A stretch of 64,000 nucleotides of DNA from Belnapia moabensis DSM 16746 (GTDB taxonomy: Bacteria > Pseudomonadota > Alphaproteobacteria > Acetobacterales > Acetobacteraceae). Below, piece by piece: positions 1-64,000 of the stretch. The translations under genes and the position numbers were made by a program. The stretch covers positions 124,001 to 188,000 of the forward strand of contig NZ_JQKB01000006.1 of assembly GCF_000745835.1 (NCBI RefSeq). Reading direction: 5' to 3'. The notes under the pieces were generated by a model. That model saw only the letters and a program-made list of their open reading frames with translations. It had not been told where the DNA came from and searched no databases. How positions within the stretch are numbered: the first letter of the stretch is position 1; each line of letters begins with the position of its first letter.

Positions 1-411
1 GAGCCGGACGAGCGGATGGGGGCAAGGCTTCGGCAGGCCGGTGCTGCCGGAGGTACGGAAGGTGAGTGCTCGATCGTGCCGCGCCAGCCCCGCCCGGGCG
101 ACCTGCAGCCAGTCCCCGAAGCCGCGACGGGTCAGCAGGTAGTCCTCGATGCCGCTCTCATGCAGTTGCAGCAGCTCGGACAAGGCGCCGGCGACCGCGA
201 GCAGATCGAGCGAGTCGAGCCCAAGGCCTCTTTCGCAGAGCGCAAGGTCCAGCGGCCAGGGCGGCGCCGGCAAGGCGGTCCTCGGGCGCAGGGCGCGGAA
301 CTCGTGCGCGATCAGGTCGGCGACGACGCGCTCCAGGGCGCCGGAACCGTGCCACCAGGGCGGCAGCGCAGTGGAGGGCGTCAGCGCACTGGGCGGATCA
401 TGCTCGTGCAT
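1..411 (-). CDS. pcl: p-coumarate--CoA ligase-like enzyme of the PYP locus, partial
   Basis: Only the first 137 codons are inside the window; the gene runs off the left edge. The translation starts MHEHDPPSAL and near residues 118-127 carries FRTSGSTGLPKP, the phosphate-binding signature of AMP-forming acyl-CoA synthetases. It lies 81 nt downstream of pyp on the same strand. In known PYP loci (Halorhodospira, Rhodobacter) the next gene encodes the ligase that activates p-coumaric acid to the CoA thioester used to load the chromophore, so the same role is inferred here. Before the adenylation signature, around residues 62-72, there is LGLDSLDLL, which looks like the phosphopantetheine site of an acyl-carrier protein. 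ATG at 411 is the first in-frame ATG and has no strong Shine-Dalgarno. The family call is firm; the exact substrate rests on context. Confidence 0.8.
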   Translation of the reverse strand, partial: MHEHDPPSALTPSTALPPWWHGSGALERVVADLIAHEFRALRPRTALPAPPWPLDLALCERGLGLDSLDLLAVAGALSELLQLHESGIEDYLLTRRGFGDWLQVARAGLARHDRALTFRTSGSTGLPKPCPHPLVRL

Positions 412-492
412 GGGAATCTCGTGCGAGGAAGGCCGGCGAAGGGGCCGCAATTGTCGCCCGTCGCGGGCGCGACCCCATCGCCGGCCCGCATG

Positions 493-873
493 TCACAGGC
501 GCTTGACGAAGACCCAGTAGTTGTCGCCAGCCAGGGCCTTCTTCATGTGCACCTTCACTTTCGTCGCCTTCATGTTGTAGTCGAAGGTGTATTCAATCAT
601 CGTGTTGAGGTCGCCCGAGGCCACGCCCTTGTCGAAGACGCCGCGGAAACCCGGCGTATTGGTGCAGGGCGCGACCTCGGTGAAAAAGTTGCGGCCGATC
701 ACCGCCTTCGGGTCGCGGCCGGTGATCGCCCCCTCCGCCGCGTTGTAGCGGAGGATTCTGCCGGTCCGGTCGAGTTCGACGGCGCCGAAGGCGAGCTTGT
801 CGATATCGGCCGTCGACATTTTGGAAAGCACGTTGTCGATGTCGGCTTTCCCGAAGCCGATGACACCCATCAT
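493..873 (-). CDS. pyp: Photoactive yellow protein (PYP)
   Basis: Blue-light photoreceptor of the PAS fold that binds p-coumaric acid through a cysteine thioester. The two tandem ATGs at 873 and 870 both fit; starting at 870 gives exactly 125 residues, the length of the Halorhodospira prototype, and aligns end to end with it. In that numbering all hallmark residues are present: Tyr42, Glu46, Thr50 and Arg52 around the chromophore phenolate, Cys69 (within VAPCT) as attachment site, and Met100. A GTG at 891 would add six residues but has no counterpart in the family. The p-coumarate ligase gene follows on the same strand; no tyrosine ammonia-lyase is visible in this window, so the source of p-coumarate is not known here. 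Identity is close enough that I regard this as a functional, canonical PYP rather than a generic PAS protein. Confidence 0.97.
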
Positions 874-1394
874 TCCGTCCAAAGGTCCCACTCCGTTCCT
901 GAGTCCGCCCCGTGCGTTGCAGCGGATGAGCGAAGCTCTACGACATAGGCCTTAACAAAGCTGGAACGTGACGCGGGCGGGCCGGACGCTTCCGTCAGCC
1001 GCTTTGGACGTGCCGAGCCGCGGCACCACCGCCGCGCACCCTCGGCGGAAGCGTTGGGCAGGCGCTTTGGATGCGCTGCAGACGGTGTGGAGGCCGCTTC
1101 CCACCCAACTCAGCCATCGGCCTGTTGAAAAGCCTTGTCCGCCTTCAAGGAGACGACAACGGCGAGTAAGTGGCCGAATTGGGCGCAAAGCCGCCTCCGA
1201 AAAGCCGTGCGCCATGCCTGGTTGCCGCCCGAAGCGAACCGTCCCCGCCAACGCGCCTAAATCCCTAAAATCCTAAATTTCCCCGAAATCCCCAACGATC
1301 CCAACCCCTTCCCCATCCCCGCCCTCAAACCTTTAGCCTCCGCCCCCACAACCCCCTCGCCAGTCGCGCCCCGTTGCGGCAATGACCATCGGGC
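874..1394. other. Intergenic region between pyp and the CLC gene
   Basis: About 520 bases without a gene I can support. It is the divergent control region for pyp (minus) and the chloride transporter (plus). Open frames here have arginine/serine-rich shadow composition. From about 1258 to 1345 the plus strand is a pyrimidine-rich run made of imperfect ATCCC/AACCCC units, poorer in GC than its surroundings. No convincing promoter, operator or terminator was recognised. Confidence 0.5.
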
Positions 1395-3176
1395 ATGACC
1401 ACGCTCGCCCTCCGCCGCCGGATGCTGCTGATGCGCCGCTGGACCCATCTGGCGACGCGCCTCCGCGGCTGGGTCCGCGGCAGCGAGATCGCGGTGGTCG
1501 CCCTCGCTGTGCTGATCGGCATCGGCGTCGGCCTCCTCGCCTGGGGGATGGGCGCCGCCGCCCATGGCCTGCAACGCCTGCTCTACGGGCTCGACCCGCA
1601 TCTCCGCCTCTCCGCCGCGACGCGCCTGACCACCTGGCAGCTCCTGCTGGTGCCTTGCCTCGGCGGCCTGGCGCTGGCCGGGCTGAACCGCGCCATCCGC
1701 CGCTGGCGCCCTGGCGCGCCCGTGGACCCGATCGAGGCCAATGCGCTCCGCGGCGGCCGCCTCTCGCTGACCGACGGCGTCGTCGTCGGCGCCCAGACGG
1801 TGCTCTCCAACGGCGTCGGCGCCTCGGTCGGGCTGGAGGCGGGCTATACGCAGGTGGGCGGCGGCCTCGCCTCCCGCCTCGGCCGCGCCTTCTCGCTCCG
1901 CCGCGGCGACCTGCGGATCCTGGTCGGCGCCGGCACCGCGGGCGCCATCGGCGCCGCCTTCAACGCCCCGCTCACCGGCGCCTTCTACGCCTTCGAACTC
2001 GTCATCGGCACCTACAGCATCGCCGCCCTCTTCCCGGTGGTGGCGAGCGCCGTCAGCGCCGTCCTCGTCGCCCGCGCCCTCGAGGCCGGCACCTATGTGG
2101 TGGAGACGGCGGCGCCGAGCGTCGTCGATCCGGTCTACTACCCGCTCGCCCTGCTGGTCGGCGCCCTCTCCGGCCTCGGCGGCATCGCGCTGATGCGTGG
2201 CGTCGGCCTCACCGAAAGCCTGCTCGCCCGCGGCATCCCTTCCTCCACGCTGCGGCTGATGGCAGGCGGCCTCGCGGTCGGTGGGCTGGCGCTGATCTCG
2301 CCCGTTGCCCTCTCGGCCGGCCATGGCGCGCTGCACATGGCCTTCATGACCGAGGCGCCGGCCTGGCCGATCCTCGTCCTGCTGGTGGTGAAGGCCATGG
2401 CCTCCATCCTCTCGCTCGGCAGCGGCTTCCGCGGCGGGCTGTTCTTCGCCTCGCTGCTGATCGGCGCGCTCGGCGGCAAGCTCGTCGCCGCCCTGCTGGC
2501 GATGCTCTCGCCGCCCGGGCCGGACCCGCTGATCCTCACCATCGTGGGCATGAGCGCCTTCGGCGCCGCCGTCATCGGCGCGCCGCTGGCGATGACCTTC
2601 CTCGCGCTCGAGACGACGGGCAGCCTCGCCGTCAGCGGCCCGGTGCTGGCCGCCGTCGCGGTCTCCGGCCTGATCGTGCGGCGGCTGTTCGGCTATTCCT
2701 TCGCCACCTGGCGCTTCCACCTGCGCGGCGAGGCGATCCGCAGTGCCCATGACATAGGCTGGGTGAACGACCTCACCGTCGGCAGCCTGATGCGCCGCGA
2801 GGTGCAGACCGCGCCGCTGACCATGGATCTGCCCGCCTTCCGCCAGCGCTTCCCCCTCGGCGCGGTGAGCCGGGTGGTGGTGCTGGGCGAGGGCGGCCGC
2901 TACGCCGGCATCGTCTCGGTGCCCGAGGCCCACGCCGCCCCGCCCGAGGCCAGCCTCGAAAGCCTGCTCCACCTGACCGACCGCGTCCTGCTGCCGAGCA
3001 TGAACGCCCGCATCGCCATGTCCGCCTTCGAGGCGGCGGAGGCGGAGGCGATGGCAGTGGTGGACGGCCCCGGCCGCCGCGTCATCGGCCTGCTGACCGA
3101 GGCCCACCTCCTCCGCCGCTATGGCGACGAGGTTGAGAAGCGACGCCACGAGGAAAGCGGCATCGCCTCCGGCTGA
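1395..3176 (+). CDS. CLC-family chloride channel/transporter with C-terminal CBS-like region
   Basis: Integral membrane protein of 593 residues that moves chloride across the inner membrane, as channel or Cl-/H+ exchanger. About ten or more hydrophobic segments span residues 30-450. Family motifs are visible: GASVGLEAG (the GxEGP-type segment with the gating glutamate), AFNAPLTGAFYAFE, GFRGGLFF and GAPLAMTFLALETTG. After residue 460 a soluble tail with two weakly conserved CBS-type halves (around VGSLMRREV and MSAFEAAEAEAMAVVDG) follows; such domains usually bind nucleotides. The serine motif GSGIP of the prototype is not obvious, so exchanger versus channel cannot be decided. A very long opposite-strand frame (1257-3149) is a composition artefact. 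Start ATG 1395 is the first; Met10 at 1422 is a possible alternative. Confidence 0.9.
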   Translation: MTTLALRRRMLLMRRWTHLATRLRGWVRGSEIAVVALAVLIGIGVGLLAWGMGAAAHGLQRLLYGLDPHLRLSAATRLTTWQLLLVPCLGGLALAGLNRAIRRWRPGAPVDPIEANALRGGRLSLTDGVVVGAQTVLSNGVGASVGLEAGYTQVGGGLASRLGRAFSLRRGDLRILVGAGTAGAIGAAFNAPLTGAFYAFELVIGTYSIAALFPVVASAVSAVLVARALEAGTYVVETAAPSVVDPVYYPLALLVGALSGLGGIALMRGVGLTESLLARGIPSSTLRLMAGGLAVGGLALISPVALSAGHGALHMAFMTEAPAWPILVLLVVKAMASILSLGSGFRGGLFFASLLIGALGGKLVAALLAMLSPPGPDPLILTIVGMSAFGAAVIGAPLAMTFLALETTGSLAVSGPVLAAVAVSGLIVRRLFGYSFATWRFHLRGEAIRSAHDIGWVNDLTVGSLMRREVQTAPLTMDLPAFRQRFPLGAVSRVVVLGEGGRYAGIVSVPEAHAAPPEASLESLLHLTDRVLLPSMNARIAMSAFEAAEAEAMAVVDGPGRRVIGLLTEAHLLRRYGDEVEKRRHEESGIASG

Positions 3177-3458
3177 CTACTCCTGGGCGAGGCCCGCCGT
3201 GCTGTCCTTCTTGCCGAGGCCGGTCGCCCGGTCCTCCTCCTGCCCGGCGCCCTCGGGGCCGTTGTCGTCCGGCACCCCGCCCTTGACGCCGATATTCACC
3301 GGCCCGCCCGGCGCCTTCGCGTCGTTGCGGTTGTTGTTCTCACCGGGCGAGGGCTTGTACTGATTGGTCTTGTCCCGCTGCGGCGCATGCGGGCCATGGC
3401 TGCTGGTCAGGTTCTCCTGCGGCTCGATATTGCTGCGGCGATCGGGTTCCGGCGGCAT
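3177..3458 (-). CDS. Small hydrophilic hypothetical protein
   Basis: A 93-residue protein with no membrane segment, rich in Asn, Pro, Gly, Asp and Glu (for example NNNRNDAKAP and GGVPDDNGPEG), probably intrinsically disordered. It reads as coding because its composition is balanced rather than the Arg/Ser/Pro mix of shadow frames, and a purine stretch GAAGAGAGA lies just before the ATG. Its stop codon directly abuts the end of the convergent CLC gene. No family recognised; a stress-related small protein is possible but not shown. Confidence 0.6.
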   Translation of the reverse strand: MPPEPDRRSNIEPQENLTSSHGPHAPQRDKTNQYKPSPGENNNRNDAKAPGGPVNIGVKGGVPDDNGPEGAGQEEDRATGLGKKDSTAGLAQE

Positions 3459-3513
3459 GGCGTCTCTCTTCTCGTTGGGTTCGGAAGAGCCAACGCGCCA
3501 GCCGCCGATAGGA

Positions 3514-6330
3514 TCACGCCGGGTCGGCCGCCGCCCGCGGCGTCACGGCCACCATGCCGCCGCCCTCGCCCCCCGGCGGCGTCAGCGCCGCCTCCACCGC
3601 CCGGCGCAGCGGGGCGAGCTTCCGCTCATTCTCCACCTTCAGGCCGAAGACATCCTTCACGTAGAAGACGTCCACCGCCCGCACGCCATAGGTGGTGATA
3701 TGCGCGGAGGCGATCTGCAGCCCCTGGTCGCTGATCGCCGCCGTCACGTCATGCAGCAGGCCCGGCCGGTCGCGCCCGTTCACCTCGATGACGGTGTGGG
3801 TGTTGCTCGCATGGTTGTCGAAGACCACGCGCGGCGGCACCGTGACGGCGCGCAGCCGCGCCGGCTCCCGCCGGACCTTGCGGATCTCGTCGCGCAGCCG
3901 GAGCCGCCCCGACAGCGCCTGCTCGATCAGCACGGAGAGCCGCGCCAGCCGGTGCGGCGCATCGAAGGCGCCGCCCATCGCGTCCTGCACCCAGAAGGTG
4001 TCGAGCGCCATGCCGTTGGTCAGCGTGTGGATGCGCGCATCGACGATGCTGGCGCCCGCGACGGCGAGCGCGCCGGCGATGCGGCTGAACAGCCCCGGAT
4101 GGTCGGCGGCATAGACCGTGACTTCCGTCACGGCGCGGGCCTCCATCACCCGCGTCCGCACGGTGAGCGGCGCCTGCACCGCCTCCGCCTCGCGGATCAG
4201 CGCGGCATGGCGGGCATGGGTCTCGGCATCGAAGGAGAGCCAGTAGCCGGGATAGCCGAGGGAGAGGAACTTCTCCCGGTCCGCCGCCGGCCAGGCTTCC
4301 AGCATGGCGCCCGCCGCATCCCGCGCGCGCGCCACGCGCACGTCGCGCTCCGGCACGGAGAGGCCGCCGGCCAGCACCTCCGCCACGCGCCAGTAGACCT
4401 CGCGCAGCAGCGTCGCCTTCCAGCCGTTCCACACCTTCGGCCCGACCGCGCGCATGTCGCAGACGGTCAGCACCAGCAGCAGTCGCAGCCGCTCCGGCGA
4501 CTGCACCAGGTCGGCGATGTCGAGGATGGTCTTCGGGTCCTCGATATCGCGCTTGAAGGCGGTCTGGCTGACCAGCAGGTGATGCAGCACCAGCCAGGAG
4601 ACCGTCTCCGTCTCCTCCGGCGTCAGGCCGAGCTTCGGGCAGACCTCCGTGGCGATGCGCGCGCCGAGTTCCGAGTGGTCGCCGCCGCGCCCCTTGGCGA
4701 TGTCGTGCAGCAGGCAGGCCATGTAGAGCGCGCGCCGCGATTGCAGCTGCCCGATCAGCTCCGAGGCGACGGGCGCGATCTCGCCCAGCTCGCCCCGCTC
4801 GATCTGCTGCAGCACGCCGATCGCCTCGATCGTGTGCTCGTCGACGGTGAAGACATGGTAGGTGTCGAACTGCATCAGCCCGACGATGCGCGCCCAGTCC
4901 GGGATGAAGCGCGAGAGGAAGCCCGTCTCGTTCATCAGCCTGAGCCAGAGCGCGGCGTCGCGCCCGGTGAGGATGTCCAGGAAGAGGGTATTCGCCTCCG
5001 CCTGGCCGCGCAGCAGGGCGGCGTGGTGCGCATTGCGGATCAGGGCGCGGATGGCGAGGGGATGGATCTCCATCTTTCGGTCGCGTGCCGCCTTGACGAT
5101 GCGCAGCATCAGCACCGGCTCGCGCGCGAAGTCGCGGTTCGGCGGTGCGGCCACCAGCTTGCCGTCGGCGAGTGCGAGGCCGGCCTCGGCCAGCGCCGCA
5201 TCGCCCTGGCGGCGGATGGCGGGCGGGCCGAGCGACGCACGCTCGATCGCCGGCTCCAGCACGCGGGTCAGCCGCAGCACGTCGCGCACCGTGAGGAACA
5301 GGTGCTTCATGAAGCGCTCGACGCCGTCCTGCCGGCCGCGCGGCGTATAGCCCATGCGCGCGCCGACCACGGGCTGGAAGTCGAAGGTCAGACGCTCCTC
5401 CGCCCGCCCGGCGACGTAATGGAGGTGGAAGCGGACAGTCCAGAGGAAGTTCCAGGCCCGGCGGATGGCGCGCGCCTCATGCTCGGTGAGGAGGCCGCCG
5501 CCCGGACTGTCCTCGCCGACCAGCTCCGGCATGCGCTGGGTGCCGAAGGCGTAGCGCGCGAGCCAGTAGAGGGTCTGCAAATCCCGCAGGCCTCCGCGCC
5601 CCTCCTTCACATGCGGCTCGACCAGGAAGGGGCTGTCGCCGTAGCGGGCATGCCGCCCGGCCCGCTCCTGCCGCTTGGCGGCGAGGAAGGGGCCGATGCC
5701 GCGCTCGCGCCGCTGCGCATCGAAAACGGCGCTGAACCGCTCGAAGACCGGCCGCTCGCCGACCAGGAAGCGGGCATCGACCAGCGCGGTCAGCACCGTG
5801 GCATCGCGCCCGGCCTCCTCCATGCAGTCGCGGATGCTGCGCGTCGCGTGGCCGACCTTCAGCCCAAGATCCCAGAGCAGGTAGAGGATGAACTCCACCA
5901 CCCGCTGCGCCCTCGGCCCCGCCTGCTGGTCGGTGAGGAAGAGCAGGTCGATGTCGGAGAAGGGCGCGAGCACGCCGCGCCCATAGCCGCCGGTGGCGAC
6001 GAGGGCGAAGGGCGCCTCGGCCTTCTCCGCCGCGTTGCCCGGCGGGACCATGGCGAGGCCATAGGCGTGGATGGCGCTCATCAGCCCATCGGCCAGGGCT
6101 GCCAGCCAGCGGGCGGCGGGCAGGCCGTCCAGCTCATGGCTCTCGAAGGCCTCCTGCACCCGGCCCTGGATACGGCCGAGATGGCCGCGCAACAGATCGA
6201 GGGCTTGTTCGCGCCGCAAGGGGCCCGCCACCAGCTCGGCGATCAGGTCCGGAAGGACCCCGGGCGCATCGGCCGGGGCATGGGGCCGGGGGGTCTCGCC
6301 CCGGGCCGGGAAGGTCGCCGCTTTGGTCAT
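3514..6330 (-). CDS. glnD: Bifunctional [protein-PII] uridylyltransferase / uridylyl-removing enzyme
   Basis: Nitrogen-status sensor that uridylylates PII proteins when glutamine is low and removes UMP when glutamine is high. The 938-residue product has the nucleotidyltransferase motif GGYGRG (about 114-119) followed by SDID (125-128), a central PII-UTase linker, an HD phosphohydrolase motif HDIAKGRGGDHSE, and two C-terminal ACT domains (VTVYAADHPGLFSRIAG and VNGRDRPGLLHDV) that bind glutamine. Length matches the family. I chose ATG 6330 because the frame upstream to 6681 overlaps mutS in antisense-like composition and MTKAATFPARGE is a typical N-terminus. It starts 20 nt after the mutS stop, so the two are very likely co-transcribed, an arrangement common in alphaproteobacteria. 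Confidence 0.96.
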   Translation of the reverse strand: MTKAATFPARGETPRPHAPADAPGVLPDLIAELVAGPLRREQALDLLRGHLGRIQGRVQEAFESHELDGLPAARWLAALADGLMSAIHAYGLAMVPPGNAAEKAEAPFALVATGGYGRGVLAPFSDIDLLFLTDQQAGPRAQRVVEFILYLLWDLGLKVGHATRSIRDCMEEAGRDATVLTALVDARFLVGERPVFERFSAVFDAQRRERGIGPFLAAKRQERAGRHARYGDSPFLVEPHVKEGRGGLRDLQTLYWLARYAFGTQRMPELVGEDSPGGGLLTEHEARAIRRAWNFLWTVRFHLHYVAGRAEERLTFDFQPVVGARMGYTPRGRQDGVERFMKHLFLTVRDVLRLTRVLEPAIERASLGPPAIRRQGDAALAEAGLALADGKLVAAPPNRDFAREPVLMLRIVKAARDRKMEIHPLAIRALIRNAHHAALLRGQAEANTLFLDILTGRDAALWLRLMNETGFLSRFIPDWARIVGLMQFDTYHVFTVDEHTIEAIGVLQQIERGELGEIAPVASELIGQLQSRRALYMACLLHDIAKGRGGDHSELGARIATEVCPKLGLTPEETETVSWLVLHHLLVSQTAFKRDIEDPKTILDIADLVQSPERLRLLLVLTVCDMRAVGPKVWNGWKATLLREVYWRVAEVLAGGLSVPERDVRVARARDAAGAMLEAWPAADREKFLSLGYPGYWLSFDAETHARHAALIREAEAVQAPLTVRTRVMEARAVTEVTVYAADHPGLFSRIAGALAVAGASIVDARIHTLTNGMALDTFWVQDAMGGAFDAPHRLARLSVLIEQALSGRLRLRDEIRKVRREPARLRAVTVPPRVVFDNHASNTHTVIEVNGRDRPGLLHDVTAAISDQGLQIASAHITTYGVRAVDVFYVKDVFGLKVENERKLAPLRRAVEAALTPPGGEGGGMVAVTPRAAADPA

Positions 6331-6350
6331 TCCCTTCAGCCTAACGCGAC

Positions 6351-8990
6351 TTACGCGCGGTTGACAGCGCCATCCATGAGGCTTCTGAGATGATAAACCA
6401 TCTCCTGCGCCTCCCGCGGCGAGAGGCTGTCCAGGTCGAGGGCGGCGAGCGCCGCCAGCACCGGATGGTCCGGCGCCGGGCCGGCGGGGCGGGCGAAGAG
6501 CGGCATCTCCTCGGCCAGCGGGTCGAGGCCGCGCGCCCGCTCCTCCAGCGAGGCCAGCACCTGGCCGGCGCGGGCGAGCACGGCGCGCGGCACGCCGGCG
6601 AGCTTCGCCACATGCAGGCCCCAGCTCCGCTCCGCCGTGCCGGGCGCAACGCTGTGCAGGAAGACGACTTCGCCCCGCCATTCGCGCACGCGCATCGTTG
6701 CCAGTTGCAACTCCGGCAGCTTGCCGGCCAGCGCCGTCAGTTCGTGGAAATGGGTGGCGAAGATGGTGCGGCAGCGGGTGCGGTCGTGCAGCGCCTCCAG
6801 CACCGCCCAGGCGATGGCGAGCCCGTCCCAGGTCGCCGTGCCGCGCCCCACCTCGTCGAGCACGACGAGCGAGCGCGGCCCGGCGAGGTTCAGGATCGCC
6901 GCCGCCTCCGCCATCTCCACCATGAAGGTCGAGCGCCCGCCCGCCAGGTCGTCCGAAGCGCCGACGCGAGAGAAGAGCCGGTCCGTCAGCCCGATGCGCG
7001 CGCTTTCGGCCGGGATGAAGAGCCCGGCCTGGGCGAGCACGACGAAGAGCGCGTTCTGCCGGAGGAAGGTGGACTTGCCCGCCATGTTCGGCCCGGTCAG
7101 CAGGCAGATGCGCTGGCCGGCCGAGAGGTCGCAGTCATTCGGCACGAAGGCGCCGCTGCGGCTGCGGGCGAGTGCCGCGGCGACGACCGGGTGGCGCCCG
7201 GCGGCGATGGCGAAGTCCGGCCGCTCGGTGACCTCCGGCCGGCACCAGCCGCCATCGGCGGCGAGTTCGGCGCTGGCGGCCTGGATGTCGATCTCAGCCA
7301 GCGCCTCGGCCGCGCGGGCGATGCCGGCGGCGGATTTGAGGCACAGGCTGCGGAGGTGGCGGGTGATGAGCTTCTCGCGCCGCGACGCCTCGTCCGCCGC
7401 TTCCGAGAGACGGCGGTCGAGGCCCGCCAGCGCCGCGCAGGTGAAGCGCACGCCGTTCGCCATGGTCTGGCGGTGGATCGGGGCGAAGTCGCCGCTGGCC
7501 TTGGCCGGCGGGTCCCGCAGCAGCTTCTCGCCCGCGGCGGCAGGCAGCTCGGCGAGGTAGCCGAATTGCTGGTGGTGGCGAATCTTCAGCGCGGCGACGC
7601 CCCAGGCTTGGCACAGGTCGAGCTGAAGCGCGGCGATGGCGCCCCGGGCATCATCGCGCAGGCGGCGCAGCGCATCGAGCTGGCCGTCATAGCCGGGGGC
7701 GACGATGCCGGCATCGTCGAGCCGCGCCGGCAGGCTCTCGGCGAGCGCGCGAGCGAGCTCAGGCGCCGGATCGGGCTCCGGCCGCAGCGCGGCGGCGGCC
7801 ATGGCGAGCAGGGGAGGGATGTCGGCCTGCGCCAGCGCCTCGGCAATGATAGCGGCGCGGGCGAGGCCGTCGCGGATCGCCGCCAGGTCGCGCGGGGCGA
7901 AGCGGTCGAGGGAGAGCCGTGCGAGGGCGCGGGCCATGTCCGGGGCGCCCTTCAGCGCCGCGCGGATGGCGCCCCGCAGCGCGGGCGCGGCGAGCAGCGC
8001 GGCGACGGCATCGTGCCGGGCGCGGATCGGCGTCGCCTCGGCCAGCGGGCAGGCGAGGCGGGCGGCGAGCAGCCGGCTGCCGGCCGCCGTCACGCAGCGG
8101 TCGACGGCGCCGAGCAGGCAGTCGCGTGCGCTGCCACGCTCCGAGCGGAGGATTTCGAGGCTGCGCCGCGTGGCGGCATCCATCTGCAGCACGCCCTGGC
8201 TGCCGCGCGGCACCGGGCGGGAGAGGTGCGCCAGCGCCTCGCTGTTGGCGCCCTTTTGCGTCGCCTTTAGGTAGCTGAGCGCCATGGCGGCGGCGGCGAT
8301 CTCGGCCGGGTGGTACTCGCCGAACCCGTCCAGCGTGCCGACACCATAAGCCTCGGCGACGCGGCGGGCGGCGTCGCGCGGCACCGGCGTCTCCACCGCA
8401 CCGGGGAGGGCGAGGGCGGCCGGGGCCAGCACCTCGGAGGGCTCGAGGCGGGCGAGCAACGCGTGGAGGTCGGCCGGCGCCAGCGTCTCCGTCTCGAAGG
8501 CGCCGGTCGAGAGGTCGAGCCAGGCGGCGCCGAGCTTCTCCTCGCCCGGGGCGAGGGCCAGCAGCCAGGCGGGGCGGGCGGCCTCCAGCAGCGTCTCCTC
8601 GGTCACCGTGCCGGGGGTGACGAGTCGCACCACCTCGCGCCGCACGGCGGGGGCCTTGCGGCGCTTCGCTTCCTCCGGCGTCTCCATCTGCTCGCAGATG
8701 GCGACGCGGAAGCCGCGGCGGATCAGCCGGGCCAGGTAGCTCTCATGGCTAAAGGCGGGGACGCCGCACATCGGGATCTTCTGGCCCTGGTGCTCGCCGC
8801 GATAGGTCAGCGCGATGTCGAGCGCCTCCGACGCCGCCTCGGCATCGGCGAAGAACAGCTCGAAGAAGTCGCCCATGCGGAAGAAAAGCAAGGCATCCGG
8901 GTAGTCCGCCTTGGCGGCGAACCATTGCGCCATGGCTGGCGAGGCGCCCTCGGCGGTGGGGCGGGGGGAGGGGTCCGGCAGGCTGTCCAT
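6351..8990 (-). CDS. mutS: DNA mismatch repair protein MutS
   Basis: Recognises mismatches and small loops and recruits MutL with ATP. The 879-residue protein has the mismatch-wedge motif in FFRMGDFFELF (Phe42-Phe43-Glu44; the Phe-x-Glu is intact), the core/lever and clamp domains, the Walker A GPNMAGKST (633-641), Walker B LDEVGRGT (around 711-718), and the ATPase signature ATHFHEL. Length is normal for MutS. The ATG at 8990 follows a run of seven G that can act as ribosome site; Met20 (MAQWFAAKADYP) is where most family members begin. Divergent from maeB, with glnD just downstream. Confidence 0.97.
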   Translation of the reverse strand: MDSLPDPSPRPTAEGASPAMAQWFAAKADYPDALLFFRMGDFFELFFADAEAASEALDIALTYRGEHQGQKIPMCGVPAFSHESYLARLIRRGFRVAICEQMETPEEAKRRKAPAVRREVVRLVTPGTVTEETLLEAARPAWLLALAPGEEKLGAAWLDLSTGAFETETLAPADLHALLARLEPSEVLAPAALALPGAVETPVPRDAARRVAEAYGVGTLDGFGEYHPAEIAAAAMALSYLKATQKGANSEALAHLSRPVPRGSQGVLQMDAATRRSLEILRSERGSARDCLLGAVDRCVTAAGSRLLAARLACPLAEATPIRARHDAVAALLAAPALRGAIRAALKGAPDMARALARLSLDRFAPRDLAAIRDGLARAAIIAEALAQADIPPLLAMAAAALRPEPDPAPELARALAESLPARLDDAGIVAPGYDGQLDALRRLRDDARGAIAALQLDLCQAWGVAALKIRHHQQFGYLAELPAAAGEKLLRDPPAKASGDFAPIHRQTMANGVRFTCAALAGLDRRLSEAADEASRREKLITRHLRSLCLKSAAGIARAAEALAEIDIQAASAELAADGGWCRPEVTERPDFAIAAGRHPVVAAALARSRSGAFVPNDCDLSAGQRICLLTGPNMAGKSTFLRQNALFVVLAQAGLFIPAESARIGLTDRLFSRVGASDDLAGGRSTFMVEMAEAAAILNLAGPRSLVVLDEVGRGTATWDGLAIAWAVLEALHDRTRCRTIFATHFHELTALAGKLPELQLATMRVREWRGEVVFLHSVAPGTAERSWGLHVAKLAGVPRAVLARAGQVLASLEERARGLDPLAEEMPLFARPAGPAPDHPVLAALAALDLDSLSPREAQEMVYHLRSLMDGAVNRA

Positions 8991-9132
8991 CCCCCCCTAT
9001 CTAGACCGGGGCCGGCATCTTCGCAGCCGCAAACCCGCGGACTTCACGAAGCCGCCGACGGCTGCGACACTGCCTCCTCACAAAGGGCGGGCGGATGCGC
9101 CGCCGCAACGGCTCCTGGGGAAGAGAACGGCC

Positions 9133-11454
9133 ATGGATGATGGGCACAAGGGCAGCCTGCCTCCCATTTCACTCGCGGATGTGCGCACCGCGCGGGTGAC
9201 CCCGGAGGAGGCGCTGGCGCTCCATGCCGAGGGGCGACCGGGCAAGCTGGAGATCCGCCTGACGAAGCCGCTGATCACCGCGCGCGACCTGAGCCTGGCC
9301 TACAGCCCAGGTGTGGCAGAGCCCTGCCTGCATATCCACCGCGACCCGGCGCTGGCCTATGACTATACCTCGAAGGGCAATTTCGTCGCCGTCGTCTCCA
9401 ACGGCACGGCGGTGCTGGGCCTCGGCAATCTCGGCGCGCTCGCCTCGAAGCCGGTGATGGAGGGCAAGGTCGCCCTCTTCAAGCGCTTCGCCGATGTGGA
9501 CGGCATCGACCTCTGCGTCGACACCGAGGATGTGGACCAGTTCGTCGATGCAGTGAAGCACCTCGGTCCCTCCTTCGGCGGGATCAACCTCGAGGACATC
9601 AAGGCGCCCGAGTGCTTCGTCATCGAGCAGCGGCTGCGCGAGGTGATGGACATCCCCGTCTTCCATGACGACCAGCACGGCACCGCCATCGTCGCCGCCG
9701 CCGGCCTGCTGAACGCTGTCCACCTGACGGGGCGGGAGCTGCGCGACATCACCATCGTCATCAACGGCGCCGGCGCAGCGGCGATCGCCTGCGCCGAGCT
9801 GATGAAGGCGATGGGCGTCACGCCGCGCAACGTCATCCTCTGCGACACCAAGGGCGTGGTCTACCGCGGCCGCACCGAGGGCATGAACCAGTGGAAATCG
9901 GCCCATGCGGTCGAGACCAGCAAGCGCACGCTGGCCCAGGCGATGGATGGGGCCGACTGCTTCTTCGGCCTCTCGGTGAAGGGCGCGGTGACGCCCGAGA
10001 TGCTGCGCAGCATGACCGACAAGCCCATCGTCTTCGCCATGGCGAACCCGGACCCGGAGATCACGCCGGAGGAGGCGAAGGCGGTGCGGCCGGACTGCAT
10101 CATCGCCACGGGCCGCAGCGACTACCCGAACCAGGTGAACAATGTCCTCGGCTTCCCCTTCATCTTCCGCGGGGCGTTGGATGTGCGGGCGAGCACCATC
10201 AATGACGCGATGAAGGTCGCGGCTGCCCGGGCGCTGGCCATGCTGGCGCGGGAGGACGTGCCGGAGGAGGTGAACACCGCCGGCGGCGGCCCCGGCAAGT
10301 CGCTGCGCTTCGGGCCGGACTACATTATCCCCAATGCCTTCGACCCGCGGCTGATCTCGCGCGTGCCGCTCGCCGTCGCCCGCGCGGCGATGGAGAGCGG
10401 CGTGGCGCGGAAGCCGATCACCGACCTTACGCGCTATGCCCGCACGCTGGCCGGGCGGCTGGATGCGACGGCGAATGCGATGGAGCTCATCACCGAGCGG
10501 GTGCGGGCCAATCCGCGCACCGTCGTCTTCGCCGAAGGCGAGGAGGAGAAGGTGGTGCGCGCCGCGCTCGCCTTCCATAATGCCGGCTATGGGACGCCGG
10601 TGCTGGTGGGGCGTGAGGACCGCATCGCCAATGTGCTGCGGACGCTCGGCGTGCAGCTGCCGCCGGGCATCACCATCCGCAATGCGCGCAACTCCGACAG
10701 CAACCGGCGCTATGCGGAGTTCCTCTATGCGCGGCGGCAGCGCGAGGGCTTCCTGTTCCGCGACTGCCAACGCCTCGTCAACCAGGACCGCAACGTCTTC
10801 GCGGCCTGCATGCTGGCGCTGGGGGACGCGGATGCGGTGGTGACGGGCGTGACGCGGAGCTATGCGGTGGCGCTGGAGGGCATCGCCTCCGCCATCGACC
10901 CGGCGCCGGGGGAGGTGACCTTCGGCCTGACGCTGATGCTGGCGCGCGTCTCGGGCACGGTCTTCGTCGCCGATACCGCGATCAACGAGCGGCCGGATGC
11001 GGCGACGCTGGCCGAGATCGCAGTGCAATCAGCCGCCGCCGCACGGCGGCTCGGGCATGAGCCGCGCGTCGCCTTCCTCTCCTTCTCGACCTTCGGCGAC
11101 CCCAAGGGGCATATTCCGGGAAGCCTGCGCGAGGCGGTGCGGCTGCTCGACGAGCGGAAGGTGGATTTCGAGTACGACGGCGAGATGGCGGCCGATGTGG
11201 CGCTGGACCCGGTGCTGCGAGCGCATCTCTATCCCTTCTGCCGTCTGACGGGGCCGGCCAATGTGCTGGTGATGCCGGGGCTGCATGCCGCGCACATCCT
11301 CACCAAGGCGGTGCCGCGCCTGACCAGCGCCACGACCATCGGCCCACTGCTGATGGGCATGTCGCGCCCGGTCCAGATCGTGCCGATGGATGCGAGCGTG
11401 ACCCAGCTGCTCGACATGGCCTGCCTCGCGGCCCATGCCGCCATCGGCCGGTGA
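9133..11454 (+). CDS. maeB: NADP-dependent malic enzyme, phosphotransacetylase-fused type
   Basis: Oxidatively decarboxylates malate to pyruvate with NADP+, linking the TCA cycle to gluconeogenesis or NADPH supply. The 773-residue product has the malic enzyme N-domain (DLSLAYSPGVAEPC around 52-65, VFHDDQHGTA 177-185), the NAD(P) Rossmann part (VINGAGAAA) and a C-terminal phosphotransacetylase-like domain from about residue 445 (TVVFAEGEEEKVVRA), which in this family is regulatory rather than catalytic. ATG 9133 is preceded by GGGGAAGAGAA; the frame upstream to 8911 overlaps the mutS start and is not needed. Ends in a GTGA overlap with the next gene. Confidence 0.95.
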   Translation: MDDGHKGSLPPISLADVRTARVTPEEALALHAEGRPGKLEIRLTKPLITARDLSLAYSPGVAEPCLHIHRDPALAYDYTSKGNFVAVVSNGTAVLGLGNLGALASKPVMEGKVALFKRFADVDGIDLCVDTEDVDQFVDAVKHLGPSFGGINLEDIKAPECFVIEQRLREVMDIPVFHDDQHGTAIVAAAGLLNAVHLTGRELRDITIVINGAGAAAIACAELMKAMGVTPRNVILCDTKGVVYRGRTEGMNQWKSAHAVETSKRTLAQAMDGADCFFGLSVKGAVTPEMLRSMTDKPIVFAMANPDPEITPEEAKAVRPDCIIATGRSDYPNQVNNVLGFPFIFRGALDVRASTINDAMKVAAARALAMLAREDVPEEVNTAGGGPGKSLRFGPDYIIPNAFDPRLISRVPLAVARAAMESGVARKPITDLTRYARTLAGRLDATANAMELITERVRANPRTVVFAEGEEEKVVRAALAFHNAGYGTPVLVGREDRIANVLRTLGVQLPPGITIRNARNSDSNRRYAEFLYARRQREGFLFRDCQRLVNQDRNVFAACMLALGDADAVVTGVTRSYAVALEGIASAIDPAPGEVTFGLTLMLARVSGTVFVADTAINERPDAATLAEIAVQSAAAARRLGHEPRVAFLSFSTFGDPKGHIPGSLREAVRLLDERKVDFEYDGEMAADVALDPVLRAHLYPFCRLTGPANVLVMPGLHAAHILTKAVPRLTSATTIGPLLMGMSRPVQIVPMDASVTQLLDMACLAAHAAIGR

Positions 11455-11891
11455 CGCTCTTCACCATCGGCTATGAGGATGCGACGCCGGCGCGGCTGAT
11501 CGAGGCGCTGCATGGTGCCGGCGTCACCACCTTGGTCGACGTGCGGGCGCTGGCAAACAGCCGGAAGCCGGGCTTCGCCAAGACCGCGCTCTCGGCGGCG
11601 CTGGCCGAAGCCGGCATCGGCTATCAGCATGTGAAGGCGCTCGGCACCCCGGCCGAGGGGCGGGCGGCGGTGCGGGCCGAGCGGCCCGGGGAGATGCGGC
11701 GGATCTTCGGCGCGCATCTCGCCGGGCTCGAGCCGCAGGCGGCGCTGGCCGCGCTTACGGATCGCGCACGACACGAAACGGTTTGCCTGCTATGCCTGGA
11801 AGCCGATCCGGCGCGCTGTCACCGGACCCTGGTCGCGGAGGCGGTTGCCGCCACCTCCGGGGCCACGGTCACGCATCTTCACCCGGCCTGA
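11451..11891 (+). CDS. DUF488 domain protein
   Basis: A 146-residue protein of the DUF488 family, identified from the N-terminal MTLFTIGYEDATPARLIEAL, VDVRALANSRKPGF and the C-terminal LLCLEADPARCHRTLVAE with paired cysteines. Function of the family is unknown. The GTG start lies inside the end of maeB (GTGA overlap), so translation is probably coupled. Alternative functions cannot be judged from sequence. Confidence 0.85.
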   Translation: MTLFTIGYEDATPARLIEALHGAGVTTLVDVRALANSRKPGFAKTALSAALAEAGIGYQHVKALGTPAEGRAAVRAERPGEMRRIFGAHLAGLEPQAALAALTDRARHETVCLLCLEADPARCHRTLVAEAVAATSGATVTHLHPA

Positions 11892-11908
11892 GGAAGGACT
11901 CCCCATCG

Positions 11909-12202
11909 ATGTCGCTCTGCCTCGTCCTGCATGACCTCGGCGCCGCCCCGGCCTCGGCCGAGAAGGTGTTCTTCGAGGCGATCTTCGAGATCGCGCCGGA
12001 GCACTGGCCGATCACGCCGCGCGCGGTGCTGGTAGCGACGGGCGTCTCCCCCGCCTATCTCCGCGACCACCTGCTGCGGGCGCTGAAGAAGGAGGATGCG
12101 CCGGATGTGGTGCTCACCATCACCCGCATCTCGGCCGACGCCGCCTGGCATAACCTCTCCGCGGAGGGAGAAGCCTGGCTGCGCGACATGCTGGAGGAGT
12201 AG
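11909..12202 (+). CDS. Conserved small protein of unknown function
   Basis: A 97-residue acidic/amphipathic protein beginning MSLCLVLHDLGAAPASAEKV and ending AWLRDMLEE. ATG 11909 has a strong upstream GAGGAAGGA, which sets the start well downstream of the longer open frame. It is 17 nt after the DUF488 stop and is probably the third gene of the maeB transcript. No membrane segment, no recognisable domain. Confidence 0.7.
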   Translation: MSLCLVLHDLGAAPASAEKVFFEAIFEIAPEHWPITPRAVLVATGVSPAYLRDHLLRALKKEDAPDVVLTITRISADAAWHNLSAEGEAWLRDMLEE

Positions 12203-12205
12203 CGG

Positions 12206-12286
12206 TTACGCCCGGCCTCGCATGTATCGCCGCTCCGGCCGGTAGGTGAGCCAATGACGAAGGCGGGTGAACAGGGTCTGGAACAT
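12206..12286 (-). CDS. Possible 26-residue basic peptide
   Basis: An ATG-to-TAA frame encodes MFQTLFTRLRHWLTYRPERR and six more residues, a basic, aromatic-rich peptide reminiscent of very short Arg-rich alphaproteobacterial proteins of the DUF1127 kind. There is no clear Shine-Dalgarno. It sits in the convergent gap between the plus-strand maeB group and coaBC. Could well be chance. Confidence 0.2.
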   Translation of the reverse strand: MFQTLFTRLRHWLTYRPERRYMRGRA

Positions 12287-12376
12287 GACCGATGATCCGG
12301 CGGGCTTGTGTTCAGCGAGGGGCGATGGGGAACACCATTTGCAATGAAATGGGTCCTTCGCTGAAGATATGGTCAC

Positions 12377-12397
12377 AGGAATGTGTTTCGCATTCCT
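12377..12397 (+). terminator. Possible weak intrinsic terminator
   Basis: AGGAATG and CATTCCT form a perfect 7-bp stem with a 7-nt loop, followed on the plus strand by TTCTT. It lies between the plus-strand maeB group and the convergent coaBC gene. The stem is AT-rich and about 175 nt past the last stop, so confidence is low. Confidence 0.3.
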
Positions 12398-12444
12398 TTC
12401 TTGAGTCGTATTCGTGATCTTTTAAGACGGCTGCGAGACGAAGC

Positions 12445-13635
12445 TTAACCGAGCCAGGCCGCGATCCGCGCTGCAAGACGCTCGGCCACCTCCGCCTTCG
12501 CCATCTCCGGCCAGTTCTCCACGCCCTCGTCGGTGACGAGGTGGATTCGGTTGGCGTCGCCCCCCATGACCTCGCCGGAGACGTCATTCGCCAGGATCCA
12601 GTCGCAGCCCTTGCGGGCGCGCTTGGCGATGGCGTGCTCGACGACCTTCTCCGTCTCGGCAGCGAAGCCGATGACGAGGCGGGGGCGCTGCGCATGGCGG
12701 GAGACGGTTGCCAGGATGTCGGGGTTGAGCGCCATGGCGAGGGTCGGGGCGTCGGCACCGGGCTCCTTCTTCATCTTCTGCGAGGCCTCGTGGGCCACGC
12801 GCCAGTCGGCGACGGCGGCGGCCATGACGGCGGCATCGGCGGGCAGGGCAGCCTCGCAGGTGGCGAGCATCTCCCGGGCCGTCTCGACATGCACCGTGGT
12901 GACGCCCGGCGGGTCGGACAGCGTCACCGGCCCGGCGACCAGGGTGACGCGGGCACCGAGCGCGGCAAGGGCGGCGGCGATGGCATGGCCCTGCTTGCCG
13001 CTGCTGCGATTGGCGATGTAGCGCACCGGGTCGATCGGCTCATGCGTCGGGCCGGAGGTGACGAGGATGTGGCGGCTGGCGAGCGGCCCGGCCTCAGGCG
13101 CCAGAATCGCCTCGATGGCGGCGTGGATCTCGGCCGGTTCGGCGAGGCGGCCGGGGCCGCTCTCGGGCTCGGCCATGGCGCCCACGCCCGGGCCGACGAG
13201 GCGGACGCCGCGGGCGGTCAGCGCGGCCATGTTGGCGCGGGTCGCCGGGTGCTCCCACATCGCCGTGTTCATCGCCGGCGCCACCAGCACCGGGGCGCGG
13301 GTCGCCAGCAGGATGGTGCTCGCCAGGTCGTCGGCCAAGCCATTCGCCATCTTCGCCAGCATATTGGCCGAGGCGGGGGCGACGACGACCAGGTCGGGCA
13401 GGCGGGCGAGGCGGATATGGCCGATCTCCGCCTCCGCCGCCCAGAGGTCGTCATGCACGCGCTGCCCGGTGATGCCGGCCAGCGCCTCCTTCGTCACGAA
13501 ACGGGCACCGCCCGCCGTCAGCACGCCGGTGACGGCGGCACCGGACTTGCGCAACAGGCGCGTCAGCTCAAGCACCTTATAGGCACTGATGCTGCCCGAG
13601 ACGATCAGCAGGATGCGGCGGTCGGCGAGGCGCAT
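12445..13635 (-). CDS. coaBC: Phosphopantothenoylcysteine decarboxylase / phosphopantothenate--cysteine ligase
   Basis: Bifunctional coenzyme A biosynthesis enzyme of 396 residues that joins 4'-phosphopantothenate to cysteine and decarboxylates the product. The flavoprotein CoaC half has the GSISAYK start (14-20), the catalytic histidine in EIGHIRLAR (His73) and the substrate-recognition motif PAMNTAMW (120-127). The CoaB half begins near residue 186 (ILVTSGPTHEPIDPVRYI). In the flexible flap, where many orthologues have an essential cysteine (ACG...GPGRM), this protein reads GAMAEPESGPGRLAEP and has no cysteine. It starts one base after the preceding dioxygenase stop and is the last gene of the operon starting with dctQ. 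Confidence 0.95.
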   Translation of the reverse strand: MRLADRRILLIVSGSISAYKVLELTRLLRKSGAAVTGVLTAGGARFVTKEALAGITGQRVHDDLWAAEAEIGHIRLARLPDLVVVAPASANMLAKMANGLADDLASTILLATRAPVLVAPAMNTAMWEHPATRANMAALTARGVRLVGPGVGAMAEPESGPGRLAEPAEIHAAIEAILAPEAGPLASRHILVTSGPTHEPIDPVRYIANRSSGKQGHAIAAALAALGARVTLVAGPVTLSDPPGVTTVHVETAREMLATCEAALPADAAVMAAAVADWRVAHEASQKMKKEPGADAPTLAMALNPDILATVSRHAQRPRLVIGFAAETEKVVEHAIAKRARKGCDWILANDVSGEVMGGDANRIHLVTDEGVENWPEMAKAEVAERLAARIAAWLG

Positions 13636-13636
13636 C

Positions 13637-14515
13637 TCAGACAGGTCGCTCGCCCTTCACCGTGACGCGGTTGCCGTAGCGGCGATGCGGCCAGTAGTCC
13701 CACATCGCCCGGTGCTGGGCGCAGCGGTTGTCCCAGAAGGCGACAGAATTCGGCTGCCAGCGGAAGCGGCATTGGAAGAGCGGGTTCTCCATATGCTCGT
13801 AGAGATAGCGGAGGATGCCGTCGCTCTCGTCGCGCGGGATGCCAAGGATGCGGGCGGTGAAGCCGCGGTTCACGTAGAGCGCCTTCTTGCCCGTCACCGG
13901 ATGGGTGCGGATGACCGGGTGTTCCGCCCGCGGGTAGCTCGCCTTGTCGGCCACGCCGTCCTTGGCGAACATGCCGCGATAGACCGGCTCCCCGTCGTGG
14001 AGCGCGGTGAGGCCCTCGAGATAGGCCTTCATCCGGTCCGACAGCGCGTCATAGGCGGCGTACATGCTGGCGAAGAGCGTGTCGCCGCCATTCGGCGGAC
14101 ATTCCTTGATGTAGAGGATGGAGCCCATCGGCGGCTCCTCGTCGCAGGAGACGTCGGAATGCCAGCCCTCGCCATTGGCGCGGACGGAATTGGCATCCGC
14201 CTTGATGACCATCAGCTCCGGGTGGCCCGGCTCGTGCGGTGCGGCGGGGTGGAGGTGGAGCGGGCCGAATTGCCGGCCGAAATCGAGGTGCTGCTCCTGC
14301 GTCATCCGCTGGTCGCGGAAGAAGATGACGAGGTGCTCGGCCAGCGCCCGCTTGATCTCCTCCATCTGTCGCGGGGCGATGGGGCCGCCGAGGTTGACGC
14401 CCTCGATCTCGGCGCCGATCACCGAGGTCAGCTTGTCGAGGCGGATCGTTTGATAGGGCTCGCCCGCATTGCTGAGATGGCGGATGCGGGGGCCGTCCAG
14501 GGCGTTGAGGGACAT
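13637..14515 (-). CDS. TauD/TfdA-family Fe(II)/2-oxoglutarate dioxygenase (first copy)
   Basis: A 292-residue non-haem iron oxygenase that couples 2-oxoglutarate decarboxylation to hydroxylation of a small substrate. The facial triad is visible: His119 and Asp121 in GWHSDVSCDE and the distal His268 in NRCAQHRAMWDYWPHRR, followed by the arginine that grips 2-oxoglutarate (GNRV). The family includes taurine and 2,4-D dioxygenases; the substrate here cannot be named. It lies 65 nt downstream of a second, only distantly similar TauD-like gene and the TRAP transporter, which suggests the transporter imports its substrate. MSLNALDG is the only sensible start. Confidence 0.9.
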   Translation of the reverse strand: MSLNALDGPRIRHLSNAGEPYQTIRLDKLTSVIGAEIEGVNLGGPIAPRQMEEIKRALAEHLVIFFRDQRMTQEQHLDFGRQFGPLHLHPAAPHEPGHPELMVIKADANSVRANGEGWHSDVSCDEEPPMGSILYIKECPPNGGDTLFASMYAAYDALSDRMKAYLEGLTALHDGEPVYRGMFAKDGVADKASYPRAEHPVIRTHPVTGKKALYVNRGFTARILGIPRDESDGILRYLYEHMENPLFQCRFRWQPNSVAFWDNRCAQHRAMWDYWPHRRYGNRVTVKGERPV

Positions 14516-14580
14516 TCTTGTTTCCTTGGCGGGCCGTGTGGCCGGGGAGGCTAGCCCCGGGCGCGGGCGGCCGCCAAGTC

Positions 14581-15480
14581 CTACTCCGGCCGGCGGTCGT
14601 CCAGCAGGATCAACCGGTGCAGGCGGCGGCTGTACTTACCCTCGTCCCATTCGGTGGCGCGGTGGAGGCTGCAGCGGTTGTCGCTCATCAGCACGTCGCC
14701 CGGCTGCCAATGGTGCTCGTGGACGAATTCCGGCTGCGTCATATGGGCCAGCAGTTCGGCGAATAGGACGGCGCTCTCGGCTTCTGGCAGGCCGATGATC
14801 TCGCTGCCCCACTCGCCGCCCAGGTAGAGGCCGCGGCGGCCGGATTCCGGATGGGTGCGGACGAGGGGGTGGATCACGTCGGGGAAGCGGGCGGCCTCGG
14901 CCTGGCACTGCTCCTCCGAGGCATCGGGGAAGAGGGCGCGGTAGAGCCGGGCGCGGCTGTGGCGGACCTTGAGGCCGGTGATGCGGCTGCGGGTCGCCTC
15001 CGGCAGAGCTTCGAAGGCGGCGATGCCGTTGGCGTATTTGGTCTCGCCGGCGACGGGCGGAATGGCGATGGCATGAAGGAAGGTGAAGAGCGCGGCATGC
15101 TCCAAGTGGTAGTGGTCGGTATGCCAATTGAGGCCGACCTTCGGCGCGCCTACGGCCTTGCCGTTCTCCATCGCATTGCCGACGACGAAGATCTCGTGAT
15201 GGTCGGCAAGGCAGAGGTCGCGGCGGCTGTGCAGGTCGAAATCACGCCCGAAGCGGGCGGCGAAGCCGAGGAAGCCGGCCGGCGTGAGGTGCCGCTGGCC
15301 GCGGACCAGCAGCAGGGTGCGCTCGACCACGGCGCCGCGGAGGATGGCGGTGATCTCCGGATCCTCGAGCGCGGCGAGGTCGATGCCGCCGATCTCGACG
15401 CCGATGGCGGGTTCCAGCTCACGCACGGTGAGGCCGCAGCGGGCGGCGGCGGCGCGCCAGAAGACGGGTCCGGTGGCCAT
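14581..15480 (-). CDS. TauD/TfdA-family Fe(II)/2-oxoglutarate dioxygenase (second copy)
   Basis: A 299-residue dioxygenase with His120 and Asp122 in NWHTDHYH and a distal histidine in NRCSLHRATEW, plus SRRLHR for 2-oxoglutarate binding. It is diverged from the neighbouring copy, so the two probably act on different substrates or successive steps rather than being a recent duplication. The ATG at 15480 overlaps the dctP stop (ATGA), which fixes the start and implies translational coupling. The open frame extending to 15783 is only the dctP gene read out of frame. Confidence 0.9.
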   Translation of the reverse strand: MATGPVFWRAAAARCGLTVRELEPAIGVEIGGIDLAALEDPEITAILRGAVVERTLLLVRGQRHLTPAGFLGFAARFGRDFDLHSRRDLCLADHHEIFVVGNAMENGKAVGAPKVGLNWHTDHYHLEHAALFTFLHAIAIPPVAGETKYANGIAAFEALPEATRSRITGLKVRHSRARLYRALFPDASEEQCQAEAARFPDVIHPLVRTHPESGRRGLYLGGEWGSEIIGLPEAESAVLFAELLAHMTQPEFVHEHHWQPGDVLMSDNRCSLHRATEWDEGKYSRRLHRLILLDDRRPE

Positions 15481-16463
15481 CAGGCTGTCTCCTGCACGAG
15501 TGTCAGCCGCGCTCTGTCGGCAGCGGAGGCGAGGAAACGGTCGTAGAGCGGACGCGCGGCGCGCTGGAAGGGTTCCTTGTCCGGCTCGTGGATGGTGACG
15601 CCCTGGGCCTTCACCTGCTCGACCAGCTTCGCCTCGCCATCGACGACGAATTGCCGCTCGAAGACGGCGCTTTCCTCGCCGGCCTGGATCAGGGCGTTGC
15701 GGAGGTCGGGGGCGAGGGATTGGAACTTCCGTTCGGAGAGGACGACCGGCGCCGTCAGGCTCAGCCAGCCCACCGTCGTCCAATGCTTGCAGACTTCATA
15801 GAATTTCTGCGCGACGAAATTGGTGTAGGCGGCCTCGGCGCCATCGACGACGCCGACCTGGAGGGCGCTGTAGAGCTCGCCATAGGCCAGCGGCGTGGCA
15901 TTGGCGCCGAAGGCGTTGAAGGCGGCGACATGGACGGGGTTCTGCTGGGTACGGATCTTCTTGCCACGCAGCTCGGCCATGGAGCCGACCGCATCCCGCG
16001 TCATCAGGTGCCGCACGCCGGAAGAATAGAGGCCGAGCATGCGGAAGCCGCGGCCCTGCGCCGCCTGGGCGAGCTGGGCGATGGCCGGCGTGCCGGCGAC
16101 GCGCGCAAGATGCCCGTAATCCCGGATCAGGAAGGGCATGTCGAGAAGCTGGTAGTCCTTCACGAAATTGGCGAAGGCGGCATGCGAGGGCACAGCGAGG
16201 TCGATTGTGCCGAGCGCCACGCCCTCGACCATCGGCAGCTCGTTGCCGAGCTGGCCGTTGGGGTAGACTTGCAGGCCGAGCTTCCCGCCGGTGATCTCCC
16301 GCAGGCGCCGGTCCATGAAGCGCAGGCCCTCGTCCTGCACCTCACCGATGGCGTTGGTGTGCGCGGCGCGCAGCAGTGTGGTCTGTGCGAAGGCAGGCCG
16401 GGCGACCCAGGCGGCGGCGAGGCCGGCGGCGAGCGATCTGCGGTGGGTCATCGGTTTCCTCAT
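15480..16463 (-). CDS. dctP: TRAP transporter substrate-binding protein, DctP family
   Basis: Periplasmic solute receptor of a tripartite ATP-independent transporter. The 327-residue precursor has a twin-basic, Tat/Sec-like signal (MTHRRSLAAGLAAAWVARPA ending AFAQ) and then the DctP fold (LRAAHTNAIGEVQDEG, VYPNGQLGNELPMVEGVALG, VDGAEAAYTNFVAQKFYEV). A conserved arginine in GKKIRTQQNP is where the carboxylate of the ligand normally docks. Start ATG 16463 overlaps the dctM stop (ATGA). The ligand is probably an organic acid or sulfonate given the two downstream dioxygenases. Confidence 0.93.
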   Translation of the reverse strand: MRKPMTHRRSLAAGLAAAWVARPAFAQTTLLRAAHTNAIGEVQDEGLRFMDRRLREITGGKLGLQVYPNGQLGNELPMVEGVALGTIDLAVPSHAAFANFVKDYQLLDMPFLIRDYGHLARVAGTPAIAQLAQAAQGRGFRMLGLYSSGVRHLMTRDAVGSMAELRGKKIRTQQNPVHVAAFNAFGANATPLAYGELYSALQVGVVDGAEAAYTNFVAQKFYEVCKHWTTVGWLSLTAPVVLSERKFQSLAPDLRNALIQAGEESAVFERQFVVDGEAKLVEQVKAQGVTIHEPDKEPFQRAARPLYDRFLASAADRARLTLVQETA

Positions 16464-17740
16464 GGCATCAGGGCGCGCGGCAGCCAGAGCACCACGGCGG
16501 GGACATAGGTGCAGAGCATCAGCACGGCGACGAGCGGGATCAGCGGGATCCAGATCACCCGGGCGACGGCGCCGACCGGCCGGCGCGCGACGGTGCAGGC
16601 GACGAAGGTGCAGATGCCGTAAGGGGGCGCTACCAGCCCGATCGAGAGGTTGATCGACATCACCAGGCCGAAATGCAGCGGGTCGATGCCGAGCTTGATG
16701 GCGACCGGCATCAGCACCGGCATGAGGATGAGGAGGGCCGAGATCTCCTCGAAGCACATGCCGACGAAGAGCATCAGCATGTTGACCATCAGCAGGAACA
16801 GCACCTGGCTGCCGCCGACCGCGTCGAACCAGCCGGCGATCATGCCCGGCACGTCCTGGATGGCGACCAGCCAGGCGAAGATGGAGGAGGTGCCGACGAT
16901 GATCATCACCGCCGCCGAGATGCCGACGGTGCGCAGCATGAGGTCGGGCAGGGCGGCGAGCTTCAGCTCCTTGTAGATCAGGAGGTCGATGGCGAGGCCG
17001 GCGGCGACGGCCAGCACGCCCGCCTCAGTCGGCGTGACGACGCCCCCGACGATGCCGCCGACGATGATGACGGGCAGCACCAGCGCCGGGATGGCGCGGA
17101 CGAAGGCGTCGCGCAGGCGGGGGACGCTGAAGGGCTGCGTGTCGGTGTAACGCCCCGGGTCGCGGCTGGCGTAGAGCCAATGCGTCACCATCAGGCCGAG
17201 CGAGGCGATGAGGCCGGGGATGATGCCGCCGAGGAACATGGCGCCGACAGAGAGGTCGCAGACCATCGCCAGCACGACCATGATGATGGAGGGCGGGATG
17301 ATCGGCCCGAGCGCGCCGGCCGCCGCGACCACCGCGACGGAGTAGTCGATGTCGTAGCCGCGGCGGCGCATCTCAGGGAGAAGGATCGAGGAGACGGCCG
17401 CCGTATCCGCGCTGCCACTCCCGGAAATGCCGGAGAGGAAGGTGGAGGTGACCGTCGCCACCATGAAGAGGCTGCCGCGCACCCAGCCGACCAGCGCGGC
17501 GGCGAGGCCGACGATCGCCTTCGCCAAGCCACCATGTTCCATGATGAGGCCGGAGAGGATGAAGAAGGGGATCGCCATCAGCGGGAAGCTGTCGAGCCCG
17601 TTGTAGAGGCGCTGGGCGACGACGACCATCGGCACGTCGGTGGCGACGACGAGGGTCAGCGCCGCGGCGACGCCGAGGACGAAGACCATCGGCGCGCCGG
17701 CGGCCAGCAGCAGGGCGAAGGAGCCGAAGGTGAGGCCCAT
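16460..17740 (-). CDS. dctM: TRAP transporter large permease, DctM family
   Basis: Main membrane subunit of the TRAP importer, 426 residues and about twelve hydrophobic segments. Recognisable family stretches include PFFILSGLIMEHGGLA, FLSGISGSGSADTAAVSSI, LGPIIPPSIIMVV and LIGLVAPPYGICTFV-like C-terminal sequence (LSIGLVAPPYGI). Overlaps both neighbours by four bases. It couples solute entry to a sodium or proton gradient; the ion is not evident from sequence. Confidence 0.95.
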   Translation of the reverse strand: MGLTFGSFALLLAAGAPMVFVLGVAAALTLVVATDVPMVVVAQRLYNGLDSFPLMAIPFFILSGLIMEHGGLAKAIVGLAAALVGWVRGSLFMVATVTSTFLSGISGSGSADTAAVSSILLPEMRRRGYDIDYSVAVVAAAGALGPIIPPSIIMVVLAMVCDLSVGAMFLGGIIPGLIASLGLMVTHWLYASRDPGRYTDTQPFSVPRLRDAFVRAIPALVLPVIIVGGIVGGVVTPTEAGVLAVAAGLAIDLLIYKELKLAALPDLMLRTVGISAAVMIIVGTSSIFAWLVAIQDVPGMIAGWFDAVGGSQVLFLLMVNMLMLFVGMCFEEISALLILMPVLMPVAIKLGIDPLHFGLVMSINLSIGLVAPPYGICTFVACTVARRPVGAVARVIWIPLIPLVAVLMLCTYVPAVVLWLPRALMP

Positions 17741-18294
17741 CAGTCGACCCTCACGCCGCCGCCGGTGGTGACCTTCTCGAGACCGAGGATGGCGGCGCCG
17801 AAGGAGAGCCCCGCCTCGAGCGCGAAATAGGCGGCGCCGATGGGGATCATCGCATAGGGGATGTCCATCGGGACCTGCAGGCCGGGGCTGGTCTGCCAGG
17901 CGCCGACCTGCATCAGCAGCAGCCCGCCCTGGCCCACGACCCAGAGGAACCAGAGGCAGAGGCCCGCCACCGGCACCAGCAGCAAGCGGGCGGCGGGCAC
18001 CGGCAGGCGCTCGATCACCAGCTCGATCGCAACATGCAGGCGCTGGCGCATGGCATAGCCGGCGCCGAGGAGCACCATCCAGATCTGGGCGAAGGTCGCC
18101 GCCTCGTCAGCGCCGGGGATGGAGTGGTTGAAGAGGTAGCGGCCGACCACCTGGGCGAAGACGATGAGCAGCATCGCCGCGAGCAGCAGGATCAGCGTGT
18201 AGTCGACCAAGCGCCGTAGCAGGGCGAGCGCGGCGCGGACGAGGCGCAACGGCGCGGGGGCCAGGATCGGGCGGTCGAGGGTAGCGCCGGTCAT
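17740..18294 (-). CDS. dctQ: TRAP transporter small permease, DctQ family
   Basis: Four-helix small membrane subunit, 184 residues from ATG 18294. Typical elements: FAQVVGRYLFNHSIPGADEAATF after the first helix and YAMIPIGAAYFALEA near the end. A TTG at 18330 would add twelve residues with no gain. First gene of the six-gene minus-strand operon dctQ-dctM-dctP-dioxygenase-dioxygenase-coaBC; its promoter should lie in 18295-18404. Confidence 0.9.
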   Translation of the reverse strand: MTGATLDRPILAPAPLRLVRAALALLRRLVDYTLILLLAAMLLIVFAQVVGRYLFNHSIPGADEAATFAQIWMVLLGAGYAMRQRLHVAIELVIERLPVPAARLLLVPVAGLCLWFLWVVGQGGLLLMQVGAWQTSPGLQVPMDIPYAMIPIGAAYFALEAGLSFGAAILGLEKVTTGGGVRVD

Positions 18295-18404
18295 GCCGGA
18301 GAGGCTCGCCGCGCCGGGACGGCACAGCAAGGGGCTGTTGCACTGGAATTAAGCGCCGTCGGACGTGTTCAGCCTGCGATCTGCGCGGGTGAGATCGAAA
18401 GTGC

Positions 18405-18764
18405 CTATTCTTTCGCCGCCGCCTGGCGGATCGCGGCGGCCAGCGCCTCCGGTTGGAAGGGTTTCTCGAGAAAGATCTCCCGCCGTTGCAGCCGGTGCCG
18501 CATATCCTCCAATTGCGTGCCGCTGATCAGGATGACGCCGACCTCGGGGTGCTTGGCCCGCGCCACCTCCGCTAGGTCGAAGCCGCTCAGCCCGCCGCCA
18601 AGGCGGATATCCGTCACCAGCACATCCGGCACCTGGCCCGCCCCGAGCAGGATGAGCGCATCCTCGGCATTGGCGAGTCCCTGCACGTCGATGCCCTCAT
18701 CGGCCAGACGGTCGGACAGCACCATGCGCAGCAGCGCGTCATCCTCGATCAGCAGAACCCGCAT
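18405..18764 (-). CDS. Stand-alone response-regulator receiver protein
   Basis: CheY-like single-domain receiver of 119 residues. The acidic pocket (Glu7-Asp8-Asp9 in LLIEDD), phospho-acceptor Asp52 (VTDIRL), Ser81 (LISGT) and Lys101 (LEKPF) are all present, so it should be phosphorylatable. There is no output domain and no kinase gene adjacent; the HWE kinase at 22437 is the nearest candidate partner. ATG 18764 is preceded by a good GGAGG; the longer frame upstream is not coding. Confidence 0.92.
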   Translation of the reverse strand: MRVLLIEDDALLRMVLSDRLADEGIDVQGLANAEDALILLGAGQVPDVLVTDIRLGGGLSGFDLAEVARAKHPEVGVILISGTQLEDMRHRLQRREIFLEKPFQPEALAAAIRQAAAKE

Positions 18765-18912
18765 TGCCTCCGTCCTGTAATATCGAAGCCGCATGACAAC
18801 GGCTGAAGGGCCGCCGGGATCAGCCGGATAGCAACGAACCGGTGCATTGCGGCGATACAGGTCATCCATGGCGCTGTGGCGGCGTTTCGTCCTGTCACGA
18901 TAAGGAGGGTGG

Positions 18913-20568
18913 ATGACGGCGGGGAAGGCTTGGCTCGGGGCGTCGCTGGCCGCTCTGGCGGGGGCGGCGGTGGTGCTGGCGGTTTTTGGCCTCGGCCCGA
19001 TGGACCCGCGCAACCAGGGTTGGCTGCTGGCGGGGCCGCTGGGGCCCGACCCGGTGCAGCTCTGGCTGGGGTGGAGCTACTTCCGCAGCGGCCCCTGGCT
19101 GCTGCCGCCGGGTGCCAACCCCGATTACGGGATGGAGCTCGGCACGGCGATCTACTTCGCCGACGCCATTCCGCTGCTCGCCCTGGTGCTGAAAGCGCTG
19201 CGGGGGGTGGTGGAGGTGCCGCAATATGTCGGGCCCTGGCTGCTGGCCTGCGGGGTGCTGCAAGGGGTCCTCGGCTGGCGGCTGGTGGGGCTCGCCACGC
19301 GCGATCCGCTGGCGCGGGTCTGCGGGGCGGGGCTGCTGGCCTTGCAGCCGATGCTGGTCAACCGGATGGCCGGGCATACGCCACTTGCCGGGCAATGGGT
19401 GCTGCTGGCGGCGCTGCTGCTGGCGCTCGGACGGGGGCAGGGGAGCTGGCATGCCTTGCGCTGGGCGGCGCTGCTGGCGGTGACGGCGCTGATCCATTCC
19501 TATTTGCTCGCCATGGCGATGCCGCTCTGGGCGGCGGACTGGCTGCGCCGGGCCTGGTTGGAACGGGGCAGGGTCCTCATCGCCGAGGCGGTGGCGGTGC
19601 CGCTGGCCGTAGGGGGTGCGCTGTGGACGGGCGGCTTCTTCCTGCTGCGAGGCGGCTACGACAGCGGACCGGGGAGCGAGGCTGGGGGCTACGGAACCTG
19701 GAATTTCGACCTGCTGGCCTATGCCGATGGCGGCCTGTGGTCCGGCCTGTTGCCTGACCTGCCCGACCCCGGCCATTGGGAGGCCGGGAGCAGCTATCTC
19801 GGCCTCGGCGGGCTGCTGCTGCTGGCGGCGGGGTTGATCGCGCTTCTACGCCGGCCCGTGGGGCTGCCGCGCCGGCTCTGGCCGCTGGCCGCGGCGCTGC
19901 TGGCGCTGCTCGCCTTCGCCATCACCCCGCATGTGACCGTGGGAGGCAGGGGAGGGGTGCTCTTCGCCCTGCCGGACCGGGCGATGGCGATCGCCGGGAT
20001 GCTGCGCAATGCGGAGCGGATGGTCTGGCCGCTTTCCTATGCGCTGATGCTCGGCGCCATCGCCCTGGTGGCGCGGACCTGGGGCGGACGGCGCGCGGGC
20101 TGGCTGCTGCTCGGGCTGCTGGCGTTGCAATGGGTCGATTTGCGGCCGGGGCTGGAGCGGCGGCATTCCTTCGTCGCCGGGGCGCCGGCGGGGGTGCCGC
20201 AACGGCTCTTCGACCCGTTCTGGGCGGAGGCTGCCGGGGCCTATGCGCGGGTGCGGGCGGTGCCGGCCTCGAACATGGGCGAAGGGTGGGAGTCCATCGC
20301 CCGCTTCGCGGCGCAGGCGGGGATGCCGACGGATTCCGTCTACATGGCGCGGGTCGATGCGGGGCGGGCGGCGGCGCTGCGGGCCAAGGTGGCGGAGATC
20401 CTCCGCTCTGGCGCCTATGAGCCGGGGACGCTCTACATCCTGCGCGATGCGGAGAGCCTGGCGCTCGCCGAGGCCTCGCACGACCCGGCGCGGGATGCGA
20501 TCCTCACCGCGGATGGCTACCGGGTGCTGGCGCCCGGCTGGCGGGCGAGGCCGCTCGCGCGCCGCTGA
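18913..20568 (+). CDS. Polytopic membrane protein, DUF6311-like
   Basis: A 551-residue protein with about eleven hydrophobic helices and long loops, resembling the DUF6311 group, which has the general look of GT-C lipid-linked glycosyltransferases (first loop with GPDPVQLWLGWSYFRSGPW, then alternating Leu/Ala-rich helices). The C-terminal 110 residues are soluble and probably periplasmic. AAGGAGGGTGG just upstream fixes ATG 18913. Activity is unproven; polysaccharide or cell-surface glycan assembly is a reasonable guess. The next gene, an SDR, follows after 18 nt. Confidence 0.75.
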   Translation: MTAGKAWLGASLAALAGAAVVLAVFGLGPMDPRNQGWLLAGPLGPDPVQLWLGWSYFRSGPWLLPPGANPDYGMELGTAIYFADAIPLLALVLKALRGVVEVPQYVGPWLLACGVLQGVLGWRLVGLATRDPLARVCGAGLLALQPMLVNRMAGHTPLAGQWVLLAALLLALGRGQGSWHALRWAALLAVTALIHSYLLAMAMPLWAADWLRRAWLERGRVLIAEAVAVPLAVGGALWTGGFFLLRGGYDSGPGSEAGGYGTWNFDLLAYADGGLWSGLLPDLPDPGHWEAGSSYLGLGGLLLLAAGLIALLRRPVGLPRRLWPLAAALLALLAFAITPHVTVGGRGGVLFALPDRAMAIAGMLRNAERMVWPLSYALMLGAIALVARTWGGRRAGWLLLGLLALQWVDLRPGLERRHSFVAGAPAGVPQRLFDPFWAEAAGAYARVRAVPASNMGEGWESIARFAAQAGMPTDSVYMARVDAGRAAALRAKVAEILRSGAYEPGTLYILRDAESLALAEASHDPARDAILTADGYRVLAPGWRARPLARR

Positions 20569-20586
20569 TCTGCGGGGAGAAAAGCG

Positions 20587-21345
20587 ATGGATGTGAAGGG
20601 GATTGCGGCAGTCGTCACCGGCGGCGGCTCCGGCCTCGGCGCGGCGACGGCCGAGGCGCTGGCGGCGGCCGGCGCCCGCGTCGTGGTGATGGACCTGAAG
20701 CGCGAGGCGGCGGAAGCCGTCGCCGACCGCATCGGCGGGGTAGCCGCGGCCGGCGACGTGGCCGACGAGGCGGCCGTCGAGGCGGCGGTGGAGGCGGCGG
20801 CGGGGCTCGGCCCGCTGCGCCTTGCCGTCAGCTGCGCCGGCATCGCCCCGGCGGCGCGCGTCGCTGGGCGGCAGGGGCCGCACCCGCTCGGCCTGTTCGA
20901 GCAGGTCGTAAGGGTGAACCTCACCGGCACCTTCAACCTGCTGCGCCTGGCCTCGGCGCGGATGGCCGCGCTCGAGCCGCTGGCGACCGGGGAGCGGGGA
21001 CTCATCGTCAACACCGCCTCGATCGCCGCCTATGAGGGGCAGATCGGCCAGTGCGCCTATGCGGCGAGCAAGGCGGGCGTCGTCGGCCTCACCTTGCCGG
21101 CGGCGCGGGAGCTGGCGCGGTTCGGCATTCGGGTGATGACCATCGCGCCGGGGCTGATCGAGACGCCGATGCTGGCGGGCATGCCGGCGGAGGCGCGGGA
21201 GGCGCTGGGGCGGCTGCCGCTCTTCCCGAACCGGCTGGGCCAGCCGGCGGAGGTGGCGGCGCTGGTTCTCGCCATCGCCGCCAACCCGTTGCTGAACGGC
21301 GAGACGATCCGGCTGGACGGGGCGCTGCGGCTGACGCCCTCCTAG
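20587..21345 (+). CDS. Short-chain dehydrogenase/reductase
   Basis: A 252-residue SDR with the cofactor motif TGGGSGLG (11-18), NAG-type region (SCAGIAP), catalytic Ser in NTASIAAYEG and the YAASK catalytic Tyr/Lys. VVVMDLKRE with Asp at the end of the second strand suggests NAD(H). The overall pattern (GQIGQCAYAASKAGVVGLTL, APGLIETPML) is that of the 3-hydroxyacyl-CoA dehydrogenase type-2 / HSD17B10 branch. Substrate not provable from sequence. Confidence 0.88.
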   Translation: MDVKGIAAVVTGGGSGLGAATAEALAAAGARVVVMDLKREAAEAVADRIGGVAAAGDVADEAAVEAAVEAAAGLGPLRLAVSCAGIAPAARVAGRQGPHPLGLFEQVVRVNLTGTFNLLRLASARMAALEPLATGERGLIVNTASIAAYEGQIGQCAYAASKAGVVGLTLPAARELARFGIRVMTIAPGLIETPMLAGMPAEAREALGRLPLFPNRLGQPAEVAALVLAIAANPLLNGETIRLDGALRLTPS

Positions 21346-21348
21346 CCG

Positions 21349-21525
21349 TCAGGCCCTGGCGCTGTAGGCCGGGGCGGGCAAGTGCTGGATCGGCGGCAAG
21401 GCCGAGCCCGGCCGGCGCCAGGCCGGCGCCTCGGCATTGTCGCGCCATTGCGGGGTGCCGAAGCTGTTCTCGGCGCAGCCCGGCAAGGCGGCTACCAGTA
21501 GAAAAGCCAGGACCCAATAGCGCAT
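21349..21525 (-). CDS. Small putative lipoprotein
   Basis: A 58-residue protein with a hydrophobic signal (MRYWVLAFLLVAALPG) and lipobox-like LPGC, so it is probably lipidated and anchored in a membrane. The mature part is short and Pro/Ala-rich. ATG 21525 is preceded by AGGAA; the longer frame to 21600 lacks a signal at its start. It ends three bases from the convergent SDR stop. Function unknown. Confidence 0.65.
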   Translation of the reverse strand: MRYWVLAFLLVAALPGCAENSFGTPQWRDNAEAPAWRRPGSALPPIQHLPAPAYSARA

Positions 21526-21690
21526 GGCAGCATTCCTGTCAGAGCATTGGTCGTACCCTGACATACCAGATGGCCGGCTGTCGCGGCCGATTCGGCGCAC
21601 GATGTTTTTTCCTTTGCGTAACGCACGGGATGCGGAACTAATTCCGGGGTGCTGCGTAGGGACGCCGCTTCATGGCCGAAGGAGGACCCG

Positions 21691-21807
21691 ATGCGCCAAA
21701 CCGTCCTGTTGATCCTAGCTGCCGTCAGCCTTTCCGGCTGCCTCAGCTTCAGCAGCAGCAACCCGAGCCCGCCGCCGGCCGGCACGGTGGTCGTCCCGGC
21801 CCGCTGA
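21691..21807 (+). CDS. 38-residue putative lipoprotein
   Basis: Begins MRQTVLLILAAVSLSGC, a compact lipoprotein signal with lipobox LSGC, followed by a 21-residue Ser/Pro-rich tail (LSFSSSNPSPPP and PAR at the end). The strong AAGGAGG eight bases before the ATG is the main evidence for translation. Similar tiny entericidin-like lipoproteins are common. Its 3' end overlaps the convergent DUF2459 gene by 59 bases. Function unknown. Confidence 0.65.
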   Translation: MRQTVLLILAAVSLSGCLSFSSSNPSPPPAGTVVVPAR

Positions 21808-22438
21808 GGGTCTGGGCCGCCTGGCGGGCCCAGGCCATGGCTTGTTCGGCGAAGAGCACGCCCGTCGCATCGACGGGCAGGCCTGCCGCGGCCAGGGCCT
21901 GGGCCGTCCAGGTATTGCAGGTGTAGCCGGCCGAGTAGATGATCGAGGAAGCCTGGAAGACGCTGCCGGGATAGGGGCCGTTCGCCAGGGCCTCCCACCG
22001 GCCGTTGGGCAGCCGCCAATGCGGATCGAGGCTGCCCGCCAGGAATTCTTGCAGCCGGTTCATTTGTCCCGCGGTGAGGGGAAGACGGACGACATGCTCG
22101 GGCCCGAAGGCCGTCTCCGGCGGGGCGGACAAAGCGGTCAGCAGGATGGCCCCCGGCCCTGGCAGCAGGGCCCGCAGCAGCGCGAGCGGCGAGCGGTCAC
22201 GGTCGAGCAGCCAGCTTCGGTCGCCGAAGCCGAGGACCATGGTCTGCATTCCTGGAAAGCCCGCAGCGAGCCCGGCCAGCCAGGGATGCAGCGGCGCCGC
22301 GTGAATCGGCAGGGCGATATCCGTATGCCAGCCGCGGTCGATGACGGTGACCTCGCCGATGCGCGGCGCGGGGTCGGGTGGCGGCAGCGCGGAGCACCCG
22401 GCCAGCGCCAGGCCCAGCAGCAGGCTTCGCCGGCCCAT
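21749..22438 (-). CDS. DUF2459 family lipoprotein
   Basis: A 229-residue protein with signal MGRRSLLLGLALAGC (lipobox LAGC) and the DUF2459 pattern: VIDRGWHTDIALP, MVLGFGDRSWLL, YSAGYTCNTWTAQAL. The Cys/Asn-Thr-Trp region late in the protein is the most conserved part of the family, but no activity is established; a link to polyhydroxyalkanoate or envelope functions has been suggested only by name of some homologues. The final 20 or so residues (GPGRPPCRPAAGSGCCC) look like antisense of the lipoprotein gene it overlaps. Start ATG 22438 shares its bases with the ATG of the divergent kinase. Confidence 0.82.
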   Translation of the reverse strand: MGRRSLLLGLALAGCSALPPPDPAPRIGEVTVIDRGWHTDIALPIHAAPLHPWLAGLAAGFPGMQTMVLGFGDRSWLLDRDRSPLALLRALLPGPGAILLTALSAPPETAFGPEHVVRLPLTAGQMNRLQEFLAGSLDPHWRLPNGRWEALANGPYPGSVFQASSIIYSAGYTCNTWTAQALAAAGLPVDATGVLFAEQAMAWARQAAQTLSGPGRPPCRPAAGSGCCC

Positions 22439-24098
22439 GCACCCTGACGGCGCCCAGCCCGAGCGCAGGACGAGGTGGCTGCCCGACTTCGCCTGGTGCC
22501 TGCCGTTGCTGCTCGCCATCATCCTGTCCGTCGTGGCGACCATGCCTTACTGGTCGGCCGATGACGCATCCCGCGGCGTCGGCTGGTACTGTGCGGCCAT
22601 GGTGCTGGCAAGCCTTGGCCTGGTCGGCCTGTCGGCGATGCTGGCGCGGCGGATGAAGCAGCTCGGCGCGCAGCTGGCGGCCGGCTCGGCGGCGCTGGCG
22701 GCGAGCGAGGCGCAGCTGCGCCGGGCGCAGCGCATCGGCCGGGTCGGCGGGTTCGAGATCGACCTGCGCTCCGGCGTCAATCTTCGCTCCGGCGAGTACA
22801 TGTCCGTCCAGGGCATGCCCGGTGAGGCGCGGATCGAGCGGCATGCCGACTGGGTGGCGCGGCTGCATCCGGAGGACCGGGAGCGGGCGGAGCGGAATTT
22901 CCTCGACGCCGTGTCCGATGGCAGCGGCATCACCGAATACGCGCAGGAATATCGCATCCACGCGCCGGACGGCGAGGTGCGGTGGATCGCCGCCCGCGCC
23001 GAGATCGAGCGCGACGCCGAGGGCCGCGCGCTGCGCATGATCGGCGCGCATGTCGACGTCACCGCGCTGAAGCTGGCCGAGGCGGCGGGCCGGGCGAGCG
23101 AGGAGCGGCTGCGCCTGGCGCAGGAGGCGGCAGGCCTCGGCAGCTGGGAGCGGGACATGGTGACGGGCGAGGCCGTCTGGTCCGCGGAGCAGTACCGGCT
23201 GACCGGCTTCGACCCCGCCGCAGGCCCGCCGAGCCGCGAGGTTTTCGAAGCGCGCATCCTGCCCGAGGACCGGCTGCACGCCATGGCCCCGGCCAGCGAC
23301 GAAGATGGCGGCTTCCGCCGGCAATTCCGCATCCGCCATGCCGGAGATGGCGGCATCCGCAGCATCCTCGCCCTTGGCCGGGTGTTGCGCGATGCGGCGG
23401 GGCGGCCGGTGCGGATGATCGGCGTCAACCTCGACATCACCGACCGGGTGCGCGCCGAAGAACGACAGGCGCTGCTGACGCGGGAGCTGGACCACCGGGC
23501 GAAGAACGCCCTGGCCGTGGTGCAGGCCGCGCTGCGGCTGACCTCGCGCGACGACCCGGAGGCCTTCGCCCGCGCCGTGGAAGGGCGCGTCGCCGCGCTG
23601 ACGCGGGCGCATACGCTGCTGGCCGAGGCGGGCTGGACGGGCGCCGACCTGCGCGTGCTGCTGCAGGGCGAGCTGGAGCCCTTCCTCGCCGGGCCGGAGC
23701 AGATGCGGCTGGAAGGGCCGGCGGTGACGCTGGCCGCGGTGGCAGCGCAGCCCATCGCCATGGCGGTGCATGAGCTGGCCACGAATGCGATGAAATACGG
23801 CGCACTCTCCACCGCCGCCGGCCGGGTGCGGCTATGCTGGGCGGAGCAGAACGGGCAGCTGGCGATCGACTGGACGGAGGAGGGTGGTCCAGCCCTGGCC
23901 GGCGAGCCGGCTCGGCGTGGCTTCGGCACGCGGGTGATCGAGGCGACGCTCGCCGGGCAACTCGGCGGCACGGTGGCGCGGGACTGGGCGGCAAGCGGGC
24001 TGCGCTGCCGCATCCGCCTGCCGGCCGCACGGGTCATCGCCCGGTCGCGCCCGGTGGAGGCGCCGCCGGAGCTAACCTTCGAGGGGTTGCGGGGGTAG
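22437..24098 (+). CDS. PAS-containing HWE-type sensor histidine kinase
   Basis: Membrane sensor kinase of about 553 residues. One hydrophobic hairpin near residues 20-70 (LPLLLAIILSVVAT and MVLASLGLVGLSAML), then two PAS/PAC units (YRIHAPDGEVRWIAA and FRIRHAGDGGIRSI), then a HWE/HisKA2 phospho-acceptor ELDHRAKNALAVVQAALRL, an N-box HELATNAMKYGALS and a degenerate G region (RRGFGTRVIEATL). This kinase class, typical of alphaproteobacteria, feeds general stress or light pathways. ATG 22437 lies in the same CATG as the divergent DUF2459 start; an upstream in-frame ATG at 22341 is possible but its 32 residues look non-coding. Cognate regulator unknown. Confidence 0.88.
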   Translation: MHPDGAQPERRTRWLPDFAWCLPLLLAIILSVVATMPYWSADDASRGVGWYCAAMVLASLGLVGLSAMLARRMKQLGAQLAAGSAALAASEAQLRRAQRIGRVGGFEIDLRSGVNLRSGEYMSVQGMPGEARIERHADWVARLHPEDRERAERNFLDAVSDGSGITEYAQEYRIHAPDGEVRWIAARAEIERDAEGRALRMIGAHVDVTALKLAEAAGRASEERLRLAQEAAGLGSWERDMVTGEAVWSAEQYRLTGFDPAAGPPSREVFEARILPEDRLHAMAPASDEDGGFRRQFRIRHAGDGGIRSILALGRVLRDAAGRPVRMIGVNLDITDRVRAEERQALLTRELDHRAKNALAVVQAALRLTSRDDPEAFARAVEGRVAALTRAHTLLAEAGWTGADLRVLLQGELEPFLAGPEQMRLEGPAVTLAAVAAQPIAMAVHELATNAMKYGALSTAAGRVRLCWAEQNGQLAIDWTEEGGPALAGEPARRGFGTRVIEATLAGQLGGTVARDWAASGLRCRIRLPAARVIARSRPVEAPPELTFEGLRG

Positions 24099-24107
24099 CC
24101 GGCCGGA

Positions 24108-25412
24108 CTACCGGGCGGCGCTCACCCGCCAGACCCGGTTGCCAACGTCGTCTGCCACCAGCAGTCCGCCGCCCTGATCGATGGTCACGCCGACCGGGCG
24201 GCCGAGCGCATGGCCATCGGCATCGAGGAAGCCGGTCAGCACATCGACCGGCGGACCGCTCGGCTTGCCATCGGCGAAGGGGACGAAGATCACCTTGTAG
24301 CCGCTCGGCGGCCGGCGGTTCCATGACCCGTGCTGGCCGATGAAGGCGCCGTCCTTGAAGGGTGCGGGCAGGCGGCTGCCCTCGGCAAAGGCAAGGCCGA
24401 GCGAGGCGGTGTGCGGGCCGAGCGCGTAATCCGGCGGGATGGCGCGGGCGACGAGGTCCGGCCGCTGTGGCTGGACGCGTTCATCCACATGCTGGCCATA
24501 GTAGCTGTAGGGCCAGCCGTAGAAGCCGCCTTCCTGCACCGAGGTCATGTAGTCCGGCACCAGGTCGCTGCCGATCTCGTCGCGCTCGTTGACCGCGGTC
24601 CAGAGCCGGTGCGTCCGCGGCTCCCAGGCCATGCCGACCGGGTTGCGCAGGCCGGAGGCGAAGACGCGGCGCTCGCCGGTGCGGATGTCGATCTCGAGGA
24701 TGGCGGCGCGGTCCGTCTCTGCCTCCATGCCACGCTCGGCGACATTGCTGTTGGAGCCGATGCTGGCGTAAAGCTTCGTGCCATCGGCGCTGGCGACGAT
24801 GTTCTTCGTCCAATGATGGTTGATTGGCCCGCCGGGAAGCGGGGCGAGCACTTCGCCCGGCGTGGCGATGCGCGTCTCGCCGGTGCGGTAGGGGAAGCGG
24901 ACCACCGCATCGGCATTGGCGACGAAGAGGCTGTCGCCCACCAGCGCCATGCCGAAGGGCGAGTTCAGACCTTCAAGGAAGACCGAGCGCGTCTCGGCCA
25001 CGCCGTCGCCATCGGCGTCGCGCAGCAGGGTGATGCGGTTGGCGCTCGGCACCCCGGCGCCGGCGCGCTTCATCACCAAGCCCATGACCCAGCCGCGGAT
25101 GCCGCGGTTATCGTCCGGCTTCGGTGGGGCATTGGTCTCCGCCACCAGCACGTCGCCATTCGGCAGGATGTAGAGCCAGCGCGGATGGTCGAGCCCGGCG
25201 GCGAAGGCCTGGACGCGCAGGCCCTCGGCCGGGGCCGGGGCGGCGCCCTCCGGCCAGCCGCGGGCGGGGGCGATGTTGACCGTCGGGATCCAGCTCGAGC
25301 GCGGCGGCGGCAATTGCGGGTTGGGGCCGGTGCCGGCGCCGACCGGCAGGCTGGCCTGCTCGCCGCAGCCGGTGAGGACGAGGACGAGCAAGGCGAGGAA
25401 GGATGCGCGCAT
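24108..25412 (-). CDS. PQQ-type sugar dehydrogenase / sorbosone dehydrogenase-like lipoprotein
   Basis: A 434-residue beta-propeller protein of the glucose/sorbosone dehydrogenase family, exported by a lipoprotein signal ([16 protein letters not shown]). Propeller-type motifs are visible: [92 protein letters not shown] and the final [16 protein letters not shown]. Members oxidise sugars or aldoses in the periplasm using PQQ and pass electrons to the chain; cofactor and substrate here are inferred only from the family. Converges on the kinase gene with a 9-base gap. Confidence 0.88.
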
Positions 25413-25537
25413 GGACGGCCGAACGTCGCCCTCGCCGCCGGGGTTCCCGCTGCGCCGGCATGACACGATGGCCGGCGACGATGCAGCGGACGCGCCCGAT
25501 GGCGGCGCCGACAACATCGCCGCCGTGGCGGGTGGAC

Positions 25538-26218
25538 TCAGGCGGTCTTCTGCGCGAGATGCGGGAACATCGCCAGCCGTGCCGCCTCGTCCATCTCCGC
25601 CTTGAAGGCGTGCCGGTCCTTCAGCGCCAGGGCGCGGGCGGCGGCGGGGCGAGCGTTGATGTCATCGAGGTGGCGCTTGACATTCGGCAGGGTGGCGAAG
25701 GCCTCTTCGCCGAGGACGAAGGGCACCAGGCGCGACCAGCCCCAGACGGCCATGTCGACGATGCCGTAGTCGTCGCCGAGCATGAAGCGGCGGTCGGCGA
25801 GGCGGGCGTCGAGGATGCCCCAATGGCGCCTGGCCTCGAAGACGTAGCGGCTGACCGCATAGTCCTTCGGCTCCGGTGCGAAGCGGGTGAAGTGGACGGC
25901 CTGGCCGGAATAGGGGCCGATGCCGGTGGCGACGAACATCAGCCAGGAGAGCATCGGGCCGCGCTCGCCGGCGGGCGGCAGGAACTGTCCGGTCTTCTCG
26001 GCGAGGTAGAGCAGGATGGCGTTGCTGTCGAACACCACCGTGCCCCTGTCCTCGATGGCGGGGACCTTGGCATTCGGGTTGATCTTGAGGAATTCGGGGC
26101 TGTGCTGCTCGCCCTTGCGGGTGTCGACGGGCACCGGCTCGTAGGGGAGGTCCATCTCCTCGAGGCAGAGGGCGACCTTGGTCGGGTTCGGGGCGAGGTT
26201 GTAGTGGAAGCGGATCAC
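25538..26218 (-). CDS. Glutathione S-transferase family protein
   Basis: A 226-residue GST with an N-terminal thioredoxin fold ([21 protein letters not shown]; cis-Pro in [20 protein letters not shown] for the glutathione gamma-Glu) and an all-helical C-terminal domain ([17 protein letters not shown]). The pattern matches the Ure2p/YfcG-like branch, which often reduces disulfides. Substrate unknown. Preceding the HU gene on the same strand but separated from it by about 70 nt, so not clearly co-regulated. Confidence 0.9.
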
Positions 26219-26287
26219 GGCCTTATCCTCCCTGTGGCAGCGGGAGGATAAGGCGCGTCCCCTTGCGCGGAGGCAAGGGGCGTGACC

Positions 26288-26599
26288 TCAGGCCTTGGCG
26301 GCCTTGCGCTTCGCCTTCTTCATGCCGGCGAGCGCGGCGTCCTTCAGCGAGGGGCTGGCCTTGAAGCGGACGGTCGCGCCCGCCTTCACCGCTACCTTCT
26401 CGCCGGTGCGAGGGTTGAGCGCGGTGCGCTTCGCCGTCTCGCGTACGATAAAGGCGCCGAAATCGGGGATGGTGAACCGGCCGGTCTCGACGATCTCCCC
26501 CTTGATGGCGGCGATGATGTCGCTCGCCAGGGCGTTGGCCGCGATGGTCGGCATCTCGGTCGACTTGACGATGACGTCGGTCAGGAACTTCTTCGACAC
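26288..26599 (-). CDS. HU-family DNA-binding protein
   Basis: Nucleoid protein of 103 residues with IADIVxx-type HU core: ALASDIIAAIKGEIVETGRFTIPDFGAFIVRETAKRTALNPRTGEK, split here as the dimer helix, the GxFxxxxRxxRxGxNP-type DNA-binding arm and a basic KKAKRKAAKA tail that is longer than in E. coli HU. I place the start at GTG 26599 because AAAGGAG sits eight bases upstream; the earlier GTG at 26608 would overlap that Shine-Dalgarno. Confidence 0.9.
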   Translation of the reverse strand: MSKKFLTDVIVKSTEMPTIAANALASDIIAAIKGEIVETGRFTIPDFGAFIVRETAKRTALNPRTGEKVAVKAGATVRFKASPSLKDAALAGMKKAKRKAAKA

Positions 26600-26730
26600 G
26601 CACTGCACTCCTTTCGATTCGCCGGGGAATAGCGCGATCCGCGCGATTTGTCAGTCATAACCTTGCGCCACGGGCGCTTGCGGCAAAGCCCGGGCTCTGG
26701 AAGATTTCGCCCTGTATGGAGGGAATCGCC

Positions 26731-27327
26731 ATGAAGCTCGCCTACTCGCCCGCCAGCCCCTATGTCCGCAAGGTCGTGGCCTGCGCCATCGCCCGAGGGC
26801 TGGACAGCAGCATCGAGCGCTGGAAGGTCCCGACCACGGACCCGGCCTTGCTGCCGGTGAACCCGCTCTCCAAGGTGCCGTCCTTCCTGACCGATGACGG
26901 GATGGCGCTCTACGACAGCCCGGTCATCTGCGAATACCTCGACAGCATCGGCGATGCGCCAAAGCTCTTCCCCGCCCCCGGCCCGGCGCGCTGGACGGCG
27001 CTGCGGCAGCAGGCGCTTGGCGACGGCATCATGGATGCGAGCCAGCCGCGCCGGCGCGAGGTGGCCCTGCCGCAGGACCAGGGCCGGCAGGAGTACATCG
27101 CGTTGCAACAGGGCAAGGTCGCCCGCGCCCTCGACGTACTGGAGGCGGAGGCGGAGTCGCTCGGCCAGCTCACGACGATCGGCGAGATCACCATCGGCTG
27201 CGCGCTCGGCTATCTTGACTTCCGCTTCCCGCACGAGCCCTGGCGTCCGGGCCACCCGAAGCTGGAGGCCTGGTATGCCAAGGTCGTGGCGCTGCCGCCG
27301 CTGGCGCAGACCATGCCGGTTGGCTGA
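26731..27327 (+). CDS. Glutathione S-transferase family protein
   Basis: A 198-residue GST: MKLAYSPASPYVRKVVACAI is the typical start of the YibF-like/beta-class branch, with Ser at the active position (SPASPYVRK), cis-Pro in SKVPSF and DSPVICEYLD for glutathione binding. The C-terminal helices contain ITIGCALGYLDFRFP. ATG 26731 follows GGAGGGAATCGCC; the upstream in-frame ATG at 26716 overlaps that ribosome site. Divergent from the HU gene. Unrelated in detail to the GST at 25538. Confidence 0.9.
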   Translation: MKLAYSPASPYVRKVVACAIARGLDSSIERWKVPTTDPALLPVNPLSKVPSFLTDDGMALYDSPVICEYLDSIGDAPKLFPAPGPARWTALRQQALGDGIMDASQPRRREVALPQDQGRQEYIALQQGKVARALDVLEAEAESLGQLTTIGEITIGCALGYLDFRFPHEPWRPGHPKLEAWYAKVVALPPLAQTMPVG

Positions 27328-27453
27328 TTACTTCGCACGACGCCGCGAAGCAGTGTCGTGGGGGCTCCGGGTTATCGCCAACGACCAGGGCCCCGCACTG
27401 GCTTCCGCGGCGAGGCCGCGGAAGGGCCTACGTCCGAAAGGTGTCTCCATTCC

Positions 27454-27870
27454 ATGGCCCATTGGCTGGTGAAGAGCGAGCCGGATGCCTTCTCCTGGGA
27501 CCAGCAGGTGGCGAATGGCGTGGAGCCCTGGACCGGCGTGCGCAATGCGCTCGCGGCCAACAACCTCCGCGCCATGCGGCTCGGCGACCGGGCCTTCTTC
27601 TACCACTCCAATATGGGGAAGGAGATCGTCGGCATCGTCGAAGTGGTCAGGGAGGCTTATCCCGATCCCACCGATGAGACGGGCCGGTGGGTCTGTGTCG
27701 ACATGAAGGCGCTGCGGCCGGTGCCGCACCCGGTGACGCTCGCCGCCATCAAGGGCACGTCGGAGCTGGCCGATCTTGCCCTGGTCCGGCAGTCGCGCCT
27801 TTCCGTGATGCCGGTCTCCGACCCGCATTGGGCCATCCTGTGTCGCATGGGTGGCGTGGAAAAGGGGTGA
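27454..27870 (+). CDS. EVE domain protein
   Basis: A 138-residue single EVE (PUA-like) domain: MAHWLVKSEPDAFSW, WTGVRNALAANNLRAM, GDRAFFYHSN and the C-terminal ISxxxW-type SVMPVSDPHWAIL. EVE proteins recognise modified bases in DNA or RNA; the human homologue is THYN1. No restriction partner is adjacent, so a role in RNA or nucleotide quality control is as likely as defence. Start of a three-gene transcript with GFA and Rieske proteins. Confidence 0.9.
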   Translation: MAHWLVKSEPDAFSWDQQVANGVEPWTGVRNALAANNLRAMRLGDRAFFYHSNMGKEIVGIVEVVREAYPDPTDETGRWVCVDMKALRPVPHPVTLAAIKGTSELADLALVRQSRLSVMPVSDPHWAILCRMGGVEKG

Positions 27871-27874
27871 GGGG

Positions 27875-28363
27875 ATGCGGCTCGAAGGGTCCTGCCAGTG
27901 CGGCGCGGTGCGGTTCCAGCTGGAGAGCCCGCACCCTTACCCTTACCAGCGCTGCTACTGCTCGATCTGCCGCAAGACTCAGGGCGGGGGCGGTTATGCC
28001 ATCAACCTGGGCGGCGACAATGCCTCGCTACGGGTCCAGGGGAAGCAGCACATCACCGTCTACCATGCCCGGCTGAAGGACCCCGAGGATGCCCGCGCGC
28101 ATCGCAGCCCGGCCGAGCGGCATTTCTGCGGGGTTTGTGGCAGCTCGCTCTGGCTCTATGACGCGCGCTGGCCGGAGCTGATCCATCCCTTCGCCTCGGC
28201 CATCGACACGCCGCTGCCCGAGCCGCCGGAGAGCACGCATATCATGCTAGAGTTCAAGGCCACCTGGGTGGCAGTGGAGGCGGGCCCGAAGGACCGCCGG
28301 CATGAGCGCTACCCGGAGGAGAGCATCGCCGACTGGCATGAGCGGCTGGGCCTCGCCCGGTGA
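27875..28363 (+). CDS. GFA family (glutathione-dependent formaldehyde-activating-like) zinc protein
   Basis: A 162-residue protein with the GFA zinc-binding cysteines: CQCG (residues 7-10), CYCSICRK (about 33-40) and FCGVCGSSLW (about 84-93). Named after an enzyme that speeds S-hydroxymethylglutathione formation, but most members have no known activity. Begins four bases after the EVE stop with a GGGG purine run, and overlaps the Rieske gene by four bases, so co-translation is likely. Confidence 0.87.
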   Translation: MRLEGSCQCGAVRFQLESPHPYPYQRCYCSICRKTQGGGGYAINLGGDNASLRVQGKQHITVYHARLKDPEDARAHRSPAERHFCGVCGSSLWLYDARWPELIHPFASAIDTPLPEPPESTHIMLEFKATWVAVEAGPKDRRHERYPEESIADWHERLGLAR

Positions 28364-28713
28364 TCGGTACCGATGAGCGGGTGCTGTGCCCGGCTGATGA
28401 GATCGAGGAGGGGGCCGCGCGCGGCTTTCCCGCACCGGCCGGCCGCTTCACCGGCCTCTTCGCCGTCCGCAAGGGCGGCGAGATCCGGGTCTATGTGAAC
28501 TCCTGCCCGCATATCGGCCTGCCGCTGGAGCCGCTGCCGAACCGCTTCCTCGACACCCGCAAGACCTACATCGTCTGCGCTGCGCATGGTGCCCGCTTCC
28601 GTATCGAGGACGGGGTCTGCATCAGTGGCCCCTGCATCGGCCAGACGCTGGAGATGGTGCCCTGCCGGGTGGAAGAGGGGATACTGGTGGTGCCGGCGGA
28701 TGCCGGCGCCTGA
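28360..28713 (+). CDS. Rieske [2Fe-2S] domain protein
   Basis: A small 117-residue stand-alone Rieske protein. The two cluster boxes are NSCPHIGLPL and CAAHGARF (Cys-x-His ... Cys-x2-His), 17 residues apart, and the fold ends IGQTLEMVPCRVEEGILVV. Such proteins act as ferredoxins for oxygenases or as unattached electron carriers. GTG start overlaps the GFA stop (GTGA). No oxygenase gene is next to it, so its redox partner is unknown. Confidence 0.88.
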   Translation: MIGTDERVLCPADEIEEGAARGFPAPAGRFTGLFAVRKGGEIRVYVNSCPHIGLPLEPLPNRFLDTRKTYIVCAAHGARFRIEDGVCISGPCIGQTLEMVPCRVEEGILVVPADAGA

Positions 28714-28928
28714 GCGGAAGCTGCAGCGTTCGGACAAAACCCACTTCGCCCCGTCCGCGCCGATGCCCCATGTCGCAACATGCCGCACCAGGCGCAGGCC
28801 GGCCGATGATGCCTGAACGTATTGGCAACGAAACGCCCGCGTCAAGGCGCCGCTTGCCCGATTGACGGGGCTCAAGGCGGCATGGCCAAACTGCCCATAT
28901 AAGGACCCGCCTGAGGGGAGACACCAGA

Positions 28929-30863
<1,935 letters not shown>

Positions 30864-30931
30864 GGACTGGAACAACGGGTGAATCGTGAGGCCAGAGCGC
30901 GAAAATTAGATGCCCTAGAATCAGGGCCCTG

Positions 30932-31033
30932 GCCCGAGTCGTGCGAACGAATCGCTGACGGGCGACTCGGGCTGGCCGGAAAGCCTTTCGCCACAAAGGC
31001 TTGTGGGTGATCCGCAGCGCTACCCACAAGCCT
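30932..31033. repeat. Cluster of three perfect inverted repeats, two mutually exclusive
   Basis: Hairpin 1: GCCCGAGTCG (30932-30941) with CGACTCGGGC (30963-30972), 10 bp, 21-nt loop. Hairpin 2: AAGCCTTT (30981-30988) with AAAGGCTT (30995-31002), 8 bp, 6-nt loop. Hairpin 3: AGGCTTGTGGGT (30997-31008) with ACCCACAAGCCT (31022-31033), 12 bp, 13-nt loop. Hairpins 2 and 3 share 30997-31002, so they cannot form together. The region separates acs (plus) from the convergent DUF1674 gene (minus). No T-run follows on either strand, so these are not standard intrinsic terminators. Confidence 0.7.
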
Positions 31034-31064
31034 GTTCCCGCTCCGGTCAGGGACCGAATCGGGA

Positions 31065-31334
31065 TCAGAAGTCGCTGACGCGGCCCTTCCGCTCCCAGTC
31101 GCCGTAGCGGGTGGGCTCGGGGCCGGAGGGGCCGCCGACCTCCTTCATCCGCAGCGGCTGCTCGGGCGGCGGGTCACCGGCGGGCGGCATGGTCGGATCG
31201 CCGGGGATGGGCATGTCGGGGCCGGTCGGGTCGGTCACCGGCGGGGGCGGGATCTCGGGGCCGGGCGGCGGCGTCGGGATCGGCGGCACCGGGGAGGGCG
31301 GGTCGCTCGGGGGCAGCGGCGTCGGGTCGGACAT
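31065..31334 (-). CDS. DUF1674 / SdhAF4-like protein with proline-rich N-terminus
   Basis: The last 23 residues ([19 protein letters not shown] then VSDF) are the hallmark of DUF1674, the family of succinate dehydrogenase assembly factor 4, which protects flavinylated SdhA before complex assembly. The first 60 residues are an expanded, almost pure Pro/Asp/Thr/Gly stretch ([20 protein letters not shown]), far more proline-rich than usual. ATG 31334 is chosen over 31340 because AAGGAG lies six bases before it. No sdh genes are in the window, so the role is inferred from the C-terminal motif. Confidence 0.82.
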
Positions 31335-31429
31335 CGGCATCTCCTTCTTGTCGCGTGACAGGGTCCAGCCTCATCTGGTGTCCTGCCTTGCGCATGCCAA
31401 CGCGCAACGGAGAGGAGGGACAGCATCTG

Positions 31430-32353
31430 ATGGGCGGATATCTGCGCACCGCGATCCTGCTGGCGGGGCTGACGGCGCTGTTCCTCGGCATCGGCTACAT
31501 GCTCGGTGGGCGGCAGGGCATGGTCATCGCCTTCCTCGTCGCCTGCGCCACCAATCTCTGGTCCTGGTGGAACAGCGACCGCGTGGTCCTCTCGATGCAC
31601 AATGCGGAGCCCATCGCGCCGGAGAGCGCGCCGCGGCTCTACCGGATGGTGGAGGGGCTGGCGCAGCGGGCGGGGTTGCCGATGCCAGCGCTTTACGTCA
31701 TCCACGAAGACCAGCCGAACGCCTTCGCTACCGGCCGCAACCCGGAGAATGCCGCGGTCGCGGTGAATACCGGCTTGCTCAACCTGATGTCGGAGCAGGA
31801 GGTGGCGGGCGTCGTCGCGCATGAGCTGGCGCATATCAGGCACCGCGACACGCTGCTGATGACGCTGACGGCGACGCTGGCCGGCGCCATCGGCATGCTG
31901 GCGCAGTTTGGCTTCCTCTTCGGCGGGCGGTCGGAGGACGGGCGGCGCAACCCCTTCGGCCCGATCGGCGCGCTGCTGCTGGTGATCGTCGGGCCGATCG
32001 CCGCCATGCTGGTGCAGATGGCGATCAGCCGCAGCCGGGAATACGAGGCCGACCGGCTCGGCGCCGAGATCTGCGGTGACCCGCGCTGGCTGGCGAGCGG
32101 GCTGCAGAAGCTCGAGCACTACAAGCAGGGGCTGGTGAACCACACCGCGGAGGCGCATCCGGCCAGCGCGCATATGTTCATCGTCAACCCGCTCTCGGGG
32201 CTGCGGATGGACAGCCTCTTCACCACCCATCCGCCGACGGAAGAGCGCATCCGCCGGCTGCTGGCGATGGCGCCTCCCGCGCCCACCTGGCGGCAGCCGG
32301 CCCCGGCCGCGAGCCCCTGGGGCAGCGCGGCCCGCCGCAACCCATGGAGCTGA
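31430..32353 (+). CDS. htpX: Zinc metalloprotease HtpX
   Basis: Inner-membrane M48 peptidase of 307 residues that degrades misfolded membrane proteins alongside FtsH. Two N-terminal helices ([36 protein letters not shown]), HELAH zinc motif (131-135) and a third ligand in SREYEAD about 75 residues later, with two further helices between ([17 protein letters not shown] and [16 protein letters not shown]). Ends in a Pro/Ala-rich tail. ATG 31430 has AGGAGG ten bases upstream. Often controlled by envelope stress; nothing in the sequence shows how here. Confidence 0.95.
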
Positions 32354-32396
32354 GTCGCGCTTGGGCCCCGACCATCTTGACCGAGAGGAGCGCCTG

Positions 32397-32771
32397 ATGA
32401 TTCGTCCTGCCCTGCTCGCCGCGCTGCTGCTCGCCCCCGCCCTGCCCGCCGCGGCGCAGGATGCGGCGGCGGGGCAGCGCGTGTTCAACCAGTGCCGCGC
32501 CTGCCACACCATAGAGCAGGGCGGCCGCAATGGCGTCGGGCCGAACCTGCATGGCGTGGTCGGGCGGAAGGCCGGCAGCATCGAGGGCTTCCGCTACTCG
32601 GCCAGCATGCGGGAGAAGGCAGGGGGTGGCCTCACCTGGGACGAGGACACGCTCCGCGCCTATTTCGCCAACCCGAAGGCGGTGGTCCCGGCCGGGTCGA
32701 TGTCCTATCCGGGACTGCGCAACGAGCAGCAGCTCAACGACCTGATCGCCTATCTGAAGGCGAACGGCTGA
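32397..32771 (+). CDS. Class I c-type cytochrome
   Basis: Periplasmic soluble electron carrier of 124 residues with a cleavable signal (MIRPALLAALLLAPALPAAA), a single haem site CRACH (Cys33-His37) and sixth ligand Met102 in PAGSMSYPG; GVGPNLHGVVGRKAGSIEGF and the C-terminal LNDLIAYLKANG are as in the cytochrome c2 / c-550 group. GAGAGGAG precedes the start. The signal and family are clear; its partner oxidase or dehydrogenase is not identified. Confidence 0.95.
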   Translation: MIRPALLAALLLAPALPAAAQDAAAGQRVFNQCRACHTIEQGGRNGVGPNLHGVVGRKAGSIEGFRYSASMREKAGGGLTWDEDTLRAYFANPKAVVPAGSMSYPGLRNEQQLNDLIAYLKANG

Positions 32772-32773
32772 GG

Positions 32774-33475
32774 TCAGCCGATCGTCTTGGCCAGCAACTC
32801 CGCGCTGCGGCCATTGGCGATGGTGGCCGCCCGCGCGTCCCAGGAATGGCCGCCCATGCGGGCGAAGGCATGGTCGACGCCCGGATAGACATGCACCGCG
32901 ACCTGGCTGTGGCCCGAGAGCCCGGCCAGGATCTTCGCCTGCGCTTCGGGCGGGACGAACTTGTCCTTCTCCGCGATGTGCAGGATCAGCGGCGACTTGA
33001 TTCCGTCCGCCTCGCCGAGCAGCCCTTCGAGGCCGACACCGTAGTAGCTGATATTGGCGTCCGCATCGGAGCGCGCCGCCATCATGTAGGCTAGCCGGCC
33101 ACCGAGGCAGAAGCCCATGGTGGCGACCTTGCCGTTGCTGCCGGGCAGGGTGCGGGCATGGGCGACGGTGGCCTTCAGGTCCTCCACCGCCTTGTCCTGG
33201 TCCATGCCGTTCATCAGGGCGAATGCGCGGTCCCACTGGGCCTGGCCGGCATCCGGGTCGAGCGAGACGCCCGGCTCCTGGCGCCAGAACAGGTCGGGGC
33301 TGATGGCGATGAAGCCCATCTCGGCGACCCAGTCGGAAAGCTGCCGCATGGCGTCGTTCACGCCGAAGATCTCCTGGATCATCACCACGGCGCCGGCCGG
33401 GGTGGCCTTCGGCATTGCCAGGTAAGCGCCGAAGCGTCCGCTGCCATCGGCTGCGGCGATTTCGATCTCGGGCAT
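32774..33475 (-). CDS. Dienelactone hydrolase family protein
   Basis: An alpha/beta hydrolase of 233 residues with the DLH-type triad: nucleophile Cys123 in GFCLGGRL, Asp171 in EKDKFVPP and His202 in GVDHAFAR; Glu36 (IQEIFGVN) is the residue that activates the cysteine in dienelactone hydrolase. Many members are carboxymethylenebutenolidases, but substrates vary and no catechol pathway genes are nearby. Its stop is two bases from the convergent cytochrome gene. Confidence 0.92.
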   Translation of the reverse strand: MPEIEIAAADGSGRFGAYLAMPKATPAGAVVMIQEIFGVNDAMRQLSDWVAEMGFIAISPDLFWRQEPGVSLDPDAGQAQWDRAFALMNGMDQDKAVEDLKATVAHARTLPGSNGKVATMGFCLGGRLAYMMAARSDADANISYYGVGLEGLLGEADGIKSPLILHIAEKDKFVPPEAQAKILAGLSGHSQVAVHVYPGVDHAFARMGGHSWDARAATIANGRSAELLAKTIG

Positions 33476-33520
33476 GGCCTGCTCCTTGTCTCAAACGGTT
33501 CCGGCGGCATCTAAGCCCAG

Positions 33521-34198
33521 ATGCGCAGGCTTGCCATGCCCCTGGCGATGACATTGGTGGCGGGGGCCGGGCCGGCCACGCCGCCCACTGCCCTGGAAAC
33601 CGCCGGCTGGCGCCATGCCGAATGGCATGGCGTGGCCCCGGCGCGCTTCCGCCCGCTGCCCGGAGGCGGTGTGGCGGTGGAGGGGAGGGGCGAGGGCAGC
33701 TTCGTCTGGCGCCGCGTGCAGGGCGGGGCGGAATGCCTCTCCTGGCGCTGGCGTGTCGATGCCGGGCCGCCGCCGACCGACCTCACCCGCGCCAGCGGCG
33801 ACGACCGGGCTCTTGCCGTCGCCGTCGGATTCGCCGGCTGGCCGACACGCGTCACCTTCTGGCAGCGCAGTCAGCATGCCTTCGCCCAGGCGGCGGCGGG
33901 CAGCCATCCGTTGCCGCGCAGCGTGCTGCTCTATGTCTGGGGCGGGACGGGGCGGGAGCCGGCCGCCTTCCCCAGCCCACATATGGCAGGGCTCGGCATG
34001 GTGCGGGTGCTCCGCCCGGCTGCGACCCCGCCGGGCCGCTGGTTCGAGGAACGGGTGGACCTGGCGGCCGATTGGCGCGCCGCCTTCGGTGGCGAGCCGC
34101 CGCCCCTGCAGGAGATCGTGATCGGCACGGATGCGGACGACACCGGCAGCCGGGTCGAGGCGCAGGCAGAGGAGATACGCTTCCGCCCCTGCCGATGA
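33521..34198 (+). CDS. DUF3047 family exported protein
   Basis: A 225-residue protein with an N-terminal hydrophobic signal (MRRLAMPLAMTLVAGAGP) and the DUF3047 pattern: LSWRWRVDAGPPPTDLTR, SGDDRALAVAVGF, LLYVWGG, MVRVLRP and the closing IGTDADDTGSRVEAQAEEIRF. Function of the family is unknown; it looks like a periplasmic beta-sandwich. Divergent from the dienelactone hydrolase gene, 45 bases apart; the MFS gene follows 52 bases later. Confidence 0.85.
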   Translation: MRRLAMPLAMTLVAGAGPATPPTALETAGWRHAEWHGVAPARFRPLPGGGVAVEGRGEGSFVWRRVQGGAECLSWRWRVDAGPPPTDLTRASGDDRALAVAVGFAGWPTRVTFWQRSQHAFAQAAAGSHPLPRSVLLYVWGGTGREPAAFPSPHMAGLGMVRVLRPAATPPGRWFEERVDLAADWRAAFGGEPPPLQEIVIGTDADDTGSRVEAQAEEIRFRPCR

Positions 34199-34250
34199 GG
34201 CAGCGAAACACCGCGCCATGCGTTGCCCCGCCCGAGGAGACCCAGGCGGC

Positions 34251-35696
34251 ATGCGCGACACCCCCAATTCCGGCCAGTTCAGCACCGACGTTCCGGCACG
34301 GCTGGACCGCCTGCCCTGGAGCGGCTTCCATTGGCGCGTCGTTATCGCCCTCGGCATCACCTGGATCCTCGACGGGCTAGAGGTGACGCTGGTCGGCAGC
34401 CTGGCCGGCGCCATCCATCAGAGCCCGAGCCTCGCGCTTACCGAGACGCAGATCGGGCTGACCGCCTCGGCCTATCTGGTGGGGGCGGTGGCCGGGGCGC
34501 TCGGCTTCGGCTGGCTGGCGGACAGGATCGGGCGGCGGCGCCTCTTTTTCATTACCCTCATCGTCTACATGCTGGCCAGCATCGCCACCGGCTTCGCCTG
34601 GGATTTCTGGACCTTCGCGCTCTGCCGGATGCTGACCGGGGCCGGGATCGGTGGCGAGTACGCCGCGGTCAATTCCGCCATTCAGGAACTCATCCCCGCC
34701 CGGTTGCGCGGTCGCGTCGACCTTTACGTCAACGGCACGTTCTGGGGCGGCGCCGCGATCGGTGCCATCACGTCCCTGGTGGTGCTCGACCCCGCCATCA
34801 TCGACCCCGAGATCGGCTGGCGCGCCGCCTTCATCGTCGGCGGCGCCTTGTCGCTGGTGGTGCTGCTGCTCCGCCGCCACCTGCCGGAAAGCCCCCGCTG
34901 GCTGATGCTGCACGGCAAGCCGGAGGAAGGCGAGCGGATCGTCTCGGCCATCGAGCGCGATGTGGCGGCCGAGAAGGGCCCCCTGCCGCCCACCACCTAT
35001 GGCCCGACGGTGCTCAACCGCCGCGGTGCCGCCAGCCTCGCCGAGATCTGGCACACCATGTTCCGGACCCATCGCGACCGGGCGATCCTCGGCCTGACGC
35101 TGATGTCCTGCCAGGCCTTCTGCTACAATGCGGTGTTCTTCACCTATGCCCTGGTGCTGACGAAGTTCTACGCGACCCCGGCCCATCACGTCGGCTGGTT
35201 CATGCTGCCCTTCGCTCTCGGCAACCTCGCTGGCCCGCTGGTGCTCGGGCGGTTCTTCGACACGATCGGTCGTCGCCAGATGATCACCGCGACCTATGGC
35301 CTCGCTGGGTTGCTCATGGCGGCGACGGGCTTCGCCTTCGCGCAAGGCTGGCTCTCGGCCTGGGAGCAGACGGCGGCCTGGACGCTGATCTTCTTCTTCG
35401 CATCCGCTGCGGCCTCCGCCGCATACCTCACTGTGGGCGAGAGCTTTCCGTTGGAAATGCGGGCCATGGCCATCGCGCTGTTCTACGCCATCGGCACGGC
35501 GGTGGGCGGCGTGGTGGGGCCGACGCTGTTCGGCTGGCTGATCTCCGGCGGGGAGCGGGGGGACATCATGTGGGGCTATTTGATCGCGGCGGCGCTGATG
35601 CTGGTGGCGGCGGCGACCGAGTGGCGGCTCGGCTTCGCCGCCGAAGGGCGGTCGCTCGAAGATGTGTCCACACCTTTATCCTCTGCCGAGCGTTAA
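34251..35696 (+). CDS. MFS transporter, sugar/acid porter type
   Basis: A 481-residue twelve-helix permease. Motif A-like LADRIGRRRLFF after helix 2, RMLTGAGIGGEYAAVNSAIQE in helix 4-5 and the PESPRWLMLHGK end of helix 6 place it in the family containing NiaP, the aromatic acid symporters and sugar porters; the second-half motif FFDTIGRRQM is present. Substrate is not assignable. The GAGGAGACCC before ATG 34251 fixes the start. Followed by an AT-rich region with an inverted repeat. Confidence 0.9.
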   Translation: MRDTPNSGQFSTDVPARLDRLPWSGFHWRVVIALGITWILDGLEVTLVGSLAGAIHQSPSLALTETQIGLTASAYLVGAVAGALGFGWLADRIGRRRLFFITLIVYMLASIATGFAWDFWTFALCRMLTGAGIGGEYAAVNSAIQELIPARLRGRVDLYVNGTFWGGAAIGAITSLVVLDPAIIDPEIGWRAAFIVGGALSLVVLLLRRHLPESPRWLMLHGKPEEGERIVSAIERDVAAEKGPLPPTTYGPTVLNRRGAASLAEIWHTMFRTHRDRAILGLTLMSCQAFCYNAVFFTYALVLTKFYATPAHHVGWFMLPFALGNLAGPLVLGRFFDTIGRRQMITATYGLAGLLMAATGFAFAQGWLSAWEQTAAWTLIFFFASAAASAAYLTVGESFPLEMRAMAIALFYAIGTAVGGVVGPTLFGWLISGGERGDIMWGYLIAAALMLVAAATEWRLGFAAEGRSLEDVSTPLSSAER

Positions 35697-35726
35697 CCGT
35701 AACAATCCTGTTAGGAATCTTGGCGC

Positions 35727-35755
35727 AACTCGATGTTATTTGTTAACATTGAGTT
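35727..35755. promoter_or_regulatory. AT-rich 12-bp inverted repeat, candidate operator
   Basis: AACTCGATGTTA (35727-35738) and TAACATTGAGTT (35744-35755) are complementary at 11 of 12 positions around a 5-base centre. It lies in an unusually AT-rich gap between the MFS gene and the next start at 35791, with TTAACC and GTAACAATCCTGTTAG elements just upstream. No T-run follows, so an operator for the downstream gene is more likely than a terminator. The binding protein is unknown. Confidence 0.55.
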
Positions 35756-35790
35756 CGCAACCAAGGATTGCGTCGGGCGGAGCAGGCGAT

Positions 35791-36174
35791 ATGGCTGCGG
35801 GTGGTCAGACCGGTATGGTTGATGACGAATGGGAAAGCGTCTGGCGGGACTATGACCGCCGGAGCCCGGTGCCGGTGCCGGTAGCGGCCGCAGCACCGTC
35901 CGCGGAGCCGAAGCCCAGGGCGAGGCTGGCCAGCCTGGGCGTCCTGCTGGCGCTTGGCCTCGGCTTCGCCTTCGCGCCGAAGCTGGCCGCGCTGCATGCG
36001 GGCACGGCCGGCGGGAGCGATGGGATCGACGGGCTCGCCATGTTGGCGTCCTTCTCGCCGGCGGAGGCGGAGCTGCCGCCGCTTTCCACCTCCGTCTCCC
36101 GCCTCGCCGCCCATTCCGCCGAGGCGGCGTGCTGGGTAATGCAGCTCGACCCGCGGCGTCCGGTCTGCCGGTAA
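35791..36174 (+). CDS. Hypothetical single-pass membrane protein
   Basis: A 127-residue protein: acidic N-terminal 30 residues (DDEWESVWRDYDRRSP), Pro/Ala linker, one hydrophobic helix about 46-66 (LASLGVLLALGLGFAFAP) and a C-terminal part with two cysteines (ACWVMQLDPRRPVC). Not recognised. A GGAGCAGG stretch precedes the ATG. It is the only clear candidate to be controlled by the inverted repeat upstream. Confidence 0.6.
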   Translation: MAAGGQTGMVDDEWESVWRDYDRRSPVPVPVAAAAPSAEPKPRARLASLGVLLALGLGFAFAPKLAALHAGTAGGSDGIDGLAMLASFSPAEAELPPLSTSVSRLAAHSAEAACWVMQLDPRRPVCR

Positions 36175-36241
36175 AGGCCGCCCCCCGTTCCCTGCGGCAC
36201 GGTGCGTGCTTAAATCGGGGCCTTCAGCAAGGCAGGCCCTG

Positions 36242-36742
36242 ATGTCCGTGACGAAGCAGGAATTCCGCGATGCCATGGCCCGGCTGGGTGCCGCGGTAAA
36301 TGTCATCACCACGGGTGGCCCGGCCGGGCGCGGCGGCTTCACCGCCAGCGCCGTGTGCAGCGTGACCGATGAGCCGCCGACCCTCCTCGTCTGCATGAAC
36401 CGCAATGCCACGGCCGCGCCGGCGCTGAAGGCCAATGGCAATGTCTGCGTCAACGTCGTCGCCGCCGGGCAGAAGGAGGTGGCGATGGTCTTCGCCGGCG
36501 TCACCAAATGCACGATGGAGGAGCGCTTCGACGCCGGGACCTGGGCGAGCCTCGCCACCGGGGCGCCGGTGCTGCAGGGGGCGGTCGTCTCCTTCGACTG
36601 CAAGGTCGCCGAGATCGTCGAGAAGGGGACGCATTGCGTGGTCTTCGCCGAGGTCGCCGGCATCCGCGGCGGCAGCCACCATGAGCATGGGCTGATCTAT
36701 TTCGGCAGGGACTACCACCCGGTGGGCAAGGCCGCGGACTGA
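36242..36742 (+). CDS. Flavin reductase family protein (HpaC/RutF-like)
   Basis: A 166-residue FMN-binding split-barrel reductase: FRDAMARLGAAVNVITTGG, GFTASAVCSVTDEPPTLLVC, NGNVCVNVVAAGQKEVAMVFAG and the closing GLIYFGRDYHPV. Members supply reduced FMN/FAD to two-component monooxygenases or act as independent reductases; no such oxygenase is nearby. ATG 36242 is the typical start; the longer frame adds twelve residues without support. The LysR gene begins six bases after the stop and may regulate or be co-transcribed with it. Confidence 0.9.
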   Translation: MSVTKQEFRDAMARLGAAVNVITTGGPAGRGGFTASAVCSVTDEPPTLLVCMNRNATAAPALKANGNVCVNVVAAGQKEVAMVFAGVTKCTMEERFDAGTWASLATGAPVLQGAVVSFDCKVAEIVEKGTHCVVFAEVAGIRGGSHHEHGLIYFGRDYHPVGKAAD

Positions 36743-36748
36743 TCAGCG

Positions 36749-37672
36749 ATGCCGCCGCGGCCCGAAGAGACGGAACTCCGCCGGCTCGACCTCAACCTGC
36801 TGCCGGTCTTCGTCGCACTGATGCGGGAGCGCAGCGTGACGCGGGCGGGGGAGGCGCTGTTCCTGTCGCAGCCCGCCACCTCGGCGGCGCTGGCGCGGCT
36901 GCGCACGGTCTTCCGCGACGAGCTGCTGGTGCGCAACGGCAAGCAGCTGGAGCCGACAGCGCGGGCCGAGGCGCTGCTCGATGCCCTCACGCCCTCCTTG
37001 CAGGCGATCGCGGCGGCGCTGGCCGGGGCGGTGCCCTTCGACCCGGCGACGGATGAACGGGTCTTCCGCATCGGCTGGACCGATGATGTGGGAATGGCGG
37101 CGAAGCCGCTGCTGGCCCGCATCTGGCAGCAGGCGCCGCAGTGCCGGCTGGTGATCCGCGCCGCCAACTACCGCACCATTCCCGGGATGCTGGAGAGTGG
37201 CGAGATCGGCTTGGCGCTCGGCTTCATGGCGGACGACCTGCCGGCGCTGGCGAAGCAGCGGGTGCTGCGGCGCGGCCGCTTCCAGGTGCTGCGCTGCGCG
37301 AACACGGCGCCGGTCGACCTGGAGGCCTATTGCGCACGGCCTCATGTGCTGGTGACGCCGCGGGGCGACCTTACCGGCTTTGCCGATGCGGCGCTGGAGC
37401 GGTTGGGGCGCAGCCGGCGGGTGGTGCTCGGCGTGCCGGAATACGGCCTGCTGCGCCAGGTGCTGCTCGGGACGGAGCTGCTCTGCACCGTCTCCGACGC
37501 GCTGGTGGAGGCGCTGATGGCGCCGGAGGCCGGCGGCGGGCTGGCGGTGGATCCGCTGCCCTTCGATTCGCCGGATTCGGTGATGCGCATGGCGTGGCGC
37601 ACCGCCCTCGACCATGACCCGGCGGAGGAATGGCTGCGCGCCCAGGTGGTGGCGGTGCTCGCCCGGCGCTGA
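36749..37672 (+). CDS. LysR-family transcriptional regulator
   Basis: A 307-residue regulator: winged helix-turn-helix at about 12-70 (LDLNLLPVFVALMRERSVTRAG, LSQPATSAALARLR, FRDELLVRNGKQLEPTARAE) and a periplasmic-binding-like effector domain that, unusually, starts with VFRIGWTDDVGMA and contains a run of NYRTIPGMLESGEIGLALGF, matching the DNA-binding/LysR-PBP2 NodD-type. Effector unknown; likely targets are the adjacent flavin reductase or itself. Converges with the GGDEF gene, three bases apart. Confidence 0.92.
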   Translation: MPPRPEETELRRLDLNLLPVFVALMRERSVTRAGEALFLSQPATSAALARLRTVFRDELLVRNGKQLEPTARAEALLDALTPSLQAIAAALAGAVPFDPATDERVFRIGWTDDVGMAAKPLLARIWQQAPQCRLVIRAANYRTIPGMLESGEIGLALGFMADDLPALAKQRVLRRGRFQVLRCANTAPVDLEAYCARPHVLVTPRGDLTGFADAALERLGRSRRVVLGVPEYGLLRQVLLGTELLCTVSDALVEALMAPEAGGGLAVDPLPFDSPDSVMRMAWRTALDHDPAEEWLRAQVVAVLARR

Positions 37673-37675
37673 AAC

Positions 37676-39190
37676 CTACTCCGCCGCCTGGGCCGGGGGC
37701 ACAGGACGCTTGTTCCGCTTCGCCTCGTAGAGCGCCGCATCGGCCCTGGCGATGGCCTGCTCCATGGCCGTTGCATCCCGGGGCATCAGGGCGACACCCA
37801 GGCTGCAGCCGAGACGGAGGCGCCCGACCTCGGTCGGCACGCCTTCGCGCAGCATGAAATTGAGCCGCATGCCGACCTCGCGCGCCGCCGCCTCCACCTT
37901 GTCGGGCGGACCGACGAGGCAGAGCAGGAACTCGTCGCCGCCGAGCCGCACCGCCGCATCCTCGCCGCGCAGGTTCTGCAGGAACCAGGTGCCAATGCCG
38001 CGCAGCACGTCGTCGCCGGCCGCATGGCCATGGGTGTCGTTGATCGGTTTGAAGCCGTCGAGGTCGAGGGCGACGACGGCGCAGCCCTGGTCGAGCGGCG
38101 GCAGCGCCTGCTGCCAGGCGGCGAAGCCGGCGCGGTTGAGCAGGCCCGTCAGCGGGTCATGCCAGGCCTGGTCTCGAAGCTGCTCGAGTTGCCGGGCGAC
38201 ATCGCCGCCGCCGCCAAGCACGCGCTGGACGACGGAACCCATCCGCCCGGCATAGAGGCCAGCCAGCGCGCCGCCGACCGCCGCGATGCCGAGCGTGCCG
38301 CAGCCGAGCCAGAGGCCGAAGGACCAGAGCGGGGCGAGCACCGTGGCGCGGTCGCGCTGCGCCACCACCACCCAGCCGAGATTGGGCCGGTCCGGCGCGC
38401 CTTCCGCCCGGGCATAGCCGAGGATGGCGGGGGGCTGGCCGGGCAGGTTCGCCTCGCGCCAGCCGCCGTCGGGGCGCTCGGCGGGCCAGGGCTTGCCGCG
38501 CTCGGCCTCTGGGCCGAGCAGCACCAGCCCGTCGGCGCCGAGCACGCGCAGGACCGGGGCGGGCTGCCAGGGGGCGAGGGCTGCCATCTCGCGCCGCACC
38601 GCCTCGGCCCAGCGCCAGGTGAGGTGGCCGGCGACGACGCCGATCAGCTTGCCATCCGCCGCATGCACCGGCGCGGCGGCATCGACGAAATAGGCATCCG
38701 CGCCGCCGCCCTGGTCTTCCGGCAGGAGCTTCGCCAGCATCACCGCCGGGTGGACGTCGCCGAGGTGCAGGCCGGCGAGGGCGGGGCGGAACCAGGGGCG
38801 GGCGGAGACATCGACGCCTTCCAGCAGGCCGCCGGTCGCGGCGATGACGCGGCCATCGGCGCCGGTGAAGCCGATCCAGGAGAAGGTGGGAGAACGGGCC
38901 TTCAGGTCCTCGAGCAGGCGGCGGGCCGTGGCGGGCTCCGCCGGTTGGCGTTCGAAGGCCTCGAAACGGGCGAGCATGCCGACGTCGCGCGCCCAGTCGG
39001 CGAGGCCGGAATCGAGGCGCTGCGCCATCACCCCGGCAAAATCGGCAAGGCGCGAGCCGTCCTCCTCTATCAGCCGCTGGCGTTCCGACCGCAACAGCAA
39101 GGCGGAGCCGGCCAGGCCGAGCAGGGCGCACAGGGCGGCCACCGCCAGGCCGTGCCGCCAACCGGGACCGAACCAGCGAGGAAAGGACAT
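37676..39190 (-). CDS. Membrane-bound diguanylate cyclase with periplasmic sensor domain
   Basis: A 504-residue c-di-GMP synthase. N-terminal helix (LAVAALCALLGLAGSALLL), a periplasmic dCache/CHASE-like domain (about 45-285, with the PWFRPALAG and VAGHLTW motifs), second helix (LWSFGLWLGCGTLGIAAVGG), short coiled linker and a GGDEF domain (from about 340) with intact active site RLGGDEFLL, and DLDGFKPINDTHGHAAGDDVL as substrate site. No clear RxxD inhibitory site was located. Upstream on the same strand lie a terminator hairpin and a tiny ORF, then the liv operon, so attenuation or read-through from liv is possible. GGAG precedes ATG 39190 at wide spacing. Confidence 0.93.
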   Translation of the reverse strand: MSFPRWFGPGWRHGLAVAALCALLGLAGSALLLRSERQRLIEEDGSRLADFAGVMAQRLDSGLADWARDVGMLARFEAFERQPAEPATARRLLEDLKARSPTFSWIGFTGADGRVIAATGGLLEGVDVSARPWFRPALAGLHLGDVHPAVMLAKLLPEDQGGGADAYFVDAAAPVHAADGKLIGVVAGHLTWRWAEAVRREMAALAPWQPAPVLRVLGADGLVLLGPEAERGKPWPAERPDGGWREANLPGQPPAILGYARAEGAPDRPNLGWVVVAQRDRATVLAPLWSFGLWLGCGTLGIAAVGGALAGLYAGRMGSVVQRVLGGGGDVARQLEQLRDQAWHDPLTGLLNRAGFAAWQQALPPLDQGCAVVALDLDGFKPINDTHGHAAGDDVLRGIGTWFLQNLRGEDAAVRLGGDEFLLCLVGPPDKVEAAAREVGMRLNFMLREGVPTEVGRLRLGCSLGVALMPRDATAMEQAIARADAALYEAKRNKRPVPPAQAAE

Positions 39191-39343
39191 TGCAACCGAA
39201 CTCCACGCCTTACGGCAGCGTCAATATTCCGCTTATGGTCGCAGCTGAGGGTATCGTCCAGCTTCAGAACGAGGCGTTTGCTTCAGCATTGTCGTAATAG
39301 GGAAAGTAGCTTAACCGAAACCAAATCGGAAGAAAGATATGCG

Positions 39344-39375
39344 AAAGGCCCGGGCGGTTTCCCACCCGGGCCTTT
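39344..39375 (-). terminator. Strong hairpin terminator between the small ORF and the GGDEF gene
   Basis: Perfect 11-bp stem AAAGGCCCGGG / CCCGGGCCTTT with a 10-nt loop. On the minus strand the stem ends in TTT and is followed by CGCATATCTTTCTTC, a T-rich but interrupted tail. It is 34 bases past the stop of the 25-codon ORF and about 150 bases before the GGDEF start, i.e. it ends the liv/small-ORF transcript or attenuates the GGDEF gene. Confidence 0.75.
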
Positions 39376-39409
39376 CCATTGCTGCAGCCGTTGCCGGCCT
39401 AGGCAGGGC

Positions 39410-39487
39410 TCAGGAAGCCATCTCCGCAGTGGCGGTGACGATGATCCAGGCCGCAGGCAGGGCACGCGGCATATGGCAATGAGACAC
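39410..39487 (-). CDS. 25-codon ORF with full-length Shine-Dalgarno
   Basis: GTG start, 25 residues beginning MSHCHMPRALPAAWII and ending VTATAEMAS. It is too short for usual gene finders but is preceded by GAAAGGAGGTGGTCC, complementary over 15 bases to the 3' end of 16S rRNA apart from one G-U. It has three consecutive branched-chain codons (Ile, Ile, Val) and a Trp before them. The gene lies 69 bases downstream of the livK stop, after a UUCG-loop hairpin, and is followed by a strong terminator. It could be a real small protein, or a leader peptide controlling the downstream GGDEF gene. Not recognised from any named family. Confidence 0.6.
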   Translation of the reverse strand: MSHCHMPRALPAAWIIVTATAEMAS

Positions 39488-39505
39488 TGGACCACCTCCT
39501 TTCGG
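39488..39505 (-). promoter_or_regulatory. Extended Shine-Dalgarno, near-complete anti-SD match
   Basis: On the minus strand GAAAGGAGGTGGTCC occupies 39503-39489, one base before the GTG of the 25-codon ORF. The complement of the usual 16S 3' end is GAAAGGAGGTGATCC, so 14 of 15 bases pair perfectly and the other forms G-U. Such a long match is well beyond what initiation needs and could cause stable 30S binding or stalling; its function is inference. Confidence 0.7.
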
Positions 39506-39528
39506 TTGTTGACGACGACAAGGAAGAT

Positions 39529-39546
39529 GGGCCCCCGAAGGGACCC
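39529..39546 (-). other. UUCG-loop hairpin after livK
   Basis: On the minus strand GGGTCCC TTCG GGGGCCC is a 7-bp stem (one G-T) closed by a UUCG tetraloop, ten bases after the livK stop. No T-run follows, so it more likely stabilises the 3' end of the liv mRNA or acts as a partial terminator/processing signal between livK and the small ORF. Confidence 0.5.
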
Positions 39547-39556
39547 TTTTCAAGTC

Positions 39557-40681
39557 CTAAACCTGCGAATAGTCGCCGTTCTTCCAGACATAGAAGACGT
39601 AATCCGGCACGGTGACATCGCCCTTCCTGTCGAAGGCGATGTCGCCGAGGACGGTCTGCCAGGGGCCGCTCGCCTTCATCGCGTCGGCGACCTTCTTGGC
39701 GTCGACGCTGTTGACCTTGGTCACGGCGGCGGCCCAGATCTGCACGGTGGCATAGGTATAGAGGACGTAGCCCTCAGGATCGATGTTCTTCGCCTTGAAA
39801 GTCTGCACGACGGAGGCGGCGCTGGCGCGCTTGCGCGGGTCGCTGCTGAAGGTCATCAGCGTGCCCTCACCGGCGGCGCCGGTGATCTGCCAGAAATCCT
39901 TGGTGACGAGGGCGTCGCCGCCGATCATCGTCACGTTCATCCCTTGCTCCTTGGCTTGGCGCAGGATGAGGCCGGCCTCGGTGTAGTAGCCGCCGATATA
40001 CATCACCTCGATGCCGGAGCTCTTGAGGCGGGAGACGAGGGCGTTGTAGTCGCGCTCGCCCGGGTTGTAAGCGGCGTAGATCGTCTCCTGCACGCCGCCG
40101 GCGTTCAGCGCCTTCTTGGTCTCGTCGGCGAGGCCCTTTCCGTAGGCCTGGTTGTCGTGGAGGATCGCCACCTTCTTGCCCGGAAAGGTGCGGGCGATAT
40201 AGGTGCCGGCGATCTGGCCCTGCTGGTCGTCCCGGCCGCAGACGCGGAAGGTGTTCCAGGCGCCGTCATCGGTGAATTTCGGGTTGGTGCTGGCCGGGCT
40301 GATCTGCAGCACGCCCTCCTCCGCGTAGACCTTGCTGGCGGGGATGGAACTGCCGGAGCAGTAGTGGCCTGCGACCATCGCCACCTTGCGGCCGGCGAGC
40401 TGGTTGGCGACGGAGACGGCCTGGCGCGGGTCGCAGGCATCGTCGGCGATCTCAAGCGCGAGCTGGCGGCCGAGCACGCCGCCCTTGGCGTTGAGGTCGG
40501 CGACGACCTGTTGGGCGCCGGTCTTCATCTGCTCGCCGGCGGCGGCGTTGGAGCCGGTCATCGGCCCGGCGCAGGCGATGCGGATGGGCCCGCTGCCTTG
40601 GGCGAAGGCCGGGCGGATCAGGGCCGGGCCAGCCAGCGCGATGCCGGCGGTGCCGGCGATGAGTCCCCTGCGATTGAGCAT
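39557..40681 (-). CDS. livK: Branched-chain amino acid ABC transporter substrate-binding protein
   Basis: Periplasmic receptor of a high-affinity Leu/Ile/Val-type importer, 374 residues. A signal with twin arginine ([20 protein letters not shown] ending AFAQ) precedes the type-I periplasmic-binding fold: [72 protein letters not shown] and the C-terminal [14 protein letters not shown]. Last gene of the liv operon, 84 bases after livF. The actual ligand could be another amino acid or aromatic acid. Confidence 0.94.
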
Positions 40682-40765
40682 GGTCGTGCTTTCCCTGCTG
40701 ATGCCGCCGCCCTCGGGACGGCTTGGTTGCGATGTTAGGCGAAGGGGCCGCGCCCCTCCAATGTT

Positions 40766-41491
40766 CTAGCCATGACCCCCGCCGAGATAGGCGTCGCGGA
40801 TCTCCGGCCGGGCCAGGAGCTCCTTTCCGCCACCCTCCATGGTGATGCGGCCATTGACCAGGACGTAGCCGCGATGGGCGAGGCGGAGCGCCTGGTTGGC
40901 GTTCTGCTCGACCAGCAGCACGGTGAGGCCCGTGCTCTCGTTGAGCTGGCGGATGGCGCCGAAGATCTGCCGGACGACGAGCGGGGCGAGGCCGAGCGAG
41001 GGCTCGTCGAGCAGCAGCAGGCGAGGCTTCGACATCAGCGCCCGGCCGATGGCGAGCATCTGCTGCTCGCCGCCCGAGAGGGTGCCGCCGCGCTGGCCGA
41101 TGCGTTCCTTGAGACGGGGGAAGAGGGCGAAGACCTGCTCCAGCTGCGGCGTCGGGTCGCCCTTGACGAGCGCCTGGGCGCCCATCAGCAGGTTCTCATG
41201 CACCGACATGCGCGGGAAGATGCGGCGCCCCTCGGGCGACTGGGCGACGCCGCGGCGCATGGTGAGATGCGTGGCCTCGCCGGTGATGTCCTCGCCGCCG
41301 AGGAGGATGCGCCCCGCCCGCGGCTTGGGCGCGCCGCAGATGGTCATCAGCAGCGTCGACTTGCCCGCGCCATTGGCGCCAATCAGGGTGACGATCTCGC
41401 CCGGCATGACCTGGATCGAGACATCGGAGAGCGCCTGTACCGCGCCGTAGCTGGCGGAGACGCGGTCGACTTCGAGCAGAGGAGCGGTCAT
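40766..41491 (-). CDS. livF: Branched-chain amino acid ABC transporter ATP-binding protein LivF
   Basis: Short (241 residues) ABC ATPase, LivF type. Walker [10 protein letters not shown], signature LSGGEQQ, Walker [12 protein letters not shown] and the D/H-loop (VLLVEQNA). LivF is the shorter of the two ATPases and lacks the extra C-terminal extension of LivG. It overlaps livG by four bases. Confidence 0.95.
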
Positions 41492-42294
41492 GCGGTGACC
41501 TCCTCCTCATCCTCGCCGAGATAGGCGGCGATGACTTTGGCATCGCCGCGTACCTCGGCCGGCCTGCCGTCGGCGATCAGCACGCCGTGGTCGAGGACCA
41601 CGACGCGGTCGCTGATGCGCATGACGACGCCCATGTCGTGCTCGATTAGCAGGATGGAGGTGCCCTCCGCCCGGATGTCGAGCAGCAGACGTGCCAGCTC
41701 GTCCGATTCGCGCGGATTGAGGCCGGCGGCGGGCTCGTCGAGGCAGAGCAGGGCGGGTTCGGTGCACATGGCCCGCGCGATCTCGAGCCGCCGTTGCTGG
41801 CCGTAGGGCAGGGCGCCCGCCGGGTCGTCGGCGCGGTCCATCAGGTCGGTGGCGGTGAGCCAGCGCTTGGCCAGCTCCACCGCCTGGCGCTCGGCCTTGG
41901 CATAGCCCGAGAGGCCGAGCACCGCACCGATGCCCCAGCCGGTCGAGGCCATCAGTGTGTTGTGCTGGGCGATGAGCAGGTTCTCCAGCGCGGTCATGCC
42001 GGGGAAGAGGCGGATGTTCTGAAAGGTGCGGGCGACGCCGGCGCGGGCGATGCGATGGCCCGCCAGGCGTTGCAGCTCGGTCGGCGGTACGCCCGGCTTG
42101 TGCAGGCGGATGATACCCTCGCTCGGCCGGTAGAAGCCGGTGACGCAGTTGAAGAGCGTCGTCTTGCCGGCGCCGTTCGGGCCGATCAGCGCGGTGATCT
42201 CGCCCGCCCCGGCGGCGAAGGACACGGAGGAGACGGCGGTGAGGCCGCCGAAGCGCATTGTGAGCCCTTGCACCTCGAGGATGGGTCGGCTCAT
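41488..42294 (-). CDS. livG: Branched-chain amino acid ABC transporter ATP-binding protein LivG
   Basis: ABC ATPase of 268 residues, LivG type. Walker A GPNGAGKTT, a signature region LPYGQQRRLEIARAM that replaces the usual LSGGQ as in LivG, Walker B LLCLDEPAAGLNP and H-loop LIEHDMGVVM. ATG 42294 overlaps the livM stop; the longer frame upstream is livM read out of frame. Confidence 0.95.
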   Translation of the reverse strand: MSRPILEVQGLTMRFGGLTAVSSVSFAAGAGEITALIGPNGAGKTTLFNCVTGFYRPSEGIIRLHKPGVPPTELQRLAGHRIARAGVARTFQNIRLFPGMTALENLLIAQHNTLMASTGWGIGAVLGLSGYAKAERQAVELAKRWLTATDLMDRADDPAGALPYGQQRRLEIARAMCTEPALLCLDEPAAGLNPRESDELARLLLDIRAEGTSILLIEHDMGVVMRISDRVVVLDHGVLIADGRPAEVRGDAKVIAAYLGEDEEEVTA

Positions 42295-43570
42295 CCGTGG
42301 CCCTCCCCGACCAGCTTGCCGTCGATCGCTCGTCGCTTGCCGAGGGCGATGGAGGGCGTGCGTGTGCCGACGAGGCCGCGTGGCCGCAGGACCATGATGA
42401 CGACCATGGCGCCGCCGAAGACGAGCATCCGCCACTCCTGCAGGTCGCGGAAGATCTCCGTCCCGCCGATCAGCACGAGCGCCGCGACGGCGACGCCGAT
42501 CTGGCTGCCGAGGCCGCCGAGCACGACGATCGCCAGGATGATGGCGCTCTCGATGAAGGTGAAGCTCTCCGGGCTGATGAAGGCCTGGCGGGTGGCGAAG
42601 AAGGCCCCGGCGAAGCCGCCGAACATGGCGCCGAGTGCGAAGGCCGTCAGCTTGGTGATGGTCACGTTGATCCCCAAGGCACGGCAGGCGATCTCATCCT
42701 CGCGCAGCGCCTCCCAGGCGCGGCCGAGTGGCTGGCGGCGCAGCCGGATCGTCACCCAGTTGGTCAGCAGGGCGAGCGCCAGGATCAGGTAGTAGAGGAA
42801 GATGACGCGATGGACCGATGACGGCTCCAGCCCGAAGAAGCCGGCGAAGGTGCCCTCGCCGCCCGACATGCTGAAGGGCAGGCCGAAGAAGGAGGGACGC
42901 GGGATGCCGCTGATGCCGTTCGGCCCGCCGGTCAGGCTCACCCAGTTCAGCAGCACCACACGGATGATCTCGCCGAAGGCGAGCGTCACGATGGCGAGGT
43001 AGTCGCCGCGCAGGCGCAGCACCGGGAAGCCGAGCAGCACGCCCCAGAAGGCGGCGAGGATGCCAGCGAGCGGCAGGCAGACCCAGAAGGAGAGGCCGAA
43101 ATACTGCGCCAGCAGCGCATAGGAATAAGCCCCGACCGCGTAGAAGGCGACATAGCCGAGGTCGAGCAGCCCGGCGAGCCCGACCACGATGTTGAGCCCC
43201 CAGCCGAGCATCACATAGGTCAGCACCAGGATGCCGAGGTCGAGCCAGTAGCGGTCGATGCCCGGGATGGCCGGCAGCACCAGGGCGAAGGCGAGGAAGG
43301 CGGGCGCCGCCAGCTTGCCGAGCCGTTGCAGCCGCAGCGTCCAAGGCCCGGCGGAGGTGCTGGGGCGGAGGCCCGTCCGCCCGGTCCAGAGCACCAGAGC
43401 CAGCCGGCCGAGGAAGACGAGGCCGATGAGGATCGCGGCATCCGTCCAGCGATAGCGCAGCGTCAGGGCGCCGGTGCTGCCGACATCGGTGCGCAGGGCG
43501 ACAAGCGGGATGAAGAGCAGGGCGGCGACGACAGCCCCGATCAGCGCATCCTTCAGAGCCAGTTGCAGCC

Positions 43571-43574
<4 letters not shown>
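42291..43574 (-). CDS. livM: Branched-chain amino acid ABC transporter permease LivM
   Basis: Permease subunit of 427 residues, about ten helices. Family stretches: GWGLNIVVGLAGLLDLGYVAFYAVGAY, GDYLAIVTLAFGEIIRVVL, AWEALREDEIACRALGINVT (cytoplasmic coupling loop) and the closing LRPRGLVG. Slightly longer than LivM of E. coli-like short forms because of an N-terminal extension. Overlaps both livG and livH by four bases. Confidence 0.95.
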
Positions 43575-44485
<911 letters not shown>

Positions 44486-44618
44486 GAAGCCCTCCAGCCC
44501 GTGTTTCCCTGTTGCCCCGAAGCTAGCCATGCCGGCGGCCGCGGCATAGGGGAAGTTGCCGTCCGGGGAGGGCGGGGCGATGATCCCTGCCTGAACCATG
44601 GGCGGAGGAAACAGGGCA

Positions 44619-45221
44619 ATGGCTTCCGATTCGGCAATTCCACCCGATGACGGCCGCAGCGGCCGGCTACCGCCGATCCCGGAGGAGCGGCAGACCGAGG
44701 TGCAGCGGCGCGTCGCGGCCGGCATCTCGGGCGGGCCGCGCGGCGGGCTGCGCGGGCCTTTCCCAGCCCTGCTGCGGAGCCCGGAGCTGGCCGACCGCTT
44801 CCAGAAGGTCGGCGAGTATCTGCGCTTCAACAGCTCCATTCCTACGGCGCTGAACGAGCTGGCGATCCTCGTTACGGCCCGGGCATGGTCGGCGCAGTTC
44901 GAGTGGTATGCGCATCACCTGCTGGCGATGAAGGCGGGGCTGCCGCCCGCCATCGCCGAGGCGATCGCCGAGGGACGCCGGCCGGAGGGCATGGATGCCA
45001 GGCAGTCCGTCGTCTACGACTTCTGCACCGAGCTGCACACGACCCATCAGGTCTCGGATGCCACCTATGCTGCGGCGCGGGAGCATTTCGGCGAACAGGG
45101 CGTGGTCGATCTGCTTGGGGTCAGCGGCTACTACGTGGCCGTGGCGATGATCCTCAACGTCGCGCAGGTGCCGCTGCCGCCCGGCGTGCCGGAGCCGCTG
45201 AAGCCTTTGCCGAAGGGGTAA
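44619..45221 (+). CDS. Carboxymuconolactone decarboxylase family protein
   Basis: A 200-residue AhpD-like/CMD protein: FPALLRSPELADRFQKVGEYLRF, LNELAILVTARAWSAQFEWYAHH, and YYVAVAMILNVAQVPLPP. It lacks the CxxC of AhpD peroxidase: the segment after TARAW has E-W-Y-A-H-H, typical of the hydrolase/decarboxylase-like branch, so a peroxidase role is unlikely. GGAGGAAACAGGG fixes ATG 44619 over the earlier ATG at 44598. Divergent from livH. Substrate unknown. Confidence 0.88.
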   Translation: MASDSAIPPDDGRSGRLPPIPEERQTEVQRRVAAGISGGPRGGLRGPFPALLRSPELADRFQKVGEYLRFNSSIPTALNELAILVTARAWSAQFEWYAHHLLAMKAGLPPAIAEAIAEGRRPEGMDARQSVVYDFCTELHTTHQVSDATYAAAREHFGEQGVVDLLGVSGYYVAVAMILNVAQVPLPPGVPEPLKPLPKG

Positions 45222-45294
45222 GCGGGGATAGGCTTCGGGTCGGGAGGGGAGCTGCCCCTCTCGATCGAACCAAGTACCAATCGGGAGAGACGCC

Positions 45295-47442
45295 TTGCAG
45301 CACCAAACCGACGGCCAGGGCGGGCCGGAACCCTTGCGCGATCCCGCCAGCCTGCGCCGCCTGCTCTCTCCCCGCAGCGTTGCCGTGGTCGGCGTCTCGG
45401 CCGACCCGATCGGCTTCGGCGCCCGCAGCATCGGCAACATGCGCGGCTTCGACGGCCCGGTCTGGGCGGTGAACCCGAAATATGCCGGGCAGGAGCTGCA
45501 TGGCTTCCCCTGCGTCGGCAGCATCGCCGACCTGCCGGAAGCGCCGGATTGCGTGCTGCTGGCCCTGCCGCGCACCGGCATCATGCCGGCGGTGGAGGCC
45601 TGCATCGAGAAAGGGGCGGGCGGTATCATCGCCTTCGCATCGGGTTATGGCGAGACCGGCCTCGCCGACCGGATCGCGGAGGAGGAGGCGCTGCGCGACC
45701 GCTGCCGCGCGGCGAACATGCCCCTGGTCGGCGTCAACTGCCTCGGCATCGTCGACCATGTGCTGAAGGCGGGCGTCACCTTCATGCCGGAGTACGCGCG
45801 GCTGACGGCGCCGCCGGGCGGCGTCGCCATCACCAGCCAGTCCGGCGCGCTCGGCTATGCGCTGATGCAGGCGGCGGAGCGCGGCTTCTCCGTCTGCCAC
45901 ATGACGACGGCGGGGAATGCGACGGACCTCGATGTCTGCGACCTCGCGGCCTACCAGCTCTCCATGCCGGAATGCCGCGCGGTGGCGCTGGCGGTGGAGG
46001 GGCTGCGCGACGGGCGCCGGCTGGCGCTGCTCGGCGAGGCGGCGCGGCAGGCGGGCAAGCCGATCGTCGTGCTGAAGCTCGGCCGCGGCGAGGCTGGGGC
46101 GGCGGCGGCCGTCTCCCATACCGGCTCGCTCGCGGGCAGCGCGGCCGCCTGGTCGGCGGCCTTCCGCCGCGCCGGGATGGTGGAGGTGGAGGATTTCGAC
46201 GCGCTGCTGGAGACGGCGGGGCTCTTCGCCAAGGCGCCGCCGCCAACGGCGCCCGGTGTGGCCATCATCACCCCCTCGGGCGGCGCCGGCATCATGGCGG
46301 CGGACCATGCCGAGGCGCTCGGCCTCGCCATGCCGCAGCCCTTGCCGGAGACGGAAGCCGTGCTGCGCCAGGCGATCCCGGATTTCGGCGCGCCGCGCAA
46401 CCCCTGCGACCTTACTGCACAGGTCGCCTCCAACCCGGCCAGCTACGACGCCTGCATGGAGGCCATGCTGAGCGACCCGCAATATGGTTGCGCGGTAATG
46501 CCGGTGGTCTATTCCCACCACGCCTCGACGCAGGTGCGGATGGAGCAGCTTCGCCCCTATGCGCGGAAATTCGGTAAGCCGTTGCTGATTGCCTGGATTC
46601 CGGAGCAGCTCGAGGGGCCGGGCGCGGTCGTCGCGGATTCGGTGCCGGAGCTGATCCTGTTCCGCTCCATGCGACGGCTGATGAATGCCGTGCGGCTCTG
46701 GCTGGAGTATCATGGGCAGAAGCCGGCCGGGACGGTGGCGACGCCGCCGGGCCTCGATGCGGCGCTGGCGGGCCTGCCCAAAGGCGAGGCGGTGCTGATG
46801 GAGGCGGAGGCCAAGGCGCTCTTCGCCAAGGTCGGCGTGCCGGTGGTCGAGGAGCGCCGTGCCGCGACGGCCGCCGAAGCGGCGGAGGCAGCGGCCGGGC
46901 TCGGCTTTCCTGTGGTGCTGAAGCTCGACAGCCCGGATATTGCGCACAAGACCGAGGTGGGCGGGGTGAAGCTCAACCTCGCCGACCGGGCTGCGGTGGA
47001 AGCCGCCTTCGGCGCCATCATGGCCTCAGCGCGCCAGCATGCGCCGCAGGCCAGGCTGGACGGGGTGCTCATCCAGCGCATGTCCCGACCGGGGGTGGAG
47101 CTGATCCTCGGCGCCCGGCGGGACGGGCAGTTCGGTTCGCTTGTCCTGGTCGGGACCGGCGGGATACAGGCGGAGCTCTGGCGTGATGTGGCGCTCGACC
47201 TCGCCCCGGTCAGCCCCGAGCGGGCGGAGGCGATGTTGCGGAGCCTGAAGGGCTTCCCGCTGCTAGACGGCTTCCGCGGCGGGCCGAGGGCGGATATCGG
47301 CGCCGTCGCCCGGGCCGTTTCCGCCTTCTCGGTGCTGGTGGCGGAGGCGGGGCCGCGCATCCAGGAGGCGGAGGTCAACCCGCTGATCTGCGGCGAGTGG
47401 GGCTGTCTTGCCGTCGATGGATTGGTGCGGTGCAGCACGTGA
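45295..47442 (+). CDS. ADP-forming acetate/acyl-CoA synthetase-like protein
   Basis: A 715-residue single-chain enzyme combining the CoA-binding alpha part (SVAVVGVSADPIGFGARS, PGGVAITSQSGALGYAL, with the phosphohistidine motif AVSHTGSLAGS) and an ATP-grasp beta part from about 495 (LMEAEAKALFAKVGVPVVEER, FPVVLKLDSPDIAHKTEVGGV, EAEVNPLICG). Members make acyl-CoA from acid, ATP and CoA with release of ADP and Pi; some are Pat-like acetyltransferases, but no GNAT domain follows here. The start is a TTG with GGGAGAGACGCC upstream. With acs, it gives the cell a second acid-activation route; substrate unknown. Confidence 0.9.
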   Translation: MQHQTDGQGGPEPLRDPASLRRLLSPRSVAVVGVSADPIGFGARSIGNMRGFDGPVWAVNPKYAGQELHGFPCVGSIADLPEAPDCVLLALPRTGIMPAVEACIEKGAGGIIAFASGYGETGLADRIAEEEALRDRCRAANMPLVGVNCLGIVDHVLKAGVTFMPEYARLTAPPGGVAITSQSGALGYALMQAAERGFSVCHMTTAGNATDLDVCDLAAYQLSMPECRAVALAVEGLRDGRRLALLGEAARQAGKPIVVLKLGRGEAGAAAAVSHTGSLAGSAAAWSAAFRRAGMVEVEDFDALLETAGLFAKAPPPTAPGVAIITPSGGAGIMAADHAEALGLAMPQPLPETEAVLRQAIPDFGAPRNPCDLTAQVASNPASYDACMEAMLSDPQYGCAVMPVVYSHHASTQVRMEQLRPYARKFGKPLLIAWIPEQLEGPGAVVADSVPELILFRSMRRLMNAVRLWLEYHGQKPAGTVATPPGLDAALAGLPKGEAVLMEAEAKALFAKVGVPVVEERRAATAAEAAEAAAGLGFPVVLKLDSPDIAHKTEVGGVKLNLADRAAVEAAFGAIMASARQHAPQARLDGVLIQRMSRPGVELILGARRDGQFGSLVLVGTGGIQAELWRDVALDLAPVSPERAEAMLRSLKGFPLLDGFRGGPRADIGAVARAVSAFSVLVAEAGPRIQEAEVNPLICGEWGCLAVDGLVRCST

Positions 47443-47498
47443 CATATCACACTGCGATGGCGTAACCTCGGTCCCGCGCCAATCGGGAGCTGCGCGGG

Positions 47499-47789
47499 AT
47501 GAGGATCTATGAGGGCGGCCGGGGCCTAGCCGGGGCGGAGGTGACAGTCGATGGCGCCCCGCTCGACCCGCGCTTCGACCTCCGTCGCTTCTCCCCGATG
47601 GGCTACGAGTGGACCTATGAGGGCGACGGGCCGCGTCAGCTGGCACTTGCCTTGCTCATGGACCATCTCGGCGACCCGGAACGCGCCCTGGCGCTGACCG
47701 AAGCTTTCATGCGCGAGGTCGTGGCCAGGCTCGACAATGCCTGGCTCCTGACATCCGAGGATATCGATGCAGCCCTGTCGTGTTTGTAG
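47499..47789 (+). CDS. DUF6166 domain protein
   Basis: A 96-residue protein recognised as DUF6166-like from the block FSPMGYEWTYEGDGPRQLALALLMDHLGDPERAL and a C-terminal helix. The family is small, cytosolic and uncharacterised, and often turns up near mobile or stress genes. GATGAGGA... precedes the ATG weakly. It follows the acyl-CoA synthetase by 56 bases. No activity can be given. Confidence 0.75.
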   Translation: MRIYEGGRGLAGAEVTVDGAPLDPRFDLRRFSPMGYEWTYEGDGPRQLALALLMDHLGDPERALALTEAFMREVVARLDNAWLLTSEDIDAALSCL

Positions 47790-47897
47790 ATGCGGCGCCA
47801 TGGCGCCGGCAAGGGAACACACGGCGGGCGACAATGCCGCCAACCGCGCGCTCGACCCGCTGGAACACCCTCCCTAAACCCGGCTTTCCGCAGGGCG

Positions 47898-47958
47898 GAT
47901 ATATCAATGACGCATTCGACGGTCAGTGACCCACCGCTGATATGTGGCTTGATATATC
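47898..47958. promoter_or_regulatory. Two GATATATC operators upstream of the GntR gene
   Basis: GATATATC occurs at 47898-47905 and 47951-47958, 53 bases (about five helical turns) apart, with a half-match GCTGATATG at 47936-47944. The same core forms the perfect palindrome downstream of the GntR gene. In a strongly GC-rich genome the recurrence of this 8-base AT palindrome is unlikely by chance; most simply these are binding sites of the adjacent regulator for its own promoter. Confidence 0.65.
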
Positions 47959-48046
47959 TCTTGCATTCAGTGTCGCCGTGCCGTCCTTCCCTGTCAACCG
48001 GGTGGTTGCCGATTCCGGTGCCGCCTGCACAAGCTGATCGTCGATA

Positions 48047-48754
48047 ATGCCCGACCATACACCGCCTCGCCGCGTCCCCGCCTTCCGTCGCCGGCGCACC
48101 AGCGCCGATGCCGCGGCGACGATGACCGAACAAGCCTATCGCAGCATCGAGGAGGCGATCGTCACCCTCGCCCTGCAACCCGGCGAGGTGGTGAGCGAGG
48201 CGCAGCTTTCCGCCAAGTCCGGCTTCGGCCGCACCCCGGTGCGGGAGGCGCTGCAACGCCTGGCGCGGGAGCGGCTGGTGCGCATCATGCCCCGGCGCGG
48301 CATCGTTGTCGCGCCGGTCGACATCCGCGAGCAGCTTCGCCTGCTGGAGGTGCGGCGTGAGATCGAGCGGCTGACCGCCCGTGCCTCGGCCCGACGGGCC
48401 GATGCCGCGCAGCGCACCCGTCTGCGTGGCATCGCGGATGCCATGGAGGCAGCGGCGGCGACCAGAGACGAGACCGGCTTCCTTCGCCTCGACCGTGAGT
48501 TGAATTTACTGCTGTTGGATGCGGCGCATAACGAGTTCGCCGCTGCGGCCATGGCCTTGATGCATGGGCTGTCGCGCCGCTTCTGGTTCATCCATTGGCG
48601 GCGCAGCGCCGGCCTGCCGGAAGCGGCTGCGGCGCATGCAAGGCTTGCCCGGACCATCGCCGATGGTCTGGTGGAGGAAGCGGCGGCGGCCTCCGACGCG
48701 CTGATCGACTATATCGAGAGCTTCACCCGCGCCACGGTCGGCCCCGAGCCTTGA
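48047..48754 (+). CDS. GntR-family transcriptional regulator (FCD type)
   Basis: A 235-residue FadR-subfamily regulator: winged helix about 26-95 (YRSIEEAIVTLALQPGEVVSEAQLS, FGRTPVREALQRLARERLV, GIVVAPVD) and an all-helical FCD effector domain (LLEVRREIERLTARASAR, LDRELNLLLLDAAHN, HARLARTIADG). The three ligand histidines of metal-binding FCD members are only partly present. The nearby GATATATC sites and the fatty-acid hydroxylase that follows suggest it senses a lipid-related acid, but this is inference. Start 48047 lacks a Shine-Dalgarno; Met26 at 48122 is an alternative that still keeps the whole DNA-binding domain. Confidence 0.9.
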   Translation: MPDHTPPRRVPAFRRRRTSADAAATMTEQAYRSIEEAIVTLALQPGEVVSEAQLSAKSGFGRTPVREALQRLARERLVRIMPRRGIVVAPVDIREQLRLLEVRREIERLTARASARRADAAQRTRLRGIADAMEAAAATRDETGFLRLDRELNLLLLDAAHNEFAAAAMALMHGLSRRFWFIHWRRSAGLPEAAAAHARLARTIADGLVEEAAAASDALIDYIESFTRATVGPEP

Positions 48755-48772
48755 CCTTCGGCTTCGCCCGGT

Positions 48773-48786
48773 GCTGATATATCAGC
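48773..48786. promoter_or_regulatory. Perfect 14-bp palindrome, GntR operator candidate
   Basis: GCTGATATATCAGC, a perfect 14-bp palindrome, sits between the GntR gene and the hydroxylase start at 48805. It contains the same GATATATC core seen twice upstream of the regulator, so the regulator probably binds both places and represses the hydroxylase transcript. Confidence 0.7.
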
Positions 48787-48804
48787 AACGGGTGGAGACA
48801 AGGC

Positions 48805-49617
48805 ATGGCGGACAAGCTTTCGGCGGAGGCGCTCAAGCGCGAGCGCCTGTCGCGTCGGCAACAGGCTTTCCGGGCGGATTTCCGCGCGAAGATCGGTCGG
48901 CTCTATCACGGCTGGGCGCATGTGGCGTTGATCTACGCGATCGGCGGCGCGGCCATCTGGTATGCCGCGCGGCAGGTGATCGCTCCGGCCTGGTATGAAT
49001 GGCTGGTGGTGCCGGTGGCCTTCCTCGGTGCCAATCTCTTCGAGTGGTGGATCCACAAATACGTCATGCATCGGCCCGTGAAGGGCTTCATGGGTATCTA
49101 CAAGCGGCACACGCTGGCGCACCACCAGTTCTTCACCGAGACGGAATATACCATCGACGATGCGCGGGACTTCCGCATCGTTTTCTTCCCGCCTTATGCG
49201 CTGATCACCTTCCTCGCCCTTTCGCTGGTGCCTTGCCTCGCGCTGCGGGCGTTGGGCCTGCCGGACGCGGGGTGGCTGCTGCTGATCACCAACACGGCGC
49301 TCTACCTGAACTACGAGCTTTTCCACTTCTGCTGCCATGTGAGGGACGACCGGATCGTCCGGCACATCCCCTTCATCAACACCATCCGCCGCCACCATGC
49401 CGCGCACCACGACACGGCCATCATGATGGAGTGGAATTTCAACCTGACCTATCCAATCGCCGATTGGTTGTTCGGCACCAGCGACCTGAAGCGCGGGCTG
49501 CTGGGCCATCTGCTGAACGGCTATGACGCGCGGCACCGGCGGCCGGACCTGAAGCGGGTGCGGCATGGCACGGACGATCCACGGGCCGGCAAGCCGCGAC
49601 TCATGGCGGCGGAATAG
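48805..49617 (+). CDS. Sterol desaturase / fatty acid hydroxylase family membrane protein
   Basis: A 270-residue diiron membrane enzyme. The histidine boxes HKYVMH, HTLAHH, HFCCH and HHAAHH are present in the usual order, with helices VALIYAIGGAAIWYAARQV, WLVVPVAFLGANLFEWW and two more. The group hydroxylates or desaturates fatty acids, carotenoids or sterol-like lipids. The palindrome upstream indicates control by the adjacent GntR protein. Short five-base gap to the next small gene. Confidence 0.9.
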   Translation: MADKLSAEALKRERLSRRQQAFRADFRAKIGRLYHGWAHVALIYAIGGAAIWYAARQVIAPAWYEWLVVPVAFLGANLFEWWIHKYVMHRPVKGFMGIYKRHTLAHHQFFTETEYTIDDARDFRIVFFPPYALITFLALSLVPCLALRALGLPDAGWLLLITNTALYLNYELFHFCCHVRDDRIVRHIPFINTIRRHHAAHHDTAIMMEWNFNLTYPIADWLFGTSDLKRGLLGHLLNGYDARHRRPDLKRVRHGTDDPRAGKPRLMAAE

Positions 49618-49621
49618 GGCG

Positions 49622-49825
49622 ATGACCGCGCTCCGGCCGCTGGATGGCGGACAGATCAAGACCTCCCGCGCTTCGCTGATCGGCGGCATCGCGGTTGGGA
49701 TCGGCGTGGCGGCGCTCTGGGTTGCGCTGGCGCGCGACCTCGGCGCGGGGGCCGTCGCCGCTGCGATACCGGCCGCATTGGCCGGGCTGCTGGCCGGGCT
49801 TTGGGTCTGGCGAGCCGATCTATAG
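49622..49825 (+). CDS. Small two-helix membrane protein
   Basis: A 67-residue protein with two predicted helices (ASLIGGIAVGIGVAALWVAL and VAAAIPAALAGLLAGLWVW) and a short polar N-terminus. It starts four bases after the hydroxylase stop with no gap for a promoter, so it is probably translated from the same transcript. No recognisable family; could be a small partner of the hydroxylase. Confidence 0.6.
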   Translation: MTALRPLDGGQIKTSRASLIGGIAVGIGVAALWVALARDLGAGAVAAAIPAALAGLLAGLWVWRADL

Positions 49826-49919
49826 CGACCAATCTGCAACAGGCGGAACAGTTCCCTCGCCGCAAGCGCAACCGATTTCGCCCTTCGTCGTTTTCAAGTT
49901 GGGGCGGAAAGGAGCGGCT

Positions 49920-50930
49920 GTGGACCAGGTGGCGCAAATGGACCCGATGGCATCGCGGGCCGGACCGGAGCAGCGATTGCTGGCCGCCTTGCCGCCTGGC
50001 TGGCGGGCTGTGGGGCGCTGCCGCCTCGGCCTGGGCGGACCGGCCGGGGTTGGGATGGGATGCATGGCGCTTGCCCATCCGACGGTCGGGCTGGCGCTGA
50101 TCGACCTCGTCCCCAATGCCACGCCGAACGCCGAAGCCAGGCTGCGCCGGGCCCTGGAGACGGCGGGCTTCCCCGAGCGATGCCCGGGCACGCTGCCGGT
50201 CTGGCATGGGCGGGTGGACCCGATGATGCTGCGCACTTTGCCGAATGTGCTGGCGGAGGGCTTCGACGCGTTGCCGCCGCTTGGCCTCGGCGGGCCGGAG
50301 GGGTGGATCGGCGCGGTGCAGGCCGCCTTGGCCAGGGATCCGGCCTGGGATGTGCCAGGCCGTCCGCGAGTGCCGCCGCCCGCATCGGCCGTGCCGGATG
50401 AGGCGGAGGAGGACGAGGCTCCGGCGCCGCGCCGGCGATGGACGCGTTGGGCGGGACGCGGCGCGGTGCTGGCCTGCTGCCTTGCTGCCGGTGTCGCCTT
50501 GCTGCCGGCGGCACCTACCCCGACGCCGAGCAATCCGCCACCTGTGGCTGTTGCCCCGTCGCCCGAGCCCGCGCCGGTATTGGCCGCCTTGCCGCCGCCC
50601 GCACTTGCGCCTGTGCCCGAGCCACCGGTTGCACAAAGCTTGCCGCCGATCGAACGGGTGGAACTGCCGGTTCTCCGCTCCGTGGAGCCGCCGTCGGCGC
50701 CGGTCGCCGAGGCACCCGCACCGCCGCCGCCAGCCGCGGTGGAGGAGGAGCCTGCGCTTGCCACGCCACCCCCGGCGCCACCACCCCCGCCACCGCTGCG
50801 CCAGGCCGCTGCGCCGAAGCCGCGCATCGACCCGAATTGCAGCCGCGCCCTGTTCCGGTTCCAGCAGGGTGAGCGGCTGACCGCGGCGGAGGAAGCCTTC
50901 GTCAGGACGGGCTGCGCGACCCGCCGCTGA
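49920..50930 (+). CDS. Hypothetical Pro-rich single-pass membrane protein
   Basis: A 336-residue protein with a GTG start supported by GGAAAGGAG five bases upstream. The N-terminal 150 residues are globular (LLAALPPGWRAVGRCRLG, LIDLVPNATPNAEARLRRAL, PVWHGRVDPMMLRTLPN), then an acidic linker, one hydrophobic segment (VLACCLAAGVALLPAA), a 100-residue Pro/Ala/Val-rich spacer and a C-terminal cap with two cysteines (PNCSRALFRF and TGCATRR). The arrangement suggests a cytosolic head, membrane anchor and periplasmic tail. Not recognised. Confidence 0.6.
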   Translation: MDQVAQMDPMASRAGPEQRLLAALPPGWRAVGRCRLGLGGPAGVGMGCMALAHPTVGLALIDLVPNATPNAEARLRRALETAGFPERCPGTLPVWHGRVDPMMLRTLPNVLAEGFDALPPLGLGGPEGWIGAVQAALARDPAWDVPGRPRVPPPASAVPDEAEEDEAPAPRRRWTRWAGRGAVLACCLAAGVALLPAAPTPTPSNPPPVAVAPSPEPAPVLAALPPPALAPVPEPPVAQSLPPIERVELPVLRSVEPPSAPVAEAPAPPPPAAVEEEPALATPPPAPPPPPPLRQAAAPKPRIDPNCSRALFRFQQGERLTAAEEAFVRTGCATRR

Positions 50931-50939
50931 CGGCGGCGC

Positions 50940-51995
50940 CTATCGCAGGCCCGCGTTAATCGCCTCGAGCGCCGCCGCACCCGGCACCAGCGCCGCATCG
51001 CCGAGCCGATTGAGCGGCCTGGCGACCGTGCCGAGATTGGCATGCAGGTCGCGCGGATCGGGGTCGATGAAGAGCAGGCCGGTGACGATCTCGCCCGCCG
51101 CCTTCCGCTCATGCAGGTGGTTCATCGCGGCGACGCGGTCGGTCGGGTCGTACTCCGCATGGAGCTTGCGGAGGCGGAGGATGGAGCCGTCATGCTGCTC
51201 CACCTCGCGCACCTCGCCTGGCGCATAGTCGGCGGTGATCGGCGCGCGGCCGGTGATGACGTCGAGCCGGTTCATTGCCTCGTTGTGCTCTCGGACGAAG
51301 TCGTAGCTCTTGGTCGAGCCCTCGTGGTTGTTGAAGGCGACGCAGGGGCTGATGCAGTCGATGAAGGCTGGCCCGTCATGCCGCATCGCGCCCTTGATCA
51401 GGGGCACGAGCTGGTCCTTGTCGCCCGAGAAGCTGCGGGCGACATAGGTGGCGCCGAGCTGGAGGGCGATGCCGATGAGGTCGATCGCCTCGTCGGTATT
51501 GACCGTGCCCTTCTTCGCCTTGGAGCCCTTGTCGGAAGTCGCCGAGAACTGGCCCTTGGTGAGGCCGTAGACGCCGTTGTTCTCGACGATATAGGTCATG
51601 TTCACGCCGCGGCGGATGCTGTGGGCGAACTGGCCGAAGCCGATTGAGGCGCTGTCGCCGTCGCCCGAGACGCCGAGATAGAGCAGCTCCCGGTTGGCGA
51701 GGTTGGCGCCCGTGAGCACGCTCGGCATCCGGCCATGGACGGAGTTGAAGCCGTGCGAGGCGCCGAGGAAGTAGTCCGGCGTCTTGGACGAGCAGCCGAT
51801 GCCGGACATCTTGGCGACGCGATGCGGCTCGATGTCGAGCTCGAAGCAGGCCTGGATGATGGCGGCGCTGATGCTGTCATGCCCGCAGCCGGCGCAGAGG
51901 GTGCTGATCGCCCCCTCGTAGTCGCGCCGGGTGTACCCGAGCGCGTTGGTCGGCAGCTTCGGGTGGTGCAGCTTGGGTTTGGGGAGGAAGCTCAT
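50940..51995 (-). CDS. korB: 2-oxoacid:ferredoxin oxidoreductase, beta subunit
   Basis: Thiamine-diphosphate subunit (351 residues) of a 2-oxoglutarate-type ferredoxin oxidoreductase, converting 2-oxoacid and CoA to acyl-CoA, CO2 and reduced ferredoxin. CAGCGHDSISAAI carries a cluster-binding cysteine pair, GDGDSASIGFGQF plus NNGVYGLTKGQ form the ThDP/Mg site, and IDCISPCVAFNNHEGSTKSY is characteristic of the KorB group. Stop is ten bases from the convergent Pro-rich protein; overlaps korA by four bases. Confidence 0.93.
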   Translation of the reverse strand: MSFLPKPKLHHPKLPTNALGYTRRDYEGAISTLCAGCGHDSISAAIIQACFELDIEPHRVAKMSGIGCSSKTPDYFLGASHGFNSVHGRMPSVLTGANLANRELLYLGVSGDGDSASIGFGQFAHSIRRGVNMTYIVENNGVYGLTKGQFSATSDKGSKAKKGTVNTDEAIDLIGIALQLGATYVARSFSGDKDQLVPLIKGAMRHDGPAFIDCISPCVAFNNHEGSTKSYDFVREHNEAMNRLDVITGRAPITADYAPGEVREVEQHDGSILRLRKLHAEYDPTDRVAAMNHLHERKAAGEIVTGLLFIDPDPRDLHANLGTVARPLNRLGDAALVPGAAALEAINAGLR

Positions 51996-53830
51996 TCCGC
52001 GGCTGCTCCGGCGAAGGGAAGAATCTGGGCCAGCACCTTGTCGCCGATGGCGGCGCGGATGAAGCGCGCGGTGATCGGCGTCCCGTCATAGTGCAGCACG
52101 GGGATGAGCTGCTGGGGGGCGATGCTGCACTCGTTCATCAGCAGGGTCCGCAGCTGGGCATCGCGGTTCTGCTCGACGACGAAGACCTGGTCGTGGGCGG
52201 CGACGAATGCCTCCACATCCTGGTGGAAGGGGAAGGCGCGGATGCGCAGCGCATCGACATGGATGCCCTCCGCCTCCAGCGCCGCCAGCGCCTCCTTCAT
52301 GGCTGCGGAGGAGCTGCCGTAGTAGATCACGCCGGTGCGCGTCGGCTCCTTCGCCTGGCGCAGCACGGGGTGCGGCACGAGGGACTTTGCCGTCTCGAAT
52401 TTCTGCAGCAGGCGCTGCATGTTGTCGACATAGGCGGCGCCGACCTCGGTGTACTTGGCGAAGCGGTCGCGCGAGGTGCCCCGGGTGAAGAAGGCGCCCT
52501 TGCTCGGGTGCGTCCCCGGATAGGTGCGGTAGGGGATGCCGTCGCCGTCGGCGTCGAGGTAGCGGCCGAAGACGCGCCCGGCCTCCAGCTCCTCCGCCGT
52601 CATCACCTTGCCGCGGTCCATCCGCCGGCTGTCGTCCCAGGCAAAGGGCTCGCAGAGCCAGTCATTCATGCCGATGTCAAGGTCGAGCAGCACGAAGACC
52701 GGCTGCTGCAGCCGGTCGGCGAGGTCGAAGGCATCGGCGCCGAAGGCGAAGCACTCATGCGGGTCCTCGGGGAAGAGGACGATGTGCTTGGTGTCGCCAT
52801 GGCTGGCATAGGCCGCGGCAAGCACGTCCGACTGTTGGGTGCGGGTCGGCATGCCCGTACTGGGACCGGCCCGCTGCACGTCGAAGATTACGGAGGGGAT
52901 CTCGGCGAAATAGGAGAGGCCGACGAACTCCTGCATCAGCGAGATGCCCGGGCCCGAGGTTGCGGTGAAGGCCCGCGCCCCGTTCCAGGCGGCGCCGATG
53001 ACGACGCCGATGGAGGCCAGCTCGTCCTCCGCCTGAACGATGGCGTAGCGCTTACGGCCATCCGGGTCGGTGCGGAATTTCTTCGCGTAGCGCTCGAACC
53101 CCTCGGCCAGCGAGGTTGAAGGGGTGATGGGATACCAGGCGCAGACCGTCGCCCCGCCATAGACGGCGCCGAGCCCGGCGGCGCTGTTGCCATCCACATA
53201 GATGCGGTCGCCGACCTTGTCGGCGCGTTCCAGCGTCAGGCCGATGGGGCAGGGGAGATTCGCCAGCGCCCAGTCGCGGCCCATCTCGAAGGCGTCGCGG
53301 TTCGGCTTGGCGAGCTTCTCCTTGCCCTTGTACTGCTCGGACAGCAGCGTTTCCACCACTGCCGGGTCGATTTGCAACAGCGCGGAGAGCGCGCCGACAT
53401 ACATGATGTTCTTCAGCAGCTGCCGCTGCCGCGCCTCGGTATAGGCGGCGTTGCACATCTCGGTCAGCGGCACGCCGATGACGTGGATGTCCTCGCGGAA
53501 GCGGCTCTGCGGCATCGGCCGCGTGCTGTCGTAGAAGAGGTACCCGCCCGGATCGATCTCGGCGACGTCGCGCTCCCAGGTCTGCGGGTTCATCGCCACC
53601 ATGAGGTCGACGCCGCCGCGCCGCCCGAGATGGCCCTCGCCCGAGACACGTACCTCGAACCAGGTCGGCAAGCCCTGGATGTTGCTCGGGAAGATGTTGC
53701 GGGACGCGATGGGGATGCCCATGCGCAGGATCGCCTTGGCGAAAAGCTGGTTGGCGCTGGCAGAGCCCGAGCCGTTCACATTGGCGAATTTGACGACGAA
53801 GTCGTTAACCGCAGTCACCGGATCGCGCAT
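51992..53830 (-). CDS. korA: 2-oxoacid:ferredoxin oxidoreductase, fused gamma-alpha subunit
   Basis: A 612-residue chain with the gamma domain first (residues 1-190, VNGSGSASANQLFAKAILRMG, GEGHLGRRGGVDL) then alpha domain with YPITPSTSLAEGFERY, TSGPGISLMQEFVGLSYFAEIPSVIFDVQRAGPSTGMPTRTQQ-type CoA/ThDP contacts and the typical PEDPHECF. This fusion is as in KorA of Thauera and hyperthermophilic relatives. Start ATG 53830; it overlaps the upstream flavoprotein gene by 16 bases. Confidence 0.93.
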   Translation of the reverse strand: MRDPVTAVNDFVVKFANVNGSGSASANQLFAKAILRMGIPIASRNIFPSNIQGLPTWFEVRVSGEGHLGRRGGVDLMVAMNPQTWERDVAEIDPGGYLFYDSTRPMPQSRFREDIHVIGVPLTEMCNAAYTEARQRQLLKNIMYVGALSALLQIDPAVVETLLSEQYKGKEKLAKPNRDAFEMGRDWALANLPCPIGLTLERADKVGDRIYVDGNSAAGLGAVYGGATVCAWYPITPSTSLAEGFERYAKKFRTDPDGRKRYAIVQAEDELASIGVVIGAAWNGARAFTATSGPGISLMQEFVGLSYFAEIPSVIFDVQRAGPSTGMPTRTQQSDVLAAAYASHGDTKHIVLFPEDPHECFAFGADAFDLADRLQQPVFVLLDLDIGMNDWLCEPFAWDDSRRMDRGKVMTAEELEAGRVFGRYLDADGDGIPYRTYPGTHPSKGAFFTRGTSRDRFAKYTEVGAAYVDNMQRLLQKFETAKSLVPHPVLRQAKEPTRTGVIYYGSSSAAMKEALAALEAEGIHVDALRIRAFPFHQDVEAFVAAHDQVFVVEQNRDAQLRTLLMNECSIAPQQLIPVLHYDGTPITARFIRAAIGDKVLAQILPFAGAAAE

Positions 53831-55617
53831 GCATGCACCCTTTCAGCCTTGGGCTTCGCGCTCTCGAGGAGGAATTTCTGCATGTCCCAGGCGCCGGTCG
53901 GGCAGCGCTCGGCGCACATGCCGCAATGCAGGCAGACATCCTCGTCCTTGGCCATCACACGGCCGGTTTTCAGCCCATCCGCGACATAGATCGCCTGCTC
54001 CAGGTTATGCGCCGGCATCTTCAGCCGGTCGCGCAGCTCCATCTCCTCGCCATCCTCGGTAAAGGTGATGCAGTCCACTGGGCAGATGTCGACGCAGGCA
54101 TCGCATTCGATGCAGAGCTTGGCACTGAAGACAGTCTGCACATCGCAGTTGAGGCAGCGCTGCGCCTCCTTGAAGGCCAGCTCTCGGTCATAGCCGAGCT
54201 CCACTTCGGTCTTGATGTCGCGCAGCGCCACCTCGTTCTCGGCATGGGGCACCTTGAAGCGCAGGTCGAGCGAGACCGCGCTGTCATAGCTCCATTCGTG
54301 GATGCCCATCTTCTGGCTGGACATCACCACATCCGGCGGCGGCCGCTGCGACACGTCCTCGCCGCGGCAGAAGAGGTCGATGGAGACGGCGGCCTGGTGG
54401 CCATGCGCCACGGCCCAGATGATGTTCTTCGGCCCGAAGGCCGCGTCGCCGCCGAAGAAGACCTGCGGGAGCGTCGATTGCAGCGTCGCCTCATCAAGCT
54501 TCGGCAGGCCCCACCGATCGAACTCGATGCCGAGATCGCCCTCAATCCAAGGGAAGGCATTCTCCTGGCCGATGGCGACCAGCACGTCATTCGCCTCGAT
54601 CACCACATCCGGCTCGCCGGAGGGGACGAGCTGGCGGCGGCCCTTGGCGTCGCGCTCGGCCTTCACCGCTTCGAAGACCATGCCGGTGAGGCGGCCGTCC
54701 TCGTGCAGCACCTGCTTCGGCACCAGGAAGTTGCGGATGGGGATGCCCTCCTTCAGCGCATCCTCCTTCTCCCAGGGGCTCGCCTTCATCTCCTCGAAGC
54801 CGGAGCGGACGACGACCGTAACCTGCTCGCCGCCGAGGCGGCGGGCGGAGCGGCAGCAATCCATCGCCGTGTTGCCGCCGCCGAGGACGATCACGCGCCG
54901 GCCGACCTTCTCGATATGGCCGAAGGAGACGGAGGAAAGCCAGTCGATGCCGATATGGATGTTCGCCGCGGCCTCGCGCCGGCCCGGCACGTCGAGGTCG
55001 CGCCCGCGCGGCGCGCCGGCGCCGACGAAGACGGCATCGTAGCCCTCGCCGAGCAGCGCCCGGAGGCTGCCGACCCGTTGATTGTAGTGGGTGACGACGC
55101 CGCCGCGGCCGGTGATGTAGCCAACCTCCTCGTCGATCACGCTCTCCGGCAGGCGGAAGCGCGGGATCTGGCTGCGGATGAAGCCCCCACCCTTCGCCTG
55201 CTCGTCATAGACATGGACCTCGTAGCCGAGCGGGGCGAGGTCGCGTGCGACCGTCAGGCTCGCCGGCCCGGCGCCGATGCAGGCGATGCGCTTGCCGTTG
55301 CCGACGGAGGGAATGGCCGGCATCCGCGCCAGCACATCCTCCTTGTTGTCGGCGGCGACGCGCTTGAGGCGGCAGATCGCTACCGGCTCCTCTTCCACCC
55401 GACCGCGGCGGCAGGCCGGCTCGCAGGGGCGATCGCAGGTGCGGCCGAGCACGCCGGGGAAGACGTTGGAGTGCCAGTTGACCATATAGGCATCGGAATA
55501 GCGGCCTGCCGCTATCAGCCGGATGTATTCGGGCACCGGCGTATGTGCCGGGCAGGCCCACTGGCAATCGACGACCTTGTGGAAATAGTCGGGATTGCTG
55601 ATGTCGGTCGGCGTCAC
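53815..55617 (-). CDS. NAD(P)-linked FAD/iron-sulfur oxidoreductase of the KOR operon
   Basis: A 600-residue flavoprotein resembling the small subunit of glutamate synthase with extra iron-sulfur parts. Order: N-terminal cysteine-rich segment (CQWACPAHTP, CDRPCEPAC), first Rossmann FAD motif IGAGPASLTVA, second NAD(P) motif VLGGGNTAMDC, FFGGDAAFGP, then two [4Fe-4S] ferredoxin motifs CIECDACVDICPVDC and CLHCGMCAERCPTGA. It likely carries electrons between the ferredoxin-linked KOR and NAD(P), as the KorC-type protein of Thauera does. Start GTG 55617 has GGGAG upstream; the frame to 56301 overlaps the divergent FAH gene. First gene of the operon. Confidence 0.88.
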   Translation of the reverse strand: MTPTDISNPDYFHKVVDCQWACPAHTPVPEYIRLIAAGRYSDAYMVNWHSNVFPGVLGRTCDRPCEPACRRGRVEEEPVAICRLKRVAADNKEDVLARMPAIPSVGNGKRIACIGAGPASLTVARDLAPLGYEVHVYDEQAKGGGFIRSQIPRFRLPESVIDEEVGYITGRGGVVTHYNQRVGSLRALLGEGYDAVFVGAGAPRGRDLDVPGRREAAANIHIGIDWLSSVSFGHIEKVGRRVIVLGGGNTAMDCCRSARRLGGEQVTVVVRSGFEEMKASPWEKEDALKEGIPIRNFLVPKQVLHEDGRLTGMVFEAVKAERDAKGRRQLVPSGEPDVVIEANDVLVAIGQENAFPWIEGDLGIEFDRWGLPKLDEATLQSTLPQVFFGGDAAFGPKNIIWAVAHGHQAAVSIDLFCRGEDVSQRPPPDVVMSSQKMGIHEWSYDSAVSLDLRFKVPHAENEVALRDIKTEVELGYDRELAFKEAQRCLNCDVQTVFSAKLCIECDACVDICPVDCITFTEDGEEMELRDRLKMPAHNLEQAIYVADGLKTGRVMAKDEDVCLHCGMCAERCPTGAWDMQKFLLESAKPKAERVHACAIR

Positions 55618-55797
55618 GCGCGCGACTCCCTTGAACGCATCCTGAATTCCTCCTGCCGGCCTCTGTGGGCCTGTGGAGGAAGCTTGCCCCAAGCCCGGTA
55701 GGGCCGCAACGACCTGATCGCACCCGTGCCGAAGCCCTGCTTGCGGCCCTGTCGGCCGCCGCCGATGATGCGGTATGGGCCAGGGGAGGGGTGGCGA

Positions 55798-56640
55798 ATG
55801 AAGCTCATCAGCTTCGCGATCGGCGGCGAGGCGCGCTATGGCGCTGTGGAGGGCGATGCGGTCGTCGACCTCACCGCCCGGCTGGGCCGCCGCTTCCCGA
55901 CCCTGCTTTCCTTGATCGAGGCGGATGCCATGGCGGAAGCGCAAGCGGCGCTCGCCACAGCCGGCCCGCGCCATACGCTTGCCGGCATCACCTGGCTGAA
56001 GCCGATCCCCGCCGCCCGCCGCATTTTCTGCGTCGGCGCCAACTACCCGAAAGTCCATCCGACCGGTGGCATGGTCAGCGGCCCGGAATTCCCCGCCATC
56101 TTCCAGAAGCCGGCCGAAACGCTGGTGCCGCACAAGGCGGTGCTCCAGGCGCCTACCGCCTCCCGGCAGTTCGACTACGAAGGCGAGCTGGCCTTTATCG
56201 TTGGCCGCGGTGGGGCCAACATCGCGCCGGAGTGGGCGCTTGAGCATGTCTTCGGCTACAGCTGCCTGAATGACGGCTCGGTGCGGGACTTCCAGAAGCA
56301 CAGCGTTTGGGCCGGGAAGAATTTCATCCGCTCCGGCGGCTTCGGCCCCTGGTTGGTGACGGCCGACGAGGTCGGCGACCCGGCTTCGCTCACCCTTGTG
56401 ACGCGGCTCAATGGCGACGAGGTGCAGCGTACCGGCCTCGACCGCATGTTCTTCAGCGTGCCCGCCATCATTGCCTACCTCTCGGCGGTGACGCCGCTGC
56501 TGCCGGGCGACGTGGTCGCCACCGGCTCGCCCGAGGGCAGCGGCGCAACCCGCACCCCGCCGCGCTGGCTGGTGCCCGGCGACCGGATCGAGGTGGAGGT
56601 GGAGAAGGTAGGAGTGTTGGAAAACACCGTCTCAGACTGA
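55798..56640 (+). CDS. Fumarylacetoacetate hydrolase family protein
   Basis: A 280-residue FAH/HpcE-type hydrolase or decarboxylase: VGANYPKVHPTGG, PAIFQKPAETLV, FDYEGELAFIVG (metal-binding Glu pair), FGYSCLNDGSVRDFQK, GPWLVTADEV, LLPGDVVATGSPEGSG. The two glutamates and the aspartate that bind Mg or Mn are present. Members act on oxaloacetate, acylpyruvates or homoprotocatechuate degradation products; the substrate is not deducible. Divergent from the KOR operon, sharing a 180-base control region. Confidence 0.9.
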   Translation: MKLISFAIGGEARYGAVEGDAVVDLTARLGRRFPTLLSLIEADAMAEAQAALATAGPRHTLAGITWLKPIPAARRIFCVGANYPKVHPTGGMVSGPEFPAIFQKPAETLVPHKAVLQAPTASRQFDYEGELAFIVGRGGANIAPEWALEHVFGYSCLNDGSVRDFQKHSVWAGKNFIRSGGFGPWLVTADEVGDPASLTLVTRLNGDEVQRTGLDRMFFSVPAIIAYLSAVTPLLPGDVVATGSPEGSGATRTPPRWLVPGDRIEVEVEKVGVLENTVSD

Positions 56641-56959
56641 CCTGCCGGCGGGAAGGCCGTTCGAGGGCGCTGATGCCTGGCGTCATCCTCCTCGCCGATG
56701 TGCCCTTGGCCATGTGGCGGCATGCTTCGCCCTGGGGCCAGGGAAGCCGCTGCGCTCATTGGCCGGAGCGGTCGCTCTATTATCCAAAGAGTAGAAATAT
56801 TCCGATAAATTTCCCCTGTTCGTTTATTGCGAACACAGGCTTGTCACAACACGGTATAGTTCCGACATCCAACAGTGCGCTTCCGCTAAAGCATCGGGCA
56901 CCGGCCCAGGGGTTGCCCAAGGTCCGGCCCGATCCACCGATGCTTGAGGATGAGGAAGG
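56641..56959. other. Intergenic region with AT-rich patch and inverted repeat
   Basis: About 320 bases without a gene. From 56775 to 56900 the sequence is clearly AT-richer than its surroundings, suggesting a promoter for the following lipoprotein gene. TGTTCG (56817-56822) and CGAACA (56830-56835) form a 6-bp inverted repeat with a 7-base centre TTTATTG; it does not match the GTTC-N7-GTTC LexA site of alphaproteobacteria. No terminator seen. Confidence 0.45.
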
Positions 56960-57298
56960 ATGCGTCTCCTGCTCCTGTTGCCGGCGCTTGTCCTTGCCGG
57001 CTGCGCCATGTCCGAGGCTGACCGCCAGGCCGAGGCCGAACTCGCTGCGGTGCGTCAGGTCTCCATGTCCGGCCCGAGCGTGACCTGGGAGGAATTGAAG
57101 ATTCACCCCTCCCTGGTTGTTCATGCCTGCTCAGTCAGCACGCTGGTGAACACCAGCGGCCAAGTCGTCGGCTATTGCCGCGGTGGCCGGCAATGCCGGA
57201 CCATGGACTGGCGCCCGGTCGCCCCCGGCTGCAGGGAGCCGCAGCAGCGCATGACCAGCACCCCGGCCCGCACCGCCGCGCTCGATACGACTCGATAA
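56960..57298 (+). CDS. Hypothetical lipoprotein with paired cysteines
   Basis: A 112-residue protein with lipoprotein signal MRLLLLLPALVLAGC (lipobox LAGC) and a mature part containing HACSVST, VGYCRGGRQCRTMDW and APGCREP, i.e. four cysteines likely to form disulfides in the periplasm. GAGGATGAGGAAGG precedes the ATG. No family recognised. Confidence 0.75.
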   Translation: MRLLLLLPALVLAGCAMSEADRQAEAELAAVRQVSMSGPSVTWEELKIHPSLVVHACSVSTLVNTSGQVVGYCRGGRQCRTMDWRPVAPGCREPQQRMTSTPARTAALDTTR

Positions 57299-57312
57299 CG
57301 GGGATTGCGGAG

Positions 57313-57340
57313 CGCCCCCGGCGCGATACATCCGGGGGCG
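57313..57340 (+). promoter_or_regulatory. Hairpin covering the DUF1489 ribosome site
   Basis: CGCCCCCGG (57313-57321) pairs perfectly with CCGGGGGCG (57332-57340) across a 10-nt loop. The right arm contains the GGGGG that would serve as Shine-Dalgarno and the first base of the GTG start of the following gene, so it would hide its ribosome site. No T-run follows, making a transcription terminator less likely than translational control. Confidence 0.45.
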
Positions 57341-57762
57341 TGCTCCATCTCATCAAGCTCTCGGTCGGCCCCAAGGATGTGGGGCAGCTTCGCGCCATTC
57401 AGGCCCGACGGGCGATGGCCGAGCCGCCCTTGCGCCACCAGACGCGGATGATGCCGAAGCGTGCCGCCGAAATCCTCGAGGGCGGCTCCATCTTCTGGGT
57501 GGTCGCCGGCTTCGTGCAGGTGCGGCAGCGCATCGTCGACATCACCGAAGAAACCTGGGACGACGGCTCCCGCTGCGCCGGCCTGGTGCTGGACCCGGAA
57601 CTCATCCCGGTCGCCGCCCGGCCGGTGAAGCCCTTCCAGGGCTGGCGCTACCTCGCCCCCGATGTCGCGCCGCCCGATGTGCTGGCCGGCGCGGAGGGCG
57701 AGGGGGCCGAGGCGATGCCGGAGCGCCTCCGCGCCGAGCTTCGCGCCCTCGGCTTGCTGTAG
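57340..57762 (+). CDS. DUF1489 family protein
   Basis: A 140-residue protein recognised as DUF1489 from the opening MLHLIKLSVGPKDVGQLRAI, PLRHQTRMMPKRAAEI, GGSIFWVVAGFVQVRQRIVDI and PFQGWRYL. The family is confined largely to alphaproteobacteria and has no known function. The GTG at 57340 is the start consistent with family length; the frame upstream belongs to shadow sequence over the lipoprotein gene. Confidence 0.85.
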   Translation: MLHLIKLSVGPKDVGQLRAIQARRAMAEPPLRHQTRMMPKRAAEILEGGSIFWVVAGFVQVRQRIVDITEETWDDGSRCAGLVLDPELIPVAARPVKPFQGWRYLAPDVAPPDVLAGAEGEGAEAMPERLRAELRALGLL

Positions 57763-57897
57763 GCCCATCCCCGCACGGCAGATGATGAAGCTGTAAGCCG
57801 CCGTCTGGCGACGGGTCAAGCTCGCGCCGGCGGCAACGGCAAGGCCGTCGCTTGGCCCTTGACCGGCATGGCGGGCGGCGGACACCTTTCGCCCGCC

Positions 57898-58071
57898 ATG
57901 GCCCAGACCCCGACCGACCCGCCGCAGACCCCGGCCGACCGCGCCCGCGCCGAGCGCGAGGCGCGCCTCGCGGCCGCCCTCCGCGCCAATCTCCGCCGCC
58001 GCAAGGCCCAGGCCCGCGGCCGGGAGGACGAGGGGAAGCCCGTCCCGGCGCCCGAGGACAAGGCGGACTGA
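57898..58071 (+). CDS. Small basic alphaproteobacterial protein
   Basis: A 57-residue protein whose core [24 protein letters not shown] is the pattern seen in many tiny conserved alphaproteobacterial proteins (split here into [18 protein letters not shown] and AQAR). Likely one amphipathic basic helix and a Pro/Asp tail. No Shine-Dalgarno before ATG 57898; an ATG at 57859 is in frame but adds non-coding-looking residues. Function unknown. Confidence 0.6.
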
Positions 58072-58184
58072 GCCCTTCGCCGATCCGGCGCCTTCGGGTA
58101 GAGGGAGGGTCTTCAATCAGCCTTCCCGGCGAGCAGGGCCGGGCTGGCGCGCCATCGCGGCGCCTCTGCGTGGGACCATTGGGC

Positions 58185-58751
58185 ATGAGCATCAAGAACG
58201 ACCGTTGGATCCGGCAGATGTCCGAGAACCACGGGATGATCGAGCCTTTCGAGCCGGGCCAGGTGCGCGAAGTCGAGGGCCGCCGGGTGATCTCCTACGG
58301 CCTGTCCTCCTATGGCTACGACATCCGCTGCTCGCGTCACTTCAAGATCTTCACCAATGTCTATTCGGCGATGGTCGACCCGAAGAACTTCGACCCGCGC
58401 AGCTTCGTCGATTTCGAGGGTGACGAATGCATCATCCCGCCGAACTCCTTCGCCCTCGCGGCGACGGTCGAGTATTTCCGCATCCCGCGGAATGTCCTGA
58501 CGATCTGCCTGTCGAAATCGACTTATGCCCGCTGCGGCATCATCGTGAACGTCACCCCCTTCGAGCCGGAATGGGAGGGGCAGGTGACGCTGGAATTCTC
58601 CAACACGACGAATCTCCCAGCGAAGATCTATGCCAATGAGGGCGTCGCCCAGGTGCTGTTCCTCGAGTCCGACGAGGTCTGCGAGACCTCCTACCGCGAC
58701 CGCCAGGGCAAGTATCAGGGCCAGCGGGGCGTGACCTTGCCCCGGACCTGA
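58185..58751 (+). CDS. dcd: dCTP deaminase
   Basis: Converts dCTP to dUTP for dTMP synthesis; 188 residues, the normal length. Diagnostic stretches: [69 protein letters not shown] (with the catalytic glutamate) and the C-terminal [14 protein letters not shown] 58185 fits the family start. The preceding small basic protein gene is 113 bases upstream. Confidence 0.96.
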
Positions 58752-58817
58752 CCGGCAGCGGTGGGGGAACTTGCGGACCCGCCACCGGGTTGCCCCCAGG
58801 CAGACGGGGTGGACCAG

Positions 58818-59486
58818 ATGACCAAGGCCGTGATCTTCGACGTCGACGGCACGCTCGTCGACACCAACGACTTCCATGCCGCCTCCTGGGCCGAGGCCTT
58901 CCGCCGTTTCGGCCATGCGGTGCCGGAGGCCGAGATCCGCGGCCAGATCGGCAAGGGCAGCGACCAGCTCATGCCCTTTTTCCTCCCGCCGGAGGTGGTG
59001 GAGCGCGAGGGCGAGGCCATCGCCGAGGCCCGCAGCAAGCTCTTCATGCAGGACTATATTGGCCGGGCGCGGGCCTTCCCCGGCGTGCGGGCGTTGTTCG
59101 AGCGGCTGCGTGGGGAGGGCCAGCGAATCCTCCTCGCCAGCTCCGCCAAGGGCGAGGAGCTGGAGCGCTACAAGGAGATCGCCCAGATCGGCGAGCTGAT
59201 CGACGGCGCCACCAGCGCCGACGATGCCGAGAGTTCCAAACCCTCCCCCGACATTTTCCAGGCCGCGCTTGCCAAGCTGAAGCCGCTGCCGGCCGAGGCG
59301 GCCATCGTGGTCGGCGACTCCCCCTATGACGCCGAAGCGGCCGGCAAGGCGGGGCTCCGCTGCGTCGGCCTGCTCTGCGGCGGCTTCCCCGAAGCGGTGC
59401 TGCGCGAGGCCGGCTGCATCGCGCTCTACCGCGACCCCGCCGACCTGCTGGCGGCCTATGCGCGCTCGCCGCTGGCGCCGGGGTGA
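58818..59486 (+). CDS. HAD-superfamily phosphatase
   Basis: A 222-residue HAD hydrolase, subfamily with a cap (phosphoglycolate phosphatase/beta-phosphoglucomutase-like). Motif I DVDGTLVDT, motif II SSAKGEE after LLA, motif III lysine SKPSPDIFQAAL and motif IV VGDSPYDAEAAGKAG are all present. Substrate not deducible. ATG 58818 is preceded by GGGGTGGACC; the upstream frame is not coding. Follows dcd closely (67 bases). Confidence 0.9.
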   Translation: MTKAVIFDVDGTLVDTNDFHAASWAEAFRRFGHAVPEAEIRGQIGKGSDQLMPFFLPPEVVEREGEAIAEARSKLFMQDYIGRARAFPGVRALFERLRGEGQRILLASSAKGEELERYKEIAQIGELIDGATSADDAESSKPSPDIFQAALAKLKPLPAEAAIVVGDSPYDAEAAGKAGLRCVGLLCGGFPEAVLREAGCIALYRDPADLLAAYARSPLAPG

Positions 59487-59573
59487 AGGCCCGCATCCGC
59501 CCGGCCATCATCGTCTCACACCGGCATCGGTTTTGCGGCTATCCTTCCGGTACCAGGGGGAAGGATGGGGACC

Positions 59574-60365
59574 ATGGGCATGCGGGCGGCGCTGCTTCTC
59601 CTGCTGCTGGCGCTCGGCGGCTGCGCGGGCGGGCGGCAGGCCGCGGTCTGGGACGGCAGGCGCGGCTATGACGGCAATGGCGACTACGGCTACGACCTCG
59701 CCGCCTCCCGGGCCGAGGCGCGGGGTTACCGATCCCTGGCGGCGCCGGCCTATGCCGTGCCGGGAACGCCGGACGACCCCTGGGGCCCCTATATTCGCGA
59801 GGCTTCGGGGCGCTTCGGCCTGCCCGAGCGCTGGATTCGCGAGGTGATGCGCCAGGAGAGCGGCGGGCGGCTGACCGGCGGGGACGGGCTGCCGATCACC
59901 TCCCCGGTCGGGGCGATGGGGCTGATGCAGGTGATGCCGCGGACCTACGACATCCTGCGATCGCGCTACGGGCTCGGCCCCGACCCCTATGAGCCGCGCG
60001 ACAACATCCTCGCTGGCGCCGCCTATTTGCGGGAGATGCATGACCGCTTCGGCGCGCCGGCCTTCCTCGCCGCCTACAATGCCGGGCCGGACCGGGTGAC
60101 GGATTTCCTTGCCGGCTCCCGCATCTTGCCGGACGAGACGATGCGCTACGTCGCCAACATCGCGCCGCGGCTCGGCATGCCGGCCTATGGCGGCGGCGCC
60201 ATCGCCGAGGCCGACCGGGCCTATGCCGGCGGCGGGTTGCGGGGTGGCGACTATGGCGGCGGGTCGCAGCTCGCGCTCATGCCGTCCGATCCGGCGGACC
60301 GCGCCTTCGAGGGCGGCGGCCTCGTCACGCCCGATGCGCCGACCGGCCGCCTGACCGGACGCTGA
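59574..60365 (+). CDS. Lytic transglycosylase lipoprotein
   Basis: A 263-residue peptidoglycan lyase. Signal MGMRAALLLLLLALGGC (lipobox LGGC), then a Gly/Tyr/Asp-rich linker, then the SLT domain from about 72: catalytic glutamate in MRQESGG, GAMGLMQVMPRT, DNILAGAAYLREM and FLAAYNAGPDRV. The C-terminal 75 residues are a Gly-rich tail (YGGGAIAEA, YAGGGLRGGDYGGG). I chose ATG 59574 because AAGG lies nine bases upstream; 59565 and 59580 are also possible. It cleaves murein glycan strands at the cell envelope. Confidence 0.93.
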   Translation: MGMRAALLLLLLALGGCAGGRQAAVWDGRRGYDGNGDYGYDLAASRAEARGYRSLAAPAYAVPGTPDDPWGPYIREASGRFGLPERWIREVMRQESGGRLTGGDGLPITSPVGAMGLMQVMPRTYDILRSRYGLGPDPYEPRDNILAGAAYLREMHDRFGAPAFLAAYNAGPDRVTDFLAGSRILPDETMRYVANIAPRLGMPAYGGGAIAEADRAYAGGGLRGGDYGGGSQLALMPSDPADRAFEGGGLVTPDAPTGRLTGR

Positions 60366-60374
60366 GGCCGGGGC

Positions 60375-61577
60375 TCAGCCCCCGGTACGGTTCCAGCCGC
60401 GCCCGGCATCGCTCATCGGCTCGATGCCACTCTCGGTCACGGCGATGGTGTCCTCCAGCTTGATGAAGCCGCGGCGGGGATGCAGCAGCGTCGTCTCGAC
60501 CGAGAGCACCATATCGGCCTCGAGCGGCCGCTCCGCGTCATGCGCCTGGTAGGGGATGGGGCCGGTCGCGGTCAGCCAGGGTGCCTCATGCTGCACTAGC
60601 CCCATGCCATGGGCGAGGAATTCGATGTGCTCCGCATGCGGCGAGGCCGCCGCCGCCCGCTCGCCCGCCGCCTGGACTTCACCGCCGGGCACCCCGGCCC
60701 GCACACGCTGGCGGGCGGCCTGCTGAATGGCCTCGACCTCGGCCAGCAGCTCGGCCAGCTCAGCATCCGGCTCGCCGACCACACCCATGCGGCAGAGATC
60801 GCCGATATAGCCACGGTAGCGCCCGCCGGAATCAAGCGAGATGATGTCGCCCGGTACGATTTTCTGATCGGAAGCGGCGCGGTTCAGCCCGGTGCCCGCC
60901 GTGATCAGGCAGTATTCGAAGGTGAGGCGACGGCGAACCTCCTCCTGGCGGAGTCGCTCCACCAGATCCGCCTTGGTGACACCTGGCTCACAGGCGGCGA
61001 AGGTTGCGAGCATCGAGGCCACCACGCGGTCCGAGGCCTCACGCAGCAGCGCCAGTTCGGCCGGGCTCTTCCGCGCGCGGAGCCGTTCCAATGGCTGTGC
61101 CACATCGACCAGCGCCGCATTGGGCAGCCCGTCGCGCAGCACGGCGGCGGCATCGGAGGGCAGGAAGGCCAGCTCCACGCCGATCCGCCGCAGCGGGATG
61201 CCGATCCGCTGGAGGTGCCGCACCGCATGACCCACCGCATCGGTCGAGGTGCCGGAGACCGTCTCGACAACCGGCGTCCAGAAGCGGCCGAGCTGCTTCT
61301 CGTGCTTCTCCAGTCGGTGGGCGATGTAGGCGGTGAGCTCGGGCTTGCCCGGCACATAGACCATCACCGGCAGGTAGCGGCTGAGGCCGATGGCGTCGCG
61401 GTGGTCGAAGAAAGGGAAGCTGTAGCCGCCGAGCATGTACTGCGAGGCCTGGCGGGAGGTGGTGACCACCGCATCGACATCCGCCTCGGCCAGCAGCCGG
61501 TCGAGCCGGGCTGTGTCGAAGGGCGGGCATTGCGTGGCGGCGGGGCTTCCCTCAGGCGCTGGCGCGGCGGTCGACAT
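60375..61577 (-). CDS. M24-family metallopeptidase (Xaa-Pro dipeptidase-like)
   Basis: A 400-residue creatinase-like protein. N-terminal creatinase domain (ARLDRLLAEADVDAVVTTS, SQYMLGGYSFPFFDHRD) followed by the pita-bread metallopeptidase from about 170: IISLDSGGRYRGYIGDLCR (two metal Asp), FLAHGMGLVQHE (His), VLSVETT (Glu) and IKLEDTIAV (Glu). All five metal ligands are present, so hydrolase activity is plausible; prolidase, aminopeptidase P or creatinase-like substrates are possible. Nine bases from the convergent transglycosylase stop. Confidence 0.9.
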   Translation of the reverse strand: MSTAAPAPEGSPAATQCPPFDTARLDRLLAEADVDAVVTTSRQASQYMLGGYSFPFFDHRDAIGLSRYLPVMVYVPGKPELTAYIAHRLEKHEKQLGRFWTPVVETVSGTSTDAVGHAVRHLQRIGIPLRRIGVELAFLPSDAAAVLRDGLPNAALVDVAQPLERLRARKSPAELALLREASDRVVASMLATFAACEPGVTKADLVERLRQEEVRRRLTFEYCLITAGTGLNRAASDQKIVPGDIISLDSGGRYRGYIGDLCRMGVVGEPDAELAELLAEVEAIQQAARQRVRAGVPGGEVQAAGERAAAASPHAEHIEFLAHGMGLVQHEAPWLTATGPIPYQAHDAERPLEADMVLSVETTLLHPRRGFIKLEDTIAVTESGIEPMSDAGRGWNRTGG

Positions 61578-61683
61578 GGTTCGTCTCCTCGGTTCTTATC
61601 GCCCGGACGGCAGCCATCAAAGCATGGCCCGATGGCGTGGTCTGCGCCGTTCCGCCGCCCGCTCGCCAAGGTTTCAAGCCGGG

Positions 61684-63081
61684 TCAGGTGGTGGCGGGGA
61701 TGCGCCCTCTGGCCGGCTCATGGGTCCCCGCCCGCAGCACCCAGGCCGCGGCCAGCGCGCCGGCACCGAGATTGCCGATCAGCAGCCCGGCCAAGGTCCC
61801 GGCCTCGCCTCCGATGCGGCCGCCCAGCCAAGCCATCGGCACGCCGAGCACGAAGGTCCGCACCAGGGAGATGGCCACCGCCGTCATCGGCCGCTCGAGC
61901 CCGTTGAAGATGGCGCAGGCGACGGCGATGGCCCCGATCGCCCCATATCCCCAGGGCAGGATGCGCAGGTAGAGCGTGGTCGAGCCCTCCACCGCGGGGT
62001 CACCGGTGAATGCGGCCGCTACCCAGGGCGCCGCCACGACCAGCGGCAGCGCCACCGCCAGCCCATAGGCCAGGCAGAAGCCCATGGAGGCCCGTATCCC
62101 CGCCTGCAGCCGGTCCAGCCGCCCCGCCCCGGCATTCTGCGCGGCGAAGGGATTGGCCACTGCGGAGAGGGCGAAAAGTGCCGTCATCGCCAGGCTCTCG
62201 ACCCGCGAGCCGAGGCCGAACCCCGCCACCGCCGCGCTCCCCTGCACCGCCAGCATGGCGGTGAACAGACCGTTGGCGACGGGGATGATCGCATTCGTTC
62301 CCGCCGCCGGCAGCCCGACCCGCAGCACCCGCCGCGTGGAGGCCACGAAGCCGTGCATCAGGGGCCCGTCGAGCGTGAGCAGGCCGAGCCGGCGCAGCCG
62401 CCATAGCGAGGCCAGCAGCATTGCCGTCCAGGCCAGGTCGGCCGCCGCCGCCAGCCCCGCCAGGCCGAGACCCGGCACGACCCCCGGCACGCCGAAGGCC
62501 AGCGGCCAGTCGAGCAGGAAGCCGAGGATGCCAGCCCCGGCCAGTGCCGAGCCGCCGAAGCCCATGTCGCCCGCTGCCCTGACGATGCCAAGCGCGACCA
62601 TCCCCGTCAGTAGCGGTGGCGCCCCGAGCAGCCAGGTCCGCAGATAGGCGAGCGCCAGTTGCCGCGTCTCGCCCTCGGCCCCAAGCCAGCGGAGCAGCTC
62701 CTCCGCGCCGAACCAACAGGGCAGGGCGAGGCTGAGCGCCACGGCCGCCGCCAGCAGCAGCGCATGCAGCGAGAGCCGCCCGGCCGCCTCCCCGGCGCCG
62801 AGCGCCCGCGCGACCACCGCCGTCGCCCCGGCGCCGAGGCCGATGCCGAAGCTCATCACCGTCATCACGATGGGGATAACGAAGCCGAGTGCTGCCAGCG
62901 CATGCGGGCCGAGCAGGCCGGTCAGCCAGGCCTCGGCCAGCTGGATGCCGAACATGATGACCAGCGCGATGGCGAGTGGGGCGGTGGCAAGGGCGAGGCC
63001 TCGCGCCACCGGCCCCTCGGACAAGGTTGCGCGGTTTCCCTGGCGGGTGGCCCCGGCCGGGGCGGTCTGCTGGCTCGGCAT
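61684..63081 (-). CDS. MATE-family multidrug/Na+ exporter
   Basis: A 465-residue twelve-helix transporter. The MATE fold is recognised from the two related halves (ALATAPLAIALVIMFGIQLAEAWLTGLLG and RVGLPAAGTNAIIPVANGLFTAML), with GAGATAVVARALGAG, LRTWLLGAPPLL and VANPFAAQNAGAG. It exports cationic drugs or metabolites in exchange for Na+ or H+; substrate unknown. ATG 63081 is preceded by CGAGGG; the longer frame to 63123 has no support. Confidence 0.9.
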   Translation of the reverse strand: MPSQQTAPAGATRQGNRATLSEGPVARGLALATAPLAIALVIMFGIQLAEAWLTGLLGPHALAALGFVIPIVMTVMSFGIGLGAGATAVVARALGAGEAAGRLSLHALLLAAAVALSLALPCWFGAEELLRWLGAEGETRQLALAYLRTWLLGAPPLLTGMVALGIVRAAGDMGFGGSALAGAGILGFLLDWPLAFGVPGVVPGLGLAGLAAAADLAWTAMLLASLWRLRRLGLLTLDGPLMHGFVASTRRVLRVGLPAAGTNAIIPVANGLFTAMLAVQGSAAVAGFGLGSRVESLAMTALFALSAVANPFAAQNAGAGRLDRLQAGIRASMGFCLAYGLAVALPLVVAAPWVAAAFTGDPAVEGSTTLYLRILPWGYGAIGAIAVACAIFNGLERPMTAVAISLVRTFVLGVPMAWLGGRIGGEAGTLAGLLIGNLGAGALAAAWVLRAGTHEPARGRIPATT

Positions 63082-63182
63082 CGGCCCTCGATCGGTGTGC
63101 GGTGGGCAGCTTGGCACGGCCACGCCTTACCAAAACCGGGATGAGACCCATAACAGCCGGCAGCGCAAGTGAAGTTCCCCAT

Positions 63183-64000
63183 ATGCCAGCCGGTTCCGCC
63201 AGCCTCCTGCCCTTCTCGCTGTCCGAGCGCCTTGCCCGGCCGATCCGGCAGCGCATCGCCGCCGAGGTCGTCGCCGTATTCAACGACCGTGCCCGTGGCG
63301 AGCGGCCGGTGGTGCCCCAGCCCGACGGGCTGTTCGGCCCCCGCTCAGTTGCCTGGCGGGTGCATGGCGACGTGACCTCGATGATGGTAGGCGGCATCGC
63401 CGGCCTCTTGTTGCAGATGCTGCACCCCGGCGTGCTGGCAGGCGTCTGGGATCATTCGAATTTCCGCGCCGACATGCTCGGCCGCCTGCGCCGCACCGCC
63501 CGCTTCATCGCCCTGACCACTTATGGTGGGCGCGCCGAGGCCGAGGCCGTAATCGCCCGCGTCCGCGGCATACACGACCAGGTGCGGGGGGGCCTGCCCG
63601 ATGGCCGGTCCTATGCCGCCAACGACCCGGACCTGCTGGCCTGGGTGCATGTGACCGAGGCGACCAGCTTCCTCGCCGGCTGGGTCCGCTATGCCGAGCC
63701 GCGCATGGCCGGCGCCGATCAGGACCGCTACTTCGCCGAGATGGCGCAAGTCGCCGAGGCGCTCGGCGCCGACCCCGTGCCGCGCAGCCGGGCCGAGGCG
63801 CAGCGCCTGCTCCGGGCGATGCGGCCGCAGCTCCGCTACGACGTCCGCACCGCGGAGGTCACCCGGATTCTATTCAACCAGAAGGCGCCGAGCCGGGCGG
63901 CGGAGCCCTTGCAAGCCATCACCATGCAGGCCGGCATCGACCTGCTGCCGGCCTGGGCGCAGCGAATGCATGGGATGGAAAGCCCGTTCGGCGCCCGCCC
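63183..64000 (+). CDS. MpaB-family oxygenase (DUF2236), partial
   Basis: The gene continues past the right edge; 272 codons are visible. The pattern of the oxygenase MpaB / rubber-oxygenase-like DUF2236 family is clear: VAWRVHGDVTSMMVGGIAGLLLQMLHPGVLAGVWDHSNF split by the LQMLHPGVLAGV core, LGRLRRTARFIALTTYGG, LLAWVHVTEATSFL. The His of the LQMLHPG segment and the WVHV histidine are candidate haem ligands. Function in bacteria is little known; the fungal namesake cleaves a side chain in mycophenolic acid synthesis. Divergent from the MATE gene. Start ATG 63183 has only a weak ribosome site. Confidence 0.85.
   Translation, partial: MPAGSASLLPFSLSERLARPIRQRIAAEVVAVFNDRARGERPVVPQPDGLFGPRSVAWRVHGDVTSMMVGGIAGLLLQMLHPGVLAGVWDHSNFRADMLGRLRRTARFIALTTYGGRAEAEAVIARVRGIHDQVRGGLPDGRSYAANDPDLLAWVHVTEATSFLAGWVRYAEPRMAGADQDRYFAEMAQVAEALGADPVPRSRAEAQRLLRAMRPQLRYDVRTAEVTRILFNQKAPSRAAEPLQAITMQAGIDLLPAWAQRMHGMESPFGAR

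Follow-up and report, generated by a model that had tools for sequence, protein, structure and literature searches.

What is the short element that lies between livK and a GGDEF gene on the minus strand of the Belnapia moabensis DSM 16746 genome: a leader that controls the gene behind it, or an RNA gene in its own right? The window, which here means the whole stretch of 64,000 nucleotides analysed, carries livK (39557-40681) on one side of the element and the GGDEF gene (37676-39190, start codon at 39190; Pfam GGDEF, E 1.7e-31) on the other. The elements that an initial annotation had described exist in the sequence, and the order it gave, a Shine-Dalgarno sequence (SD), an open reading frame (ORF), a terminator and then the GGDEF gene on the same strand, was confirmed. 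Its SD of 15 nt with one G-U was found as GAAAGGAGGTGGTCC (39503-39489, minus strand), complementary to the 3' tail of 16S rRNA, and its ORF of 25 codons runs, also on the minus strand, from a GTG at 39487 to a TGA at 39410, encoding the peptide VSHCHMPRALPAAWIIVTATAEMAS. The terminator is present as well, as an intrinsic hairpin followed by GCATATCTTT (39376-39343, minus strand), with a stem of 15 pairs by scan and not the 11 reported.

The element as a whole is a member of a catalogued family, RF01867 (CC2171), a Caulobacter small RNA (sRNA) in Rfam; the family itself was already known. Covariance-model search with cmscan placed the match at 39511-39346 on the minus strand (88.5 bits, E 7.4e-17, gathering score 75), covering the model from position 1 to 159 of 159, and over all 159 positions sequence and structure are the same, with no difference at the family level. 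The closing helix and terminator of the RF01867 consensus structure are both present in the window, and the helix is supported over 62 loci. Since AAAGGAGGTGRTCC occurs only once in the 6.7-Mb assembly, at the SD of this RNA, and the whole element lies above the Rfam cut-off, the locus is not a product of chance. An overlapping match to ar35 was rejected, its 19.8 bits lying below the cut-off of 45, at chance level. The initial annotation knew of no described case; the RNA is in Rfam, and no described function for CC2171/RF01867 was found in the literature searched. CC2171 is presumably one of a set of 27 ncRNAs of Caulobacter dating from 2008. Of those 27, CrfA alone had been characterised further, according to the accessible text of PMC5988900. 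In the accessible parts of two other papers, PMC5596092 lists a sequenced product of 215 nt from a region of Mesorhizobium attributed to RF01867, and PMC11701678 names the family. Literature searches on the RNA's sequence, on peptide strings and on ribosome decoys found no description of such an RNA. It is a real and conserved RNA, and an unexplained one.

How widely is it distributed? A pattern consisting of AAAGGAGGTGRTCC, 0-2 bases and RTG matched 51 of 289 alphaproteobacterial genomes, exactly once in each positive genome, and the reversed pattern gave no match in the genomes listed from this class sample. In an overlapping sample of 299 genomes from the phylum, 51 of 86 Alphaproteobacteria (a hand count from the listing) matched once each, and none of the 213 other genomes did. 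At least three of the class-sample matches resemble other genes with a strong SD. Loci L161, L173 and L239 are such genes, with AAAGGAGGTGATCC before the start codon and, in two, a signal-peptide-like beginning; no RF01867 match was found in their genomes. RF01867 itself was found at E<=0.001 in 61 of the 289 class genomes, in 10 of them above the cut-off, and in 44 of the 51 pattern-positive genomes. Among relatives, the RNA occurs in all eight same-genus genomes, the window's own included, and in 8 of 16 other genomes of the family. In named genomes, a stricter pattern that forces GTGTCTCA gave at least 120 matches; the 80 titles listed are mostly Caulobacterales, Hyphomicrobiales and Acetobacteraceae/Rhodospirillales, with one Sphingomonadales and one Ramlibacter, and by the titles among the matches listed the family ranges over several alphaproteobacterial orders. 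The Ramlibacter-titled contig (L103), a betaproteobacterial name with a Caulobacter-like copy, probably reflects a binning error. Most loci were gathered by SD patterns, and because the stricter one forces GTGTCTCA, it partly builds in the GTG starts (132 of 145 loci), the peptide beginning MSH and the opening bases of CATTG. Where the pattern allows both starts, as in the class sample, 22 of the 51 are GTG and 29 ATG; TTG starts, invisible to the pattern, also exist among the RF01867 matches.

These loci carry a long complement to the 16S tail. Neither a covariance-model match to 16S nor a 3' end by pattern was found in the window's assembly, so same-genus genomes supplied the tail, three of which (G563, G565 and G567) contain the 3' end ...CTGGATCACCTCCTTTC / GAACCTGCGGCTGGATCACCTCCTTTC. 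Against it, the pairing of the window's SD extends from 15 to 17 nt through the following two bases (AG), with a predicted duplex energy of -32.4 kcal/mol; the mean over 162 nonredundant loci is -31.9 kcal/mol, compared with -17.1 kcal/mol for the best internal partner of the SD. The G within the window's GGTGGTCC, absent from the other seven same-genus loci, still pairs, as G-U. The initial annotation had proposed looking for the SD in other genomes, and it is kept there, both in the 51 of 289 Alphaproteobacteria and in all 30 of the best RF01867 matches, where 14-19 nt can pair with the 16S tail (G-U allowed), including three loci (L008, L014 and L017) that lack the exact SD pattern. Furthermore, of 20 additional RF01867 matches, either overlooked by the pattern or second matches, 12 carry a complement of 11-17 nt before a start codon, in some cases TTG. 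As 30 of 30 and 12 of 20 matches carry it, the complement is not only an effect of the search pattern. The other eight have at most 9 nt of SD-like complement and resemble chance matches, so that some of the 61 RF01867-positive genomes are chance hits. Shorter complements occur as well, of 14 nt in L008 and L017 and of 11-12 nt in L261, L263 and L271.

The ORF behind this SD keeps its frame. Its length is 14-33 codons, with a mode of 25, across 145 loci. In none of the 162 nonredundant loci does frame 0 contain a stop before codon 13, compared with 66 and 44 in the other two frames, and in 123 of them its stop falls at codons 19-27. Counted by triplets, stops at nt 15-42 number 0 of 1458 in frame 0 and 69 and 19 in the other frames, and at nt 57-90 they number 140 of 1782 in frame 0 and 31 and 44 in the others. 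These 162 loci were picked without a stop rule, none was excluded because 60 codons passed without a stop, although two reached the end of their contigs, and a set of 136 loci shows the same picture. Moreover, ORF length is equal in 42 of 48 close pairs and differs by 3 in the other 6, and in 64 of 79 listed occurrences the motif CTGGA is 35, 38 or 41 nt downstream of the start, in steps of three. Frame and stop have both been kept in evolution, as is characteristic of a translated ORF.

Codons 3-5 of this ORF pair with the bases that abut the terminator on its 5' side, forming a closing helix; in the window its arms are CATTGC (39481-39476, codons 3-4) and GCAATG (39382-39377), both on the minus strand. 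Co-changes can be followed by eye, from CATTG/CAATG to CATAG/CTATG, CACCG/CGGTG, CATGG/CCATG and others. A terminator was detected in 154 of the 162 loci, and 86 of these contain the exact complement to the first five bases of codons 3-4, against 41.8±3.3 with swapped partners. Among the 70 loci without CATTG, the exact partner is present in 13 against 1.3±1.1 swapped, and one base further in, in 22 against 1.8±1.4; it is missing from 11 of 84 CATTG loci and from 57 of these 70 in the codon-3 register (48 of 70 one base on). An alignment of 62 rows, hand-chosen from 110 candidates, gives the helix a covariation of 0.287, compared with 0.128±0.013 for shuffled and at most 0.120 for slid versions, and 6 of its 7 pairs change on both sides. 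RNAalifold returned for the same alignment the terminator and a 3-pair helix in the SD region, without picking the long-range helix. Pseudoknot-free folding predicts the closing helix with a mean of 0.84, and above 0.5 in 62 of 72 CATTG loci that had been preselected for a downstream CAATG; folded alone with some upstream bases, the window instead pairs its SD internally and lacks the closing helix.

The internal partner of the SD, present in many loci, is a partial copy of the 16S tail within the ORF. In the window this anti-SD mimic is CTGGATCATC (39449-39440, minus strand), which complements the RNA's own SD and overlaps ATCATCGTC, the codons for Ile-Ile-Val. Across the 136-locus set, which is dominated by loci with AG after the SD, CTGGA(TC) occurs in 81 loci against 15.3 expected, and CTGGAT in 38 against 3.3. 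CTGGA tracks the AG, with 77 of 114 AG loci carrying it versus 5 of 46 loci with other bases. With other bases in that place the mimic sometimes changes to match, CAGGA being found in 3 of 5 TG loci versus 2 of 114 AG loci, but in many cases it does not (a match in 5 of 20 GA loci and 1 of 14 AA loci), and the covariation test for the mimic is modest (14.1 for own partners against 13.2±0.3, 4 of 1000). Several ATG-start loci in the 62-row alignment contain, by eye, GCAGCCTC/T or GCAACCTC at a later point in the ORF. The mimic crosses the closing helix, which means that the two together would form a pseudoknot and are otherwise mutually exclusive. The 16S complement, the frame constraint, the closing helix and the mimic would together be a new anatomy for the CC2171 family; for RF01867, no description of the complement, the constraint or the mimic was found in the accessible portions of the literature.

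What could such an RNA do? The second alternative offered by the initial annotation, a small independent mRNA with 30S subunits as its partner, appears to fit best. We tentatively propose, giving the idea slightly less than an even chance, that the CC2171 RNA acts independently, engages 30S and switches between two forms, one closed and one loaded with ribosomes. A 30S subunit would bind the RNA through the 16S 3' tail, loading on the start codon would open the closing helix, and ribosomes moving to the stop codon would prevent the mimic from masking the SD again. The balance between the two forms would be set by free 30S subunits, the output would be either the holding of 30S subunits or the exposing and hiding of the RNA's 3' half, and the peptide would be a by-product. 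Comparison among loci establishes the pairing potential, the frame constraint and the closing helix, on which the binding, translation, toggling and cellular effect proposed here would be built. As to the two states that we infer, folding rarely gives SD-mimic pairing (predicted above 0.5 in 7 of the 72 CATTG loci), and the maximal SD might serve only to give high translation.

In a bolder form, which we consider doubtful though worth stating, the RNA would be a ribosome regulator resembling 6S RNA: a single-copy RNA would capture free 30S subunits through the complete 16S tail, and its translated, peptide-free ORF, closing helix and self-made anti-SD copy would make it a two-state sensor of free ribosomes. 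6S RNA binds RNA polymerase, and if the decoy reading is true, the likeness would lie in an RNA mimic of a natural substrate occupying a central machine; we know of no sequence relation between the two. If 30S engagement is real, the RNA would sense or titrate ribosomes, and would do so in a class of bacteria whose genes may seldom rely on an SD. For C. crescentus, the accessible text of PMC4117421 puts SD use at 24.6 % of CDSs. The same portion of that source reports ncRNA regions as untranslated in ribosome profiling, which counts against translation of the RNA, although it also speaks of two earlier ncRNAs as translated. Extended SD motifs in S. aureus (PMC13009471, as far as its accessible text describes them) are alike in that SD-aSD pairing reaches past the canonical motif close to the start, also at GUG, but they comprise two additional pairs on protein-coding mRNAs, whereas here the pairing reaches up to 17 nt and no peptide is conserved.

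A first alternative, which we hold to be unlikely, is that the RNA is a dual-function or ordinary base-pairing sRNA with its seed in a loop or in the 3' region, where SD and ORF would load ribosomes for stability or timing. RNAs of the SgrS/RNAIII type exist, the Rfam class is sRNA, and bases before and within the terminator are conserved too; yet the 16S complement and start region are the most conserved part, containing all 17 invariant columns of the 62-row alignment (partly fixed by the search pattern, though the best RF01867 matches carry the complement as well), and loop sequences vary strongly.

A second alternative, quite unlikely in our judgement, assigns the function to a micropeptide (MSHCH..., often with Trp) produced at high output from the strong SD. 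Start, frame and stop are kept as it would predict, and nearly every locus encodes Ser at codon 2, each of the four TCN codons being in use; MSHC is a common N-terminus among the 145 loci, although partly forced by the search pattern. Against it, changes are spread evenly over codon positions 1, 2 and 3 (60/749, 63/749 and 62/748 in 43 pairs), while livK, the control, gives 23/10/63, 21/11/62 and 21/18/68 in three pairs, and synonymous fractions are nearly equal in frames 0, 1 and 2 (.244,.228 and.223 in 168 pairs). The N-terminal residues, moreover, shift together with changes in the helix (MSSE, MSHG, MSHS). Purifying selection at the amino-acid level was not detected on the ORF in either the 43 or the 168 pairs, with livK as control, and the peptide conservation that the initial annotation had suggested searching for did not appear, the amino acids not being kept across 145 peptides. 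Because frame and stop are kept and codon-position changes are even, the frame seems to be selected and the peptide not, beyond what the RNA imposes, as our main proposal has it. If true, the ORF would be a plain example of one that selection keeps for its translation rather than for its peptide. Constraint on the RNA itself also speaks for that proposal: between the window and L214, one of 131 nt has changed and none of 25 third positions, while in livK the two have diverged at 63 of 351 third positions; two other same-genus loci are less constant, with 8 (L213) and 15 (L218) changes in 131. In L218, from a genome 75 % complete, the SD is kept, codons 3-4 and the CTGGA motif are changed, and the locus is perhaps decaying or poorly assembled.

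Could the G/A-rich SD instead serve as a sponge for anti-SD-type sRNAs (aR8/SisA-D, CCUCCUCCC RNAs), as CrfA does in Caulobacter? We consider this distinctly improbable. Such sRNAs and a G/A-rich sponge are known in Alphaproteobacteria according to the accessible text of PMC12559287 and PMC3927594, the latter serving, with PMC11005374 (likewise available in part), as a source for comparison. CrfA, as PMC12559287 describes it in its accessible part, resembles the CC2171 RNA: both are independent sRNAs of Alphaproteobacteria, and both contain an SD-like stretch rich in G and A. CrfA, however, pairs with UUUCCUCCCU sRNAs (SisA-D), whereas in the CC2171 RNA the stretch complements the 16S tail and is followed by an ORF start. 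The predicted energies of the consensus SD are -8.7 kcal/mol with aR8 and -9.9 kcal/mol with CCUCCUCCC, compared with -32.8 kcal/mol for the 16S tail; the UUUCCUCCCU core offers 5 pairs versus 17, which is not a strong complement, and the conserved GAAA and GATC flanks match 16S and not the aR8/CCUCCUCCC cores.

The proposed 30S-engaging RNA is best read as an independent gene with its own promoter and terminator. In 143 upstream regions aligned on the SD, a T-rich -35 peak lies about 50 bases before the SD (-50..-47) and a weak peak around -28..-24, and a CAAC-type leader is conserved. The corresponding elements in the window would be a -35 element CTTGAA (39554-39549) and a -10-like element CATCTT (39529-39524), both on the minus strand; a consensus promoter scan called none at the latter. 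A terminator-like hairpin follows the ORF in 140 of 145 loci by a permissive script. The UUCG hairpin of 7 bp that the initial annotation had placed before the SD is present (hairpin scan, 39546-39529, minus strand), and because it is located in the spacer between these two putative promoter elements, it probably lies outside the RNA transcript; it is possibly the livK terminator. By eye, a GC hairpin with different letters occupies its position in 5 of 7 other same-genus loci (L214-L217 and L219).

Neighbouring genes were listed by an ORF picker based on GC at third positions, not from annotation, and the scan covered 87 of the 117 proteins downstream and 84 of the 119 upstream, those left out by hand being mostly short, partial or near-duplicate. 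The nearest downstream gene in the 145 loci lies on the same strand in 58, on the opposite strand in 70 and is uncalled in 17, so a conserved same-strand target for a leader peptide is absent; the 87 downstream proteins hit 170 different Pfam families, with at most 5 proteins sharing a family and 2 carrying GGDEF, the window's own included. At all eight same-genus loci livK lies upstream of the RNA, and a GGDEF gene adjoins it at three (the window, L216 and L217); none was found within the fetched flank of about 1.5 kb at four (L213, L215, L218 and L219). Likewise, the 145 peptides contain, by eye, no conserved codon run for a sensed amino acid: the Ile-Ile-Val run is indeed encoded here, by ATCATCGTC, and is not conserved among them. 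The leader-peptide attenuator of the initial annotation, which would make the GGDEF gene respond to Ile/Val or ribosome status, is therefore hardly credible, with order and strand in the window in its favour but with varying neighbours, close relatives that keep the RNA without a nearby GGDEF gene, and an unconserved Ile/Val run against it. The adjacency of RNA and GGDEF gene is an accident of position.

Some smaller observations concern the surroundings and variants of the RNA. At L214, where the RNA differs by its single base in 131, all that is left of the GGDEF gene is two short homologous pieces, which points to decay. Domains of the RNase R type are the commonest downstream (CSD2 in 5 and RNB in 4 of 87), possibly from related genomes only, and periplasmic binding proteins are the commonest upstream family, at 12 of 84 loci. 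Finally, a 14-codon version of the ORF occurs in L036 (MSHSKRCHLAGAAR), L100, L107, L137 and L205-L210, with Afipia and Rhodopseudomonas among those named; these loci contain CACCTC and, judged by eye, pair differently, CCTCGCTGG with CCAGCGAG.
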